This document shows positions 1 through 64,000 of a stretch of DNA of 64,000 nt, one piece after another. Within the stretch, counting starts at the first letter, position 1. The number at the start of each line of letters is the position of its first letter. The notes under the pieces are model-generated. The model saw only the letters and a list, made by a program, of their open reading frames with translations. It did not search any database and was not told the origin of the DNA. The position numbers were made by a program, and so were the translations under genes. The DNA is taken from positions 24,897,501 to 24,961,500 of the forward strand of contig NC_088111.1 of the NCBI RefSeq assembly GCF_036370855.1, in the 5' to 3' direction. The DNA is from Dromaius novaehollandiae (lineage: Eukaryota; Chordata; Aves; Casuariiformes; Dromaiidae).

Positions 1-3000
1 TCTGAACTGGCAGAGGGAGAGAGACTCTCCCGGTGGGCCAAGAGGGCCAGGGCTAAGTTTTTTGCAACCAAAAAAGCCCCAGAGAGGTGTTGACCTGGAA
101 AGTAGGGCTCAAAGGAAGAACTATTTTTCCAAGGACTCACGGAATTCAGAGGTGTGTGTTTAAAAACTTTTGATTTAAATTGCTCCCCCAACAGGCCTGG
201 GATTATTTGGGCCCAGTATATCATCTACTAGTGCACGCATATATTCTCCAAATAGACTCCTAGGATTTTTTTTATTACCATTTCATCATAAAACAGAATG
301 GAAGAACTGTAACTTTAAAGTGCACATCCTCAATTAGAAATTTCCTGTGGCGGCCGTAAGAAAATAAGCAGGTTGAGTAGTAGCAGGTGGCTTTGGATGA
401 TAGAGCCCTTTGGATTAATAAGATCTGGAACAAGAATTTTACACTGTACTACATATATCCAGCAAGTTAGGGGTATGAAATAGTAACATTTGAAGGAGTT
501 GCACCACCCAAGTACTCATAGGTGAAGAGCACTACTTGTGAAATGGGATTTTTACCCAGAGGCAGAATACCCTTTTTACAAGCAATATGTAACATCTACT
601 TGCAATTGGGCTAAAGGCCTCATTTTTTTTCCTGAGTAATACTTCACAAGTATTGCAGTTATTGCACATGGGCTGAACATTTCAGTACCTAGAATACATA
701 GAGGCTAGTAGTGCTATTCTTATGAAATATTTCTCTACTTATGTAAAATTCACTAGGCCTTGGTAACCATATGACAAAACTGATAAAAAGAACAGCATAA
801 TACAGACACAGCTGAGGGAGCTTTCGGTAATTGCCGATATTTTCCTGAGGGCTTGAAGACTGCACTTGCATCTGGTACGTAATAGTGGCACATAGAGTTC
901 ACAAGCATCTTGGGAGTCAGTAACATTGTATTCACAAACCTAGACCTTTTTAGTCTTGGGCTAACAACATCACAACCAGCCTGGTTAATTGGAAGGCCTG
1001 ATTAGGTTTGTCTAAGACAATATCTCAGATATTGTCCTGTGTTTCTACGTTTATTTAACCAATACAACTAAGAATATGCCTACAATGACACATCTGAAAA
1101 CTAGATGTGGCATTGAGAGCCAGCAGCCCAAAACTCTCTCTATAGTCATGGGAGAATCTCACCTTGATGGAGCAATGCATCCCAACCTAAAAGAGGTTCC
1201 TGAGATACACGACGTGAACCGCTCATTGAACTTGTTTATACTTGCACATATAACTACACCACTACCTTTTATAAGTGTACATTTTGATGAGATAGTTAGC
1301 TATACCATGTACTTCATGCTGATGGCTAGCAATGTATGGTTTAGCAGAATGTCAGACATTGCATTGTAACAGGATTGGATTATCTGCACTGGGATCTAGC
1401 TGTAAGGTCTCCGATTAAAAGTACCAGAAAGGGAATATCTCACAGGCAGGAGGTCCATTCGTTTGGCTAGTGTTAACACATCATCGCTTGACTATTCGTA
1501 CAGCAATGGATTTTGGAGCCTTGTATCACATAGAGATTTTCATGAAGTATCGCCTTGGCTGTCCAACAAAAGATGGGTAACTCAAAGTTTTCAGTTAGTG
1601 AAGATCCCATTAAGCCAGTTTGGGAAGATGGAAGGGCACAGCCCTAGTTCTGCTGCTAGGTGTACATGAGATTTATCTGTTCACTGTCTATTTCTGGCAT
1701 CTGTTGGGTTTATTACATACTGATTACCTCCATTCTCTGTTTCGTAACTTCATGGGATATGTGATTTCTGATGGTCCTAGGGCTTACTGCAGTACACAGA
1801 AAGAGAACTGGACCTCATGAATTTATTCCAGCTGAAGGTCTATGCAAGCATTGCAGGGGAGACCTGTGTTTGGTAATCCCTAGAGAATCCCAGCATATCT
1901 TCTAACACATATGTGGGAATCTTAATTTTATGAGTCACACACTGCAAACAGAGAACAGGCTTTAGGAGTGACTGATAAACAATATTATCCATGTTAACAC
2001 TGCAAAAGTTATTGGTTGGTAGTGTTGGAACAGCAACATATACACCATCCTGTGCATCCAGTTCTGGAACAAGAGTGGGATTTTTGATTGTTCTCCAGAG
2101 TAGTGCTGGTAATTTGTGTTCATTCTTATGCCTGGGTACACATCCGCTTCAAGTAATGCATAGATTTCACAAGTGGTTTACCTATTGTCTTTTCAGGAGG
2201 AGCTATACAAAATTAAAAGGTTGCTCCTGTGAAAAAATTGGATATTGTCCATAAAATCAACACAGAAGGAGTTTAGAGGATGCTGTGCTAGCTGTCCTTG
2301 CAAAGCCATTACAACACTTCCACAGCAGTCATTCAGGATCTGTTCTTTAGTCTGCAAAGACTTGGAATGTATGTGTTACCACTGCCCTTTCCTAAGGTAT
2401 GTTCTTTTGCTGGGGAGCTGTTGCCACATTTATTTTGGCCTAGTCTGTGTAAGTGCTTGATTTCAGACTTCACACTAAGACAAACTGGCTTAAAAAACCA
2501 TTTGTGAACAAGTCTTAAGGCTGTAGTTTACTGTAAAGAAGTCACTTAAAACTGTGGACTCTCTTGGGATATAAAACTTCAGTAACCTGGAAGGGCCCAT
2601 GAGGTAGAGTTGTAGGACCTAAAGAGAAAGACACCATCTATTTTCTTTTCCTGAGAGTAGACTTAAGTTCCAAACCACCTATAGAAAGGTCCTAGAACAT
2701 GAAAGACATAGGAACGAAAGGATTCAGGATGATTAAATACTTTTATCGTATGTCTAGCTTCCCTTGACCTTTTGATAATATTCTGAAAAAGCCTCCCACA
2801 CCCAATAAAGATAGCATCCAAGAAAGCCTCAGAGACAGTCCTCTCCAGATACTACCCTCAACACATATTTATGAAACCTCATTAAAAGAAAAAGACATTT
2901 GCTTTCTCAATGAAGCAGCTATTTTGCCAATGTTTGTGGATGTTTGCATAACTATTCCTATGTTGCCAAATTTGGATTGATCACTTGCTTAACAGATTGG

Positions 3001-4020
3001 TGTTTCCTAAGTCAACAGTGAAATAATTTTTCTGTTATGTGAAGATACTCTTATTAGATATGGAAAGAGAAAAAAGGACAGTTAAATTTCCTGGAGATAC
3101 AGATCAGTGTATATCACCAGCAATGAATTCCTTGTAGCAGTGAGTATTTCTGTGTTCATTTTCCATTGTATTTCACCTGAATGACTTCCCCATTTTAAGA
3201 ATACATGATGCTGTGATTTAAACCACCATGTGTTCCTGCTGACTAAAACATTTCTTATGCTATTTTAAGGTCTGACCTTAGTCCTTTTCAAGCTGGAAAT
3301 AAGCTTCTGTGAGAATGAGAGGCAAGAGATGATCCTGCTTTAAATTGGGTACCATAGTTACCTATTTTATGTTGTTTCTTTGTATCTCTTACAAGTGACA
3401 ATATATTATGTTATTTACACCATGTCATCATTGTGATCCAGGTTTCAAAATAAGGATGTGAATGAGACTTTCTTTTTTCCCTGTGTTCCTTGGCGTTGCC
3501 TGCAGAGTGCATACGACTTGGCTGATCATGGTAATGAATTGCTCTAATGGTTATCAGTAAAGAATTTCCTGCATAAGATTCAGCTAGAATAGTCTTGCTG
3601 GCTCTCACTATAGAACCAGTGCATAAGTCATTCTTGCAAATACTGATTTACTGTTTAATATAGTAATGCAAAGCATATGGAAAGATCCTTCAATGCCAAG
3701 TCTGCCTAGACTTCTATGCACTGGGAGAGGGGAAAAAATTAAATGTCCGAGTAGATCCTAAAAGTGATAATACTGTTGTTATGAAAGTCTACAGGGCAAA
3801 ATTTGTAGAAAGAAGTGAAGTCTTTTATCAGATACTGGATTATATTCAGTTTTTTATCCCACTAGATAAAGCTGAAAGAACAAAATGCATTCCGAGTACA
3901 CCATCCCTTTCAGTGATTACTGGGGGTGGGATTCCTCTGTGCTAGCATTACTTCACCTAAAAATTAGGTCTCTAGTTTCAGCTAGTCATCTAAACTCCTT
4001 TCATGATATTAGCATCATGA
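1..4020. other. Intergenic, no gene seen
   Basis: This is AT-rich sequence. Open stretches on both strands are short, have low complexity or lack any family resemblance. I saw no OR motif, CR1 terminus or LTR end in it. Some may be decayed repeat that cannot be recognised by eye. Confidence 0.5.
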
Positions 4021-4029
4021 CATAATTTA

Positions 4030-4480
4030 AGCTGAAAGGACTTCTAGAGCTCTGTATTCCGACCCCTCTGTTCAGAGTAGGGCTACCTTCAAAGGCATAT
4101 TGGGTTGCTCAGGGTCTTGTCTAACTGAGTTCAGAACAGCTCCAAGGATGAAGAGGCCACCACCTCTCTGGCTGCTGCTTCCAATGTTGTAGCACTCTTG
4201 TGAATTTCTTGTTTCTTATTTCTAGCTGGAATTTCCCTTGCTGCAGTTTGTTCCTGTTGCCTCTTGTCTTTTCTCTATGCATCTCTTAGAGTCTGACTTC
4301 ATCTTTATAACCTCCCATTGAGTAGCTGAAGTTTGCAAATAGGTCTCCCCTTCAATTTCTCTTCTAAAGGCTGAAGTTGAATCCTTTGATAAATTGACTT
4401 GACCTCTACCTTCATCATACCCACCTGAATTGAGGCAAGATTAACCCTGTCTCTGACTACTCCTAACATCCTTACTGGGC
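4030..4480 (-). mobile_element. Old CR1 LINE 3' fragment
   Basis: The plus strand reads as the complement of a diverged CR1 3' untranslated region. Recognisable phrases in the expected order are 'ctgaaaggacttctagagc', 'ccaccacctctctggctgc', 'ttgttcctgttgcctcttgtc' and 'caaataggtctcccctt'. It is more diverged than the CR1 at 6.7 kb, so it is probably an older insertion. No target duplication was found. The call rests on remembered family layout and not on an alignment. Confidence 0.5.
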
Positions 4481-4875
4481 ACCACTGGGCTAGGACAGAC
4501 ATTTGACACAAACAGAAAGAATGGCTCTCTGTAAATGCCTTAGAGAGAGATGGTGGATAGAGATGAACTTAAATTGTTATCTTTGTCTTCAGCTCTTCAG
4601 CTCTCCAGAGTCAGAGAAGATGAATTGCACACAATGAAGTAAACATTCTTGATTAATCACTGTATGCTTGATGCCTATTTTTTGCCTTTTACATTAGGTA
4701 TATGGGAGTAAAGTTCAGATTTTTGAGTGAGGTGAGGCAAAGTTGCAAGTGTTTTTGAACTGCTAAACAGACCAAAAAACCCCCCGCTCTTTCAAAGAGG
4801 GATGCAATTTTGACAAAGTTCCTACTTCTTTGTTCCAGGTATATCTCTGAAATCATTTCCACAACGAAAGGTAAA

Positions 4876-5810
4876 ATGGAGAGGGCCAACGTGTCAACAG
4901 TATCTGAATTTATTCTTGTAGGTCTTTCTGATGCTCCAGAGGTATGTTTTCTTCTCTTTGTGCTGTTTTTGTTCATCTGTTTGGCCACCCTGGCAAGCAA
5001 CATCACAATCCTTATTGCCATTAGCACAGATACTCGCCTGCACAACCCCATGTACTTTTTTCTCTGCAGCCTATCTTTCCTGGATATCTTGTGCCCCACT
5101 ATAACTGTACCGAAGATGCTGGAGGCCTTGCTGTTTGAGAACAAGGTAATTTCATTCACTGGCTACATGCTCCAGCTGTTCTTCTTCATTGATACTGTAG
5201 GCACAGAGATTTTCCTCCTGGCTGTGGTGGCATATGACCGTTACATTGCAATATGTCATCCGCTGCAGTACATGAATATCTTGAATATGAAACTGTGTGC
5301 TCACCTAGCCATTGGCACCTGGATAGCAGGATTTTTGAATTCTCTGTTGCATATATCTTTCATTTTTACACTCTTTTTCTGTGATTCTAATAAAGTTGAC
5401 CAATATTACTGTGATATTCCCCCTGTGCTGGCCCTCTCCTGCTCTCCTACTTACACCAGGGAACTGGTAATTCTCACAGTTGCTGGCATCCTCGGAAGCA
5501 GTGCCTTTCTGGTCACGCTGATCTCATATGTCTATATCCTCTTGACTATCCTGTGCACGAACTCTGCTGAGGGCAGGCATAAAGCTTTCTCCACTTGTGG
5601 TTCTCACTTGACAGTAGTATGCCTTTTCTATGGAACCACCATTTACACATATGTACGGACTTCCTCCAGCTACTCTCTCAATCAGGACAGGATCATTTCC
5701 ATGCTCTGTGGGATCTTCACTCCCCCCTAATCTACAGTCTGAGGAATAAAGAAGTTAAATGTACCCTAAGAAGAGTGACCAGCCAGGTAAGAACTGCTTT
5801 AACAAGATGA
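4876..5810 (+). pseudogene. Olfactory receptor, class II, broken in TM7
   Basis: This is a single-exon G-protein-coupled odorant receptor. The ATG at 4876 gives MERANVSTVSEFILVGLSD, with an N-glycosylation site (NVS) in the short N-terminus. TM1 (GN-type turn), the PMYFFLCSLSFLDI segment of TM2, the MAYDRY equivalent VAYDRYIAICHPLQY, the long second loop with its cysteines, and KAFSTCGSHLTVV of TM6 are all present. The frame closes at a TAA (5728-5730) just after GIFTP. The expected PLLNPLIYSLRNK motif resumes in another frame (LIYSLRNKEVKC) and runs to a TGA at 5808. Compared with the family pattern, about 10 nt are missing in the run of Cs at 5722-5727. The subfamily resembles OR5V/OR12D-like receptors, judged only from the FCDSNKVDQYYCDIPP loop. 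A truncated receptor without the end of TM7 is unlikely to signal. Confidence 0.88.
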
Positions 5811-6699
5811 GAACATCTCTCCCAGGCCCTGGCCTCCTCTGGAGCCCAATCAACTGGGTAGGTACTACAATTCATGATTTCTCCCAGTCAGGTGAAGGAC
5901 TCATTTCCCCTAACTTCAGCCATCTAAAACTTAGATGCCAGGATCAAAACTCCTTGCCTGCACTTCCTTTACAGTTAAAAGGTGTACACCTCTAGAAGGT
6001 CAACTGGATGGCATGGCTAGCCCATTATCATAGGAGGAGGTGACCTACAGTTTGCTGACAGGCTGAGTTTTTTTTCTCCACTGAGCACAGAGGAAGCTTG
6101 GATACATAGACCTTATGGAGTGTGAATGGCAGGAAGGGATACTGTAGGCACACTTAAAGATACACATCCTTCTGTACTAAGGCAGTTTATATGGCTGGGG
6201 CACCTTTTTTGTCCATATTACTCCTGTGAAAGAGAACGTGAGCACATCTTTTGTGGAAAATTCACTGGAAGGAAAGCTCCTTTGCCATCACTTAAGGTCA
6301 GAAATCTGGGTGTGTTTTCACCAGGCATGCCAAGAATCCAGCTGCAATACCTGCGGTGTGAATAGGTACACCAGGCCACAGTTTGCACCATGCATCTCAA
6401 AATCGGTCTGCCAGGGTGGAAATCAGCTCCCCTAAACTGAGATGTGAACAGTGCTGAAGTCTACACACAAGCTAGTTTTCTAAGACTGCTTTTCTGGCCT
6501 GTGCAGAGGCAAGAAGGCCTTGCAATCACAAGGATTCTGTGAACGTTCCACTGCTATGCCTGAGCCGTTCTCAGTGTTGGCAGTACTGAAGGTAGATTTA
6601 CAGAGTCTGTTTTAGGTCTGTGCGAGTCCCTAACGAGAAACAGTGTTTCCTTCCAGGCAGAAGTGAAAAATGTGGCTGACAAAAAAATGGAACTGGATG
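5811..6699. other. OR 3' flank, nothing recognised
   Basis: This is unremarkable single-copy-looking sequence between the broken receptor and the next CR1. It has no convincing coding frame, and no polyadenylation signal could be tied to the receptor. Confidence 0.4.
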
Positions 6700-7170
6700 C
6701 ACAAAGAATCACAGAATCACAGAACGGTTGAGGCTGGAAGGGACCCCCGTCTGGTCCAACCTCCCTGCTCAAGTAGGGTCAGCTAGGGCAGGATGCCCAG
6801 GACCATGTCCAGTTGGGTTTTAAATATCTCCAAGGACAGAGACTGCACAACCTCTCTGGACAGCCTGTTCTAGTGTTCAATCCCCTGTCAGAGAAGAAGT
6901 GTTTTCTCAAGTTCAAATGGAATTCCCTGAGTTTCAGTTTGTGTCTATTGCCTGTTTTCCTGTCACTGGGCACCACTGAGAAGAGCCTGGCTCCATCTTT
7001 CTTACACCTTCCCATCAGATATTTATAAACATCAATAAGATACACCGCCATGAGCCTTCTCTTCTCTAGGCTAAACAGTTCTCTGCCTCCCTTTGTAAGA
7101 GAGATGCTCCAGTGCCTTAATCATTTCATGGCCCTTTGCTGGAGTCGCTCCAGTAGAGGGAGGGTGCTGT
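6700..7170 (-). mobile_element. CR1 LINE 3' end
   Basis: The plus strand begins 'agaatcacagaatcacagaa', the complement of the CR1 terminal short repeat. It continues with 'ggctggaagggaccccc', 'tccagttgggttttaaata', 'tctccaaggacagagactgc', 'acaacctctctggacagcc' and 'cccttccatcagatat'-like text. This is the standard order of a bird CR1 3' untranslated region on the minus strand. CR1 elements insert without a poly(A) tail and are usually 5'-truncated, and here the 5' limit fades out near 7170. Short open frames inside it are not genes. Confidence 0.9.
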
Positions 7171-9851
7171 GCAGACTCCTATGTGTGTGCGTTGTGGCTA
7201 TAAATCTGGGTGCATCTTAACTACGCCTCTGTGCTGGGATGATAAATACTCATGGCTGGGGGTGGACCTCAGGCTTGTAAAAGCACTATGGCATGGCATT
7301 CCAGCTGTGGTGCCTGGTGCAAAATAATTCATATGACTTTGTTGTTTGCACACTGCTCTGTACTGAAACCAAATGTCAAGGATGTATTTCTTAGTGGGCT
7401 TTTAGTGTGGTTGCTGCCTTTGTGTAAAGGCTAAGCAAATGACTGCTTCCTGCTGGAACTCAGCTCTCAGTGGTAATGAATCTTCATTCTTAATAGTAAA
7501 TCAGTGAAAGTATGAAAGTATGTTAAATTTTGTTCACCCTCAGCTGTGGGTTGTGCTGACAATGGGTTCATAATGCATTTTCTGATTTTTTTAAAATATA
7601 TTTCAACAACTTTAAAAATAGCATGATTGTCTGTTACTATCCAAAACCATTTAAATTCCAAAGTCAAGCTTTAAGAAGTTGGTAAATGCCTCCATGAATT
7701 TTCCATGAAGCTTTTTTTGGGGGGGAGGGGGGGTGCCTCTGTTCTCATGTTGACATCACAGCAGAGTAGTCATGGATGGGATTGATGTGAAACAATGCAG
7801 ATGAGGTATCTGTACCAGGGCTTTCTGTGCAGTTCCCTGTGCAGCAGTTGAACAGAAATCAAGAAATCAGCATTCATCCCATCCCAAAGTAAGTATTTCT
7901 CATACGCCAGATGAACTGCACCATCATGGTGCCTTTTCTCTCAGCTGAAAAAGAGCCTTGGAACCATGCATGGATGTGTAATTTCAGTGTCCAAACTAGG
8001 CAATTCCTACATATACAGTTAAACAAAAACCAGCAGGGCATTGTCTTCAGAACTGGTTTGGTCTGACTACTACTATTTCAGTAATACAGAGCCTATCACA
8101 GTGTTGGCATGCACCAAATCTATGTCCGTCTATCTCTTTCCCTCCTCCCTCTACCCTCAAGACAATTACAGGACACAGTTGGGGGTGACTCGTTAATAGT
8201 TTGCACATGGCTAACCCATTTTGAAGTGGTAAATGGGAGAAAAGAACTGATCCATTTGGACGTGAGCCATGCTATACTCTCACAGTTTTTGGGCACGATA
8301 GTCTGTGTTGACAGCTGGAATACCCTTTCTTACCCTTTTCAGTAAGGCCATACCAATGTAGTATTCACCAACAAACTGAGGCAACTAGATCATTGCTTCT
8401 GGTACCAACAGACTGTGCAGTCATCAACAACGTTTACTACCTATATAAATGGAAGGAATCTCTTACTAACTGTGGACGAAACTATCACTGTCTGAATAAT
8501 ATGGAAATGTTTTCTGTAGTTACACCATCAAAAAACAGAGTTTTCCAAAAGCTATAGGTAAGTTAATGACCATGAATTTCCAAACATTTGCTTCTGATTT
8601 GAGAAACAAAGCAGACAGGTGGGGACTGGACAAACATATCTTTTCTCATTAATCAAGATTTTCAAAATGAGTATTAACCCAGGTGGATGACCAGCATAAG
8701 GCACTTCAAAAGAAAGAGAGTTTTAGGAAGTATAAAGAATATTCTGAAAAGAAGTTTCTTTAAAGCATCTAAGACTGAGCTTTTGTGAAAGGTCTGGAAC
8801 TAGGTTTAATAATATTTTTAAATGATATGTGTGTCTTTGTTTTGGCCACAAACTATTTCACAGCAAATAAAAGCTTCGGAAAACATTAGCTGTCTTTCTA
8901 ATCAGCCTCTTTCTAATCAAAATGATATGCAAATGACTTTGAACTGCATATCAAACAGTTGTCAAGAGTGGGAATGGACAGCACTGTCAAGGAAATCCTG
9001 ACATAATGGGTTAAAAAAAAAAAAGTGTGACACTAGTATAATGATCTCTGCTGGGAACACAGGCCAAGGCTCTTAGAAGCTGTAGGGTTAGCTTCGTTCT
9101 GCTTGAGGTAGGTAGGGTGGTCATTGCTGCTTCTGTTGGATTTAGCATGGATATCTGTCTATTTGAATACTTGATCTGGAAGATTTTTCTTTTTTGAAGG
9201 AGATGATTATTTTCTGTAGAAATAATAGCCCAACTAAGAGCAGCATGCAGAGTTGCTACCAAACTGCAGGACCCTGAAAAACCTTGTGGGATTATACAGG
9301 AAAATGTGAAATACAGATGCAAGAAACTTTTCTGACTCTTCCTCTCTGCCTCATATATAGTTGTTTAAGAGTGAGTGGACTAAGGAAAGAAGTCTTTTCT
9401 TGAACCTTTTGCAACTAAATCATAGGTGGAAAAGACAAAAGGGGCATGTTCTAGAATGTGATGTAGTATACCACTGTTTTCTTCTCTTCTTTGCTGTAGG
9501 ATATTAGACCAATCACTTGGAAATCCCTATGGATTTCCTATCTATGGAATGAAAGGTCAATGATACAAAGGACTTTGAAACTTTTTCTATTACATGTATA
9601 CTTTCTTGTAGTTCTACTCATTTTATTTATATCCACCCTATTTAATAAATATTGTCTGCATATTAAGATAATTATCCAAGAATGAAATGACTCACCATCT
9701 AAAGGTACTTCTATCTCTCTAGTTTAGACTGAAACAAACAAATCAGAGTTGATGTATTCCACTCCTCAGGCTGACAGTGCAAACAAAATGCATAACTTGA
9801 AAAATACTGAAAATCTTCAATGGCAGCTAAGCACACTGCAGGGGGCTTTCA
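7171..9851. other. Intergenic, no gene seen
   Basis: This is AT-rich spacer with a G-run at about 7718-7732. I saw no exon, OR motif or recognisable repeat terminus. Confidence 0.45.
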
Positions 9852-10084
9852 AAACATCCTGAGGATGCTATCAACCCACAGTAAAAAAGAAAAATTCCAT
9901 CTGTGCCTCCCACCTGATAGCAGTCAGTGTGCTATATGCAACAGTCAGTTGCATTTATGTTCTACCTCAGTGCAACAGCTCACAATGGCAAGGCAAAACT
10001 GGAGCAGTATTTTATGATGGTGATCCCCGTGCTGAATCTCTTGATCTACAGCCTGAGAAACAAAGGTGTAAAGGATGCCCTGAT
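9852..10084 (+). pseudogene. Olfactory receptor C-terminal fragment
   Basis: Only the last third of an odorant receptor remains. The stretch ILRMLSTHSKKEKFHLCL corresponds to intracellular loop 3 and TM6 (family pattern: ..[11 protein letters not shown]). After a frame change, VIPVLNLLIYSLRNKGVKDAL is the TM7 motif PxLNPxIYSLRNK and the start of the tail. The two pieces lie in different frames (9820-10017 and 9927-10148), so at least one indel separates them. No TM1-TM5 sequence was found upstream. A CR1 element begins directly downstream, and its insertion or a deletion may have removed the rest. The receptor is non-functional. Confidence 0.8.
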
Positions 10085-10725
10085 ATCACCTATCACTGTC
10101 CATCTATCTAGCATGTACTTCATCAGTTTGTCTAGGAGGATGTCATGAGAGACTGCGTCGGAAGCCTTGTTACAACTGAGATAAACAAGTGCCTCTCCTC
10201 TCACCTGCTAAGCCAATCATCTCATCATAGCAGGCTGTCAGGTTTGTTAAGCATAATTTTCCCCTCATAAAGCCATTCTGTCTTCTCCCAACCTATCACC
10301 TATCCTTCACATGTCTGGAAACAGTGTCCAGATTAGTTGCTCCATCACCTTCCTAGGTGAGGTGAGGCTGACCAGCTTGTAGTTCCCCGACTCCTCCTTC
10401 TTGCCCTTCTTGAAGGCAGGGATGACATTTGCTCTCTTGCAGTCCTTGGGAATCTTTCCTGTACACTTCCTTTTTAGGCTTGAATTCAGTCAGGAGCTCC
10501 TTGTTCATCCACATAGGCTTCTTGCTACCTTTGCTTGATTTCCTGCTTGTTGGAATGGATCATTCTTGAGTTTGGAGGAGGTGATCCTTGAATACCAACC
10601 AGCTCTCTTGGACCCCTCTTTCCTCCAGGACCATATCACAGGGGAGCCTTCCTGAGCAGGCCAAATTCTGCTGTCCTGAAGTCCAGGGTTATGATCCTGC
10701 TTTTTGCCCTGCTCCCTCCTCACAG
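10085..10725 (-). mobile_element. CR1 LINE, reverse-transcriptase part
   Basis: The complement encodes decayed CR1 ORF2 reverse transcriptase. At about 10385-10435 it reads PAFKKGKKEESGNY followed by KLVSLTS, matching the conserved CR1 block FKKGKKEDPGNYRPVSLTS. Further ORF2-like text lies on both sides. The element continues at 11926-12150 after interruption by an LTR, so it is the older host of that insertion. It has many frame breaks and no intact endonuclease or polymerase. Confidence 0.82.
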
Positions 10726-10730
10726 GATCC

Positions 10731-11920
10731 TGTGGCAGCCAGATGAGTGAACTTTTGCCTTAAACATTTCTTGGTACATAAGGCGCAAGCAAACCATAAC
10801 CCCGAACAAGCCATCTGTTCCCGGCAGGAACAGGACTGAGCTGTTGCGACTCCCGAAATGGTCTCCCTGCAACCATTCAGGACACACCGAGCCTGCGCCG
10901 AACCAGACCACGATCAGGCAGAGACTTTGGGACCTGGACTGTAAATTACTGCTGCTTAGCACAACTTCTATAAAACTTGCTTAGCATGAGTAGCTAAATT
11001 TGCTGAAGCCTTAGGCCGCACTCCCTAGTTCAGTGAGAAAGGGCCCCAGAGCTGGTGCAGGCTGGAAAGACAAGGGGGTTACCAGCAGTTTGCATTCCCA
11101 CGCTTCACACTCCGGGAGGAAGGATGTCAAGGCATTGAAGTGAGGCCTGCTTGGGTGCCGGGACCCTTGGGAGCAGGGCCTCCTCTCACTGCTGAAACAA
11201 TGCTGATTAGGGGGGGTTCTGGGCTATCTCGGGGTCCAGATCATAATCCCTTTGTCTGGACCTTGGAAATAACACCTACTGTCACTGCTGGGGAAGTAAT
11301 AAATTGTCAGGGCCTTGAGAGATAAGGGCAAGACCCGAAGAATGAAAACATATCTGTCAGCAGAAACCACAACAGTAAACAACCTACCTAGGGACCCAAT
11401 AAGGAGCAGGAGACCCCAGACCTAAATATTACTATTGGTCCAAACTACTGCGTGAAGGGCGGAGAGCTTAGATTGGAAAGTATAATTGCCCAGGGATTTC
11501 TTTGTTCGGGGTCCCTCTTCGGAGGCACCCAACTCGAGCTGTAACTACTGCACGCATGTCATTACAATTTATTTGTTTAATTTGCCTTGATTTGGCTCCA
11601 AACTTTTCAGCGGGAACCTAGGGTCGGACCCTGCTCGAGTTGTAATTACTGCACGCGCTTCACTAAAATTTACACCCAGGGTGAAGAGGACCAACAGGAC
11701 GCCGCTGGATCCACGGGTGGTGATACCTCTTTCTCTCTCCCCCTTTTTTTCCTCCCTCTCTCTCCCTCTTTCTCTCTCTCCTCCCCTTCGCCTTTCCCCA
11801 CCTTTTCTCCCCACTCCGTGGAAAATAAAGTTAAAAGGTTGTATGATATTTGACCGGTTTTAGCGTCTTAATCTCGTCCTTGGGATCGTAACGAAACCCC
11901 CCCGATATTGGATCGGGACA
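10731..11920 (+). mobile_element. Solo LTR 1 of an endogenous retrovirus
   Basis: A 1190-bp LTR begins 'tgtggcagcc' and ends 'gatcgggaca' (TG...CA). It is flanked by a perfect 5-bp target duplication, GATCC at 10726-10730 and 11921-11925. An AATAAA polyadenylation signal lies at 11824-11829, followed by about 90 bp of U5-like sequence, which fixes the orientation as plus. A purine/pyrimidine-rich 'tctctctccc' block precedes it. No internal viral sequence follows, so this is a solo LTR left by recombination. It is inserted inside a CR1 element (10085-10725 and 11926-12150). Open frames within it are not genes. Confidence 0.92.
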
Positions 11921-11925
11921 GATCC

Positions 11926-12150
11926 TGAGCTCCACTGTTTTGTGGTCACTGCAGCTAAGACTGCCCCTGACTTCCACATTTCCAACCAGTCCTTCCTTGT
12001 TTGTATGTATGAGGTCCAGAGTACCTCTCCTCCTCAGCTCCTTGATCACCTGCGTTAGGAAGTTGTCATCAAGCACTCCAGCTCCCTGGATTTCTTGTGC
12101 TCTACTCTGTTGTCCATCCAACCAATATCAGGGTAGTCGAAGTTCATAGG
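11926..12150 (-). mobile_element. CR1 LINE, continuation after LTR 1
   Basis: Phrases such as 'aggaagttgtcatcaagcac' and 'tttgtggtcactgcagc' are CR1 ORF2 text on the minus strand. They continue the element split by LTR 1. The distal limit is uncertain. Confidence 0.7.
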
Positions 12151-12871
12151 ACCAGGGCCTATGAACATAAAGTTTATTCCAGTTCTCTGAAGAATGCCTC
12201 ATCTAAGAGGGGAGTGGGACTCAGTTCCCTAAATGCAAGTTTTAATGGCATATAAGATGACCCAAGGTATCTATTCTGGTCCCTAGCTTCTGCTCCAGAA
12301 GGGGTATAGACAACTCATGTTAAACTCAACATGTTTAATTTCTGGCAACTGGCCAAAAAGACCAGACATCTTATACTGCTAAATAGGAAAAGAATTGTCC
12401 ATTAAGAGCAGAACAGGTAGATGTTTCCATAATATTTCCTGTGATTCTTCAACTATGACAGCAGAAACTACTTTCCAAAAATAGTCATTTATTTCAAAGT
12501 CATCTGAAAAATCAGAAGATATACATCAACACAGACAAAGTGCCAGTTAGTCTGGATTGTAAAAATGCACACACAAACAACAACATAGACTGGAGCACCC
12601 TTCTAGGGTTTGTTAACTGCTTTACAAGGTTCCAGTGAATACTAGAGATTATGGGGGACTGTGGAGGTCTAACATGGGGAGAAGCAGGCATACCTAGTTT
12701 CCTTGTAAATCCAGGGATTCTGGTTGCTGAAAATGGGACTCTAAGACCAGAGGCTTGCTCAGGAAGCATTTCCCTTTTGACACCCCATCAGCTTTTTGTA
12801 TATTGGATATTGTATCTGTTACCAGAGTAGCAATAAACCATCAGTACCAGTCTGAGGGCTGACATACACTC
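12151..12871. other. Spacer between LTR 1/CR1 and LTR 2
   Basis: No gene was recognised. The sequence may include further decayed CR1 at its left end. Confidence 0.4.
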
Positions 12872-14146
12872 TGTCGTGGCCTGAAAGTTGTTGTTTAGGA
12901 CGACCTCCCTCCCCTTGGGAGCAACGACCAAGTTCGTGATGCTCTTGGACTGAATTAAGGTGAAACGACACCAGCCAACCAGTTTTATGATTTATTAATA
13001 CAAAAGACAAGGCATGTGGCTAAATACAATAACTCGATGGCGATTACTTTAATTAGATAAACAAGTCTGTGCCGTACGATTTGAACAGATCTTATAAACA
13101 TAAACTCAAAAGGGCGGGGCGGGGGGGGAGAGAGAGAAAGAGATATCACCACCCGTGGATCCAGCAGCGTCCCGTTGGTCCTCTTCACCCTGGGTGTCTT
13201 GGAAAAGTTCAGAGCCAAATCAAAGCAAATTAAATAAATAGATTGTAATGACGCACATGCAGTAATTACGACTCGAGCAGGGTGCCTCCGAAGAGGGACA
13301 CCAAACAAAGAAACCCCTGGGCAATTATAGCTTTCCAATCTAAGCTGTCCACCCCTCACGCGGTAATTCAGACCAATAGTAATATTCAGGTCTGGGGTCT
13401 CCTGCTCCCTGTTGGGTCTCATCGCTGTCCCTAGGCAGGCTGTTTATCTTTACTGTTGCGGTTTCTGCTGACAGATGTGTCTTCATTCCTCGGGTCCAAC
13501 TGTTGTCTCTCAAGGTCCTGACAAGGAGGTGGTAATTCCTGCAATTAACAATTAGCACTGCTCCAGCAGTGGCAGTAGGTGTTATCTCCCAAGGTCCTGA
13601 CAAAGGGGATATAGTCCAGACACCCCCCACACACACACCAATTAACACTGTTTCAGCAGCGAGAGGAGGCCCTGCTCCCCAGGGTCCCGGCGCCCAAGCA
13701 GGCCTCACTTCAATGCCTTGACATCTTTCCTCCCGGAGTGTGAAGCATGGGAATGCAAACTGCTGGTAACCCCCTTATCTTTCCAGCCTGCACCAGCTCT
13801 GGGGCCCTTTCTGACTGAACTAGGAGCGCGGCCTAAGGCTTCAGCAAATTTAGCTACTCATGCTAAGCAAGTTTTATAGAAGTTGTGCTAAGCGGCAATA
13901 ATTTACAGTCCAGGTCCAAAAGTGTCCGCCCAATTGTGGTCTGGTTTGGCGCAGGCTCAGTGTGTCCCGAGTGGTCGCAGGGAGAGCGTTTCAGGGGTCG
14001 CAGCAGCTCCGTCCTGTTTCCACTGGGAACAGATGGCTTGTTCAGGGTTATGGTTTCCTGCAAAATCTGCAACGTGCGCAGCAAGGCTCGCACCTTATGT
14101 ACCAAGAAATGTTTAAGGCAAAAGTTCACTCATCTTGTCTGCCACA
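12872..14146 (-). mobile_element. Solo LTR 2, variant U5
   Basis: Read on the minus strand, this LTR begins 'tgtggcagacaagatgagtg' and ends 'aggccacgaca' (plus strand 'tgtcgtggcct' at 12872). Its length is 1275 bp. The flanking 5-mers are cactc (12867-12871) and tactc (14147-14151), a 5-bp target duplication with one difference. Its U3 is clearly the same as in LTR 1 and LTR 3. After the 'gagagagagaaagag' block, however, the R-U5 part is unrelated to theirs and carries its own AATAAA, the complement of 'tttatt' at about 12988. No internal viral sequence is attached. The insertion truncates a SPRY-domain coding remnant that starts at 14147. Confidence 0.88.
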
Positions 14147-14402
14147 TACTCAGTGGGTCAACATTAATATGACCCATGCATATGCCTGGATAGAAGAAGG
14201 GACAGACAGACTCAGCTAAGATGACATGAAAAGTGTAGATATGAGAATGTTTAGTCATGTTATAAAAGGAGACTTTTCCAGCTTCATAGTCAAAGAAGAC
14301 CCCAACCCACTTGGGTTTGACACTAAGCAGCAGTGGGGTGGAAGGGGTGGTCGTGGCCACATATTTTTCATTACATAGATGCATCCTCCAATAGCCCCTC
14401 TC
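14147..14402 (-). pseudogene. B30.2/SPRY domain fragment (TRIM/butyrophilin type)
   Basis: The minus-strand frame reads RGYWRMHLCNEKY, then LSVKPKWVGVFFDYEAG, KVSFYNM, HIYTF and CPFFYPGI. This is the second half of a PRY-SPRY domain. The hallmark blocks GYW.L.L, P..VGVFLDYE.G.VSFYN and FYPGI are recognisable and in order. SPRY domains of TRIM and butyrophilin proteins bind partner proteins or phosphoantigens in immune recognition. A stop codon (complement of 14403-14405) lies immediately upstream, the rest of the domain is not found, and downstream the frame runs straight into LTR 2. It is therefore a broken gene piece. The exact parent (TRIM27/TRIM39-like or BTN-like) cannot be decided from 80 residues. 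Confidence 0.75.
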
Positions 14403-14405
14403 CTA

Positions 14406-17060
14406 ACTGGGCTCATTAATCATGAGCGTGCAGGTAGCTGCAGTCTGACCTCTTGACATGGATGGCACCGCCATGACCTTTTAGAGGCAGTACAGCATGT
14501 ACGTGCTAAGGCACCATCAATTATGCTTCGTTAAGAGTAATAGCGTGTGCAGAAAGTTCTAGTTCTTTGGCTCTGGTGTGCATTCAGTATCTCCCCAGCC
14601 ACAGAGTCATGGGATACTGACAGCTGGGTGCGATGCTTTTGTTATCCCATGGGATCATGCGGCTAGAGTGAGTCCTCATTTTGCCTATAGGCTCAGGTCC
14701 CTGAGATGTTGCAGATCTGATCTGGCTCCTGCAGGCCTGGGTAGTGCTCTTTGGTAGTCCTTTCTGCAAGCAGGTCTATGTTGATTGTCAAGTGACACTG
14801 CAATGTAGAAAGCCAGACCAAGGCCACTTCTTGATTATCAAAGGTCAGTTTCAGTTCAATGCAGTGTCATGTCAGCTGGTGTTAAGTATTTATTTCTAAG
14901 TCCTCGGGCAATTAGTGTTCCATTTTTTCAGACAATGCCTGTTCCCAGAACACCAAACCATTTAGAGTAAATCACTGTCTGGGCCTGACTCTGACGTTCT
15001 ATGCTGAAGTGAGGTATATATTTTCCCTCCATAAGTTTCCTAAACTTCCTCTCCTCTTTTCCTCCTTTAATTAATTCCAGACCAGAGATAGGGATCTGAT
15101 ATGCACTCGCGCTCACCCAGATGGGCTGGATGCAATTTGGGTAAACAGATCAACACAACCACTAGGTGAATCTAAGCGTGATTCTGAAATCTACTGAGGT
15201 GGCATTCAGTACCACTGAGGCCTCTGAGTGTGTTTGCCACCGCCATTTCACTTTTTCCCATTTTTTTTCTGTTTGCTACCTGATAACGTTCTCCAAAGGT
15301 ATCTATGGTGAAGATGAATGATTTCCCCTGGTGATGCCCACACCATTACAATTGAAAATTAGTTGACCTGGGTCTACTCCTTTGTATTCCCAGTGGCTGC
15401 CACTAGACTTTGCACCTCCCAGGTTTGTAGGACCCCTTTTATGGTATCATTAAGAAGTATGCAGAGTCTAGATATTGCTATGGCAGTGATGTTGAGTAAA
15501 AGCCAATCATCTTTTCTGTACCAAACCCAGTTGTTTTGGTCTTCTGCTGCTAGGTACTTTCCCCAGTTTGTTGTAAGGCTTCTATTTTAAACCAGGCTAT
15601 TGTCGAAACCTGTATTTCATTATCTATTGTTTCCCACACTACCTCCTGAATTTGCCCGGGGGGGTGGGGTGGGGGGGTGGGGAGAGCAGCATAGGAATCT
15701 CTTCCTAGAATTGGACTATCCTAATGAGATCTGTGGGGAGCTTGGTAGCGGTTGGGTGGGGCCCAGTTGCCATTCCCGGTTGGCTTGTTGGGGAGCCCTG
15801 AGCACAGGGATGTGCAGTGATCCAATCTCCCCAGGTACACATCCTCTTACATAAAGGATAAAGCCTGAAAAAAGACTCATTCTCACCCACCAGCTAACCA
15901 CGAACGCCCCATGCCACCAAGCTACTAATCTCTGTTTTTATCATGGCCTGCTCTTGACTACTTGGTTCCATATGCTGGGTCTGTTGCCTTGTTTGGTTTT
16001 CTTCTTCCTGAGGTTCATCCTGCAGGACTCCCTATGCCATGTCATTAATGAGGCAGATTCCCACCACAAGAACAGCAAGCACCTCCTTTGCTACATGTCC
16101 TGCTGTAAATAAGGATTTACTTCCCACATCATAATTATGCATTCAGCTGATTTCTTTGGGTAAGATTTTATTCGAGAGAAGTGCTCGGCAAGTGGTCTGA
16201 CCATCAGTCACCATGTAGATTGGCCCAGTTTCACCCACTACCATGAAGGACCTTCTCATCATATCTGGGAGAAGGACCAATACCCCAGGGCATAGCTTTT
16301 GTGTTGGTCTCTTACATTAAACTTAGTATCAGGATTTCACTTTATGAAATCCTAGTGGGAAGAGATGAAAGGATGGGAGGTGATCTGCTCTTTCCTGGCA
16401 GCTGATCTCTTCCTTCACCCACCACTGCAGGTATTACCTGGGCAACTGAAATGCAGGAGCTGCTAGAGTGTATGTAGAAATCAGCAGCACATAACCATCA
16501 CATAGGGTCATCCTGCATGGAAGTGTGGTATGATCTAACATAAGAGCTTGGTGGAGCTGCCACTAAAACTTAGACTCAACTGGCACCCAGAAAGGGTGCC
16601 ACCTCAACAAGGAACCCAGAAAGCCTAACTCATTTTTAGACTTCTATACAGCAAATATCTTAAGATACATCCTAATATCTTTGGCTTCCAAATAAATAAA
16701 CAAGCAAACAAGAATGCGTATAATTATTCCCAGTGAATTTGTCTGACAGCGTCTGTAGTTGCAGAGGTCACAGCATGAGATCAGGCATGAGGCACTGCTA
16801 CATTATGGAGTAATGCTACATCACATCTGAAAAGTTAGTTCCTGAGGACTGCTGACGACACATCCCTCTCTTAGGGGTGAGGGAAAAGAGGGAGCCCTGC
16901 AATAGGAAGGGTGTTTGCTTAGCAACGCTCTTTCACAAAAAACAGATGTGGCAACAGGCAGTCTTGGATATTGCTCCCTTTTCCTTTCTCTTTGGCAGGG
17001 GGGAACCCACCTTCCTGCGTATTTAATTCACCTGTTTCAACAATAAGGACACATCATTGT
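14406..17060 (-). other. Decayed coding-like region, unidentified
   Basis: On the minus strand there are two protein-like stretches. One spans about 15564-15374, some 60 codons with tryptophan-rich and N-x-T features ending in a stop. The other is scattered between about 16300 and 15895 in changing frames and includes one hydrophobic segment. I do not recognise either one. Possibilities are the interior of an old LTR retroelement, given the neighbouring LTRs, or remnants of the gene that supplied the SPRY fragment. A G-rich run (15656-15683) interrupts the region. No splice structure was established. Confidence 0.25.
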
Positions 17061-17063
17061 CTC

Positions 17064-18036
17064 TCAGTTCTGCTTGGAGTCCTGAATCTGTTGTTTTCTT
17101 GGAGAACAATACAGCCTTGCTATTGTCCTTTGAAGGGCTTCTTTGACCTCCTTGTTCCTCAGGTCAGGCTGTAAATCATAGGGTTCAGCATGGGAATTAC
17201 CAGGGTATAAAATACAGAGATGATCTTGTCATGCTCCACAGTGTATTTTGAACTGGACCTTAAGTACATGAAGGAGCCTGTCCCATAGAACATGGTAACA
17301 CCAGTCATATGGGAAGCACAGGTGGAGAAAGCTTTGCATCTGCCTTTGGCAGATTTAATCTTGTAGATGGTGACCCCAATGCATATGTAGGAGATGACAA
17401 TGAGGAGAACAGTGGCGGTGATAAGCATAGTATCACAGACAAAATGGACAAGATCAGTCATGTGTCAGAGCAAGAGTTTCAGGATGTGGGGGCCAGGTCA
17501 CAGAAGAAATGGTTGATGATGTTGGACTTGCAGAAGGACAAGCGGAATATAAATGTCGTCTGAACAGTTGCATTCACACAGCTCATGAAGCAGGAGCCGC
17601 ACACAAGGAGCATGCAGAACTTCCTGGACATAATGACAGGGTAAAGCAAGGGGTTGCAGATGGCTATGAACCAGTCATATGCCATCACGGCCAGGAGGTA
17701 GCATTCTCCCGTCACTGCAATGCAGAACAGCAAGAGCTGAGATGCACATGCTGTGTACGATATGACTTTTGTCTCTGCCACAAAGGTCATCAGAGTGCTG
17801 GGTATAATGATGGTGGAGTAGCTGACATCTAAGAAGGAAAGGCTGCTGATGAAGAAGTACATGGGGGTGTGGAGCCTTGAGCTGATCCAGATGAGCACAA
17901 TCATCCCTAGATTTCCCACTAGGGTGAACAGATAGATCAGTAGAAACACCATGAAGAGGAGGACCTGCAACCTCAGGTTGTCTGTGAAGCCCAACAAGAT
18001 AAATTCTGTCACCACAGAGTGATTCCCTTCTGCCAT
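17064..18036 (-). pseudogene. Olfactory receptor, class II, several lesions
   Basis: The ATG at 18036 opens [20 protein letters not shown], with N-glycosylation site NHS. TM1 to TM4 are readable, including [18 protein letters not shown] and [16 protein letters not shown]. Four defects are visible. The DRY motif at the end of TM3 is DWF ([12 protein letters not shown]). The frame shifts at about 17475-17490 after DLAP and changes again before MTDLVHF (about 17461). A 5-bp tandem duplication TCAGG-TCAGG at 17159-17168 then throws the tail out of frame right after NPMIYSL. After it, RNKEVKEALQRTIA is readable and runs to a stop at 17064-17066. The sequence resembles OR5/OR8/OR9-type receptors. 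Loss of DRY and three frame changes make it non-functional. Confidence 0.9.
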
Positions 18037-20215
18037 CTATCATGGGTGAGAAAGCCAGGGTTACACTGAAGAAAACAAGACAAATGCAAGGTGACTGTCA
18101 GGTTGCCAACATGGCTCTAGTCAAGCTGACTGAGGATGAAGGCTTAATTTTGCATATATCTTCCTATTCATATTTTTCAAGTTTTGAACGTAGATTATCT
18201 CAGAGACATTTCCTGCCTTTTAAAAATGTATTTTCTTTCTGTGTACTTTGAAGGAGCGCAGGTTAACAAATTGCACCTGTTCCTGCAAACTTCACTACTT
18301 TTCCCTCCCCAAATGCTTAATTTAACTTCTACAGCAGTCATCTGCACTGCAGGCATTAGCTCCATAGTATTTGTTTTACCTCACCTATATTAGATGTTCA
18401 CTCAAAGATAACTTGGATCATACTCTAGAAATGCTTTTTTCACATGTTTTGATAGACATAGTCTAGGTAATTAACATTGTACATTGCTGAGATATAAACA
18501 CATGCTAAACTAGAAAAATCTCTCAAACCAAAAAAAAGGGGCCAAAGAAGTCTGTAGCTTACCACTATGCCAAAAATGGTATTTTGGAGCAACTATGGTA
18601 AGCAGCAGGCAAAAGCTGGTTGCTTGGAAAAGCTGACCTATAAGCATTAATGGCATTTCAGCTTGAAAAAGCAGAGCTTATGGTCTGCTGTTGCTTCTGT
18701 AAATCTGAAACTAATGTGAAAATTATAATCAGCTGACTTCTCAAGCATGTTCTGTTTCAGCAGTCTAGAGATAAGCTTTCTGTGCCCAGGAATACAAAAT
18801 TATGAAGAGACTTTGGAAGAACTGATCTTGTCCATTTTTATTTTTCCAAGGAAGAATGCACTCCACCAATGTGATTCCCAGAAACCCTTGCCTACTTTGT
18901 TCTTTAAACTCTCTAGTAGCATAGTTTTCACACAATCCCTAGCCATTTATGTTTGTTCTTAAAAAGTTAGTGATTATTAAGTTTTCTCCTAAATTTTAAC
19001 TCAAATTTTCCCATTGCAATTTAACTGAAAAACCTTCTGTCCCACTCTTTGTGGCATAAGAAACAATTTTTCCCCTTTCACTTTTCAGACATTTTTCCAC
19101 CACCAGTTTTAACACAGTTTTAATGCTTTTTTGAGCTCATAGCTTTTCCTAGACTGTGTCCAGTAAGGTGTTAGCTCATTTGGAAATTATTACCTTCAAT
19201 CAAAGAGTTTGTTCTCATGGTAATTATGCCAAATGGAATCCCAGCAAAATGAGAAAGCTACTGCTTTGAAAGCTCCTAAAGTGAGCTCTCACAGTCTGAA
19301 AAAAAAATCAGAGATTATTCTCAAGAATACCTGTATTGATAGATGGGGGGGAGGAGGAAGAAGGAAATTCCCACTTCCCTCATGATATAAAGCAAAGGTA
19401 TGAAATAGCTCATCTTCTGCATTCAGGCTTGTCAAAAGAATTTGTATTTGCAACTCACTATTCTTACCTTACCACTCACGTCTTAGCATTCTGGGTGTGT
19501 CAGTGTTGCTTCTCTTGTCAATGAACTCTCCTGTAAAAGAAGCAGAGGAAGAAAATAACGCAGCTCTGACTGCAAGGTGCATATTCTCTATTGTCTCCAA
19601 ATAAGAAGGAATTTCTGTTCTCTAAAACCAGAAGGGAAGACACAGTGCATCTTTAGCTGAATCAGGGACACAGCTTATTTGTGGGAGAGGAAAATCTCCT
19701 GCTCCTTGTCAGAAAGGAGATATTTTAGCAAGTAACATGTTTTTCAAATACTTGTGCTCCATTTGGGTGTAGAATTCCTGGTTGGCCACAGCATCTGAAC
19801 ACAAGGCAAGACACAGTGGGACAATTAAAATGTCCTTTGTGCTCCCTGTGGAGATAATCTGTCCTCTCTTCTTGTGCAGTTTTACAAATGGACTTTCTTC
19901 CTCACATTTTTAAAAAGATTTTTCTTCTTTTTTTTTTTCCCTCTGTGTTATTTTTCTTGTTTTCTTCTGCTACGTAGTAACTTAGGTCATCATGGACCAA
20001 AAAAAAAATCATTTTCCACACTGGGGAGGGAAACACAGGGAATGAGAAAAAGATGCTTCTGTTCAGTAGAGAAGGCCTTTTCCCCAGACTGCTCTGAAGC
20101 AGACTGGTAATTTCAGCCATATCAACCTGTCTTGGTTTTCTGAGCCTCTAGGATATGTAGGGGTGAATTAAACCCCTGGAGAAGAGTGAAACTTAGGCCT
20201 TGTTTTGCATTCTGG
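18037..20215. other. Intergenic, no gene seen
   Basis: This is AT-rich spacer upstream of the broken receptor at 17-18 kb. No upstream exon or promoter of that receptor could be recognised, and no repeat terminus was seen. Confidence 0.45.
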
Positions 20216-20220
20216 GAAGC

Positions 20221-21411
20221 TGTCCCGATCCAATATCGGGGGGGTTTCGTTACGATCCCAAGGACGAGATTAAGACGCTAAAACCGGTCAAATATCATAC
20301 AACCTTTTAACTTTATTTTCCACGGAGTGAGGAGAAAAGGTGGGGAAAGGCGAAGGGGAGGAGAGAGAGAAAGAGGGAGAGAGAGGGAGGAAAAAAAGGG
20401 GGAGAGAGAAAGAGGTATCACCACCCGTGGATCCAGCGGCGTCCTGTTGGTCCTCTTCACCCTGGGTGTAAATTTTAGTGAAGCGCGTGCAGTAATTACA
20501 ACTCGAGCAGGGTCCGACCCTAGGTTCCCGCTGAAAAGTTCGGAGCCAAATCAAGGCAAATTAAACAAATAAATTGTAATGACATGCGTGCAGTAGTTAC
20601 AGCTCGAGTTGGGTGCCTCCGAAGAGGGACCCCGAACAAAGAAATCCCTGGGCAATTATACTTTCCAATCTAAGCTCCCCGCCCTTCACGCAGTAGTTTG
20701 GACCAATAGTAATATTTAGGTCTGGGGTCTCCTGCTCCTTATTGGGTCCCTAGGTAGGTTGTTTACTGTTGTGGTTTCTGCTGACAGATGTGTTTTCATT
20801 CTTCGGGTCCTGCCCTTATCTCTCAAAGCCCTGACAATTTATTACTTCCCCAGCAGTGCTAGTAAGTGTTATTTCCCAAGGTCCAGACAAAGGGAATATA
20901 ATCTGGACCCCGAGATAGCCCAGAACCCCCCCTAATCAGCATTGTTTCAGCAGCGAGAGGAGGCCCTGCTCCCCAGGGTCCCGGCGCCCAAGCAGGCCTC
21001 ACTTCAAAGCCTTGACATCCTTCCTCCCGGAGTGTGAAGCATGGGAATGCAAACTGCTGGTAACTCCCTTGTCTTTCCAGCCTGCACCAGCTCTGGGGCC
21101 CTTTCTCACTGAACTAGGGAGTGCAGCCTAAGGCTTCAGCAAATTTAGCTACTCATGCTAAGCAAGTTTTATAGAAGTTGTGCTAAGCGGCAGTAATTTA
21201 CAGTCCAGGTCCCAAAGTCTCTGCCCGATCGTGGTCTGGTTCGGCGCAGGCTCAGTGTGTCCTGAATGGTTGCAGGGAGACCATTTCGGGGGTTGCAGCA
21301 GCTCAGTCCTGTTCCTGCTGGAAACAGATGGCTTGTTCGGGGTTATGGTTTGCTTGCGCCTTATGTACCAAGAAATGTTTAAGGCAAAAGTTCACTCATC
21401 TGTCCGCCACA
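20221..21411 (-). mobile_element. Solo LTR 3 of the same retrovirus group
   Basis: Read on the minus strand, it starts 'tgtggcggacagatgagtga' and ends 'gatcgggaca' (plus strand 'tgtcccgatc' at 20221). Its length is 1191 bp. A perfect 5-bp target duplication GAAGC lies at 20216-20220 and 21412-21416. The sequence is nearly identical to LTR 1 (1190 bp) but in the opposite orientation. This includes the AATAAA region and the 'gagagagaaagagg' purine block. The high similarity suggests recent insertion. No internal viral genes are present. Confidence 0.93.
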
Positions 21412-21416
21412 GAAGC

Positions 21417-24400
21417 CCCTTTCTCAAGCTGTGTGTTGACATCAGACGTGCTTCAGCCTATTCTGAAACATGTTACAGACATAAGAAGCACAGATATGAG
21501 TTGCTCCTTCAAACGCTTTCTCTACACTTCTAACCTCTACACTTCTAACCTCTACACTGGGACTCCCAACATGTGACATATGGCAGTAAGTTAATTCAAG
21601 GCACAAACTAATGTTCTTCTAAGATGCTTCAGTTAAAACAACTACATATTTGCCAAGGTCTTTTCTTATTCACCAAGGGATATGTTTATGTGTAACCATA
21701 TCAAACACCTTGGCTAGAAAAGTCAGTGTTCAAGAAATGATATTCATACATTCGGTCCAAGAGAAATAAGTCCCCAGCTCTTTCTGTTTTTTAATTTCTC
21801 CGGGTCATTCAAATTAATGGAACATTCGCCCAGCTAAAGCTGTTCAAACTTTGAAAGGAGGAGAAATTATTGACACTTGAGATGAAAAGATCAAGTTTCT
21901 CATGGTTAAATAGGTTCATAGATTCTGTGAGGGGAAAATTAATCAACATAGATGACAAAAAGGAACAAAGAGTGTATTTCTCTGAAACACAAAGTCTGTA
22001 GACTACACAGTGAACCTACATAGTCTACTGTGACGGTCACAGGATTAATATGCTGTCATCATATATATAAGGACTAATGGCATAGGGGAAAGCAGGAGTG
22101 AAGTTCTGGAGGAAAAGTTTAGGTTCATGGAAAGGCAGATAAAGACCTGGAATTGTTTAGTGACATTTTCTGAAATGCTCTTAGCATTGTATGGCATATT
22201 AAGGAGAGAGTGGAGAAACATCTATTTAAACAGCTAAGATTATTGTGTGAGGAAAGCTTTAGCTTCATTAAGGACTCAGGACAATTCCGTAATAAAGGTA
22301 TACTATGCAAGAGGAGGAGACTCCATCTGAACTAGTAGGAAATCAAGCTGCTGGCAAATCAAAAAGATGTTAAATGAGCTTTAAAAGTAAGGGAAAAACT
22401 AACAAATATGGAATGTTACATGGCTCCAAGGTAATGTTTCTAAGACCGAATACATGAAAATTCTGTATCATGAAGTGAAGGCTAAGTCAGAAAATGGAAA
22501 ATGAATGGAAAGCACTGAAGAAGGTTCCAACTAATACAAGAGATTTAAGAAATAAAGTTTCCCCAGACTTGAATTTTGGGCCTAAAATGATGGCATTGTT
22601 ATACAAGGTGTATTGGAAACTTGGTGGAAGGAGGACAGCCAGCAGGTCATTTTAATGCCAGGATACAGAATAGTTAAGTAGTTAGGGGAAACTCTGCTGG
22701 TGGCAGAGCAGTGTTGTGTGTTAAAGCGGAAGACAAATGTCATAAACTATCCATCTCAACAAGTAGCACAGAACCTGCATGGACTGAAATCCCAGGCCCA
22801 AGTGGGAAGAGCACAATATTGAAGCTTTTCTTTTGCTACTGGCTAATGTCTGTAGCAACTGTTCAAAACTGCACCATAGAAGCACCACTCTGACAGTGAC
22901 TCTAATATCCTTAGCTTAGCTATGCCCCTGCAGGAACAATAAAAATGAAAATAATCTATGATACTTGTGCTAAAATTAATGAGGGGACCTTTGGAAACTG
23001 ATCTCTTTTGGCTTGTGCTTGTACAGCAGTGATTACTGTAGTGCCTGCTGCACAAGAGTAGGATCTGAATGTATCTCATTAAAATTAGGGTGTGTTTCCA
23101 GAAGAGATGATCTAATAGCTTCCCACCACCGTGTATACCTCTTTCTTCCCAGATGCATACTTTTGCCACTTACTTGCAGGAGATGAGGAGTGGCGGAGGT
23201 TGTGACAGGGAATGAGATAGTTGGGGATAACCCTTAAAAGGCCCCTAAAATTAAGAGAGGAATTTTAAGTTTGAAACTGGGCAGGAGGAAAAGGGCAGGG
23301 AGAGGTAATGAAAGAGGAAAAGTGTCCTGTTGCCAAGATTATATAGTGCTTTATTTTATATCCTTTTGAAAGCTTTTGACTGGCCATCTACCCAAAACAA
23401 GCAGTCCGCAGATACCTTTCCCCAGCTATTTCCTTGTTCATGCTTTGCATTCTCTCCCAGCCACTATTGTCACATGTCACTTCTAGAGGCATCTTCTTTT
23501 GGCATGTGTATTTTCCAGGCTATGGAAGGGTTGGTGGCCTCTTGTGAGGCGGATTTCTTCAGCTTCCTGTTCATTAAGACTTGGAAATTCCAGATGAATT
23601 CCAGAGTCCCAAAAACGTGATTATTTCTTATATTGAAAAAAAGCATGAGCACCAAAAAGACAAAAGCTTAGAGGTAACCTAGAGATGTCTGAAAAAAGGA
23701 AGGTAAATGAGTGTTTGAGTTAGCCTGCTGTTTCAAATACCAGAAGACCTCCTTGTTGGAGAAAATGGATACAGACACTGTATTTACTGAGAAAGCTCTT
23801 GCAAACGAGAAAAAAAAAAAAGGCATATCACTTCACACAGTTTAAACCAAAATCAGGATTGAAAATATTTATTAATTTCTTAACAACATGTCATTAACTG
23901 GTAATCACTGAACTCTATGTTCAGGATCCATATCAGCAATACAACAGATAAACTGCAATAATAAATTTTTACAAAGCATTTGTAAATGCCTACCATACCT
24001 AATCCCAAGATGTTCTAACCCTGTGCACACTCATGTACGCATGTAGCTGAATGTATATACCAGTTTGCAAAGGACGTGTGGGTTACAAGCCCCCCAACTC
24101 TTCTTGAAGTGTGGATGCCCCTACTTGTCCCCCCCTTCTGTGGAGAGCTGGGTGCTCTTGTTTTATGTGGACCTAATATCACATGGAAGCCCAACAGAAG
24201 TTTTACACAATGCAGGAGAAAAAAAAAAAAAAAAGAAAAGGTAATTTTCTGTTGTTCTGCTGGAACAGCTCGGAGAACTGTTGATGTGTGAGAGTTTGCT
24301 CTAATGGATGGGAAGGGATGCATCTGGAAGCCAAGGATGGGAGGCAAAAGAAAAGATAGGGGAAAATCAAAATCTCTTTCCTCAGGCAGTGAGCTGATGT

Positions 24401-25971
24401 AATTACAACCTTGGGAGATGTGGCTCAGTGCCTAATAGCAGGTGAAATGGGTCCCACATGGGACGTTACTTCTAGCATATTAGCAATGGTACTAGCAGTA
24501 GGAGGGGGTGGTACTTACTAGTCTATGGTATATATACCAACATAAACTAAATAAAAGTTGTTTTGATTAGTTTACTGTGACTCGGAATGCTTAAACGAAA
24601 TACTGAGGAATTCTTTAAAATATAAATATTTATATATTTTAATTAAATACAACAATCTTTTAGGTTTTTTTTGTGTTGTCCTGATACAGTAAAATAATTG
24701 AAACTTTTGAAATAATGGAATTTCCTTTGAGGTCAAATTTTGCAGCCATATTTTTCACTTGCTACGATGGACATTACAAAAGTTTACCTCTCTTAACAGA
24801 ATATTACTATTATTTCTACTGGTGAGGAGATATATGGGGAACACACAAAGGTGAAATGATCATATGGACACAAGTGAAACTGGTTAAGCATAAAATGGAA
24901 ATGATGAGGAAAATGAATGTTGCCTTATTTTTGTTTGGAAACCTAGAGTTAGGGGACATGAATCTTACCCCAGATTTATTAATTTACAAAGCCACCCACA
25001 TTCTGTGGTCAATGGATGCAGGTAGAAAATGCCGGAGAGGCATATGTCCTGTCCTAAGAGAGGTGGCTAAGGAAAGAGGAATGAATTACCTTCTCAGGAT
25101 GCCTCTTCCTCTTTCCATTTCCTACCAGGAAAGCTAGACAGTCTGACCTGGGCATCCAACTGGATGTAGTAGTATAGATCAGAAGACAATTTCGCCTATG
25201 AAAGTTAGGTAGGCATTAATTTATTTAAACCAGTGGTGCAACTTCTTGATGATAATTCTGTGTACCATCCTTCTTACATTGTTAGTCTTCAGAGTTCGTA
25301 TTCCTAACAGGGCAAGTCATGACGGTTGGGGTTACACTCTCATGTTAAGACCAGGCTCCTGCCTCACCCCTGCAGCTGGCTGGCAATTTTTTGTGGAACA
25401 GTTCCCCACAAAAATATCCTATACACAAGACTGACTCTTTCAGCACAAAATTCTCTGTTAGTTTGACATTTCCTTTTCCAGCTTGGGTGACCTCAGAAAG
25501 ATGTAAAGTTTCCAGCCCTTAACCTCAAAGACACTTAGTAATATCAGCTATCACTTCATCTAGTTTGAACTGAGCTAACAGGAAGGTGTTCACCTAGGGT
25601 CTTTATTTCTCCTGCTGTATATTTCCTCCACAGCATAGCTGGATGTTCAGCAGCTGGTTAGAAGGTTAGCTGGGGCCATAGAGATCTGGGACAACTCTGC
25701 GGGAAGCAACCTGGAAACCATTTCTCACTTCACTGACTGGTATCTTTTGTAAAAGGCAAGTGGCATGTGAAAATAATCTGTTCTGATTTTCCCTCTACTG
25801 ACTTCCAAAAAAGTTATATCCCAAGAAAAAATAAAAAAAGCAGCATCCCATCTTATTGAGGTTCCTAGCTGCTGACTCAGAAACATGGATATCTTCCACA
25901 GGAGACAAATTATACTCTCTGAATTTTTCTCCCACTTTTAGACACTTCCAGATTTGTCCCATAAGATGATT
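21417..25971. other. Intergenic, no gene seen
   Basis: This is a long AT-rich spacer with short A-runs (for example at 23809-23821 and 24220-24234). No OR motif, LTR end, CR1 terminus or splice-compatible exon was found. Confidence 0.45.
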
Positions 25972-26530
25972 TTACTTAGTAATAGTTGTGTTTGCTATTG
26001 TCCTCCTCAGAACATCCTTCATCTCCTTGTTCCTCGGGCTGTAGATCAGGGGGTTCACCATACAGACTATCAGTGTGTAAAACACAGACACCACTTTGTA
26101 TTGATCGTCTGAGCTGCTGGACATGGGTCTTAAGCAGATAAAGAAGAGTCTCATAGAATAGGGTGAGAGCTGATAGATGGGAGGCACAGGTGGAAAAGAT
26201 TTTCCACCCGTCTCAGGCACGATGAATCTGTAGAATGGAAACGATGATATACAGCTAAGAGATGGGGACGACTAAAATGGTGCTCAACCCTGCTACTGCA
26301 GAAAAGGCCACATGCACCATGTGAGCAAAGTGTGTATCAGAGCAGGAGAGTTTCTGAGTGAGGAATGTCACAAAAGAAGTGATTGATGACACTGGGGGCC
26401 ACAGAAGGACAGGCTTAACAAAGAAGCTGTGTGGGCAACAGCATTAATGCAACTGCGTAAGTATGATGCAGAAACCAACTGAACACAGAGCTTTCTGGAT
26501 ATAAGGGCTGTGTACTGCATAAGGGTACAC
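25972..26530 (-). pseudogene. Olfactory receptor, TM4-to-tail fragment
   Basis: From about 26530 downward the minus strand reads QYTALISRKLCVQLVSASY (end of loop 2 and TM4), then SLSFCGP and a decayed FFCDIP loop. It continues with YLRPMSSSSDDQYKVVSVF and VNPLIYSPRNKEMKDVLRR (TM6/TM7) to a stop at 25972. The frame changes several times between 26220 and 26400. The NPLIYSLRNK motif carries a Leu-to-Pro change. TM1-TM3 are absent here, but a separate piece with TM1-TM2 lies at 30816-30601 on the same strand. It resembles OR5/OR8-type receptors. Confidence 0.85.
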
Positions 26531-26957
26531 TGAAGTTTGAGTCTGTTAATTATTCCCATGTTTTTGGGGTGGAATTCATGTGACCAAATAAAGATATCTA
26601 CAGCTGAATAGTCCTCTACATTTACTCTGTTATCAAGGGAAATGAATGAGCACTTTCAGAAAGCAGTTAATTTCATCCAATAAAAGAGGTCAGAAGACTC
26701 CTATTGTTAATTGCCTAAGACTTTTATAAGGTTTTATAAGACGTCTTTATAAGATGTTTATAAAGTATGCATATGGTGAGAGCTCAGAATGAAATAATTA
26801 TAAAGTAGGTACTTAAATCTGGAAAGAAAGATTATCTGACATAATCAAGTATAAACCAGAAGATCAGTTCTTAACAGCCTCTACAGGTTTGTTTTCATGA
26901 AGGAATCTCACAAGCACAATTGAGAATTACTGAGGAGTCAGGATATAGTAACAACTG
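26531..26957. other. Spacer, nothing recognised
   Basis: AT-rich sequence between the OR fragment and LTR 4. No feature is supported. Confidence 0.4.
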
Positions 26958-26962
26958 TTTCT

Positions 26963-27573
26963 TGTCCCGATCCAATATCGGGAGGTGTCGTTACGATCCC
27001 AAGGATGAGATTAAGACCCTAAAACCGGTCAAATACCGCACAACCTTTTAACTTTATTTTCAACGGAGTGGGGAGAAAAGGTGGGGAAAGGCGAAGGGGA
27101 GAGGGAAAAAGGGTAAGGGGAAAAGATAGAGAAAGTTGGAAAAGGAGGAAAGAAACTAGCTACCGCCACTCCAAGTCCGATGATGTTCCGCTGACTCCAC
27201 TCAAGATCTCCAGTCGTCGTAAACAAGCGCCCCCCCGCCATTCACACAGTCTGCAGTTTTTATAGGTTCTTGCCCCGCCTCTGGGCGGTGCTTCCTCACT
27301 TCCCGTGCAGATTAGCTGTCATGCGCAGTCCGCCCTCTCGGAACCTTCCAGAAACAGGATAGGGGCATCTGGGGGGGGGTCTCCTGCTCATGCGTGTATG
27401 GCAAATGTGTACGTGCGGTTCGTGCCAGACGTGCTGTTCCCCTAGAAGCCGCCTTCTGCCCTTTTCGTGCCTTTTTTCCCCTGTGCAGGTGCATGAGGTT
27501 GCTTACCTGGCAGACGGCTCCTGGGGGTTGAGCAATGGCGAGACAAAACCGCATTTAGTACCGGTTCTCTACA
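26963..27573 (-). mobile_element. Solo LTR 4, variant U3
   Basis: On the minus strand the element runs from 'tgtagagaaccggtac' to 'ggatcgggaca', 611 bp. It has a perfect 5-bp target duplication TTTCT at 26958-26962 and 27574-27578. The R-U5 part (plus strand 26963-27120, 'tgtcccgatccaatatcggg' and following) matches LTR 1 and LTR 3. The U3 part is different and shorter, so it is a relative with an exchanged promoter region. No viral genes are attached. Confidence 0.9.
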
Positions 27574-27578
27574 TTTCT

Positions 27579-30575
27579 AAATAAAAATGGCTATCTACAG
27601 AGGACAGGAAAAAAGGTATGCAGATCAGCAAATTGAAATGACTGCAGATTTAGAAGATGATGACCTTGTAAAAACAGGATGATTAATAAACGGTGATATT
27701 TTAGGGCATTATCACAACCTTGTTCAGAGCTGGAAGCTATATGGCCTTGCTGAAATTCTCCCAGAACTCTAGCGCTTTCCTAAGCAGTATTTTTCTTAAG
27801 AACTGGGCATATTTATAATTAAAACTCCACTCAAATATCACCTTTGATTACAATTTCTAGTTTAACCAAACAACAACATTCTCATTTCTGAAGAACCATA
27901 AACACGAATTTGTTTACATAACTAGGGGCTCTGTACCAAAAATACATTATTCAGAAGAAAGCAGCCCTGAAGGTATGGTTGAGAAGGTCAAGGTTGATGT
28001 GGGCCTTTCCACAATCAAAAGATAGCATTCATACTGTGTTTGGGGTTTTTTTAGATTTACTGACTACTATCTCATTTATTTCACTTTTTTCATTTCATCT
28101 GAGAACGATCGAGCAAAAATTAAAGTGAAATCACCACTTTCTTGTTACATGATTTTCACCTCAGAAATAGCTAGGTGTTTTAGTTCTCCTTGCTCTGTTA
28201 ATTCCTCATGCTTACCTTCCCTAAGTGGTGAAAGTAGAGGAAATTATTTGCTCATCAGAGACAAACCATTGCAGGAATGTTCCTGTAGAGGTGGCAACAA
28301 GCAAATTCCCGCTAACCATTTATGGTCAGCAATGAAATGCTTTGATAGTAGCAAGTGTAGCTCCAACATGACTGGTAAGTCATTTCCTTGGAACCAGGTG
28401 GCTCTTCCACTTCAAACTGCAGGCATGTTCTCAAATATGAGTGGCATTTATCTGTATCACATTGCCGATGCATATTGGCACTGGACTCCTGAGACCTTCC
28501 ATAAAGCTGACTGTGGTGTACTGTTGAAAATTACATCCTACCTTCTTTCTGCATAAGCAAGCCTTTTCTCTCCAGGGCTTTATACTGGGAATAGCTCTCT
28601 AATACAAAATCTGCTTTTTAATATTTAAAATAAATTACACTGAAATGAAGGTACTGTCTTCATGCATAATAAGCCTTCATGTTTGTAAACAGTGTTACTG
28701 CTTAATTTCTTCTCCTTCTTGCTCTTTTTCCTCTTCACATTATAAGAAAACATACAGTAGTCTAGGTTATTGATGAACAGTGAGCCAAATTCTCTGTCAG
28801 TGTCATCTTGCATATTTCGGCTGGTTTGGTGGACCTGTTCTAAATGACAGTTCCTATGGATGTAATCTGGTAGCCTTCACAGTGACTTGAACCCTGGGAA
28901 GCTGTGGTTTGGCTTTGGTCTTTAGTAGTTTCTCTCTTTTCTGTGTAAAATAACTTTACAAGGATATGAACCAAACAAATAAAAGAAGAGGGGAAATTGT
29001 GGATGTCACTAAATACACATTTTGAAACAGATTTGTTTCTTCTGGTAGAGGGATTTGGGAACCTTTATTTCAAGGATTAGTGCTGAATGAGATGCTTCAC
29101 TCATTTCAGTCTTTGCTGCATGGTGGGAAACTTGGCCATAGTAAGAGTTCTCTATTTTGAAATGAGTTAATGTGAGATTAAAAATCAAAGATGAGTGTGT
29201 ACATTTTTGTCTGACGGTGCTTTGGAGAAGATTCTTTATGAACTCCGAATTCAAGGACTACTGAGGCATGAATGGAAGCTGTGTTTTGGGGCCCTTGCAG
29301 TGGTGTTCCCCTTAGCAAGCTAGGCTTTTAGATGGGACTGCCTTCTATTTTTCTAATCCATGATGGCACTTCCGTATGTTTCTGTGCACAGCATTTTTCA
29401 AGGTAACCAAGAACATGCTCAGTGGTATAAGTGAAGAGATAACAAATGAATGGACTGTATGGCCAAGAAAAGCCATTGTTCTCATACAGACCCTGGTCTG
29501 GAAACCAAAAGGATGACCAGGCTTTCTGTTTAAGATGAAGTTTTGAAAGTTTTGCTTGGAAAGTTTTGAAAATGGTTATCCACCTTGGGGCGTTCCCAGG
29601 CAGACACTTCCTGGACCTTATGGAGTTCATGATCAAGGTAGCTGTCAAAATTTGAGCAAGAGATTCCTGGAATATATTTGGTAGGAAAAAAGGAAGTGTG
29701 TGTAATAAGATCACTGAGTCTTATAAAAGGGTTTGCTTCTCTGCTCTGCTACATAACTGAAGCTTAGAATTTGGTTCTGATCATTCTCCGGGAAATCTTG
29801 GGTAACTTAACGCACATCTCGGTGGCATGTCACACCTTGTGCTTCTGGAGAAGGAAAAAGAAAAAAAAGGGGTTTGTATTTGGGATTAATCTAACTAAAT
29901 TTTAGGAGAGTCAAATTCAGCTTCTTTAAATTCAGAGGTGGGATTCAGCTCCAGATTCATACACATAATTCCCTGTATCAGCAATATAAATGCCTGTATG
30001 TGTTTCGGGTATCAAGGTTCCCATTGTATTTCATGGACATTCAGCCAACAGTATTACTGAATTCAATAGCACAAATTATCTCACCCTAAAGTAGACATTT
30101 ACATGTGCTCATCAGAACATCCTGAACTCCATAGACTGTTCTTCTTGGGTTCCCACAGGATCTAGATGTCATAATCCCTAAGCCCCAGGTCAGATATCTA
30201 CATGTGGAATTGTGTGCCACTGCAGGTGTCTATGTCACAGAGAGCCACACATCAACCAGTTGTCTGGGATTCATTTGGGTAACGTTTCATCTTACTCTAG
30301 AGGAGACACTCATATTTTTAGATGAATTACTATATTTTCTTGACTACACCTCTACTGACTACACCTTGGAATTGGCATTCTAGTCCCTCTTTAGATGCCT
30401 GTGAAGTTCAGAGGGATGAATCCTACACCACATGTGTTTCTAATGGGGTCAGTAGTCACTTAAAATGGAGGTGTATTCAGATGATTCATTCTCATGAGAA
30501 AACGTGTGTGGGATAGGTAATACAACTTGTCCTCTGGCAGTGTCTATTTTTACTGTTGACTCCAAGAGGACCCCC
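27579..30575. other. Intergenic, no gene seen
   Basis: This is AT-rich spacer. It ends in a T-run (about 30579-30597) next to the OR fragment. No exon or classified repeat was recognised. Confidence 0.4.
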
Positions 30576-30600
30576 AACTTTTTTTTTTTTTTTTTAATAG

Positions 30601-30816
30601 TTACATGCCTTTGCCTGTAGCCTTCCTCTTTGCTGCAAAAGTCAGCAACATCCTTGGGGCAATAACAGCAGAGTAGCTGACATCTAAGATGGGCAGGTTA
30701 CTAAGAAGGAAATACATGGGAGCATGCAGCTGAGACTCAGTCTTGATTAACATCACCATCTCAAAGTTTCCCACCAGAATCAGTAAGTAAATGAAAGAAA
30801 ACCCCACAATTAGCAT
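30601..30816 (-). pseudogene. Olfactory receptor TM1-TM2 fragment
   Basis: The minus frame reads FSFIYLLILVGNFEMVMLI (TM1 with the conserved GN), then the ..LHAPMYFLLSNLPILDVSYS block of TM2 (family pattern [16 protein letters not shown]) and IAPRMLLTFAAKRKA. It then ends in unrelated residues and a stop next to a T-run. Without TM3-TM7 it cannot be functional. It lies on the same strand as, and correctly placed upstream of, the OR piece at 26530-25972. Confidence 0.8.
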
Positions 30817-30839
30817 AACCAGTGTGTTAAAGGATGTTA

Positions 30840-31890
30840 TAGAGTCACTGTCCTGGCAGGCTCTGGGAACCAGGGATCCCTCCTACCTGGCCACTGGAGC
30901 CCAGCCTAGTGAGGCTGGGGATCTGGAAGGCTTTCTGTCCCAGGCTGATGGAGGCAGCTGCTGCTCTTCCATTTGCAGGTTCAGTCAATAGCAAGGCTGA
31001 GCCCTCTGTCCCTCTAATATCCCTACCCAGACTCTGGGCCTCTTGCTCAACGGCTAGTCCAGCCTGGAGTTTGCTGGAGAATCCCACCCCAACGCACACC
31101 AGGTTAGGGAAAAACACCGTGGCCCCCTCAGCAGCTGGTGCCCAAGCACATGGGTGCTATGAAATGCGGTCCAGCACCAGCCACTAACACTGAGACCCTC
31201 ACTCTACTCACCCCCCCTCCACCCCCAGCTGGCCTGCACAATACATGGGCAATATGAGTCCTGAGCACCTGAGACCCTCTCTCACCTCAGTTACTGGCAT
31301 CACAATCATGGGGGCCACTGCTGTCTCAGCTCTGACTCCAGTTGCTGGCCCCAAATTTGCTCACTCAGATCTCTCCAGTTGCTGGCACCTAGACCTTACA
31401 GCACTCACACACAGGGGCAGAGTGAAGTTACATGGAAAGATAGTTGAGAGGATTTAACAGGAAGATAGGATAGACTGCGGTGATGAGCCGCAGGGCTCTG
31501 TCACACAAGCATAATGACTGGCAACTGCTTACATATGACCAGTCCCTTTTACACACCACTTCCCTATTCCCCTTCTGTGTTCCTCCCTCATCCCCTGCCC
31601 TACATATTGCTTTGTCAGTTCTGCATGGTTCCACAACACTCCATGAACAACTTGAAATCCTCAATTACAAAGTCCAGGTTATCCCTCTCCAAAACTATGC
31701 CTATGGTTTCTTAATGGCCAATTCATTAGAGACTGGAGACTTTTGGTCTTTGTCATTGTCTGTTATTCCTTGCCTATCAGGTTCAGCTCTGTGGGTTTTT
31801 TTTATCACTTCCCCCTTTGTCCTTGATCAGATATCCTTAATGAAGCAGATGCTCTGAAAATTCACAAACCCTTACATTGTCTACTGTGAG
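30840..31890. repeat. Probable old LTR-like repeat
   Basis: The segment around 31440-31560 ('gagccgcagggctctgtcac', then 'gcttacatatgaccagtccc') resembles 52530-52625 ('ttacacatgactggcccctt') in text and order. Both look like copies of one dispersed element, possibly an LTR. Termini and orientation could not be determined. No gene is supported. Confidence 0.3.
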
Positions 31891-31894
31891 CTGC

Positions 31895-31920
31895 TGCCTA
31901 TTCCATTGTCTATTAGGCAA
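31895..31920 (+). repeat. 26-bp dispersed motif, copy 1
   Basis: The motif 'tgcctattccattgtctatt' followed by 'aggcaa' recurs with one mismatch at 47749-47774. GCCTA and TAGGC form short inverted arms. Similarity continues weakly downstream ('ttattcttgggatct' against 'ttattcttcggatct'), so both are probably pieces of one repeat family. Confidence 0.6.
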
Positions 31921-32519
31921 GGGCTTTCAAAGAGATCAGATTTGGATACAGGCAAAGGAACTCCTTCAGAAACCTTGCAATGCAGCTCAGAGGGTATTTT
32001 ATTCTTGGGATCTCCTGGCCTTGCTCGTGTCACGCTGCACACTCTCTGCCCGGGCTCTTCACAGAGGCCGGGGTGGCAATGCAATAGACAATGTGGGCAT
32101 GTCTGAAAATCAAGGGGTGCCTCTCCTTTCACTTCCCACCCCCGGGCTGGAGCCTGCCATTCCCCAGCGAGGATGAAACCTGAGCACTGTGCCATAGCAT
32201 CCAACCCCGCCAGGTGACGTGTCACCACGACTCACCAGCAAGTGTCAACACACATGCTGGTGGGCCAGAGGAGGATGAGGGAATCTTGCTTTTGGTGCAC
32301 AATTCCTCCTCTGCCATCTTCTTCATGCGCAGGCCCCTTCTTGCCACTGCAGAGCATCTGCAGCTCACAGGGCCCCAGCCAGTGCTTCAGGCAGAAGGTC
32401 CTGCCTCCTCTGCAGAGAGGAACAGCAGGGGCTGACTTGGAGGCTGCTTCCTTGGGCCATGCTGGGAATCCCCCTGGCAGAGTCTCGGGAACGGAGGCCA
32501 GAGTCCACAGTGGTAGAAA

Positions 32520-32730
32520 TCTGCCACAGTCACTGCCCCCATGGGCACCTGCTGTGGAGGTCGGAGCTGGGGCCATGGGGCAGGAGGTCAGAGTTGGGCT
32601 CTGTGGGGCACTGGGACAGAGCTGTGGCCTTGGGGCAGTGAGTGGCAGCTGGGTCTGTGGAACAGGAGGTCCGGGCCGGGGCTGTGGGGCAGGGGGAAAG
32701 AGCTGTCTGGGGCCCCATAGAGGGCAGGGG
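32520..32730. repeat. GC-rich imperfect minisatellite
   Basis: Units containing 'gggctgtggggcaggaggtc' or 'ggggcactgggacagagctg' recur imperfectly. Open frames appear on both strands, as expected for GC-rich repeats with few stops, so none is called as a gene. Confidence 0.55.
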
Positions 32731-32939
32731 CCGAGTCTGCCCGAGCTGAGCCTCAGTGCCCCACACACTCCCACCGGCCCAGGCCTGGTGTGGCAGTGCC
32801 GAGGTGCCGGTGCCTTGAGGGAGCTGCCTTCCTGGAATCTTAAAGCCATGGGCTCAGTGCGCCCTTCGTGTATCTGTCTGCTCTCCTGGGGTGTGCAGTT
32901 GTGTGCCTTGCAACTGCCTTGATTGCTCCCTTGGCATAC

Positions 32940-33290
32940 TCCAGGCTCCTTTGCACAACCTTAGATCCCTTCTCCATGCATGCTCTGGTCCCTTCATGCA
33001 TGCTAAAGTCTCCTCCACTCCTCTCCCTGCATCCTCAGGTACCTTCCATTTCCCTCCGTGAGCACCCTGAGTCCCCTGCTTCCCCCTCCCTCAGCAGTCT
33101 TCTCCCTTCCATCTCCCCCGAGGCATGCTCTGATCCCCACCGTTGCTCACCACGCACACTCTCAGCCCCTCCGTTCCCTTCCCTCTGTGCTCCCATTCCC
33201 TCCATTCACCTCCCAGCATGCTCACATCCCCTCCCTTTTCCCCCACTCACACTCACTTCCCCTCTGCAGCTTCTCTCCTCTGCAGTCAGT
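32940..33290. repeat. CT-rich imperfect repeat
   Basis: Repeated 'gcatgctc' plus 'cccctcc/ttccctcc' phrases occur at irregular spacing of about 30-60 bp on a strongly pyrimidine-rich plus strand. No gene is supported. Confidence 0.5.
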
Positions 33291-33499
33291 GAATGAAAAT
33301 AGGTTTTGGGGTTCCAGTGATAATCCCAGCCTGGCCCCACCCTTCACTTTGTTTTGCTCTGTTAGGATCACATCTTTAACCCCCCCCCAAATTAGAACCC
33401 ACCCCAAGACCAGGATTCCCAGAGGCTGCCTCTAACGCAGAGAGAATTTAGTGCCGAGGGGAAGAAATAACCTTTCCGATAAGCTTTTTTTTTTTTTTT

Positions 33500-34265
33500 T
33501 TCTTCCTGATTTTCCCAGGCTCTTACACTGTTGGGAGCCATTCATGGTGGATTTGCCTTAACACAGTTTTCAGGGTGAGAGAGCAAACCCCTCTGCTCCT
33601 CCACTAGGCCATGGCATCTCCATTCCTGAGGCCTAGTGAAGCAACAGCTGGGACTTTGCCCTTCCTCCGCAGAGGCTGAGTGAGTGCAATCACAGTCTTC
33701 CTCTTTATTCATTCAGGTGCTTATTTAGGCCTTCCTTCCTCAGCAGAGCCTCTCCTTGCCAGCAGTTACAGCCCCGCAACCCTGATTTGGGGACATCTCA
33801 GGAGCGGCATGCCTGAGATGAGCCCCAGCCTGGGCAACCCCTCCTGTTGCTCCCTGTGCCCCCTGGCATCCTTGGGGAGTGGGCAGTGAGGTGGGGGCAG
33901 CTCCCTAAAGTGCCCCAGGCAGCTCCCCTTACCCTTGCAGGGCCAACCTTGGCAGCGCCTTGGGGGGTAAAGGGGTCCCTGCAGCCCCTCTGTGACATGG
34001 GCTGGGGCATCACGCAGTGCATCGCAGCAACGGCTGCCCCCTCCCCATATGGCCCCGGGAGCCTGAGCTGAGCCCAGGCACTTGGGGGCTGCTCTCACCA
34101 CGGCTCTGCCCTGCCCTGCTGTGCTCTGCGCTGTTCTGGAGGAGCTGCTGTGCTGTGAGCAGGAGAAGGCGAGAGGAGGTGGTGAGACAGCAAAAGACGC
34201 TGTTTGGTTACCTTCCCAGGAGGATGTTGGAGAGGAGCGGTTTGTCCTGGCTGCAAGAGCTATTT
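33500..34265. other. GC-rich spacer, no gene assigned
   Basis: Moderately GC-rich DNA follows a T-run at about 33486-33500. Open frames on both strands lack recognisable motifs. It could include regulatory sequence, but nothing specific is visible. Confidence 0.3.
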
Positions 34266-34268
34266 GGA

Positions 34269-34985
34269 CTAAGTCGGTAGGCTGGTTATTCCCTCTGTGC
34301 CCCTAAGGAAGTCCGCAGTGCTGCTGGGAATTGCTGCCTGTGGAAGCCCTCCATAATATGGCACTGTCAGGGCTGCAGAACTTGTGCATTTAGAATCTTT
34401 GTTCCCCAGCAGCGTGTCCAGCCCTGTGTCACTATTCCCTTGTCGGCTGCGGCCACAGGACCTTTGGTCCTCGCTCCAATAACTGTCCCCTCCTTTGCTG
34501 CTGTCACACTTGTGGTCCTTGGTATTGTGGAACCAACCTGGTTTGACAGGAGTGTTTTGGAGGTAGACGGTCATGGCTACTGAAGTCTCTGAGGACTGAG
34601 AAGGTGCGTGAGAGGAGGAATTGTAAAGGTGCTTCATGTCTAAAGAATTTGCAGACAGCTCCTGTGTAATTCCCTGTTGCTGCTGTCTTTGGTTTTGGAT
34701 TATCATTCCACCCAGACCTTCGGACTACTGGCACTCGTGTCTATGGGCTCAGTAATTTCCGTATTGTCTTGTGGACCAAACGCTTGCTTCACTCTCAGGA
34801 CGTTTACCTTGTCCTCTTCAGCAATTTTCTTTGCCTGAGAAACTTCTTCAAAAGTAAAGAACTTTTCTTCCATGCTTACAAAAGTTGATATGGGCTTCAT
34901 ATTGCTGTTTGAGTTCAGATTCTGAGGAAGAATGGACCTCAGGCAGACTGAGGGAGTCCTTACAGAAGTCAAAATGTCTTTACCT
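34269..34985 (-). pseudogene. Unidentified coding remnant, likely retrocopy
   Basis: Two adjoining minus-strand frames look like real protein. The first (34972-34703) contains SMEEKFFTFEEVSQAKKIAE and VKQAFGPQDNTEI, acidic and helix-like. The second (34706-34269) starts at QRQQQQGITQELSANS and is Ser/Thr/Asn/Gln-rich to its stop. They overlap by a few bases, which fits one indel in a formerly continuous frame of about 230 codons. No introns are evident over 700 bp, which suggests a retrocopy or one large exon. I do not recognise the parent. No poly(A) tail was seen at the 34269 side. It lies immediately upstream of, and opposite to, the ATAD2-like gene. Confidence 0.45.
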
Positions 34986-35098
34986 TGCTCCTTTTCGGTA
35001 AGTAATGTATTTCACACAGCACAATGATGCCACTGCTGAAAGAACTTCCTCCAAAGTGTACCCCAGTCTAAAAGAGCCTGTACCTTTGCTCCCTATAG

Positions 35099-35930
35099 GC
35101 ACGCTATAGTGTGAGAGAAAGGAAACTTGTTGAATGCTATCAAGCTCCGCTGGAAAGCAGGTTATAGGCAGTTTCTCGGAAGGGCTAATTTCTCATGTAT
35201 AAGGGGGATAGAAGATGTTAAATGAAAACATAGGTATGCACAGTGCAATCAGAAATTATAGCTAGGCTCTGTAATTTTAGGGCCATCAAAGGCTGGTGGA
35301 CACCGAGAAGGGGAAGATGGCCAAGATGCTCACAAGGAGTATAACCTTCAGCCCAGGAGTAGTTGTCCAGTATGAAGAGTCTTTGGAAGGTGGGTTATGT
35401 GCACAGTTTGTCAGAAGGGCTGATTCCTTGTGCTTAAGGGTGGGAGGAATAAGTCCTTGAATGACAATGTGCATATGCAGAGACAAACAAGAAATTATGT
35501 CTTGGTACTATAATTACAGGGTCCTCAGAAGACGATGAAGAGCAGGAAGAGGCTGATGGCGAAGATACTCCAAAGCCATCTAACCTTAGGCAAACTGCTG
35601 AAGAGGCTCAAGCCCCGCTGAAAGGTAGGCTATATGCGGAGCCTCTCTGAAGGGCTAATTTCTTGTGTATAAGTGGGATACAGGTTGTTGAATGAAACTC
35701 TATACGTGTACAGACAAATAAGAAGTTCTCTCTAGGTTCTACAGTCACAGGGGCAACACAAGAAGGTGAAGGCCGAGAAGGGGAAGATGGCAAAGATCCC
35801 TGCAAGGAGTATAACCTTCGACCCAGGAAGACTGTCCTGTACTTCCAGGATCCATTGGAAAGTAGGTTACATGCACAGTTTCTCAGAAGAGCTGATTTCT
35901 TGTGTACAGTGGGCTAGAAGTTGCTAGATG
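35099..35930 (+). repeat. Four tandem copies of an ATAD2 linker exon
   Basis: A unit of about 235 bp, made of an exon plus the following intron, occurs four times. Donor sites fall at 35157 (GC), 35390, 35625 and 35862, spaced 233, 235 and 237 bp. The exon ends read RYSVRERKLVECYQAPLE, then EYNLQPR (frameshifted), SNLRQTAEEAQAPLK and EYNLRPRKTVLYFQDPLE. All correspond to the ATAD2 linker motif RY-LRQRK-..YQAPLE. Copies 3 and 4 (105 and 111 bp) enter and leave in the same phase, so extra copies keep the frame. Copy 2 is 109 bp because of a 2-nt loss. The introns also align ('gaagggctaatttctcatgt' against 'gaagggctaatttcttgtgt'). Confidence 0.88.
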
Positions 35931-36090
35931 AAAAGACGTATACCTCCCCACACACACACAACTTTCATTTCAATTCCTTGCCTTCATTCTGCAGGTAAAA
36001 CTCTCTCTTTGTGATTGAGAGGCATGTATCCTGTGCACATTGCAGTTCTTGGCCAGTGCGCATGCTCACTGCTGCTTTCCATTTCTTCAG

Positions 36091-36815
36091 GCCCATCTTC
36101 TCCTGTCAGGCAAAGGGCTGCATCTGCCCATGCTCGGTCACGAAGCCCATGCTGCAAAAGAACAAACAGGTTGGTGTATGGATACTGATAGTTCTCAGGG
36201 AGCCATAGTGGTGCCACTGCCATCACTGAGTAATGCTTGAAAAGATTTTTCCGATTGATGGTCATGATGGGAAAAGCGCAGCACTGTAGCTGTGGCAGCT
36301 GGAGGGTCTAGAGGAAGCAAGGCTTTTTCTTTGGGAAAGAAGACAACTTTCATTAGCTAACAGCTTTTAAAAAGGCAGGATTTGGGGGCCAGCGATGAGA
36401 TGATTGCGGATGTCCTGGCTGAGAATGGGTATCTGCAATTCTTCTGTTCTACACTTGAAGCTAGAATCCCCTTCCACACATTGTCATTCAGCGATTTCAT
36501 CGTGTTGTATAAAAATGTCCACCTGCTTTTCTTCATGCTTGGATAGTGAATGCCAATCAATTCTAGGGAATTTTTAACAGTTTGGGAAGTTTATGTCAGT
36601 GTATAAGTGCTTCTACACTCACTTTCAATTATGAAAACCACAGCAATCTCGCTAACTGCATGTTCAGTTAGAGAGCCCCTTTCCCTTTCTCTTTCATTCA
36701 CATCAGGTGCCTACCCCTAAACTCTGGGAAAGACGAATTCAAGGGAAAGCATGTGGACGGAAGGAAAACCGGAACCACCTTGCCGGAAGTTGATCCAGTG
36801 CAAATTGAGAGTTCG
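36091..36815 (+). pseudogene. ATAD2: ATAD2-like linker exons
   Basis: Exon 36091-36169 (acceptor 'atttcttcag', donor 'gttggt') reads SPSSPVRQRAASA and RSRSPCC, matching the ATAD2 segment with SPARPR...RSPYC. Exon 36707-36815 (acceptor 'catcag', donor 'gtaagg') reads CLPLNSGKDEFKGK and LPEVDPVQIESS, matching CLPLNFRKDELKG and ADVDPMQLDSS before the first AAA domain. The known gene has a Ser/Glu-rich exon between the two. It was not found in 36170-36706, yet the exon ends (2 nt plus 1 nt) still join in frame. Confidence 0.85.
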
Positions 36816-37055
36816 GTAAGGAGCGGTAATTCATTGTGTCAGTGGGGACTTTTCTAGGGGTCATGAAAAACCTTCCCTACTGTGCTGTTGACAGCTCCCA
36901 GGCTTTACAGTTTTCTCTCAGGGAACTTCAAGATTGTCCTGAACCTTGCGTTTGTGCTGGCATAGGAAGCACTAAGGAAGTTTGGAGGAAGCCTTTTTTT
37001 CTAGGATGCAGCTTTCTCTGACCTCTGACATGTCTTCTGTTGCATGTCTCTTTAG

Positions 37056-37171
37056 GTATGCTTTGATGGTGTGGGCAGTCTCTCTCATCACATTTCAGCC
37101 TTAAAGGAGATGGTCCTGTTCCCACTGCTTTACCCAGAATTCTTTGAGAGATTCCAAATCCAACCCCCCAG
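37056..37171 (+). pseudogene. ATAD2: ATAD2-like exon before Walker A, AT donor
   Basis: The acceptor is 'tctctttag'. The exon encodes VCFDGVGSLSHHISALKEM, then LFPLLYPEFFERF and QIQPP, the entry of the first AAA domain (parent: SVGGLSNHIAALKEMV..PLLYPEVFEKF.IQPPR). It should donate at 37172, but the bases there are ATAACA instead of GTAACA. The next exon (37781) is in the correct phase to continue R-GCLFYG. A single G-to-A change in the donor is the simplest explanation. Confidence 0.85.
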
Positions 37172-37780
37172 ATAACAGGCGATGCATTAGAACTACAGAG
37201 CTAAATGTTGTGATATGCTTTTTAACATGAAAAGTATTCTTCTTCTTCTTTTTTTTTTTTTTTTTTTTTTTTGGAGGGGCAATATCTCAAGACTTAAAGG
37301 CTAGCTTTATATATCCTTGGCCAACAAAGCTTAACTCACTGGATGTTGAGACATGACTTTAAATCCTCCCCTTTCTATGCCTTTAAAAGTATTGCAGATC
37401 TTCAGATGTTTTGCTGCTTTGTTCATAGGAATTCTTTTTTCCAGCTGATGTTTTAAGTAGGGTGTGGAAACAGGGAAGACCTTTTTCGGTCTCCCAGCTT
37501 AAGGCTTCCTCCACAGCAGTTGCCAACAACTTCTGGAAGGCACAGTCCAAGAGCTTTGAACTTTTGCAGGGAGAAAGACAGTCTTTGCTCTCAAATCTCG
37601 CCTCTTAGCAACACTTGCACCTCTTTGGACTTTCCTCACACTGCAGCTCTGCCTGCTTTCTAATATTGGAAATGTTTTGATGAGGAGGGAAGGCTGCTTT
37701 GCTTTCACAATGGGGGTTGTCGTAGGCACTTTTCCATGTTTTTGCTGAAGCTACATAAATCTCTCTTTTTCATGTTGCAG

Positions 37781-39364
37781 AGGCTGTCTGTTTTATGGCC
37801 CACCAGGCACTGGAAAGACACTGGTGGCTCGAGCGCTCGCAAATGAGTGTGGGCAGGGAGACAGGAGAATAGCGTTCTTCATGAGAAAAGGTGCCGACTG
37901 CCTCAGCCAGTGGGTGGGAGAATCCGAGCGACAGCTGCGCTCATTATTTCAGCAGGTAAGGAGGGAATGAGCTACAGGCTGGGTCAGAGTTGGACCTCTA
38001 CTTTTCCATGGTGGATGTCTTCCAGGAGAACTTGGCCTCGTGGGCAGCTGGGCAGTGTCTCCTGTTGAAAAGGGAACATCAGTGTTTCCTTTTTCCCTGC
38101 CGTCCTGCTTTGCCTGAGGGGCTGGAAATCTTGCAGATGTTGGCTCCAGCACAGTGCCAGTGCCTTGGCAGCCAGAATGTTTCTCCTGCATGGTCTTGCT
38201 GAGTAGTGCTGTGTTCCACATACATCAATATGACTGCCTCTGTACTTCCTTTCCAGGCCTATGAGATGCAGCCTTCGATTATTTTCTTTGATGAGATCGA
38301 TGGTCTTGCTCCTGTGCGCTCCAGTCGCCAAGACCAGATTCATAGGTACTTCCTTTTTCTTCCATTTCCATATAATCTGCTTCACCTCTAGGAAAAGAAG
38401 ACCCACCTGCTTCCCTTTATACGACACACACGCTTATTCTGAACTCCTCGAGTACAATGACACAGCGCTTCATAGGATTTTGAAGACAAGAGTTGAAATT
38501 AGGTCACTAAGCTTGGTGTCCAGACAAGGTCGCTCTCGAGACCTTGCCTCATTTTTTCTGTCTTACAATGCGTCCTTTTGCTAATCAACAGCTCATCCAC
38601 AAAAGCTTGTCCTTTTTGAGTGACGTGACTTTGGAGAAAGTCATGCTGGAAGTAACAACAGCTACTAAACCAGGGAATCCAAACAACTTTTTTTTGTCAG
38701 TTCTATTGTCACAACGCTCCTGGCACTTATGGATGGCTCAGACAGCAGAGGAGAGATCATAGTCATTGGAGCCACCAACAGGCCAGACTCCCTGGATCCT
38801 GCTTTACGAAGGCCTGGACGCTTTGACAGGGAGTTCCTTTTCACCTTGCCAAACAAGGAGGTAAGGCTGTTCAGTCAACCTTCCTGCTACTGGGGCAAAG
38901 CCTTGCTTGGCAAGAAAACCAGGCTGCCGCACAGCATCTCTGAGAGTGAAGAAGGAAAGAAGTGGTGTATGTGCTGCACACCTCCCTGTTCCCCAAACAG
39001 AACCAGCAGGAAGGCTGCAAGCAGGAGTTTCACTCCGGCTGGAGCACATGGACAATCTTCCTTCCCCATGTGCTTTCTCTTTGCTTAGTTAGTGAGTCCA
39101 CCTAGGCACTTGCCTTCTGAAGTTGCCGCCTTGCTCTCAGTTTGCCATTTGGGAAAGCCTCGGAGGAAAAGTTGGGCTGGAGTGTGGCTGGGGGGGGCAG
39201 GGGTTGTGCACTGTTTATTTTGTTTTGAGAAAAAGGTTTAAGACAAACCAAAATGTAACCATCTGGTTTGTAGGCTCGAAAAAGGATTTTCAAGATCCAC
39301 ACGAGAGACTGGAGCCCCAAGCCACTGGACGCATTGCTTGACGAGCTTGCTGAAAAATGCGTCG
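37781..39364 (+). pseudogene. ATAD2: ATAD2-like first AAA domain exons
   Basis: Four exons are all open and all have GT donors. 37781-37955 carries [20 protein letters not shown] with an intact Walker A (GPPGTGKT) and [10 protein letters not shown]. 38257-38345 carries PSIIFFDEIDGLAPVRSSRQ with an intact Walker B (FFDEIDG). 38701-38860 carries STLLALMDG-type [15 protein letters not shown], then [19 protein letters not shown] with sensor 1 and the arginine-finger region. 39274-39364 carries IFKIHTRDWSPKPLD and ends in AEKCVG. Every catalytic motif needed for ATP binding and hydrolysis is preserved at the sequence level. This suggests selection persisted after the copy arose, or that it arose recently. 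Confidence 0.92.
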
Positions 39365-39827
39365 GTAAGATGAAAAAGCACACCCAGTTCCTGCCTGTGC
39401 CTGGAGCGTGACAGCGTCTGAGCTTGTGCCAGGCAGTCCCCAAGCTCCCATGCCTTCCCTCAGAATTCCACGCCCACGAGCCAGGCGGCATGACTTGGTT
39501 GCTGTCAGAGTGGGATGCTTCTGTCTACTTCCCTTCCCTCCCCCCTCAGAACATGGAAGGGTCTGCGGGGCATCTTCCTCAGGAGCTAAGTTTGGCTCAG
39601 AGGGCTACTTCCAAAGCACAGGCTATAGGGTGCTGTGCCTCCCGTAATGCAAGTTCCCCATCATGGAACTCCTCTGCAGTGCAGGAACTCTTTTTCCATT
39701 GTCCATGAAACTCTTCTCCCATTGGGCCACGTGCAAAGACTGAGAATGTCCCTTTGCAAAGCCCATCCTTGACTCCTTTGTGGTGCCTGAGGCTGACATA
39801 CCTTTTGATTCTGCTCTTGCTGGTTAG

Positions 39828-40712
39828 GATACTGTGGGGCTGATATCCAATCCCTCTGCGCTGAAGCTGCCCTCTGTGCTTTGCATCGATGCTATCCCCA
39901 GATCTACACAAGCAGTCAGAAGCTGCAGATCGATGTTGCTGCCGTTGAAATCACAGCAACAGATTTTCTTGTGGCTATGCAGAAGACTGCACCAGCTTCA
40001 CAGAGGGCTGTGGCTTCCTCTGGACAACCACTGTCACCAGTTTCCAAGCCACTGCTTCAGAACACGCTAGGGAGACTCCTCAAAGGCGTGCAGAGGGTAT
40101 TTCCCCACGCAGCACTTGCACTTAAGAAGGACCAACAGCCAGGTAAGGCCATAGCATTCACTGTCATAAAACTCTCCCAAAGCAAACACTGCTAGTTTGT
40201 GCAATGCACAGAAACAAAGCTTTCAGTCAGGATGAGGTGAAGTTGAATGGTAGAGAGGGAAGAGCTGGGAACTCCTCCCACTTCACAGTAGAGAATAGTA
40301 GTGTGTTCTCCACTCAAGCATCCAGTTTCTGAAGGCTGTCAGCATCATCTTTGCTGTTTCCAAGGAGAAAAGGAGCTTTCGCTGCTAGCAAAACATAGCT
40401 CGCACAAATCCAGACACTTGGGAGAGCTTTGTAGAGACTGAGGGCTTTGGAAATGGCATTCAGTGTATGCCCCTCAGGTGAAGACATGCAAGGCCCTGGG
40501 TTTCAGCTCTCAGTTAGAAGCTGTCTTAGTGCAAGAGAAGGTTGCAGACTCTGTGGGAAAGTTAACAAGCCTCTCTTGCCTTCTCATGGTACCACTCCTC
40601 TCTTAGAAAACGACTGCGTGCACAGTGATGAGGAGTCACCTTCTGGTCCTGAAGATAAGCCGTTTCATCCCAGGCCTGGCCAACAAAAGCAAACCTTCCT
40701 TAACTATAACAG
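39828..40712 (+). pseudogene. ATAD2: ATAD2-like AAA lid and linker exons
   Basis: Exon 39828-40142 (acceptor 'tggttag', donor 'gtaagg') reads GYCGADIQSLCAEAALCAL, YPQIYTSSQKLQ, VAMQKTAPASQRAV and QRVFPHA, the helical lid of the first AAA domain. Exon 40607-40712 (acceptor 'ctcttag', donor 'gtaact') reads ENDCVHSDEESPSGPEDKP, an acidic linker ending NYNR. Both are open and in the expected phase. Conservation is weaker in the linker, as in the parent family. Confidence 0.9.
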
Positions 40713-41876
40713 GTAACTGTCCATGTCCTTTGATTGAAATTCTGATTGCTGGGGCTTTCCAAACTGTCTTGGCGGTTGCAAGTGGGAGGGGTGTTAGATG
40801 AGGGAGGAAGGAAGAGTTAGTCCAGGGTGTTTTGGCATCAAAAACTGCAAGAAGGAAGCACGGAGATATAAACAGGTGATACAGTTGTAAGAAAGCAAGT
40901 AGCTCCAGCCAATCATACTGAAGGAGCCAGCCTCCTTTTCTTCCACCTGAGGCATCCACAGACAATCAGGGCACATGGATTTCATGCATGCTATTCTTTA
41001 AGGATTCAAGACCAAAGAAATGCATTGTCTCTCCTCTTAGCTAAAAAAAATGCAATGTGGGTTTGTGGAGTCATCTAGCTTCCCAGACTGGGAATGCAGT
41101 AGTGACTCACATCATAGGAAGAAAACTGAGGAATGGTCCGCTAAAAGAGCTTAATAAAAACCCTGCAAAGAATGTCTTCATTTGCTATCTTTAAGCCACT
41201 ATAAGCATAGTATTTTTACATTCGTATTTTGCCATTGCAATGTGAAAGTAATTCACTCCCACAGTGGAGCTATTAGCTTATGAGGTCCCAGCTGGGTCAA
41301 TAATTTTTATCAGTTTCTCTTACTGTGCTGCTCAGGAAAGCGTCTGACCCACAGAACTTGGTTCAGTCTCTAGGCTCCTTGACCCGAGCCAGAAAAGGTC
41401 CTGCAGTACTGGGATGGCAAAAAAAAAAAGGTGCTATTCACAGATGTATTCCATGATAACAGTGAAAAAATCACAAGAAAGTTGTATTTGCAATCTAGGA
41501 GACAGCACACAAGGAAAGATGAAACCATTTCAATGAAGGAATCAAATAAATATCCTCCAGTTCTGTGGACTCACAGGAATGTTTTGCACTTCCTTAGATA
41601 CAGCTAAGGCCTTTCAGAGCCCACGGCATTTGTTTTCTCAGAAGGGTTGTTCTGCTCCTTCCTGACCACCTTCTACATTTCCAGTTGACCACCTGCACCT
41701 AAACCTGACCAATGCAGAGACCTCGAGGCTGCTCAGTCAGGACATCCTGAACATAAGTGCGTCATGCTGGGCGGGGGGAGGAAGAGAGCCTGGCTGGTGT
41801 GTGCTGGACAAAGAAAGACACCTTTAACATCTGTGTCTTGATTGATCGTTTTCTTTGTAAACTTCTTGTTTTGCAG

Positions 41877-43943
41877 TTATGCTCCTAGCAGTGCTTGTTG
41901 CCAGCCACCATGTCACAGGCCCAGGTTCTTAATCACTGGAGAGCCTGGATACGGGCAAAGTTCTCACTTGGCACCTGCGCTAATACACGCGCTGGAGAGG
42001 TTTGCCGTTCATGTGCTGGACCTGCCAGCTCTCTTTGCTAGCAGCACCTCACCCGAAGAAAGATGTGCACAGGTACCTCTTCTCTCTGCAATCTCACAGG
42101 ATGAAGAGACTCAGGGGAAGTAGGCAGACTTCACGGTGTTAATGGCCATGGCCTGGCTTTCCTCTGCTTTCTGTGGTGTTTATTTCACACCAAAAGAACA
42201 CTTTTCTTGTACACTGAACAATGGAGAAGAAGGATGTTGTGCACAAGCATCTTTTCCATTCCAAGTTAAACAGTAAGGATGTTGCTAGCAGCTCAGGGAG
42301 CTCCAAGATGCTCTTGATAAACCCCTCTTCATGGCAAGAGCTGCTGCTGATGACAGTGGGCTCTCCAGAGTTGTTTCCTTTGCCTCTTCAGACTCTGTTG
42401 CTCCCAGGAGGCACCTCTGCATCAGCCTGACTGCATGTCATGCCCTTTCTCTAGCCTCCTTCTTTGTAATACTGAAATGCAACCCAGGTTTGGGGGGAAA
42501 GAAAAGCGATTCTTTTCTCTCATCATACCACAGGGAAGAGGCAAGAATACACTTGTTGATAACTATGAGCATTCTTTGTAGCTGGGTAATTACTGACAGT
42601 ACAGCGCAAGTAATCTTCTCTGAAGGATCCTCTGGAAATGAGAGGGTCAGCTGTGAGCGAGAGAGCCTTTCAGACTGGCTGAAGGTTGTTCACCTCTTAT
42701 GCACTGAACCTTGAAATTTGGAATGATAGGCAGGCTTCTTTCTGGGGCTCTGCTCTCACCCTTTCACCTAGGCCTGTGTTTGTTCAGCCTCTGCTCCACA
42801 CCCACTTGCATACAAGCCCTCCCTCAGCTGGAAACTGAGTGGTGTAGCAGTGGCCCCAGGCTCATGTGGGACCCTGCTGAAGGGCTGGGCCTGCTTTTCA
42901 AGCACACTGCTACTTGCACCCAGGGGCGAAGCTCTGGGGGAGTTAGCTGACATCTAAGCAATTTGGAAATCGGGCAGAGATTCAGGTCTGCCTCTCGCTG
43001 TGTAGCTATGTCCAAGGAGCTGGGTCCAAGCAGAAATGTTACCTTATTCTTGGTGGCTTGTTTGGACACTTGGTCTTTGTGCCATCTGGTTTTGGAGGCA
43101 ACTTTGATTGATACATTGTTGCTCATTAGCAGCTTCTGCTACCTGGTTCAATAGTCTTCTCCCAACTTCCTTTTTACTAGTTGATCCAAGAAGCCCAGAG
43201 GACAGCACCGAGCATCATTTATATTCCACGTATCCATGCCTGGTGGGAGGCTGCTGGAGTCACCTTGAGAGCTACGCTCACAACATTACTTGAGCGCATT
43301 CCAGCATATGCTCCAGTGCTGTTGCTCGCTACGTCGGATGTTTGCCATGCAGATCTCCCACAAGAGGTATTTCTCTCACTGCTTTTCTGGCTTTTTTCAG
43401 TCTCATGTTAATTCATCACTCCATTCAACACCAGTATCACTAGGGCACCCTGCTGGCATCTCTTCCCTCTGCAGTTGCCACAAGGCTTCAAACTGAAGGG
43501 CAGCAAGGCAAGTAAATCCAAAACAGGCAACCTAGGAGATGGTCAGTGTCCTCCCTGGGAGCACTGGAACCTAGGGTCGCTTCACGGAGCTTTAATCCTA
43601 GAGGGGTTCCTTAAAGAAGATGCCCTAAATTGCTGGGCTGACCCACTATAATCTCGCCTTTAAGGCCAGGAAGCAAACTTGTTCTAGTCTCTCCCTTATT
43701 CAAAGCATTCCTCAGCTTCATGGAAAAAGGTATTCATCTTTTTGGAGTAGAACACAAATTTGGCGGGGGGCCTTATGGCTGCACTGTCTTTTCTCCTCCC
43801 ACCCCAGGTACAAGTGTTGTTTTCTGAGCTTTATGGAGAAGTTTTCAATGTCCAATCACTTGGCAAGGAGGAAGGGAGAAAGTTTTTTGAGGACTTGCTT
43901 GTTCACCAAGCTGCTAAACCTGCTGCACCACAAAAAAAAGCAG
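41877..43943 (+). pseudogene. ATAD2: ATAD2-like second AAA domain exons
   Basis: Exon 41877-42072 reads HRPRFLITGEPGYGQSSHLA, the degenerate P-loop of the second AAA domain (parent: RPRILIVGEPGFGQGSHLAP), and ends STSPEERCAQ. Exon 43181-43366 reads AQRTAPSIIYIPRIHAWWEA and PVLLLATSD. Exon 43808-43943 reads ELYGEVFNVQSLGKEEGRKF, then EDLLVHQAAKP. All three have canonical acceptors and donors and open frames. As in the family, the second domain lacks a classical Walker A and is thought not to hydrolyse ATP. Confidence 0.9.
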
Positions 43944-44090
43944 GTGAGGCTATTCTACAAACACAGCTTTGCTATCTGTAGCTTAGCAGCCATTCGGCAT
44001 TTGCTTTGGTAATAGATTTCCTGGCATGAATGTTTACTCTGCTGCTATCTGAGTACCATCACTTGGCTAACCTTTTCTGGTTGACTGAAG

Positions 44091-44230
44091 CTTGTCAGGC
44101 ACTGGAAGTCCCGCCTGTGGCATCACCACCTGAGCCTCGACTGCTGACAGGAGGAAGAGAGGCAGCTTGAGGAGCAAGGGGATGAGACATGGCCAGTGGT
44201 GCCTGGAGCTTCCAGTACACCCCTCTCTAG
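44091..44230 (+). pseudogene. ATAD2: ATAD2-like pre-bromodomain exon, frameshifted
   Basis: After the acceptor 'ttgactgaag' the sequence reads QALEVPPVASPPEPRLLT, matching the parent QALEVLPVAPPPEPRSLT. The expected EE-x-x-RLEEQEE helix then appears only in another frame (EEERQLEEQGDE), which implies an indel at about 44150. The original frame hits TGA at about 44170. Similarity stops before the bromodomain, and the sequence enters a pyrimidine microsatellite at about 44240. Confidence 0.8.
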
Positions 44231-44239
44231 TGGCAAGTT

Positions 44240-44495
44240 CCTTTTCTTTTCTCTTTCCCTTCCCTTCCTTTCCCTTCCCTTCCCTTCCTTTCCCTTCCCT
44301 TCCCTTCCCTTCCCTTCCCTTCCCTTCCCTTCCCTTCCCTTCCCTTCCGTTCCCTTCCCTTCCCTTCCCTTCCCTTCCCTTCCCTTCCCTTCCCTTCCCT
44401 TTCCCTTTCCCTTTCCCTTTCCCTTTCCCTTTCCCTTTCCCTTTCCCTTTTCCTTCCTTTCCTTTCCTTTCCTTTCTTTTCTTCTTCCTCCTTCT
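44240..44495 (+). repeat. TTCCC/TTTCCC microsatellite
   Basis: About 250 bp of almost uninterrupted TTCCC units change to TTTCCC and then TTTCC. The whole plus strand is pyrimidine. It sits exactly where the bromodomain-coding exons should follow. The open frames on both strands (Phe/Pro/Ser or Lys/Gly/Arg/Glu repeats) are artefacts of the repeat. Confidence 0.97.
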
Positions 44496-44499
44496 TTGG

Positions 44500-45990
44500 A
44501 TAAGGTGACAATGACGTTGATATCTTCCCCCTTGTCATGGCATACCTGGTTTTGGTGATGCCAGTGGCTTTACACCAAAGGCATTCCATCTCTGAATTAG
44601 GTTCAGCATGTGAGGTCAGTCCCCAGGACATTCACTCAACATGCTTATGAAATAAAGCCCAGCGACAGAGCTTGGTTCACACTGTAAAACACTGGCCTCG
44701 ATGGCCCCAGAACAGCTAACTCCTCAAATGTAACATGTTGTTTAGAGTGGTTGCTGGACACTCCATAAGTTCTTACTGTAATAGGAAACAGTCAGGATGT
44801 TTCCTTTGCTTTTGGTTCCCTTTTCTCTTCCTCTCACTCTTGCCTTCCTGCCTGCCAGCCCCATGCCAAGTAATTGCCATCTGTCTGTGAGGCTTTGGTA
44901 ACCTCTGCTTTTGGAACAGAGAGGAAGGCGAGCTTGTCTCCAAAGGCTTTTCTGCTTCCCATCTCTTTCAGTTCCTGTGATAAGAGAGGAAGCCACCTGA
45001 GCTTATGACCTTGCTTTGTGCTCATGCCTTTGATCTACAGTCTGCTCTGTGCACAAAAACTTGAGGAGGATTCTTTTGTGCTTGATATCACCTAACCAGT
45101 TCTTGTGCTTTTCAATTCTAATAACAAATTGACCCCCTTCACTTGCTGCCCTCTCTCCCTCAACACATGTATGTAGTGAGCCAGCACAATGGTACTCCAG
45201 TCCCTCTCACAATGCTAGATTTTGCAGACAGAACTGCTTAGGTAATGCTTTGACTTGCTTTTTCTCCTACCTCTGTGCAGCTGTCTGCAGATGAAAGCGA
45301 AGGAGGAACACGTCACCCTCAGAGAGCCTAGCAGAGAAGAGGAGGAAATGTTCACCCTGTGCTGAGAAGGAAACCAGCATGTGTCTCAGGGTAGGTTGGA
45401 GCTCACTGATCTACCTTTGCTTCCTGCTCTGCTGTCGACTCTTGAGCTATCCATTCTACCAGCGGAGCTGCAGGCATGGGCAATGTCCAGCTAACAGGGA
45501 GACAGAAACACCTGAGGAGGCTCCCATTACCAGCCGGCAGCCCTCTTTCTAGAGGCTCTGTGGCCTCTCTTCAAAAGGTGCATTTCACAGAGCCCTGCAT
45601 TGCAACCACAGAAACTCATCCAAAGCAAGAGGGGTTTTGCTGTGGCAGCCGCTGTCCTTTACTGCAAAATGGGCCATGGCAGTTCCTGCTGTCCTCAGAG
45701 TAGTTCACCTGCAGTTAGGATTGTGGAGGTGATGGCCTGAGAAGCAACACAATGCTAGCTGAAACTGAAGCCTTGCTTTTTCTTGCAAGTAGGACAAAGG
45801 AGCTCATTTCCTCCATGGAAATCTGCTGCGATATTTGGTCTGTTCTTGGACGTTTCACTCCTTTTTTATTTGGTGATAGAAGAAAAGAGGATGCGAGTTG
45901 TGTTGGACTGTTTTCTTTTGTGTCTGAACACATCGAGAGCCTATTCAAAAGATCTCATGCTATTGTAAACTTGTACTGTCTCCCTTTTTC
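44500..45990. other. Intron-like gap with no bromodomain
   Basis: I looked for the bromodomain exons (FTKPVDPDEVPDY, then QPMDLS type motifs) on both strands and found none. A possible remnant exon follows 'ctctgtgcag' at about 45291, reading SADESEGGTRHPQR before a stop. It is too short and variable to assign with confidence. Confidence 0.45.
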
Positions 45991-45995
45991 TTCAG

Positions 45996-47297
45996 CAACT
46001 GCTGAATGTCATTGGTGAGGCAATGAAGGACTGCAACATCCACCACCTCGAAAAACTACATCTGGTGCTCAGCCAGTGTGTTTACCGCCATTGGCAAGAT
46101 GATGACAAACCACAGTTAATAGAGGTACTTTGTTTACACAGCACTTCCTGTCACTGTTCTGCACTTCTTCCATGTGCACTGTAGATATTCTGCTTAGTCA
46201 CTATCCATCCCTTTCCTGCTTAGTAGTCTGTGTTACATATGAGTTGCTGACTTCCATCTGGAAGGCATTGGGCCAGACTGCAAAGCCCTCGTTCAGTTTG
46301 GAATGACTCCTGGCACTTTCAGGGGGGCAAAAGGGAGCTTGACAATGACAAGACAAGACAAGACAATGGTGCCACCCACACAGCCCTTTCAAAGCTGTGA
46401 ACCTTCGAGTCTGTGAATAGCTTTCCTTGGGAACCTCTTTTGCAACAGCAGGGGGATGCCAAAGAAGGGGGCTGGTTTCAGTGTTTTCCCTTTCCCTTCC
46501 CCTTCTCCCCCCACAGGCACTCCAACATGGGAAGGCTTAGTGGTCCTGCCCTTTTGGAACACTTCTAAAGGAAGGGCACAGCCTAACAGGAGCGGAAGAG
46601 GTCTCTCTAGTGCCACCACAATCTCTTGTAGACAAGCATGCTTGAGCAGCTTCAGTTTCATGTGGAGGGAGACTGCTGCCTCGGCAGGCTTTCCCCTGAT
46701 TCTTCAGAGTCTCAGATGCCTTCTTGTCAAAGAGGATGTATGAGCTACTAGAATTCAGCAGAAATCTTGCAGAGGCCACCATGGCCCAAGTCAGGCATGC
46801 CCAGCCTTGAGGCAGCTGAGATAGGCCACACATTCAGTCTTGAGATTCAAGAGCCGCAACCCCATTTCTCTTTGAGATGCTTGTGCATGGGAGGAGGCAA
46901 ACTTCTTTGTCCCTCTGTGGTTTGCCTTCAAAAGAGGAGGTCTCTTCTCCCAAGCCTGGCTCATCTTGATCTCTTCTTCCACACTGCAAAAAGAGCAAGA
47001 ACAGGTGCTCTGTTCTGACTGTGCATTCTGTGTCCTACTCTGTTTTGCACACCTAAGGGTAACTTTAAAGCTAGAGCTGATAAAAGACATTGCAATGGAT
47101 GGAGCATGTGTACTTTCTAAATAGCGCCAGCCAACACTTGTATGCACTTTTGTTTTATATAAAGTAGCTGACTACAGGATTTTTATGTTTCTATTCCAGC
47201 TTATATCAAGTTTGCCTTTGTTTAGTTGGTGATTATTCTTTTTTATCTTTTTTAGGAAATGAAGGAAGAAATTGAAAACTTCTCCCATGCTCAGTAA
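45996..47297 (+). pseudogene. ATAD2: ATAD2-like C-terminal exons
   Basis: Exon 45996-46124 (acceptor 'ctttttcttcag', donor 'gtactt') reads QLLNVIGEAMKDCNIHHLEK and LSQCVYRHWQDDDK, matching the ATAD2 C-terminal helices (...NIFQLENLYAVISQCIYRHRKDHDK). The last exon starts at 47256 after 'tttttttag' and reads EMKEEIENFSHAQ before TAA at 47295-47297, matching the parent end QKMEQEVENF. The phase is 0 across the junction. Retention of the C-terminus with loss of the middle points to internal deletion and not simple truncation. Confidence 0.88.
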
Positions 47298-47470
47298 CAG
47301 GGAACGTGCCTCTACTCCCCCATTCTTTTTCTTTATTTGCTGTTTTGTCATCAGTGCATAATTCAGTAAAGAGAGCTTGTAGATATAATATAAATAGAGC
47401 TGTGCATATATGTATACATATATATCTAGAATAGATTAATAAATCTCATATAAATCCTTTTAAGCTTTCT
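47298..47470 (+). terminator. 3' UTR and AATAAA of the ATAD2-like gene
   Basis: An AT-rich 3' untranslated region follows the stop. It contains 'atatgtatacatatatat' and a polyadenylation signal AATAAA at 47438-47443, about 145 bp after the stop. A (GTT)n run follows at about 47481. Confidence 0.6.
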
Positions 47471-47748
47471 TACGGGCTATCTGTTGTTGTTGTTGTTCCA
47501 TACATATTGTGTATACATACATGATCTGTTGAGATCAGTGTGTTCGGCCTTCCTTTCCCATGTGCATTGCCTGAAAGTCTCGTGCCTGGCATTTTTAGGA
47601 GACCAATGGTTGTCAGTGCCTTTGGACCTACACACATCTGGACGTCTTCCAAGTAACCTCAGTGCCTCTCTCAAAAGAAATTAATGGAAAACTTGACCAT
47701 CTTTGGCCAAATGGTGACAGGTGGTTTTTCTGGCGTCCCCTGTGCTAC

Positions 47749-47774
47749 TGCCTATTCCATGGTCTATTAGGCAA
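47749..47774 (+). repeat. 26-bp dispersed motif, copy 2
   Basis: This is the same motif as at 31895-31920 with T changed to G at one position. It marks a second piece of the same dispersed repeat. Confidence 0.6.
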
Positions 47775-48323
47775 CAGAGGTTATTATTCTTCGGATCTGC
47801 TTGTGCCTCTAGGGATTCTCAGAGAATGAAAACAAACCTCCAGGAAGTGTTGGGGAGGAAAACTGTTTCCCCAGACAGCGGCATTTTTGCTGTGCTTGGG
47901 GCGCCCTGTGCCCGGGAACATCTCAGCCCACAGTGCTGCCCGCTGCCCGCTGCCCCCAGCAGCTCTCTTCCGCCCACAAGACGGCAACTGGTGCTCACAC
48001 TCTCTTGGCTCCTCGCCTTGGCCCTGGCCCCCCTTCTTGGCCAGCAGTGCCACAAGCAGCCCCTCCGCCACTGGCCACGGCTCTCCTGGCACAGCTTTCC
48101 TCCCAGGCGGCCGAGCCAAGCCGAACTGTGCCAGCCCTGGCTCCCCCGGCGCTCACTCCTGCCTGCCTGCCCGCTCGCAGCACCCACCTGGTCCTGACAC
48201 TCCCCAACCTGCTCCAACACAACCTCCACTGCCGCTGGCAGCCATGCTCTGCACTGGGAGCTACCCTCGTGGTGGGAAGCACCCCCAAGCCCCGTCGAGG
48301 CTGCAAGCCTGCCTGGGGCTGTA

Positions 48324-50302
48324 GTGCCCACGGTGCCGGCTGCCCCCGCACTCTCACCCCTGCCATGCCTGCTAGCCTCAGGATCCCTCAACGTCAAACC
48401 CAAGGAGGTGAGTGCAAGGGCTGGGCCAGGGCAGGTGCCAACCCTCCCTGTGCTGGGGCCAGCCACTGCGCCGTGCCACGACAGCCTGCTTGTGCCAGTG
48501 CTGGCGGGGCCCCGTGAGGCCTTTCCTGGTGGGAAAAGGAGCTGCCTTCACAAATCTCCCTCTCTCCTTTCAGCTCCTCACCAGAAACTCCTTCTACAAC
48601 TTGTGGAAACCGGAGGTGATGAGAGTGGGGCTCCTCAAGGATGCAAGGTGCAAGTGGGAGGTGCTGGAGCAGCTGTATGCCCATGCCCCCAGGAGGGAGC
48701 GGGAGGTGGGAAGAGGCAAGAGAGTCCTGGGAGCGCTGCAGGAGGAGCAAGCGGACTGGCCCAGTGAGGAAGAGCACACTGATGAAGAGCTTCTGCAAGA
48801 GAGGGGAGCTGGAGGGAAAGCCCTCCTTGTGCATGACCTGGGTCAGACCTAGCCTCAGGAGCCTCTTCACAGACACAGAGATGTGCCCCCAGAAGGTGCC
48901 CTGCTCTCCCAACGTCAAGGCCAGAGACGCTACTGGGGAGGCAACGGGCGACCTGCAGAGCACGCCTCTTACCCCAGCAGTGCCCAGAGGAGCCGAGTCA
49001 GCGGCACCTGCTTTGGCCGATGGCTTTCAGGACGCGGGGGACAGCGCGTCTCTCGCCCCATCAGCATTTCTGAGCACAGGAACAAAGCCGGAGGAGGCCT
49101 CCGCCACAGCCAGCATCCCTCCGGATGCGGGGGAAAATGCACCTCTGACTCCATCAGTTCCTGCAGAAGCTGTGCCACAGGCCTCTCCCTTGGCCGCAGG
49201 CACTTGGGCTGAGAGCAACAGCCTGCCTCTCCAACAGCCATTGCCCAAGGAAACACCACCAGCGACCTCTGCCTTGGCTGGAGGCCCTCCTCACCAGGTG
49301 AGCAATGAGCACGCCATTGGCACCCATGATGAGAGGGAGCTGCTGTGTGAGCTGCGTCTGGGGTGTGCAGGGTGGGGGCAGAGAGCTGCCCCATCGCGTG
49401 GCACCCCCCCGGCCATGGTGCCAAGCGGTCACCCCCAGCCATTTACCCTCTGCAGTATCTCCCATGGGGGAGATGCCTGCTCCTCTCTGTTTCAAAGTGC
49501 CAAAGGCACAGGGCTGACGTGCCCTCCACCCCTTGTGCTGCGTTCAGCCCTGGGGCATGGAGGCTGAGCGAGGAGGGGAGGGGCGGCCCCAGCAGCAGCC
49601 CCCTCCCACACCCGGTGAGCGACCCCCCTTCTGCCACGCACCCGGCCGCCTCCATTCGCCCCTGCCCGTCGCGGCCCCCAGCCAGCCCAGCCCTGCTGCT
49701 ACGGCCTTGTGCCATTGCTGTGGCAGCCGCAGGTCCCTCCCCTTGGGACTTGCAGCTGGTGGCAGCATCCCCCGACCCCAAGCCCTTTCCCCCGTCCATC
49801 CCGGGGCACCAGTATCCTGAGCATCGCCAGCTGATGGCACGCAGGTGTGTGTTCTTGCTCTGCCCATGCAGGTTGCCTCTGAGCCCAAAGGCAAGGAGAA
49901 GTCATCCTCTTCCTTCAGGCACACACCAGAGGCTGACGCAGGTACGTACCCAAGTCAAGAGCCCTTCTGGGGACGGGGGGCCTGTGCCGGCACAGCAAGG
50001 GGCACCGAGGCCGGCAGCAGGAAGCCCTCGGGAGCTGGCTGTGCCGAGGCCACGACCCCGTGGGAAAGCCCTTGGTGGCAGGGGACAGGCAGGTGCCGGT
50101 CCTGCGCCCTCGCTGCCCCTCACACGCGGCTCTCCTTCCCGCCACAGGCAACGCCACCCTCCCGCATGCTGCAGCGCCCAGGCGATGGCCCTCACGGCTC
50201 AGCACAGCACTTCGGGCTCTGCGCAGAGCTTTCTGCTGCCGCTGTGTCACGGGGCAGCGAGAGGAACGGCGTGCGGGTGCAAGTGCCGGGCAGGTCCCCT
50301 GA
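48324..50302 (+). CDS. Candidate GC-rich multi-exon gene, unidentified
   Basis: A chain of exons can be drawn with matching phases. The first is an exon ending 48407 (..SGSLNVKPKE, donor gtgagt). It is followed by 48574-48705 after 'tctcctttcag' (LLTRNSFYNLWKPEVMRVGL, KDARCKWEVLEQLYAHAP). Then comes 48893-49297 (KVPCSPNVKARDATGEATG, then Ala/Pro/Ser-rich, donor gtgagc). Next is 49872-49941 (VASEPKGKEKSSSSFRHTPE), and last 50148-50302 (NATLPHAAAPRRWPSRLS, stop at 50300). AATAAA follows at 50419-50424. The second exon looks like a folded domain and the third is disordered. The start is not established, because the first exon has no in-frame ATG. I do not recognise the family. High GC content makes chance open frames common, so this could be a false model or a decayed gene. 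Confidence 0.35.
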
Positions 50303-50418
50303 GATCGGGGCTGGCGCAGAGCAGAGAGCAAGAGTGACGGAGACTCTGTCCTGGGTGCTACAGAAATGCTGCCACAGCTCTCACAAGCCCTTGCTGGTGA
50401 CAGCCATTGCCTGCTTTG

Positions 50419-50424
50419 AATAAA
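50419..50424 (+). terminator. Polyadenylation signal AATAAA
   Basis: AATAAA lies 117 bp after the stop of the candidate GC-rich gene and is the natural end of its transcript. It is also followed by further A residues. Confidence 0.4.
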
Positions 50425-50559
50425 AAACCCTGGGAAGCTTTTTCTGCCCATGTTACTTGGTGTTGGGCGCATCTCCAGAGGAAGACTAGTGCAGGCAAGG
50501 CCAATGAAGCCAGTCAGGTCTGGAGGGAAACCCATTCAACCAGTCAAAGAGTCCCAGAG

Positions 50560-51240
50560 CAGCTGGGGTGGGAAGGGGCTTCTGGAGGTCTCTGCTCCAA
50601 GCTCCTGCCGCAAGGGGTGGCAGCCAGAGGGGGTTTCCCAGGGCCTGGCAGAGCTCGGACTCTCTCTGTTGGAGCACCCTTAGGCTTCAAAGGCTTTTGG
50701 CACTCTCAGATGGGAATTTTCCCTGCTGCCCCTTGTGTCCTTGCCCCTCGTCCTGGCCCCAGGAACCTCGCGAAGGCTCTGGCTCCATCCTCTCCCCACC
50801 CTGCCCTTAGCAGCTGCAGGCAGCAGCCAGATCCCCCTGCACCTTCTCTTCTCCCAGCTCAACAGACCCAGCAGCCTTGGTGTCACCTCATACGTCCCAT
50901 GTTCCAGCTCCCCACCAGCTCAGGGTCCTCTGCTGGGCTTGCAGCAGTGCGTCTACATCTATCTGGAACTGGGGAGCCCAAACTGGACCCTGTGCCCAGA
51001 CATGGTCTCGCCCATGCTGAGCCGCGGGGAAGCAATGCCTTCCCTCACCCTGCTGGCTGCACTCTGCTGCCTCCAGCTCCGCTTGTCCCCAGGACCTCCA
51101 GGACTTTTTCTGCAGAGGTGCTCTCTAGTGACTTGGCCCCCGCCCTGCCTGTCGTGGGGCTTATGCCACCCAAGACCAGGATATTTCATGGCCTTGCTTT
51201 TCCCAGCAGCATATTTCTGTGTCCTGTCAAGGTCGCTCTG
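50560..51240 (-). mobile_element. CR1 LINE 3' part
   Basis: The plus strand reads 'ggggtgggaaggggcttctg' and 'gaggtctctgctccaagctc', followed by 'tctctctgttggagcaccct'. It then has 'gggagcccaaactggaccct'. This is the CR1 3' region on the minus strand, matching 'ggttggaagggacctctgga...' and '...ggggcccaaaactgaacaca...' of bird CR1. It is GC-rich and diverged. Open frames within it are not genes. Confidence 0.7.
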
Positions 51241-51254
51241 AAGAACAGCCCTGG

Positions 51255-52010
51255 GTACCTGTGGTGTGGATGAGTGCAGTAATGCACTTCACTCGTAGGA
51301 GAGAAGCAGCACTATATTTTATTGCAGTAAGATAATGACTTAACAAAGTGTAATCATAGATAAGAGAGTGACTTAATGGGGTTTGATGGCAAGTTTCACT
51401 CTGTTATTTACTGTGTGGAGGACAGAGTCAGCTGAAAGTGTCAGGGAGACCCTCCTGTTGAGTCACAAGGTTCAGAAAGGACCCCCTTGTTTTCCAACCT
51501 CCTCTTCAGAGGAGCCTGGGTGCGGCTGGATCCAATCCTAGTCCCAGACTTGGTCAACAGTTCATGTCTAAAGGAGTGTGTGCGAAGGAGACCCTCCCAT
51601 TGAGTCACGAGGTTCAGAAAGGACCTTCTTGCTTTCCAAACTCCTCTTCAGAGGAGTCCAGAGGCGGCTGAATCCAATCCTAGTCCCAGACTAGGTCAAC
51701 GGTTTATGTCTAAAGGAGTGTGTGCAAAGTGTGCAAAGGAGAGGAGTCTGGGTGCCTATGGATTATGTGCACAATCAATCAGAGACATAGCACAGTTTTG
51801 CAAAGTTTTGCAAAGTTTCAGCAGTGATGCTGAAAGAGCTATGGAGATGTTTGTGCAATACCTGACAAAGCTTAAAAAAAATTCTTGACCCAAATACCTT
51901 CCTGCGATCCTTAACACGAGAGTAATGTTTGTTGTGTAAAAGGCAAAAACAGGTCTTGAGATATTTGAGATACTTATTTGGCTTAAATATAGCCCAACTT
52001 TTTTTTTAAC
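51255..52010 (-). mobile_element. Probable LTR with internal 142-bp duplication
   Basis: Two copies of a 142-bp unit lie at about 51445-51586 and 51587-51728. Each has 'gagaccctcc', a 'gttgagtcac' or 'attgagtcac' segment, 'aggttcagaaaggacc', 'ctcctcttcagaggag' and 'gtctaaaggagtgtgtg'. A complementary AATAAA lies near 51318-51325, which is compatible with an LTR on the minus strand whose U3 has a duplicated enhancer-like block. Termini and target duplications were not found. Confidence 0.45.
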
Positions 52011-53060
52011 TCTTGGACATAATGAAGACATGTATAGTATGTGTAACAACAGATCCTCAGCATCAAGATCAAGTGGCTGCAGCACCTCCAAGGCCTGCAG
52101 TGTTAAAGAACACTGAATCCAGTGGATTTCTGAATAAAGAGATCCCTCCTGGTCTGCTGGAAGGGGAACTGCTGCAGTTCTCTGTTTGTTGGTCCTGTCA
52201 GCAGTGAGGCAGGGCATGTACTTCCAAGAGGCATACGCACACACTCTGTATGGACATGGTTGACCACCAAAAAAATCAACTCAGACATAGTACCTTTATA
52301 GGCTCCACAGAGATGCGTGCAATACTCAAAAACATGAACGATACAAATGGCTTGGTCCTGTTCTTGCTCACCAGTTAATCGGACTCAAAGTTTGTAGGAC
52401 CTTACATGCACCCTCGCACAGGTATCTCTGGTAGCTGGTTGCCTGGACATCTGCAAGCCTTCCACACATGCACTCATGCAGAACAGAGAGCACACTCATA
52501 CAGAAAATAGCTAGGAATAGGATTCAATATAATGAGAGGCTACACCGCAGAGACCAGGTACACAGCCTGGCCAGACAAGTGTACGTGCCAGCCAGCAGCT
52601 TGCTTACACATGACTGGCCCCTTTTATTCCCTCTGCCTCCATTTTCCCATGCTGCTTCTTACATGATCCAGCTTGATCCCTCCTTTTTTCCAGCTTTATC
52701 CCCTTTGAAATAAACAGCCCATCTCTAAGTGTTCTTTTCTTCATTGACCCCAGTTCTACTGCCTATGTACTCAAGTTTAATGTTTCTGATACTGTTAGCT
52801 AGGTAACCTCTGGCTCATATGGTGCTTTTGATATTGTCACCTCGGTACTGCTGGTGCTGCAAGAGTCTCCTCCCCAAAGGACCCCAATACGCCAGTTATG
52901 TGGGAAGCTTGTCCTTTTCTCATATAATTCTCCCTTAACCATCACTGAAATCCAGCCATCCCTCACAGTGCTGTCTGTAACTTGGCAGGGTCTCATTCTG
53001 TTCCCTGCAGCATCCAATCATTTCTCATACCCACTAGTTTCTCACGCCCTGGTCAGTTAG
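52011..53060. repeat. LTR-like and unclassified repeat DNA
   Basis: The stretch 52530-52625 resembles 31440-31560, suggesting two copies of one dispersed element. AAATAAA occurs at about 52707. No gene was recognised. Limits are approximate. Confidence 0.3.
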
Positions 53061-53519
53061 CTCAACTCCAAGCCAGAGCCTAGTTGTCTGCCTGCATACC
53101 CTAACCCCATGTTTCTGGTGGAGCTGTGGGCCCAGAGGGGAAGACCCAGGGCCACCACATCCTTCGCTGGTTCAGAAGGACCCAGCCCAGAGCAAGACGA
53201 CCGAGCTGCCCAAGAGTGCCCAAGTGCTCTGCTGGGCTGAGCTTTGGTCACCCAACATGCCATAGCTTCCCTGGGGACCCATGTGAGGAGACGGGCTGCA
53301 GAGATGAACTGGATCTGGTTCTCCTAAAAAGAGTTCACCCTTGTAGAATTCCCTTTGGAAAGGGGATGCTCACACACAAAATTCAAAAAAGCTGTTAACA
53401 GTAATTCTGCCCTTCAGAGGCCCTAACAAAACGAAATGCTGATTAGAAATAACTGCAAAGGAGTAAAACAATGGCAATGCTTTCCCTTCCTCTGTGCTTT
53501 TTTCCCCCCCTGTGGAATG

Positions 53520-53553
<34 letters not shown>

Positions 53554-54442
53554 TTGAAAAGGGATTTCCATGTGTTGATTATTTCTCTAAAATGTGTTTC
53601 CCTTTATCAATACTACATGCTTCTGCCCATCACTTTGCCATGTAAAGATATGGATGGAGAATAATAAAATTTCATTGATGGACAAGAAGAAAAAAGTGTG
53701 ATAGAAGCATATATAGTTTATTTGAAATAATTTTCAATCATGAAAAACTCCTTCAGCGAAGAAAAAGAAGGTAGAAAATGATTAATTATCCAAGAAGAAA
53801 TAGGATTTTTCTTTCCTGCAGAAAAATGCATCCTAGAGTCATCAGTGGAGATAAAGCAGAGCTTTTAGCAGTGAACATGCTGACAGTATGTTACGAAAAT
53901 ATGCATTTTTAAGAAATCTCCCTCCAAAGTGGCTCCCTCCAAATAAAGCTATTGTCTGCATGCTATCACTGGCAAATCGGTGAGGCTGTCTTCATCACAC
54001 TGATGAATCTGAGAAGTGTTTTATGGATTTGAATCCAATGAATTTGAACCCATTGTAATGTTTGAGCTTAATTTTCATGCTTAGCATCTTCTGTTATGCA
54101 GGGAGAGAAGGTGTTTTGAGCTTTTCTCAACAGCCCTTGGACATTGTGCCCAGAGTTTTCAGCTAAATTTCCTGAGATGACTTATGAAACTTCCTTGTGT
54201 CAGCATGGACTGGCAGTCTATGTCCCAGTCCTAAGTGTGTGTGTTCAACATTTTATTAATATTTTTTAGATTTTATTTATAATAACCCCCTCTAACCAAG
54301 ACTCACAATTCACATTCCTTCCTTTCAACACTACAATCCAATGAGAACATAAATCTCCTGAGGCACCTGGATTTAGTAGCTACCTATATATATGTGTGAT
54401 ATAATATACAGTACATAATTAGAATTGCTGTCATGAAAAGCA
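53061..54442. other. Spacer downstream of the intact OR
   Basis: AT-rich sequence with an A-run (53520-53537) followed by (GAAAA)n-like text. No gene is seen. The 3' untranslated region of the minus-strand receptor would lie at its right end. Confidence 0.4.
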
Positions 54443-55432
54443 TCATGACTGGGGAAAAAGCCAAACCTTTGCACAGCCAACGGCTTCCTTCAGGGCCAGT
54501 TTCACAGGCTTGTTTCTGAGACTGTAGATGAAGGGGTTTAAGAATGGGTACAGGACAGTGTTCAGCAAAGCTACAACTCTGTTGGTCTCCAAGGAAACAT
54601 CTTCTGAGGGCCGTACATAGAGAACAATGCAGCTTCCATATACGATGGCTAAGGCACTGAGATGGGAAGAACATGTAGCAAAAGCTTTCTTCCTCCCAGA
54701 CGCTGCTGGAATGTGCAGAATACAGTGGAAGATGCACACGTAGGACACCATGATTAGACATAAGGAACCCAGCACTCCAAACAATATCAAAATGGAGTCT
54801 GCTTTCCAAAGCAGGCTGGTGTCAGAGCAGGACAGTTTGAATAAGGGGGAGCTGTCACAAAAAAAATGGTGGATCTTGTTGGGACTACAGAAAGTCAGCT
54901 TTGAGAGCAGGACCAGGTGGTAACTCGCGAGTGTGAAGCCTATGACCCATGCAGCAACAACCAGGTGGGTGCAGAGCTGCTGCTTCATGATGGCAGCATA
55001 ATGCAAAGGCTGGCAGATGGCAACGTAGCGGTTAAAGGACATGACAACAAGCAGAGCAAATTCTGTAAAACCCAGGGCAAAATAGAAATAGGATTGGGCA
55101 AAGCAGCTGCTTAATGAGATTGTTCTCCTACCAGAGCTCAGAATCGCCAGCAATGTGATGGTTGTGGAGGATGTAAACCAGATTTCCAGGAATGCCAGAC
55201 TGCTGATGAAAAAGTACATGGGAGTTTGCAGGCGGCGATCCACACACACTAGGAAAATGATCATTGTGTTCCCCATCATTGTTGTCAGGTATATGAGTAG
55301 AAGGAGCAGGGAGAGAAACAGCTGTAGCCTTTGATCAAGCCCTGAGAAACCCTCTAGGATGAACTCAGCAACTACAGTTTCATTTCCTGCTCCCTTGCCC
55401 GATTTCAGTACATCCTGCTGAGACTGGAGCAT
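54443..55432 (-). CDS. Olfactory receptor, intact, OR6-like
   Basis: This is a seven-transmembrane odorant receptor on the sensory neuron surface, coupling to the olfactory G protein. The chosen ATG (55432) gives 329 residues starting MLQSQQDVLKSGKGAGNETV. An upstream in-frame ATG at 55540 would add 36 unlikely residues. Visible motifs are N-glycosylation NET, EFILEGFSG, MGN in TM1, [32 protein letters not shown] (NRY in place of DRY), FFCDSSPLFKLSCSD in loop 2, KAFATCSSHLSALAIVYG in TM6 and PFLNPFIYSLRNKPVKLALK in TM7. No stop or shift interrupts it. It is class II and most like OR6-type receptors (the FLEIWFTSS and LFKLSCSD pattern). It is the only complete receptor here. Regulation is not visible. 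Confidence 0.92.
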   Translation of the reverse strand: MLQSQQDVLKSGKGAGNETVVAEFILEGFSGLDQRLQLFLSLLLLLIYLTTMMGNTMIIFLVCVDRRLQTPMYFFISSLAFLEIWFTSSTTITLLAILSSGRRTISLSSCFAQSYFYFALGFTEFALLVVMSFNRYVAICQPLHYAAIMKQQLCTHLVVAAWVIGFTLASYHLVLLSKLTFCSPNKIHHFFCDSSPLFKLSCSDTSLLWKADSILILFGVLGSLCLIMVSYVCIFHCILHIPAASGRKKAFATCSSHLSALAIVYGSCIVLYVRPSEDVSLETNRVVALLNTVLYPFLNPFIYSLRNKPVKLALKEAVGCAKVWLFPQS

Positions 55433-55540
55433 GAAGAAGCAAGTGTGAGAATTACACAGTCTGGGCGGGAGAGTATATCCTCCTTCACCCCCTCGCTTGC
55501 TTCCTATGTTAACACAGACAGAAATATTCATCTCAACCAT

Positions 55541-56540
55541 TCATGGCACCCTGATTTCTCTGCTTCACACTTCACTTAGAGTCCTCAGAGATTTTGCTGT
55601 CTCCTTTCTACCTTTTCCAATCACTCACAAAGGATTCTTTCTCAAGAGCACAGTATTTTAAAGAGGTTGAGAACTATTTCATGCCATGCCTGGGAAATTC
55701 CCAGTTCACTTTGGCCTAATTCAAACATCCATCACATCCGTGTTTCAAAAGCCAAACTAATCTTCCAGCACAAATACTATTATCTGCAGATGCCAGATCA
55801 TCCATTTAGATAATATTTTGAAAGTTATTCCTTCTGCTTTTCAGTACTTGCCTTTTTTGACTTGAAACATCTGTAAGGCTGTTGACTTCAAAACAAGTTA
55901 ATATCAAATATCTCTTTTGTAATCCCCTGCTTTCTTCCACATCTTCTTCCTCTCTGTTTCTCCAGAAACATTGAGGAAGCATTGTTATTAAATGTCCTGA
56001 CCTAAATGCCTTGCTTTCCCTTTAGGGGAAGGGGGAAATCTTAGCATCTTAAAGAACTTCTGTCCTTTTGATTATTTTCAATAGGAAGCATCTGGAATGA
56101 CAACAACAACAAATAATACTAAGTAGGCTTATATTTTAGATGCCTTAAAGTTAGGCACTTCAGTTTGAGTTTACTTTCATCTTGTCAATGCAGAGAGAGA
56201 ACAGAGTGTCTGGAAGAGACTGGTAACACTTCTTTCAGCTGCCGACTCTACTCTGGGAGGACCCAGCCTCTAGAGCTCTCCCTCTGTCTCTGTTGACTAC
56301 ATAGGGAGCCAAGGGAAAACAAGTACAGACACCAGCTGCTCACAGACACCTCTAATGAAGTCAACGAAACTCAGTATTTCAGTCTCAAACCTCTTAATCT
56401 GTTTAGCAGCTAATTTCTTTGTCAAACCAAAGAACATGTCTGTTAAAGAAGGCCTCTGACCCTAGGTTTCCTGAGTCAGAGTCAGAGTCTCAGACGCGGA
56501 GTATCACAAACTCATTTACTATAAGTGGTACAGAGGCAAA
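55541..56540. other. Upstream of intact OR, nothing recognised
   Basis: AT-rich DNA 5' of the receptor. A non-coding first exon and promoter would be expected within a few kb upstream, but no signal could be singled out. Confidence 0.35.
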
Positions 56541-57020
56541 TGACAGCTCAAGCTGGGTGCCTCCGAAGAGGAACCCTGAACAAAGAAACCCCTGGGCAAT
56601 TATAACTTTACAATCTAAGTTCGCCACCCCTCACGTGGTACCTCAGATCAATAGTAATATTCAGGTCTGGGGTCTTCCCGTTTCTTATTGGGTCCTGTTG
56701 TTGTCTTTCAAGGTCCGGAGGAGGTAATTCCAGACCACAACAATTAACACTGCCCCATCAGTGAGAGCAGGCTTTCTTTCTCAAGGTCCTGACACCCTGC
56801 ACAGGCCTTATTTCAAAGTCTTGACATCCTCCCTTTCGGAGTGTGAGACACAGGAACACAGACTGCTTGTAACTCCCTTATCTTCCCAGCTTGAACCAGC
56901 TCTGGGGCCCTTTCTTACCGAACTACGTGAAAGTTCCTCATGTTATCTGAGTGCGGCCTAAGGTTTCTGCAAATTTAGCTGCTCATGCTAAGCAAGTTTT
57001 ATATAAATTGTGCTAAGTGG
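56541..57020 (-). mobile_element. Diverged partial LTR of the LTR 1-3 group
   Basis: From 'agctgggtgcctccgaagag' to 'catgctaagcaagttttata' the sequence follows the U3 of LTR 2 and LTR 3 in the same order, with many more differences and some internal gaps. The R-U5 end is missing at the left. This is an older relative, and no target duplication was found. Confidence 0.75.
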
Positions 57021-58240
57021 CTAACTCTAGACAGCCCCAGTCCAATATTCTTTAACAGCAGCCATCACTTTAACAGGGTCTGTTTGAGGAGACCGCAGTA
57101 AGTGATCCCTACATATGTAGCCATCGGCTATGAAATGGGGCCGCAGTCTTGATTCTAAGAACCTATTCTGATTTTCTAGCTATGTACATCTTGTTTTATG
57201 CATCATGCTATCCTTTGTAACTGTTTCTTTCTCTTTCTAGCATGTTATTCTTACATATCTCTTTTTCTAACTTTTCCACTACTGCTCACAAGCAACTTCC
57301 TAACAACCAGCAAAGACTTGTTTTTCCCTTTCCTTTCCTCAATTTTTTGAACTTTTCCATTTTTCAGATTCATCCCAAATGTCACTGGGATCAGTACAAT
57401 GTTGTTCTACCCACGAAAAATCCCAGATAGGATTTTTCCATCCCTCTTTTTCAAACCTATTGGCTAGTATTTTCCAGCCTTTGTTACTATCCTTAATGGT
57501 TTATACCTTCTTAATGGTAGCAGTCCCATATAGAGCTGGTCTTATCAGTACCCTTCCCACTCAGCACGAGTCGCCTCTCTCAGGCTCTTATTTACGACTG
57601 CAATCTTAAATCAGAAGTCCTGGTATTGCCGAAATATTCACTCTCAGGAATATCCTGTCCATGACGCCAATTAATGCCAGAGTCCAGTACTCTGACCAGG
57701 TTCTTTTAGATACTCCACACACACGGAGAGTGCAATGTTTAATATAGGATATTTGATGTCACACGGGATTTTTGATTTGGTAGAGTGATCCAGCAATATA
57801 CTGAAATCACAATTCAAGTGTACAGTTATACAGTTCAATCACAATACCAATGGAATTGCCATTACCAGTCTCTATAATATGCTCACCGTCACGACACTGG
57901 GCGTCCCCCATCGCCAGGAAGGAAGACGTAGGTTGAAGCCAACTCAAGCCCATCACTCCCATCACAATTCCTTTGTTAGTTGTTCAGGTTTTATACTCTC
58001 TGTTGGGCTGAGCCACGTATACCTCATGCTGCTCCGGCTAATCTCAGGGAGACATTCATATTCTTCTGGTCAGTTCAGGAAGAAACATTTACACCTGTTG
58101 ATCCATTCAACAGATACAATGGCTTATCTAACACAAAGGTCATCCTCTGGGGCCCTATGTGTTCAGATGAAGTCCATTCTTTGTGCAACAGTTGTGATTA
58201 ATGAGTCGCATCCTACCTGATTCCTGAGCTTCATGGGCAC
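57021..58240 (-). mobile_element. Possible endogenous retroviral fragment
   Basis: At about 57655-57685 the minus strand reads 'ctctggcattaattggcgtc' then 'atggacagg', which could be an LTR 3' end followed by a primer-binding-site-like TGGCGTCATGGACAGG. An ATTAAA polyadenylation-like signal lies just before it in that orientation (near 57740). No viral coding frame is intact. The assignment is tentative. Confidence 0.25.
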
Positions 58241-58249
58241 CTCGTCCTT

Positions 58250-59985
58250 GCCCATCTCCTCTGAGGCTTTTTCCATTGTAGGGGTTGCTGATTGGTCACA
58301 ATCAGGTAGTCAGGAAGCAGTGACCTCACAAACACAAACAGCAGCCATGGGCCTAGCTCTGGCCTATCAGGCCCTGAGACAGAGGTGACCTCACAAGCAC
58401 AAGCAGCAGCCATTTGCCCAGCTCTGGCCTATCAGGCACTGAGGCACAAGTGACCTCATAACCACAAACAGCAGCCATTCATCCATAACTGGCCTATCAG
58501 GTCCTCAGGCAGAAGTGATATCACAACCACAAACAGGAGCCATGGGCCCAGCGCTGGCCTATCAAGCACTGGTTCACAGGTGAACTCACAACAACAAACA
58601 GGAGCCATGGACCTAGCACTGGCCTAACAGGTGCTGAGGCACAAGTCACGTCACAGCCACAAAAAGCAGCAATATGCCTATACTGGCCTATCAGGCACTG
58701 CGGCACAAGTGACCTGACATCCACAAACAGCAGCCATGTGCCCAGTGCTGGCCTATCAGGTACTGAGGCACAAGTGTCTTCGCAACCACACCAACAGCCA
58801 TGGGTCCAGGACTAGCCTATCAGGCACTGGTGCACAAGTGACCTTACAACCACAAACAGCAGCCACGGGTCTAAAACTGGCCTATCACAGAATAAGGCAC
58901 AATGACCTCATAACCAGAAACACCAGCCACGTGCCTAGCACTGGCCTATCAGGCATTGAGATACAAGCAACCTCACAACCACAAACAGCAGCCATGGTCC
59001 CAGCACTGTCCTGTTACACACTGAGGCAGAATTCACCTCACGAGCACAAAAAAAAAAAGATGCATGACCAGCACTGCCCTATTAGGCATTGAGGCAGAAG
59101 TGACCTCACAACTACAAACAGGAGCCATGGGCCTAGCAGTGGCTTATCAGGCACTGAGGCACAAGTGACCTCACAATGACAAATAACAGCCACATGACCA
59201 GCATTGGCCTATCAGGCACTTAGGCACAATGACCACAAAACAAGAAACAGCAGTCACGTGCCCAGCACTGGCCTATCGGGCACTGGTACACAAGTGACCT
59301 CACAACCACAAACAGCACCCTTGGTCCTAGCACTGGCCTATCAGGCACTGAGGCACAAGTAACCTCACAAACCCAAACAGCAGCCACATGACCAGCACTG
59401 GCCTATCAGGGCCTCAGGCAGAAGTGACCTCACAACCACAAACAGCAGCCATGTGTCCAGCCTTGGCCTATCAGGTCCTGAGTCACCAGTGACCTCATGT
59501 ACACAAGCAGCAGCCACTTCCTGCTTCCGGTCTGTTGGGTCTTGATGCAGTAGGTACCTCACAGTCAATTTCAAAAGCCATATGCCTGAAGCTGCCCTAA
59601 AAGTTTCTGAGTCACTAATGACCTCACAAGTGCAAATGGCAGCAATATGCCATCTGCTTTGTTATCCAGTAAGGAGGCACAAGTGACCTCACTATCAGCC
59701 TTGAAGCCATCAGCTAGCTGCTCGCCTGTAACATACTCAGGAAAACATGACCTCACAAGCACAAAGAGCAGCTGTGTCCCTGCTGCTGGCGTCTGAGGTA
59801 CTCAGGAAGAAGTGACCTCACAACATTCCCCAAGACCATGGTCCTACTGTTGGCCTATTACATCCTGAGGCAGAAGTGATCTCAGAAGCACAACAGCTGC
59901 AATGTTCTTGCGGCCTGCCTATCAGGCACCAAGAAAAGGTGATTTCCAAGGCAGCTTTAAAGTCTTGTGGCTGCTACTGGCCTAT
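58250..59985 (+). repeat. 65-bp tandem satellite, block 1
   Basis: Consecutive units start near 58442, 58507 and 58572, giving a 65-bp period. A typical unit contains 'agtgacctcacaaccacaaa', 'cagcagccatgtgcccagc' and 'actggcctatcaggcactga'. About 20 units are readable to 59560, after which copies become more diverged up to about 59985. A short A-run (59050-59059) interrupts one unit. Open frames within it are artefacts. Confidence 0.93.
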
Positions 59986-59992
59986 TAGGTGC

Positions 59993-60667
59993 TGTGGGAT
60001 ATTGGTCTATGTGATCACCTCGGCAATGGATGCAAAGCGTGGTTTGCGGTCTAACGTCTTTATCGGTGAAGCAACGCCCAGCGTAAGGCAGAGCTCTCGC
60101 CATTCGGCATTGCTCAACCCGAAGCAACACCTGGGGCAAGGTGGAAGTCTTGCAGCCTGGCGTTGTTACTAAGGGCAAAAAGGCCAGCAGCCAATGACAC
60201 CCTCTGCCGAGCTCAATAAGGACAAATCATCCCACAATGTTTGACTCAGCCCCATCTCGACAAGAGTATAAATTCGACACATAAAGTTCCTCTGTTTTGA
60301 GGACGAGAACACCTACTCACAGACAGGTTGACGGGCCTGGACCTCTCTCCTCCCCAAACAGGGACGCCTCTTTGGTAAGATTTGCACTTCCAACAATGTT
60401 GGATGTCACCCGGGAAAATATATTATTATTATTGGAAGCACTTAATTATTAGTTTGAGCTCAAAAGGGAAAGTTTTTGCAGCACGGGCATTTATCAACGG
60501 CAATCTTGAACCTGTTATATCTGTCGCCTTAATAAACTACTTATTCCCCAATGTCGCGAAACTGACTCAGGGAAAGTCCTTTGTAAGGGGCTCTGGCAGG
60601 CAAGCATTGATTACGGAAGAGGGAGGGCCTTTCCACCTAATCATACCCTTTCCCTCTCTACGCAACA
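59993..60667 (+). mobile_element. Solo LTR 6 inside the satellite
   Basis: Non-repetitive sequence interrupts the satellite. It begins 'tgtgggatattgg' and ends 'ctctacgcaaca' (TG...CA, 675 bp). It has TATAAA at 60268-60273 and AATAAA at 60531-60536, in the right order and spacing for U3-R-U5 on the plus strand. Flanking bases are ggtgc and ggcac, which is not a clean duplication, so the boundaries may be off by a few bases. It is unrelated in sequence to LTRs 1-4. Satellite units resume immediately at 'ggcactgaggcagaag'. Confidence 0.65.
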
Positions 60668-61165
60668 GGCACTGAGGCAGAAGTCACCTCACATCTGCAT
60701 CAAAACCATGTGCTTGCTGCTGGCCTATCAGGCACTGAGGCACATTGATATCACAAGCACTAACAGCAACCACATGACCAGCACTGACCTACCAGGCACT
60801 GAGGCACAAGTGATGTCACAATGACAAATAACAGCCACATGACCAGCACTGGCCTATCGGGCACTGAGGCAGAAATGACCTCACAACCACAAACAGCAAT
60901 AATGTGTCTCCTTGCTGCCTCTCATTTACAGATGAACAAGTGGCCTAACGACGGGTATCAAAGGAACTTGCTTGCTGCTTGCCCATCCAGTTCTGAGGAA
61001 GCAGTGACTTCACAGGCTTCATCGAAGCCACGTGCCATCTGCTGGCCTATCAGGTAGGAATGCAATAGTGACCTCACAAGTGAAAACAGCAGCCATGTGC
61101 CTACCACTGCCTCCTCAAATGCTGAAACAAAAGTGACCTCACAGTCTGCATTGAAGCCATGAGCT
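60668..61165 (+). repeat. 65-bp tandem satellite, block 2
   Basis: This continues the same unit ('ggcctatcaggcactgaggc', then 'aagtgatgtcacaatgacaa'). About seven units are readable, becoming diverged toward 61165. Confidence 0.88.
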
Positions 61166-61311
61166 TGCTACTCACTTGCAGCTGCTTTCACAGAGGGCTC
61201 ATGATGTTGGCCAAGATGTTGAGAGGTACAGGGACATACCCTGGCATCCTGCCTCCATCCTCAGGGCTGCCAGGACTGCACTGGAAACCTACATGAGTGG
61301 AGCAACCTAGA

Positions 61312-61352
61312 AACAAAGAAAAAGAAGGAAAGAAAGAAAGAAAGGAAGAAAG
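61312..61352 (+). repeat. Purine-rich AAAG/GGAA simple repeat
   Basis: Short run of 'aaagaaaaagaaggaaagaa' type units. Confidence 0.8.
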
Positions 61353-61559
61353 AATCAGACTGTTACTGTCAGTTCTCCTGACCTTCCAGAGTCACAACAG
61401 TCAGGGGCAAATGTCTCCCTTCTATGCTGAGCTGTAGTTGTGACAGCACAGCCAGCAGGGCCACTGAGATGTTTTACCCCTCTTCCTCGCACAGGGGAGA
61501 CCATGTCTGTATACCAGCTCCCATTTGGGCTCTTCAGTTCTGCAGAGGCACTAACACAC

Positions 61560-62010
61560 AAGAAACAGTCCAGCACAGGGACACCAAGATGGCCAGGGGC
61601 TGGAGCGTGGGGCAGATAAGGGGAGGCTGGGAGAGCTGGCTTTGTTCAGCCTAGACAAGGGAAGGCCAAGGGAGATCTTCATGCTGTGCACACCTACCTT
61701 ATGGAGGGCACAGAGGAGACGGAGCCCAATTTTCTTGGAGGTGCACACTAATAGCAGGAGAGGCAACAGGGACAAAGTGGACAATGGAAAATTCTTCTTA
61801 GATTTTAAGAAGAAACCTTTCTCTCTGTGAGGGTGGCCAAACTGTGGCACAGGGATCCGGAGAGCTTCTCAGATCTCCAGCCTTGGAGACAATCAAACCT
61901 TCCCTGGAAAAGGCCCCAAAATACCTCCTCTACTGTGACCTCCCTTGAGCAGAGCATGGGATCCCTTCCTCCAGATGTCTCCCCCATTGCAGGCTCAAGG
62001 AATCTGCTCT
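61560..62010 (+). mobile_element. CR1 LINE 3' end
   Basis: The plus strand reads 'gggagagctggctttgttca', then 'gcctagacaagggaaggcca', 'agggagatcttcatgctgtg', 'ttagattttaagaagaaacc' and 'tctgtgagggtggccaaact'. This is the sense layout of a bird CR1 3' region ('...gaggctgaggggagacctcat...', '...agattggatattaggaagaa...'). It lies between satellite blocks 2 and 3. No terminal duplication is expected for CR1. Confidence 0.8.
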
Positions 62011-63295
62011 TCTGAAACTCTTTCCAAAGGGACCAGCAGCTTTAGAGATGCCGCCTCAACCGCTGACTGGTGGTCAAGGACAATGAGGCTCCAGAGTCAA
62101 CAGAAAGCCTTGAAGGAGAGAGAGGATAACATTCTCCAGGGGCATCAGTAAAATCTCAAAGACTCATGGAAGCAGCAAGACCTTCAGAAACTGCAAGCCT
62201 GAACCTCAGCTGACAGAAACCACCTAACTGCAAGCATCCCTGCCTTGCACCAGGACGCTCCAAGGAGGGAACACGGTCACCAACAGTCCTCACCCAGGGC
62301 TCCCAGAGGACACTGTGATGGCAGGCTGGGCTCTGAGAGCAGAGCACTGTGCTCTCCAGCCACCTCCTCCCAGGCTCAGCATCAAAACACTGCGGACACC
62401 ACCGGGCTCCACTACAGGGCACCCTGCGCTGTGACACACCGCCACCCCCGCACCTCACAGAGGGGTGGCAGCCAACACGTGCCTCTGCACCAGCGACACA
62501 CCGGGCACAGCACCACACATGGCAGCAGACAGGGCACCCCCAAGCACCCCAAAACACAGACAGCCCAACTCCCTATCCCTTCAAGTCCCTTCTAGTCCTC
62601 CAAGGCCTTGCAACAGGCACTTCCTCTGAACAGCCACTCACAGCCTGTGGCCTGCTCACTTCCTACCGCCAGGAAGCAGAGAAGAAGCGCTCTCACAGGG
62701 GCTGATCAGGCCAGCTCTTGCCTCCCACTTCTGCCTCAACTTCTCTGAAAAAGTAATCTCTTTGAAAATGTGGCCCATACCTTTTTGGGGGGTGACATTC
62801 CTTCTGTCTCCTCCCTTTGCACCCATTCTCCCGGGACTGTATAGTTAGACAGAAAATCAGAGACCACTAACATGTTACAGTTGCAAATGTGTCATAAAAG
62901 CAGGTGGACACCTCAAAGACAGAGACATCTTTCAGACCTGGCAGGAAAATCTCACAAGCTCCCTGCTCTTTTGACAGGGGCAATTTCTAAAGACCCTGGG
63001 AATCAGAGATTACTAACACCACTGCTTACACCAGCACTAGATTAACTGAGTAGCCTAAAAAGTCTAGCTGGACTCCCTAGCTGACCGAAGTAGCCTGCAA
63101 GCTTCTACTTTGCAACAAGTAGAAAGTCAAACTCCACATCTACGTTCACCAGAGAACATCACCCACACTTTAAACATAGCAGTACTAGCTCATGATGACA
63201 GACTGGAATAAAATTTGTGTCAGATGATGTGGAACATTATCTACTTCTGCTTGATTAATTAGTTGCATTTCTGTAGTGCTGTAGAGCTCGGCAGG
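62011..63295. other. Spacer, no gene assigned
   Basis: Moderately GC-rich sequence from about 62150 to 62700 with open frames on both strands and no recognisable motif, then AT-rich spacer to the next satellite block. Confidence 0.35.
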
Positions 63296-63299
63296 GGTC

Positions 63300-64000
63300 C
63301 ATCCCTTCTCTGAGCACATGCAACAAACCCAGAAGTCACCTCACCATCAGCAGCATCCAAGCCCGGTGTCTTCTCCTGACCTAGAGGCTGCTCAGATAGA
63401 GGTGACCTCACAAGTGCATACCCCCACCACAGGCCTGCTGCTGGCCTATGGCCTTCAGAGACAGAAGTCTCCTCAAAATGACTTCCCCAGCCATGAACTA
63501 CTGCTGGCCTGTCAGGTACTCTGACAAAAGAGCCCTCACAATCAACACCCATGCCTAACTGCCTGCTGCTGGTGTACCAGGCACTCACAAAGACAGGACC
63601 TCACAGTCACCTTCACAGCCATGTCTCTGCCACTGGCCTAGAAATCTGTCTCTAAGACAGAAATCACCCCACTACAAGTTCCTCAGCCATGAGTCAAATC
63701 CTGCCTTATCAGCTGCTCAGGCAGAAGTAATCTCAAAAAACACATATCCCAGCTGTGGACCTGCCGCTGCCCTATCAACCACACAGGTAGAAATGACCTC
63801 ACAATCATCAGCCACATGTCTTCTGCTATCCAATCAGTTCAGCAGTCAGGACTGACCTCACAGCCAACAGCCAAGCCTTGTTCCTCCAGCTGGCCCATCA
63901 GGTACTCAGGCAGAAGTGACCTCACAATCAACAGCCGAGCCACGTGCCTCCTCCAGGCCTATCAGCTACTCACAAAGAATTCACGTGACACTGGTGACTT
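63300..64000 (+). repeat. 65-bp tandem satellite, block 3 (cut by window end)
   Basis: Diverged copies of the same unit ('aagtgacctcacaatcaaca', 'ctggcctatcagctactcac') run to the last base of the window. Units are less alike than in block 1, and TCAACAGCC often replaces the CCACAAACAGCAGCC segment. The array continues beyond the window. Confidence 0.85.

Follow-up and report, generated by a model that had tools for sequence, protein, structure and literature searches.

Serial duplication of a symmetric ATAD2 linker exon in a gene family amplified in the emu genome

Here we show, by homology, exon phases and tree, that a symmetric 111-nt linker exon of ATAD2 (phase 1-1) was genuinely and serially duplicated in an ATAD2-derived gene family of the emu, Dromaius novaehollandiae. 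The family has been amplified to 48 copies in arrays on three contigs, and a further subset is scattered over eight more contigs, no farther than about 2 Mb from a contig end. From sequence comparisons, we put at about 0.8 the probability that this is a real, old and frame-neutral multiplication of the linker exon, so far found only in palaeognaths, and that the array members encode a protein. Vertebrate ATAD2 and yeast Abo1 and Yta7 are histone chaperones of the AAA+ class that combine two AAA modules with a bromodomain. Tandem duplication of symmetric exons is a known process, in which equal phase at both ends allows copies to be added without a shift of frame. In the emu, the gene in which it took place has also been multiplied into dozens of copies.

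The window, i.e. the whole stretch of 64,000 nucleotides analysed here, corresponds to C14:24897501-24961500 of the 1.468-Gb emu genome (contig labels C2, C14, C29 etc. are internal to this analysis). An earlier note on this DNA had proposed four units of about 235 bp, produced by serial duplication of a linker exon in an ATAD2 paralogue. The 235-bp repeat is genuine. Self-comparison showed a 235-bp diagonal, and direct repeats, 196 and 50 nt long and spaced by 470, 235 and 237, were present at 35163-35904, an interval in which a TRF run called no tandem array. All four units aligned to one segment of parental ATAD2, a single linker exon, thereby confirming the serial duplication; adjacent units are homologous to one ancestral exon, as tandem exon duplication demands. 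The number of units, on the other hand, stands only in part, as three are full or nearly full and unit 1 is a 3' half. Its acceptor in the window falls outside the region of homology, and the half unit is compatible with a deletion that may have fused intronic sequence of the parent to a mid-exon position. Units 3 and 4 have phase 1 at both ends, as had been claimed along with their frame-neutral layout, and the same holds for the parental exon and, in array copies, unit 2. The distance between units is about equal to that between unit and parent, and the tree of units did not give an order of duplication. The match in a 470-bp register between units 1-2 and units 3-4 hints at a doubling of units. 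Comparison of the linker with solved structures gave two matches, with E values of 0.23 and 0.66, which are not meaningful.

The emu ATAD2 locus on contig C2 has one linker exon of 111 nt, phase 1-1, coding SSEEGEDQDDEDGEDTQKRYDLRQRKTVVRYQAPLE, and the named emu ATAD2 protein (P0006) contains this exon once. The check for the same four exons in the parental gene thus found a single exon in both DNA and protein. Window positions 34231-47696 aligned to the C2 locus, introns included, with 64-83% identity by block. This collinear exon-intron alignment, together with the tree, confirmed descent from ATAD2 with shared introns, and the gene is a paralogue as the earlier note had it. The parts of ATAD2 that are absent comprise e1-e4, the Ser-rich e7, the stretch from the second half of e19 to the first half of e22, and most of e23/e24. 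Loss of e7 and of the bromodomain exons keeps the frame in the array model. The ATG and donor of a putative new first exon were found in 10 of 10 aligned sequences. Features of the window gene are listed in Table 1.

Table 1. Features of the ATAD2-derived gene in the window (window coordinates)
Feature	Position	Strand	Remarks
Putative new first coding exon	34932..34997	+	ATG ... TTTTCG|GTAAGT, ends in phase 0, partly from parental intron; inferred
Linker unit 1	35099..35156	+	58 nt, only 3' half of exon; GC donor in window copy
Linker unit 2	35281..35389	+	109 nt, 2-nt loss causing frameshift
Linker unit 3	35520..35624	+	105 nt, in frame, motif short by two codons
Linker unit 4	35751..35861	+	111 nt, in frame, open; EYNLRPRKTVLYFQDPLE
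Exon e6 (SSPVRQR...)	36091..36169	+	5' end shorter than in emu ATAD2
Exon e8	36707..36815	+	Ser-rich e7 absent; e6-e8 junction stays in frame
Exon e9	37056..37171	+	donor AT, not GT, in window locus
AAA1 exon e10, Walker A	37781..37955	+	
AAA1 exon e11, Walker B	38257..38345	+	
AAA1 exon e12, arginine fingers	38701..38860	+	window limits transferred from array model
Exons e13 and e14 with intervening intron (span)	39274..40142	+	
Exon e15	40514..40712	+	acceptor CTCTCAG|TT shifted upstream, inferred
Exons e16, e17 and e18 (AAA2) with introns (span)	41889..43943	+	
Fused e19/e22	44091..44232	+	deletion takes out bromodomain exons; 2-nt loss in window copy
e23/e24 remnant	45281..45390	+	stop codon in this copy; frame open in the two array copies read
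Exon e25 (C-terminal region)	45996..46124	+	

The window copy is a pseudogene, a decayed member of the dispersed subset, since it carries the 2-nt loss in unit 2, a broken e9 donor, a frameshift in e19/e22 and a stop in e23. With these defects, this copy as read cannot make an expanded linker. The e9 donor is GT in all seven other dispersed loci and in the nine array loci read there, and both array copies read keep the fused e19/e22 in frame. A (TTCCC)n tract of about 43 units lies inside the gene (window 44255-44476), where another pyrimidine tract is found in the two array copies read. Elsewhere in the window, open reading frames at 4759-5727 (+), 17482-18036 (-) and 54446-55540 (-) resembled olfactory receptors, as judged by eye from translation, and an array of a tandem unit of about 65 bp was seen at 58319-59516 (about 18 copies) and also at 60720-60899 and 63853-63972.

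A protein search of the genome with the AAA1 exon, in which 101 of 101 candidates were scored, gave 79 matches, and 56 of these were counted as family copies. The family thus has at least 56 copies with an AAA1 exon, of which 48 lie in tandem arrays (23 on C29, 16 on C207 and 9 on C234) and 8 are dispersed, one each on C5, C6, C8, C9, C10, C14, C122 and C182, at about 5 kb to 2.05 Mb from the contig end. What had been described as one paralogous gene is therefore a paralogue, but one out of a family whose array members, where examined, are open. None of the 48 array copies has a stop in the AAA1 exon, as compared to a TGA in three of the eight dispersed copies. Flanking DNA is also common to several contigs (10 places from 10 candidates, and at least 40 places in a second search, with 40 of 828 candidates scored). 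The remaining AAA1-exon matches were ATAD2 itself (C2), a gene on C3 which we take to be ATAD2B-like, fragments on C265 and remoter AAA genes. The C265 matches were rejected as family members, as the five 10-kb stretches match ATAD2 only over about 0.4-1 kb around e10. They are five independent ATAD2 fragments (L032-L036) with TGA in the AAA exon, and two of the stretches, when compared, were 95% alike over 7.7 kb. The same AAA-exon match was found with equal score on two large contigs (C33:60089811 and C35:73877542); we would guess at a VCP-like gene carried by a pair of related chromosomes. Between neighbouring array copies on C29, at L027:2566-4896 (about 4132566-4134896), open reading frames resembled retroviral protease, RNase H and integrase by eye.

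Linker regions were aligned from 18 array loci (10 on C29, 5 on C207 and 3 on C234) and the 8 dispersed loci including the window, and the same four units were present in all 26. In each of the 18 array loci, unit 1 has a GT donor, units 2, 3 and 4 are open with lengths of 111, 105 and 111 nt, respectively, and the units retain their AG and GT splice sites; the four units are frame-compatible. Equal phase at both ends holds for units 2 to 4 in all 18, and unit 1 is partial everywhere. Unit 2 measures 109 nt, with the 2-nt shift, in 8 of 8 dispersed loci. The 2-nt loss reported earlier for the second copy is thus present, but it is a defect of the dispersed set and not of the duplication. One of the 18 loci, L046 (C207:441704-442904), has no AAA1-exon match, lies outside the 48 and is probably a partial copy.

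We built by hand a 20-exon gene model, which in two array copies gave 2673 nt or 891 codons with no internal stop; its splice sites were picked manually so that the frame was kept, both its first exon and its e15 acceptor were inferred, and a stop-bearing last exon was looked for after e25 and not located. The full reading covers 2 of the 48 array genes and the linker reading 18 array loci. From the open frames, splice sites and dN/dS, array members would encode an AAA1-AAA2 protein of about 890 amino acids or slightly more, devoid of a bromodomain. Pfam comparison of the array protein matched AAA, with no bromodomain among the best 25 of 27 families, and a bromodomain was matched in the parental piece. 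The bromodomain that marks the ATAD2 family is thus missing, as its exons have been deleted both from the window copy and from the two array copies read. AAA1 has its Walker A and Walker B motifs and its arginine fingers, with positions determined by manual counting. The residues corresponding to human E532, R540, R586 and R589 are likewise retained, by hand count on the 8h3h alignment and the array sequence with the numbering of PMC10539301. The N-terminal linker would consist of one half and three further acidic/YNLRPRK exon repeats. Units 1-4 amount to 129 residues, with 31 D/E and 19 K/R, and the parental exon to 37 residues, with 13 and 6. Since the predicted protein retains the AAA1 residues and is without the reader, it may represent an ATAD2-type hexameric AAA+ machine, chaperone-like, in which the AAA1 motor and pore are kept, the acetyl-lysine reader is gone and the N-terminal tail is longer and partly acidic.

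Relatives of the family were found in other palaeognaths. In a tree of 24 rows, four of them with under half of the columns filled and with 11 of 21 inner branches drawn open, the emu array grouped with ATAD2-like proteins of rhea, ostrich and kiwi (100/100), and these with a second rhea group (100/100), within birds. ATAD2-like proteins of loon, crane, takahe and kagu were placed elsewhere, and those of owl and tinamou had no resolved position. The rhea and ostrich models are, like the emu array, without a bromodomain (precomputed domains), and the kiwi model is partial; the comparison covers the protein models of these relatives, with N-termini that are incomplete or in another frame. Four models on one contig of Rhea pennata (P0003, P0004, P0005 and P0015) have 2, 3, 4 and 2 linker units, respectively, at a 37-residue spacing, read in a basic and not an acidic frame, and in each the start of the model cuts into the first unit. 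A fifth model on that contig, P0131, has zero units. A further rhea model, P0001, has units like U2 and U3 at its end, the latter shortened to the same length as emu U3 (by eye), which suggests that U3 is older than the emu-rhea split and that copies lie next to each other in rhea, too. Among the best 120 proteins, a loose pattern of the linker motif, which misses eroded units (emu U3) and units in another frame (rhea), occurred once in 95, was absent from 25 and occurred more than once in none.

That the repeats are a local accident of the window, in one dying paralogue, has a next to negligible probability. The window copy is indeed broken, but the four units in 26 of 26 aligned loci and the rhea protein with U2- and U3-like units refute this explanation. 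A different possibility is that no member of the family, in the arrays or elsewhere, still codes for protein, so that a pseudogene was amplified whose open frames date from an earlier functional phase and stay alike through array homogenisation. Against it, both copies read are open over 20 exons and 891 codons, although no more than 4 nucleotides in 655 codons distinguish these two, and open frames in many copies are thus not independent. Comparison of parental ATAD2 with the array also favours coding (dN 0.140, dS 0.785, ratio 0.179 or about 0.18, over 655 codons; 0.03 to 0.08 in e9-e12), but the low ratio is partly due to constraint on ATAD2 itself, and of the changes between array and window over 653 codons, 22 are synonymous and 37 nonsynonymous, a ratio of 0.51 that would suit a non-coding family. 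The same is true of the linker, where array and dispersed copies differ at 13 of 372 exon sites and 14 of 419 intron sites, i.e. exons and introns diverge alike; of the array linker locus without an AAA1-exon match; and of the emu protein records, as none for an ATAD2-like protein was among the best 120 rows of either protein search. Against these stand the relatives that are annotated in rhea, ostrich and kiwi, and on balance we consider a wholly non-coding family improbable and an array that encodes a protein most likely.

Strong selection on the linker exons is unsupported, given the like divergence of exons and introns, and these exons are under weak constraint. Pairs of units gave dN of 0.26 to 0.47 and dS of 0.47 to 1.92, from few sites. 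In a substitution-only simulation, the chance of three open units was 0.01 to 0.08, depending on branch length, so that their openness is suggestive but not decisive. Weak constraint would also be expected if the units, though duplicated and transcribed, were skipped or subject to alternative splicing, leaving a protein linker no longer than that of ATAD2; skipping any of the symmetric array units 2 to 4 would leave the frame unaffected. The AG and GT sites kept at the units in all 18 array loci aligned speak against this, and we regard such skipping as rather unlikely, if less so than a family that is non-coding as a whole. The preferred reading hence remains a real and frame-neutral multiplication of linker exons in a family that probably encodes a protein.

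Literature searched for ATAD2 together with bird, copy, paralogue or exon duplication, with subscription journals mostly outside its scope, yielded nothing on ATAD2 copies among the papers listed; the 11 that combine ATAD2 with birds, judged by title and opening of the abstract, all deal with other matters. As compared to ATAD2, from which it descends, the emu family retains AAA1 and AAA2 exons but is without the bromodomain, the original N-terminus (e1-e4) and the Ser-rich exon, has its linker exon multiplied and exists in dozens of copies. In human ATAD2, nucleotide and substrate are bound by the AAA1 ring, AAA2 serves as an inert base, and the construct studied omitted the acidic N-terminus (PMC10539301). 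For Abo1, PMC6917787 describes contacts of pore loops and bromodomain with histones. A further likeness is to ATAD2-S, the testis-specific short isoform without the acidic N-terminus, in that both are ATAD2 forms without the N-terminal domain; however, ATAD2-S is an isoform and not a gene family, and was modelled by a construct retaining the bromodomain (PMC10539301).

More speculatively, and at a low probability, the emu genes might belong to a fast-amplifying palaeognath family of bromodomain-less AAA+ histone-chaperone-like proteins, in which the linker grows by symmetric exons and the number of units varies by species and copy, possibly germline or genome-conflict genes like ampliconic testis genes. 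One damaged copy, read alone, can mask an intact family. In one bird lineage, a conserved chromatin AAA+ machine was apparently copied, its reader removed, its linker exon repeated and the whole then multiplied into dozens of genes. This clearly exemplifies amplification at the level of the gene combined with amplification at that of the exon. If expressed, the family would provide a natural test of ATAD2 without its bromodomain and of the purpose of the acidic linker.
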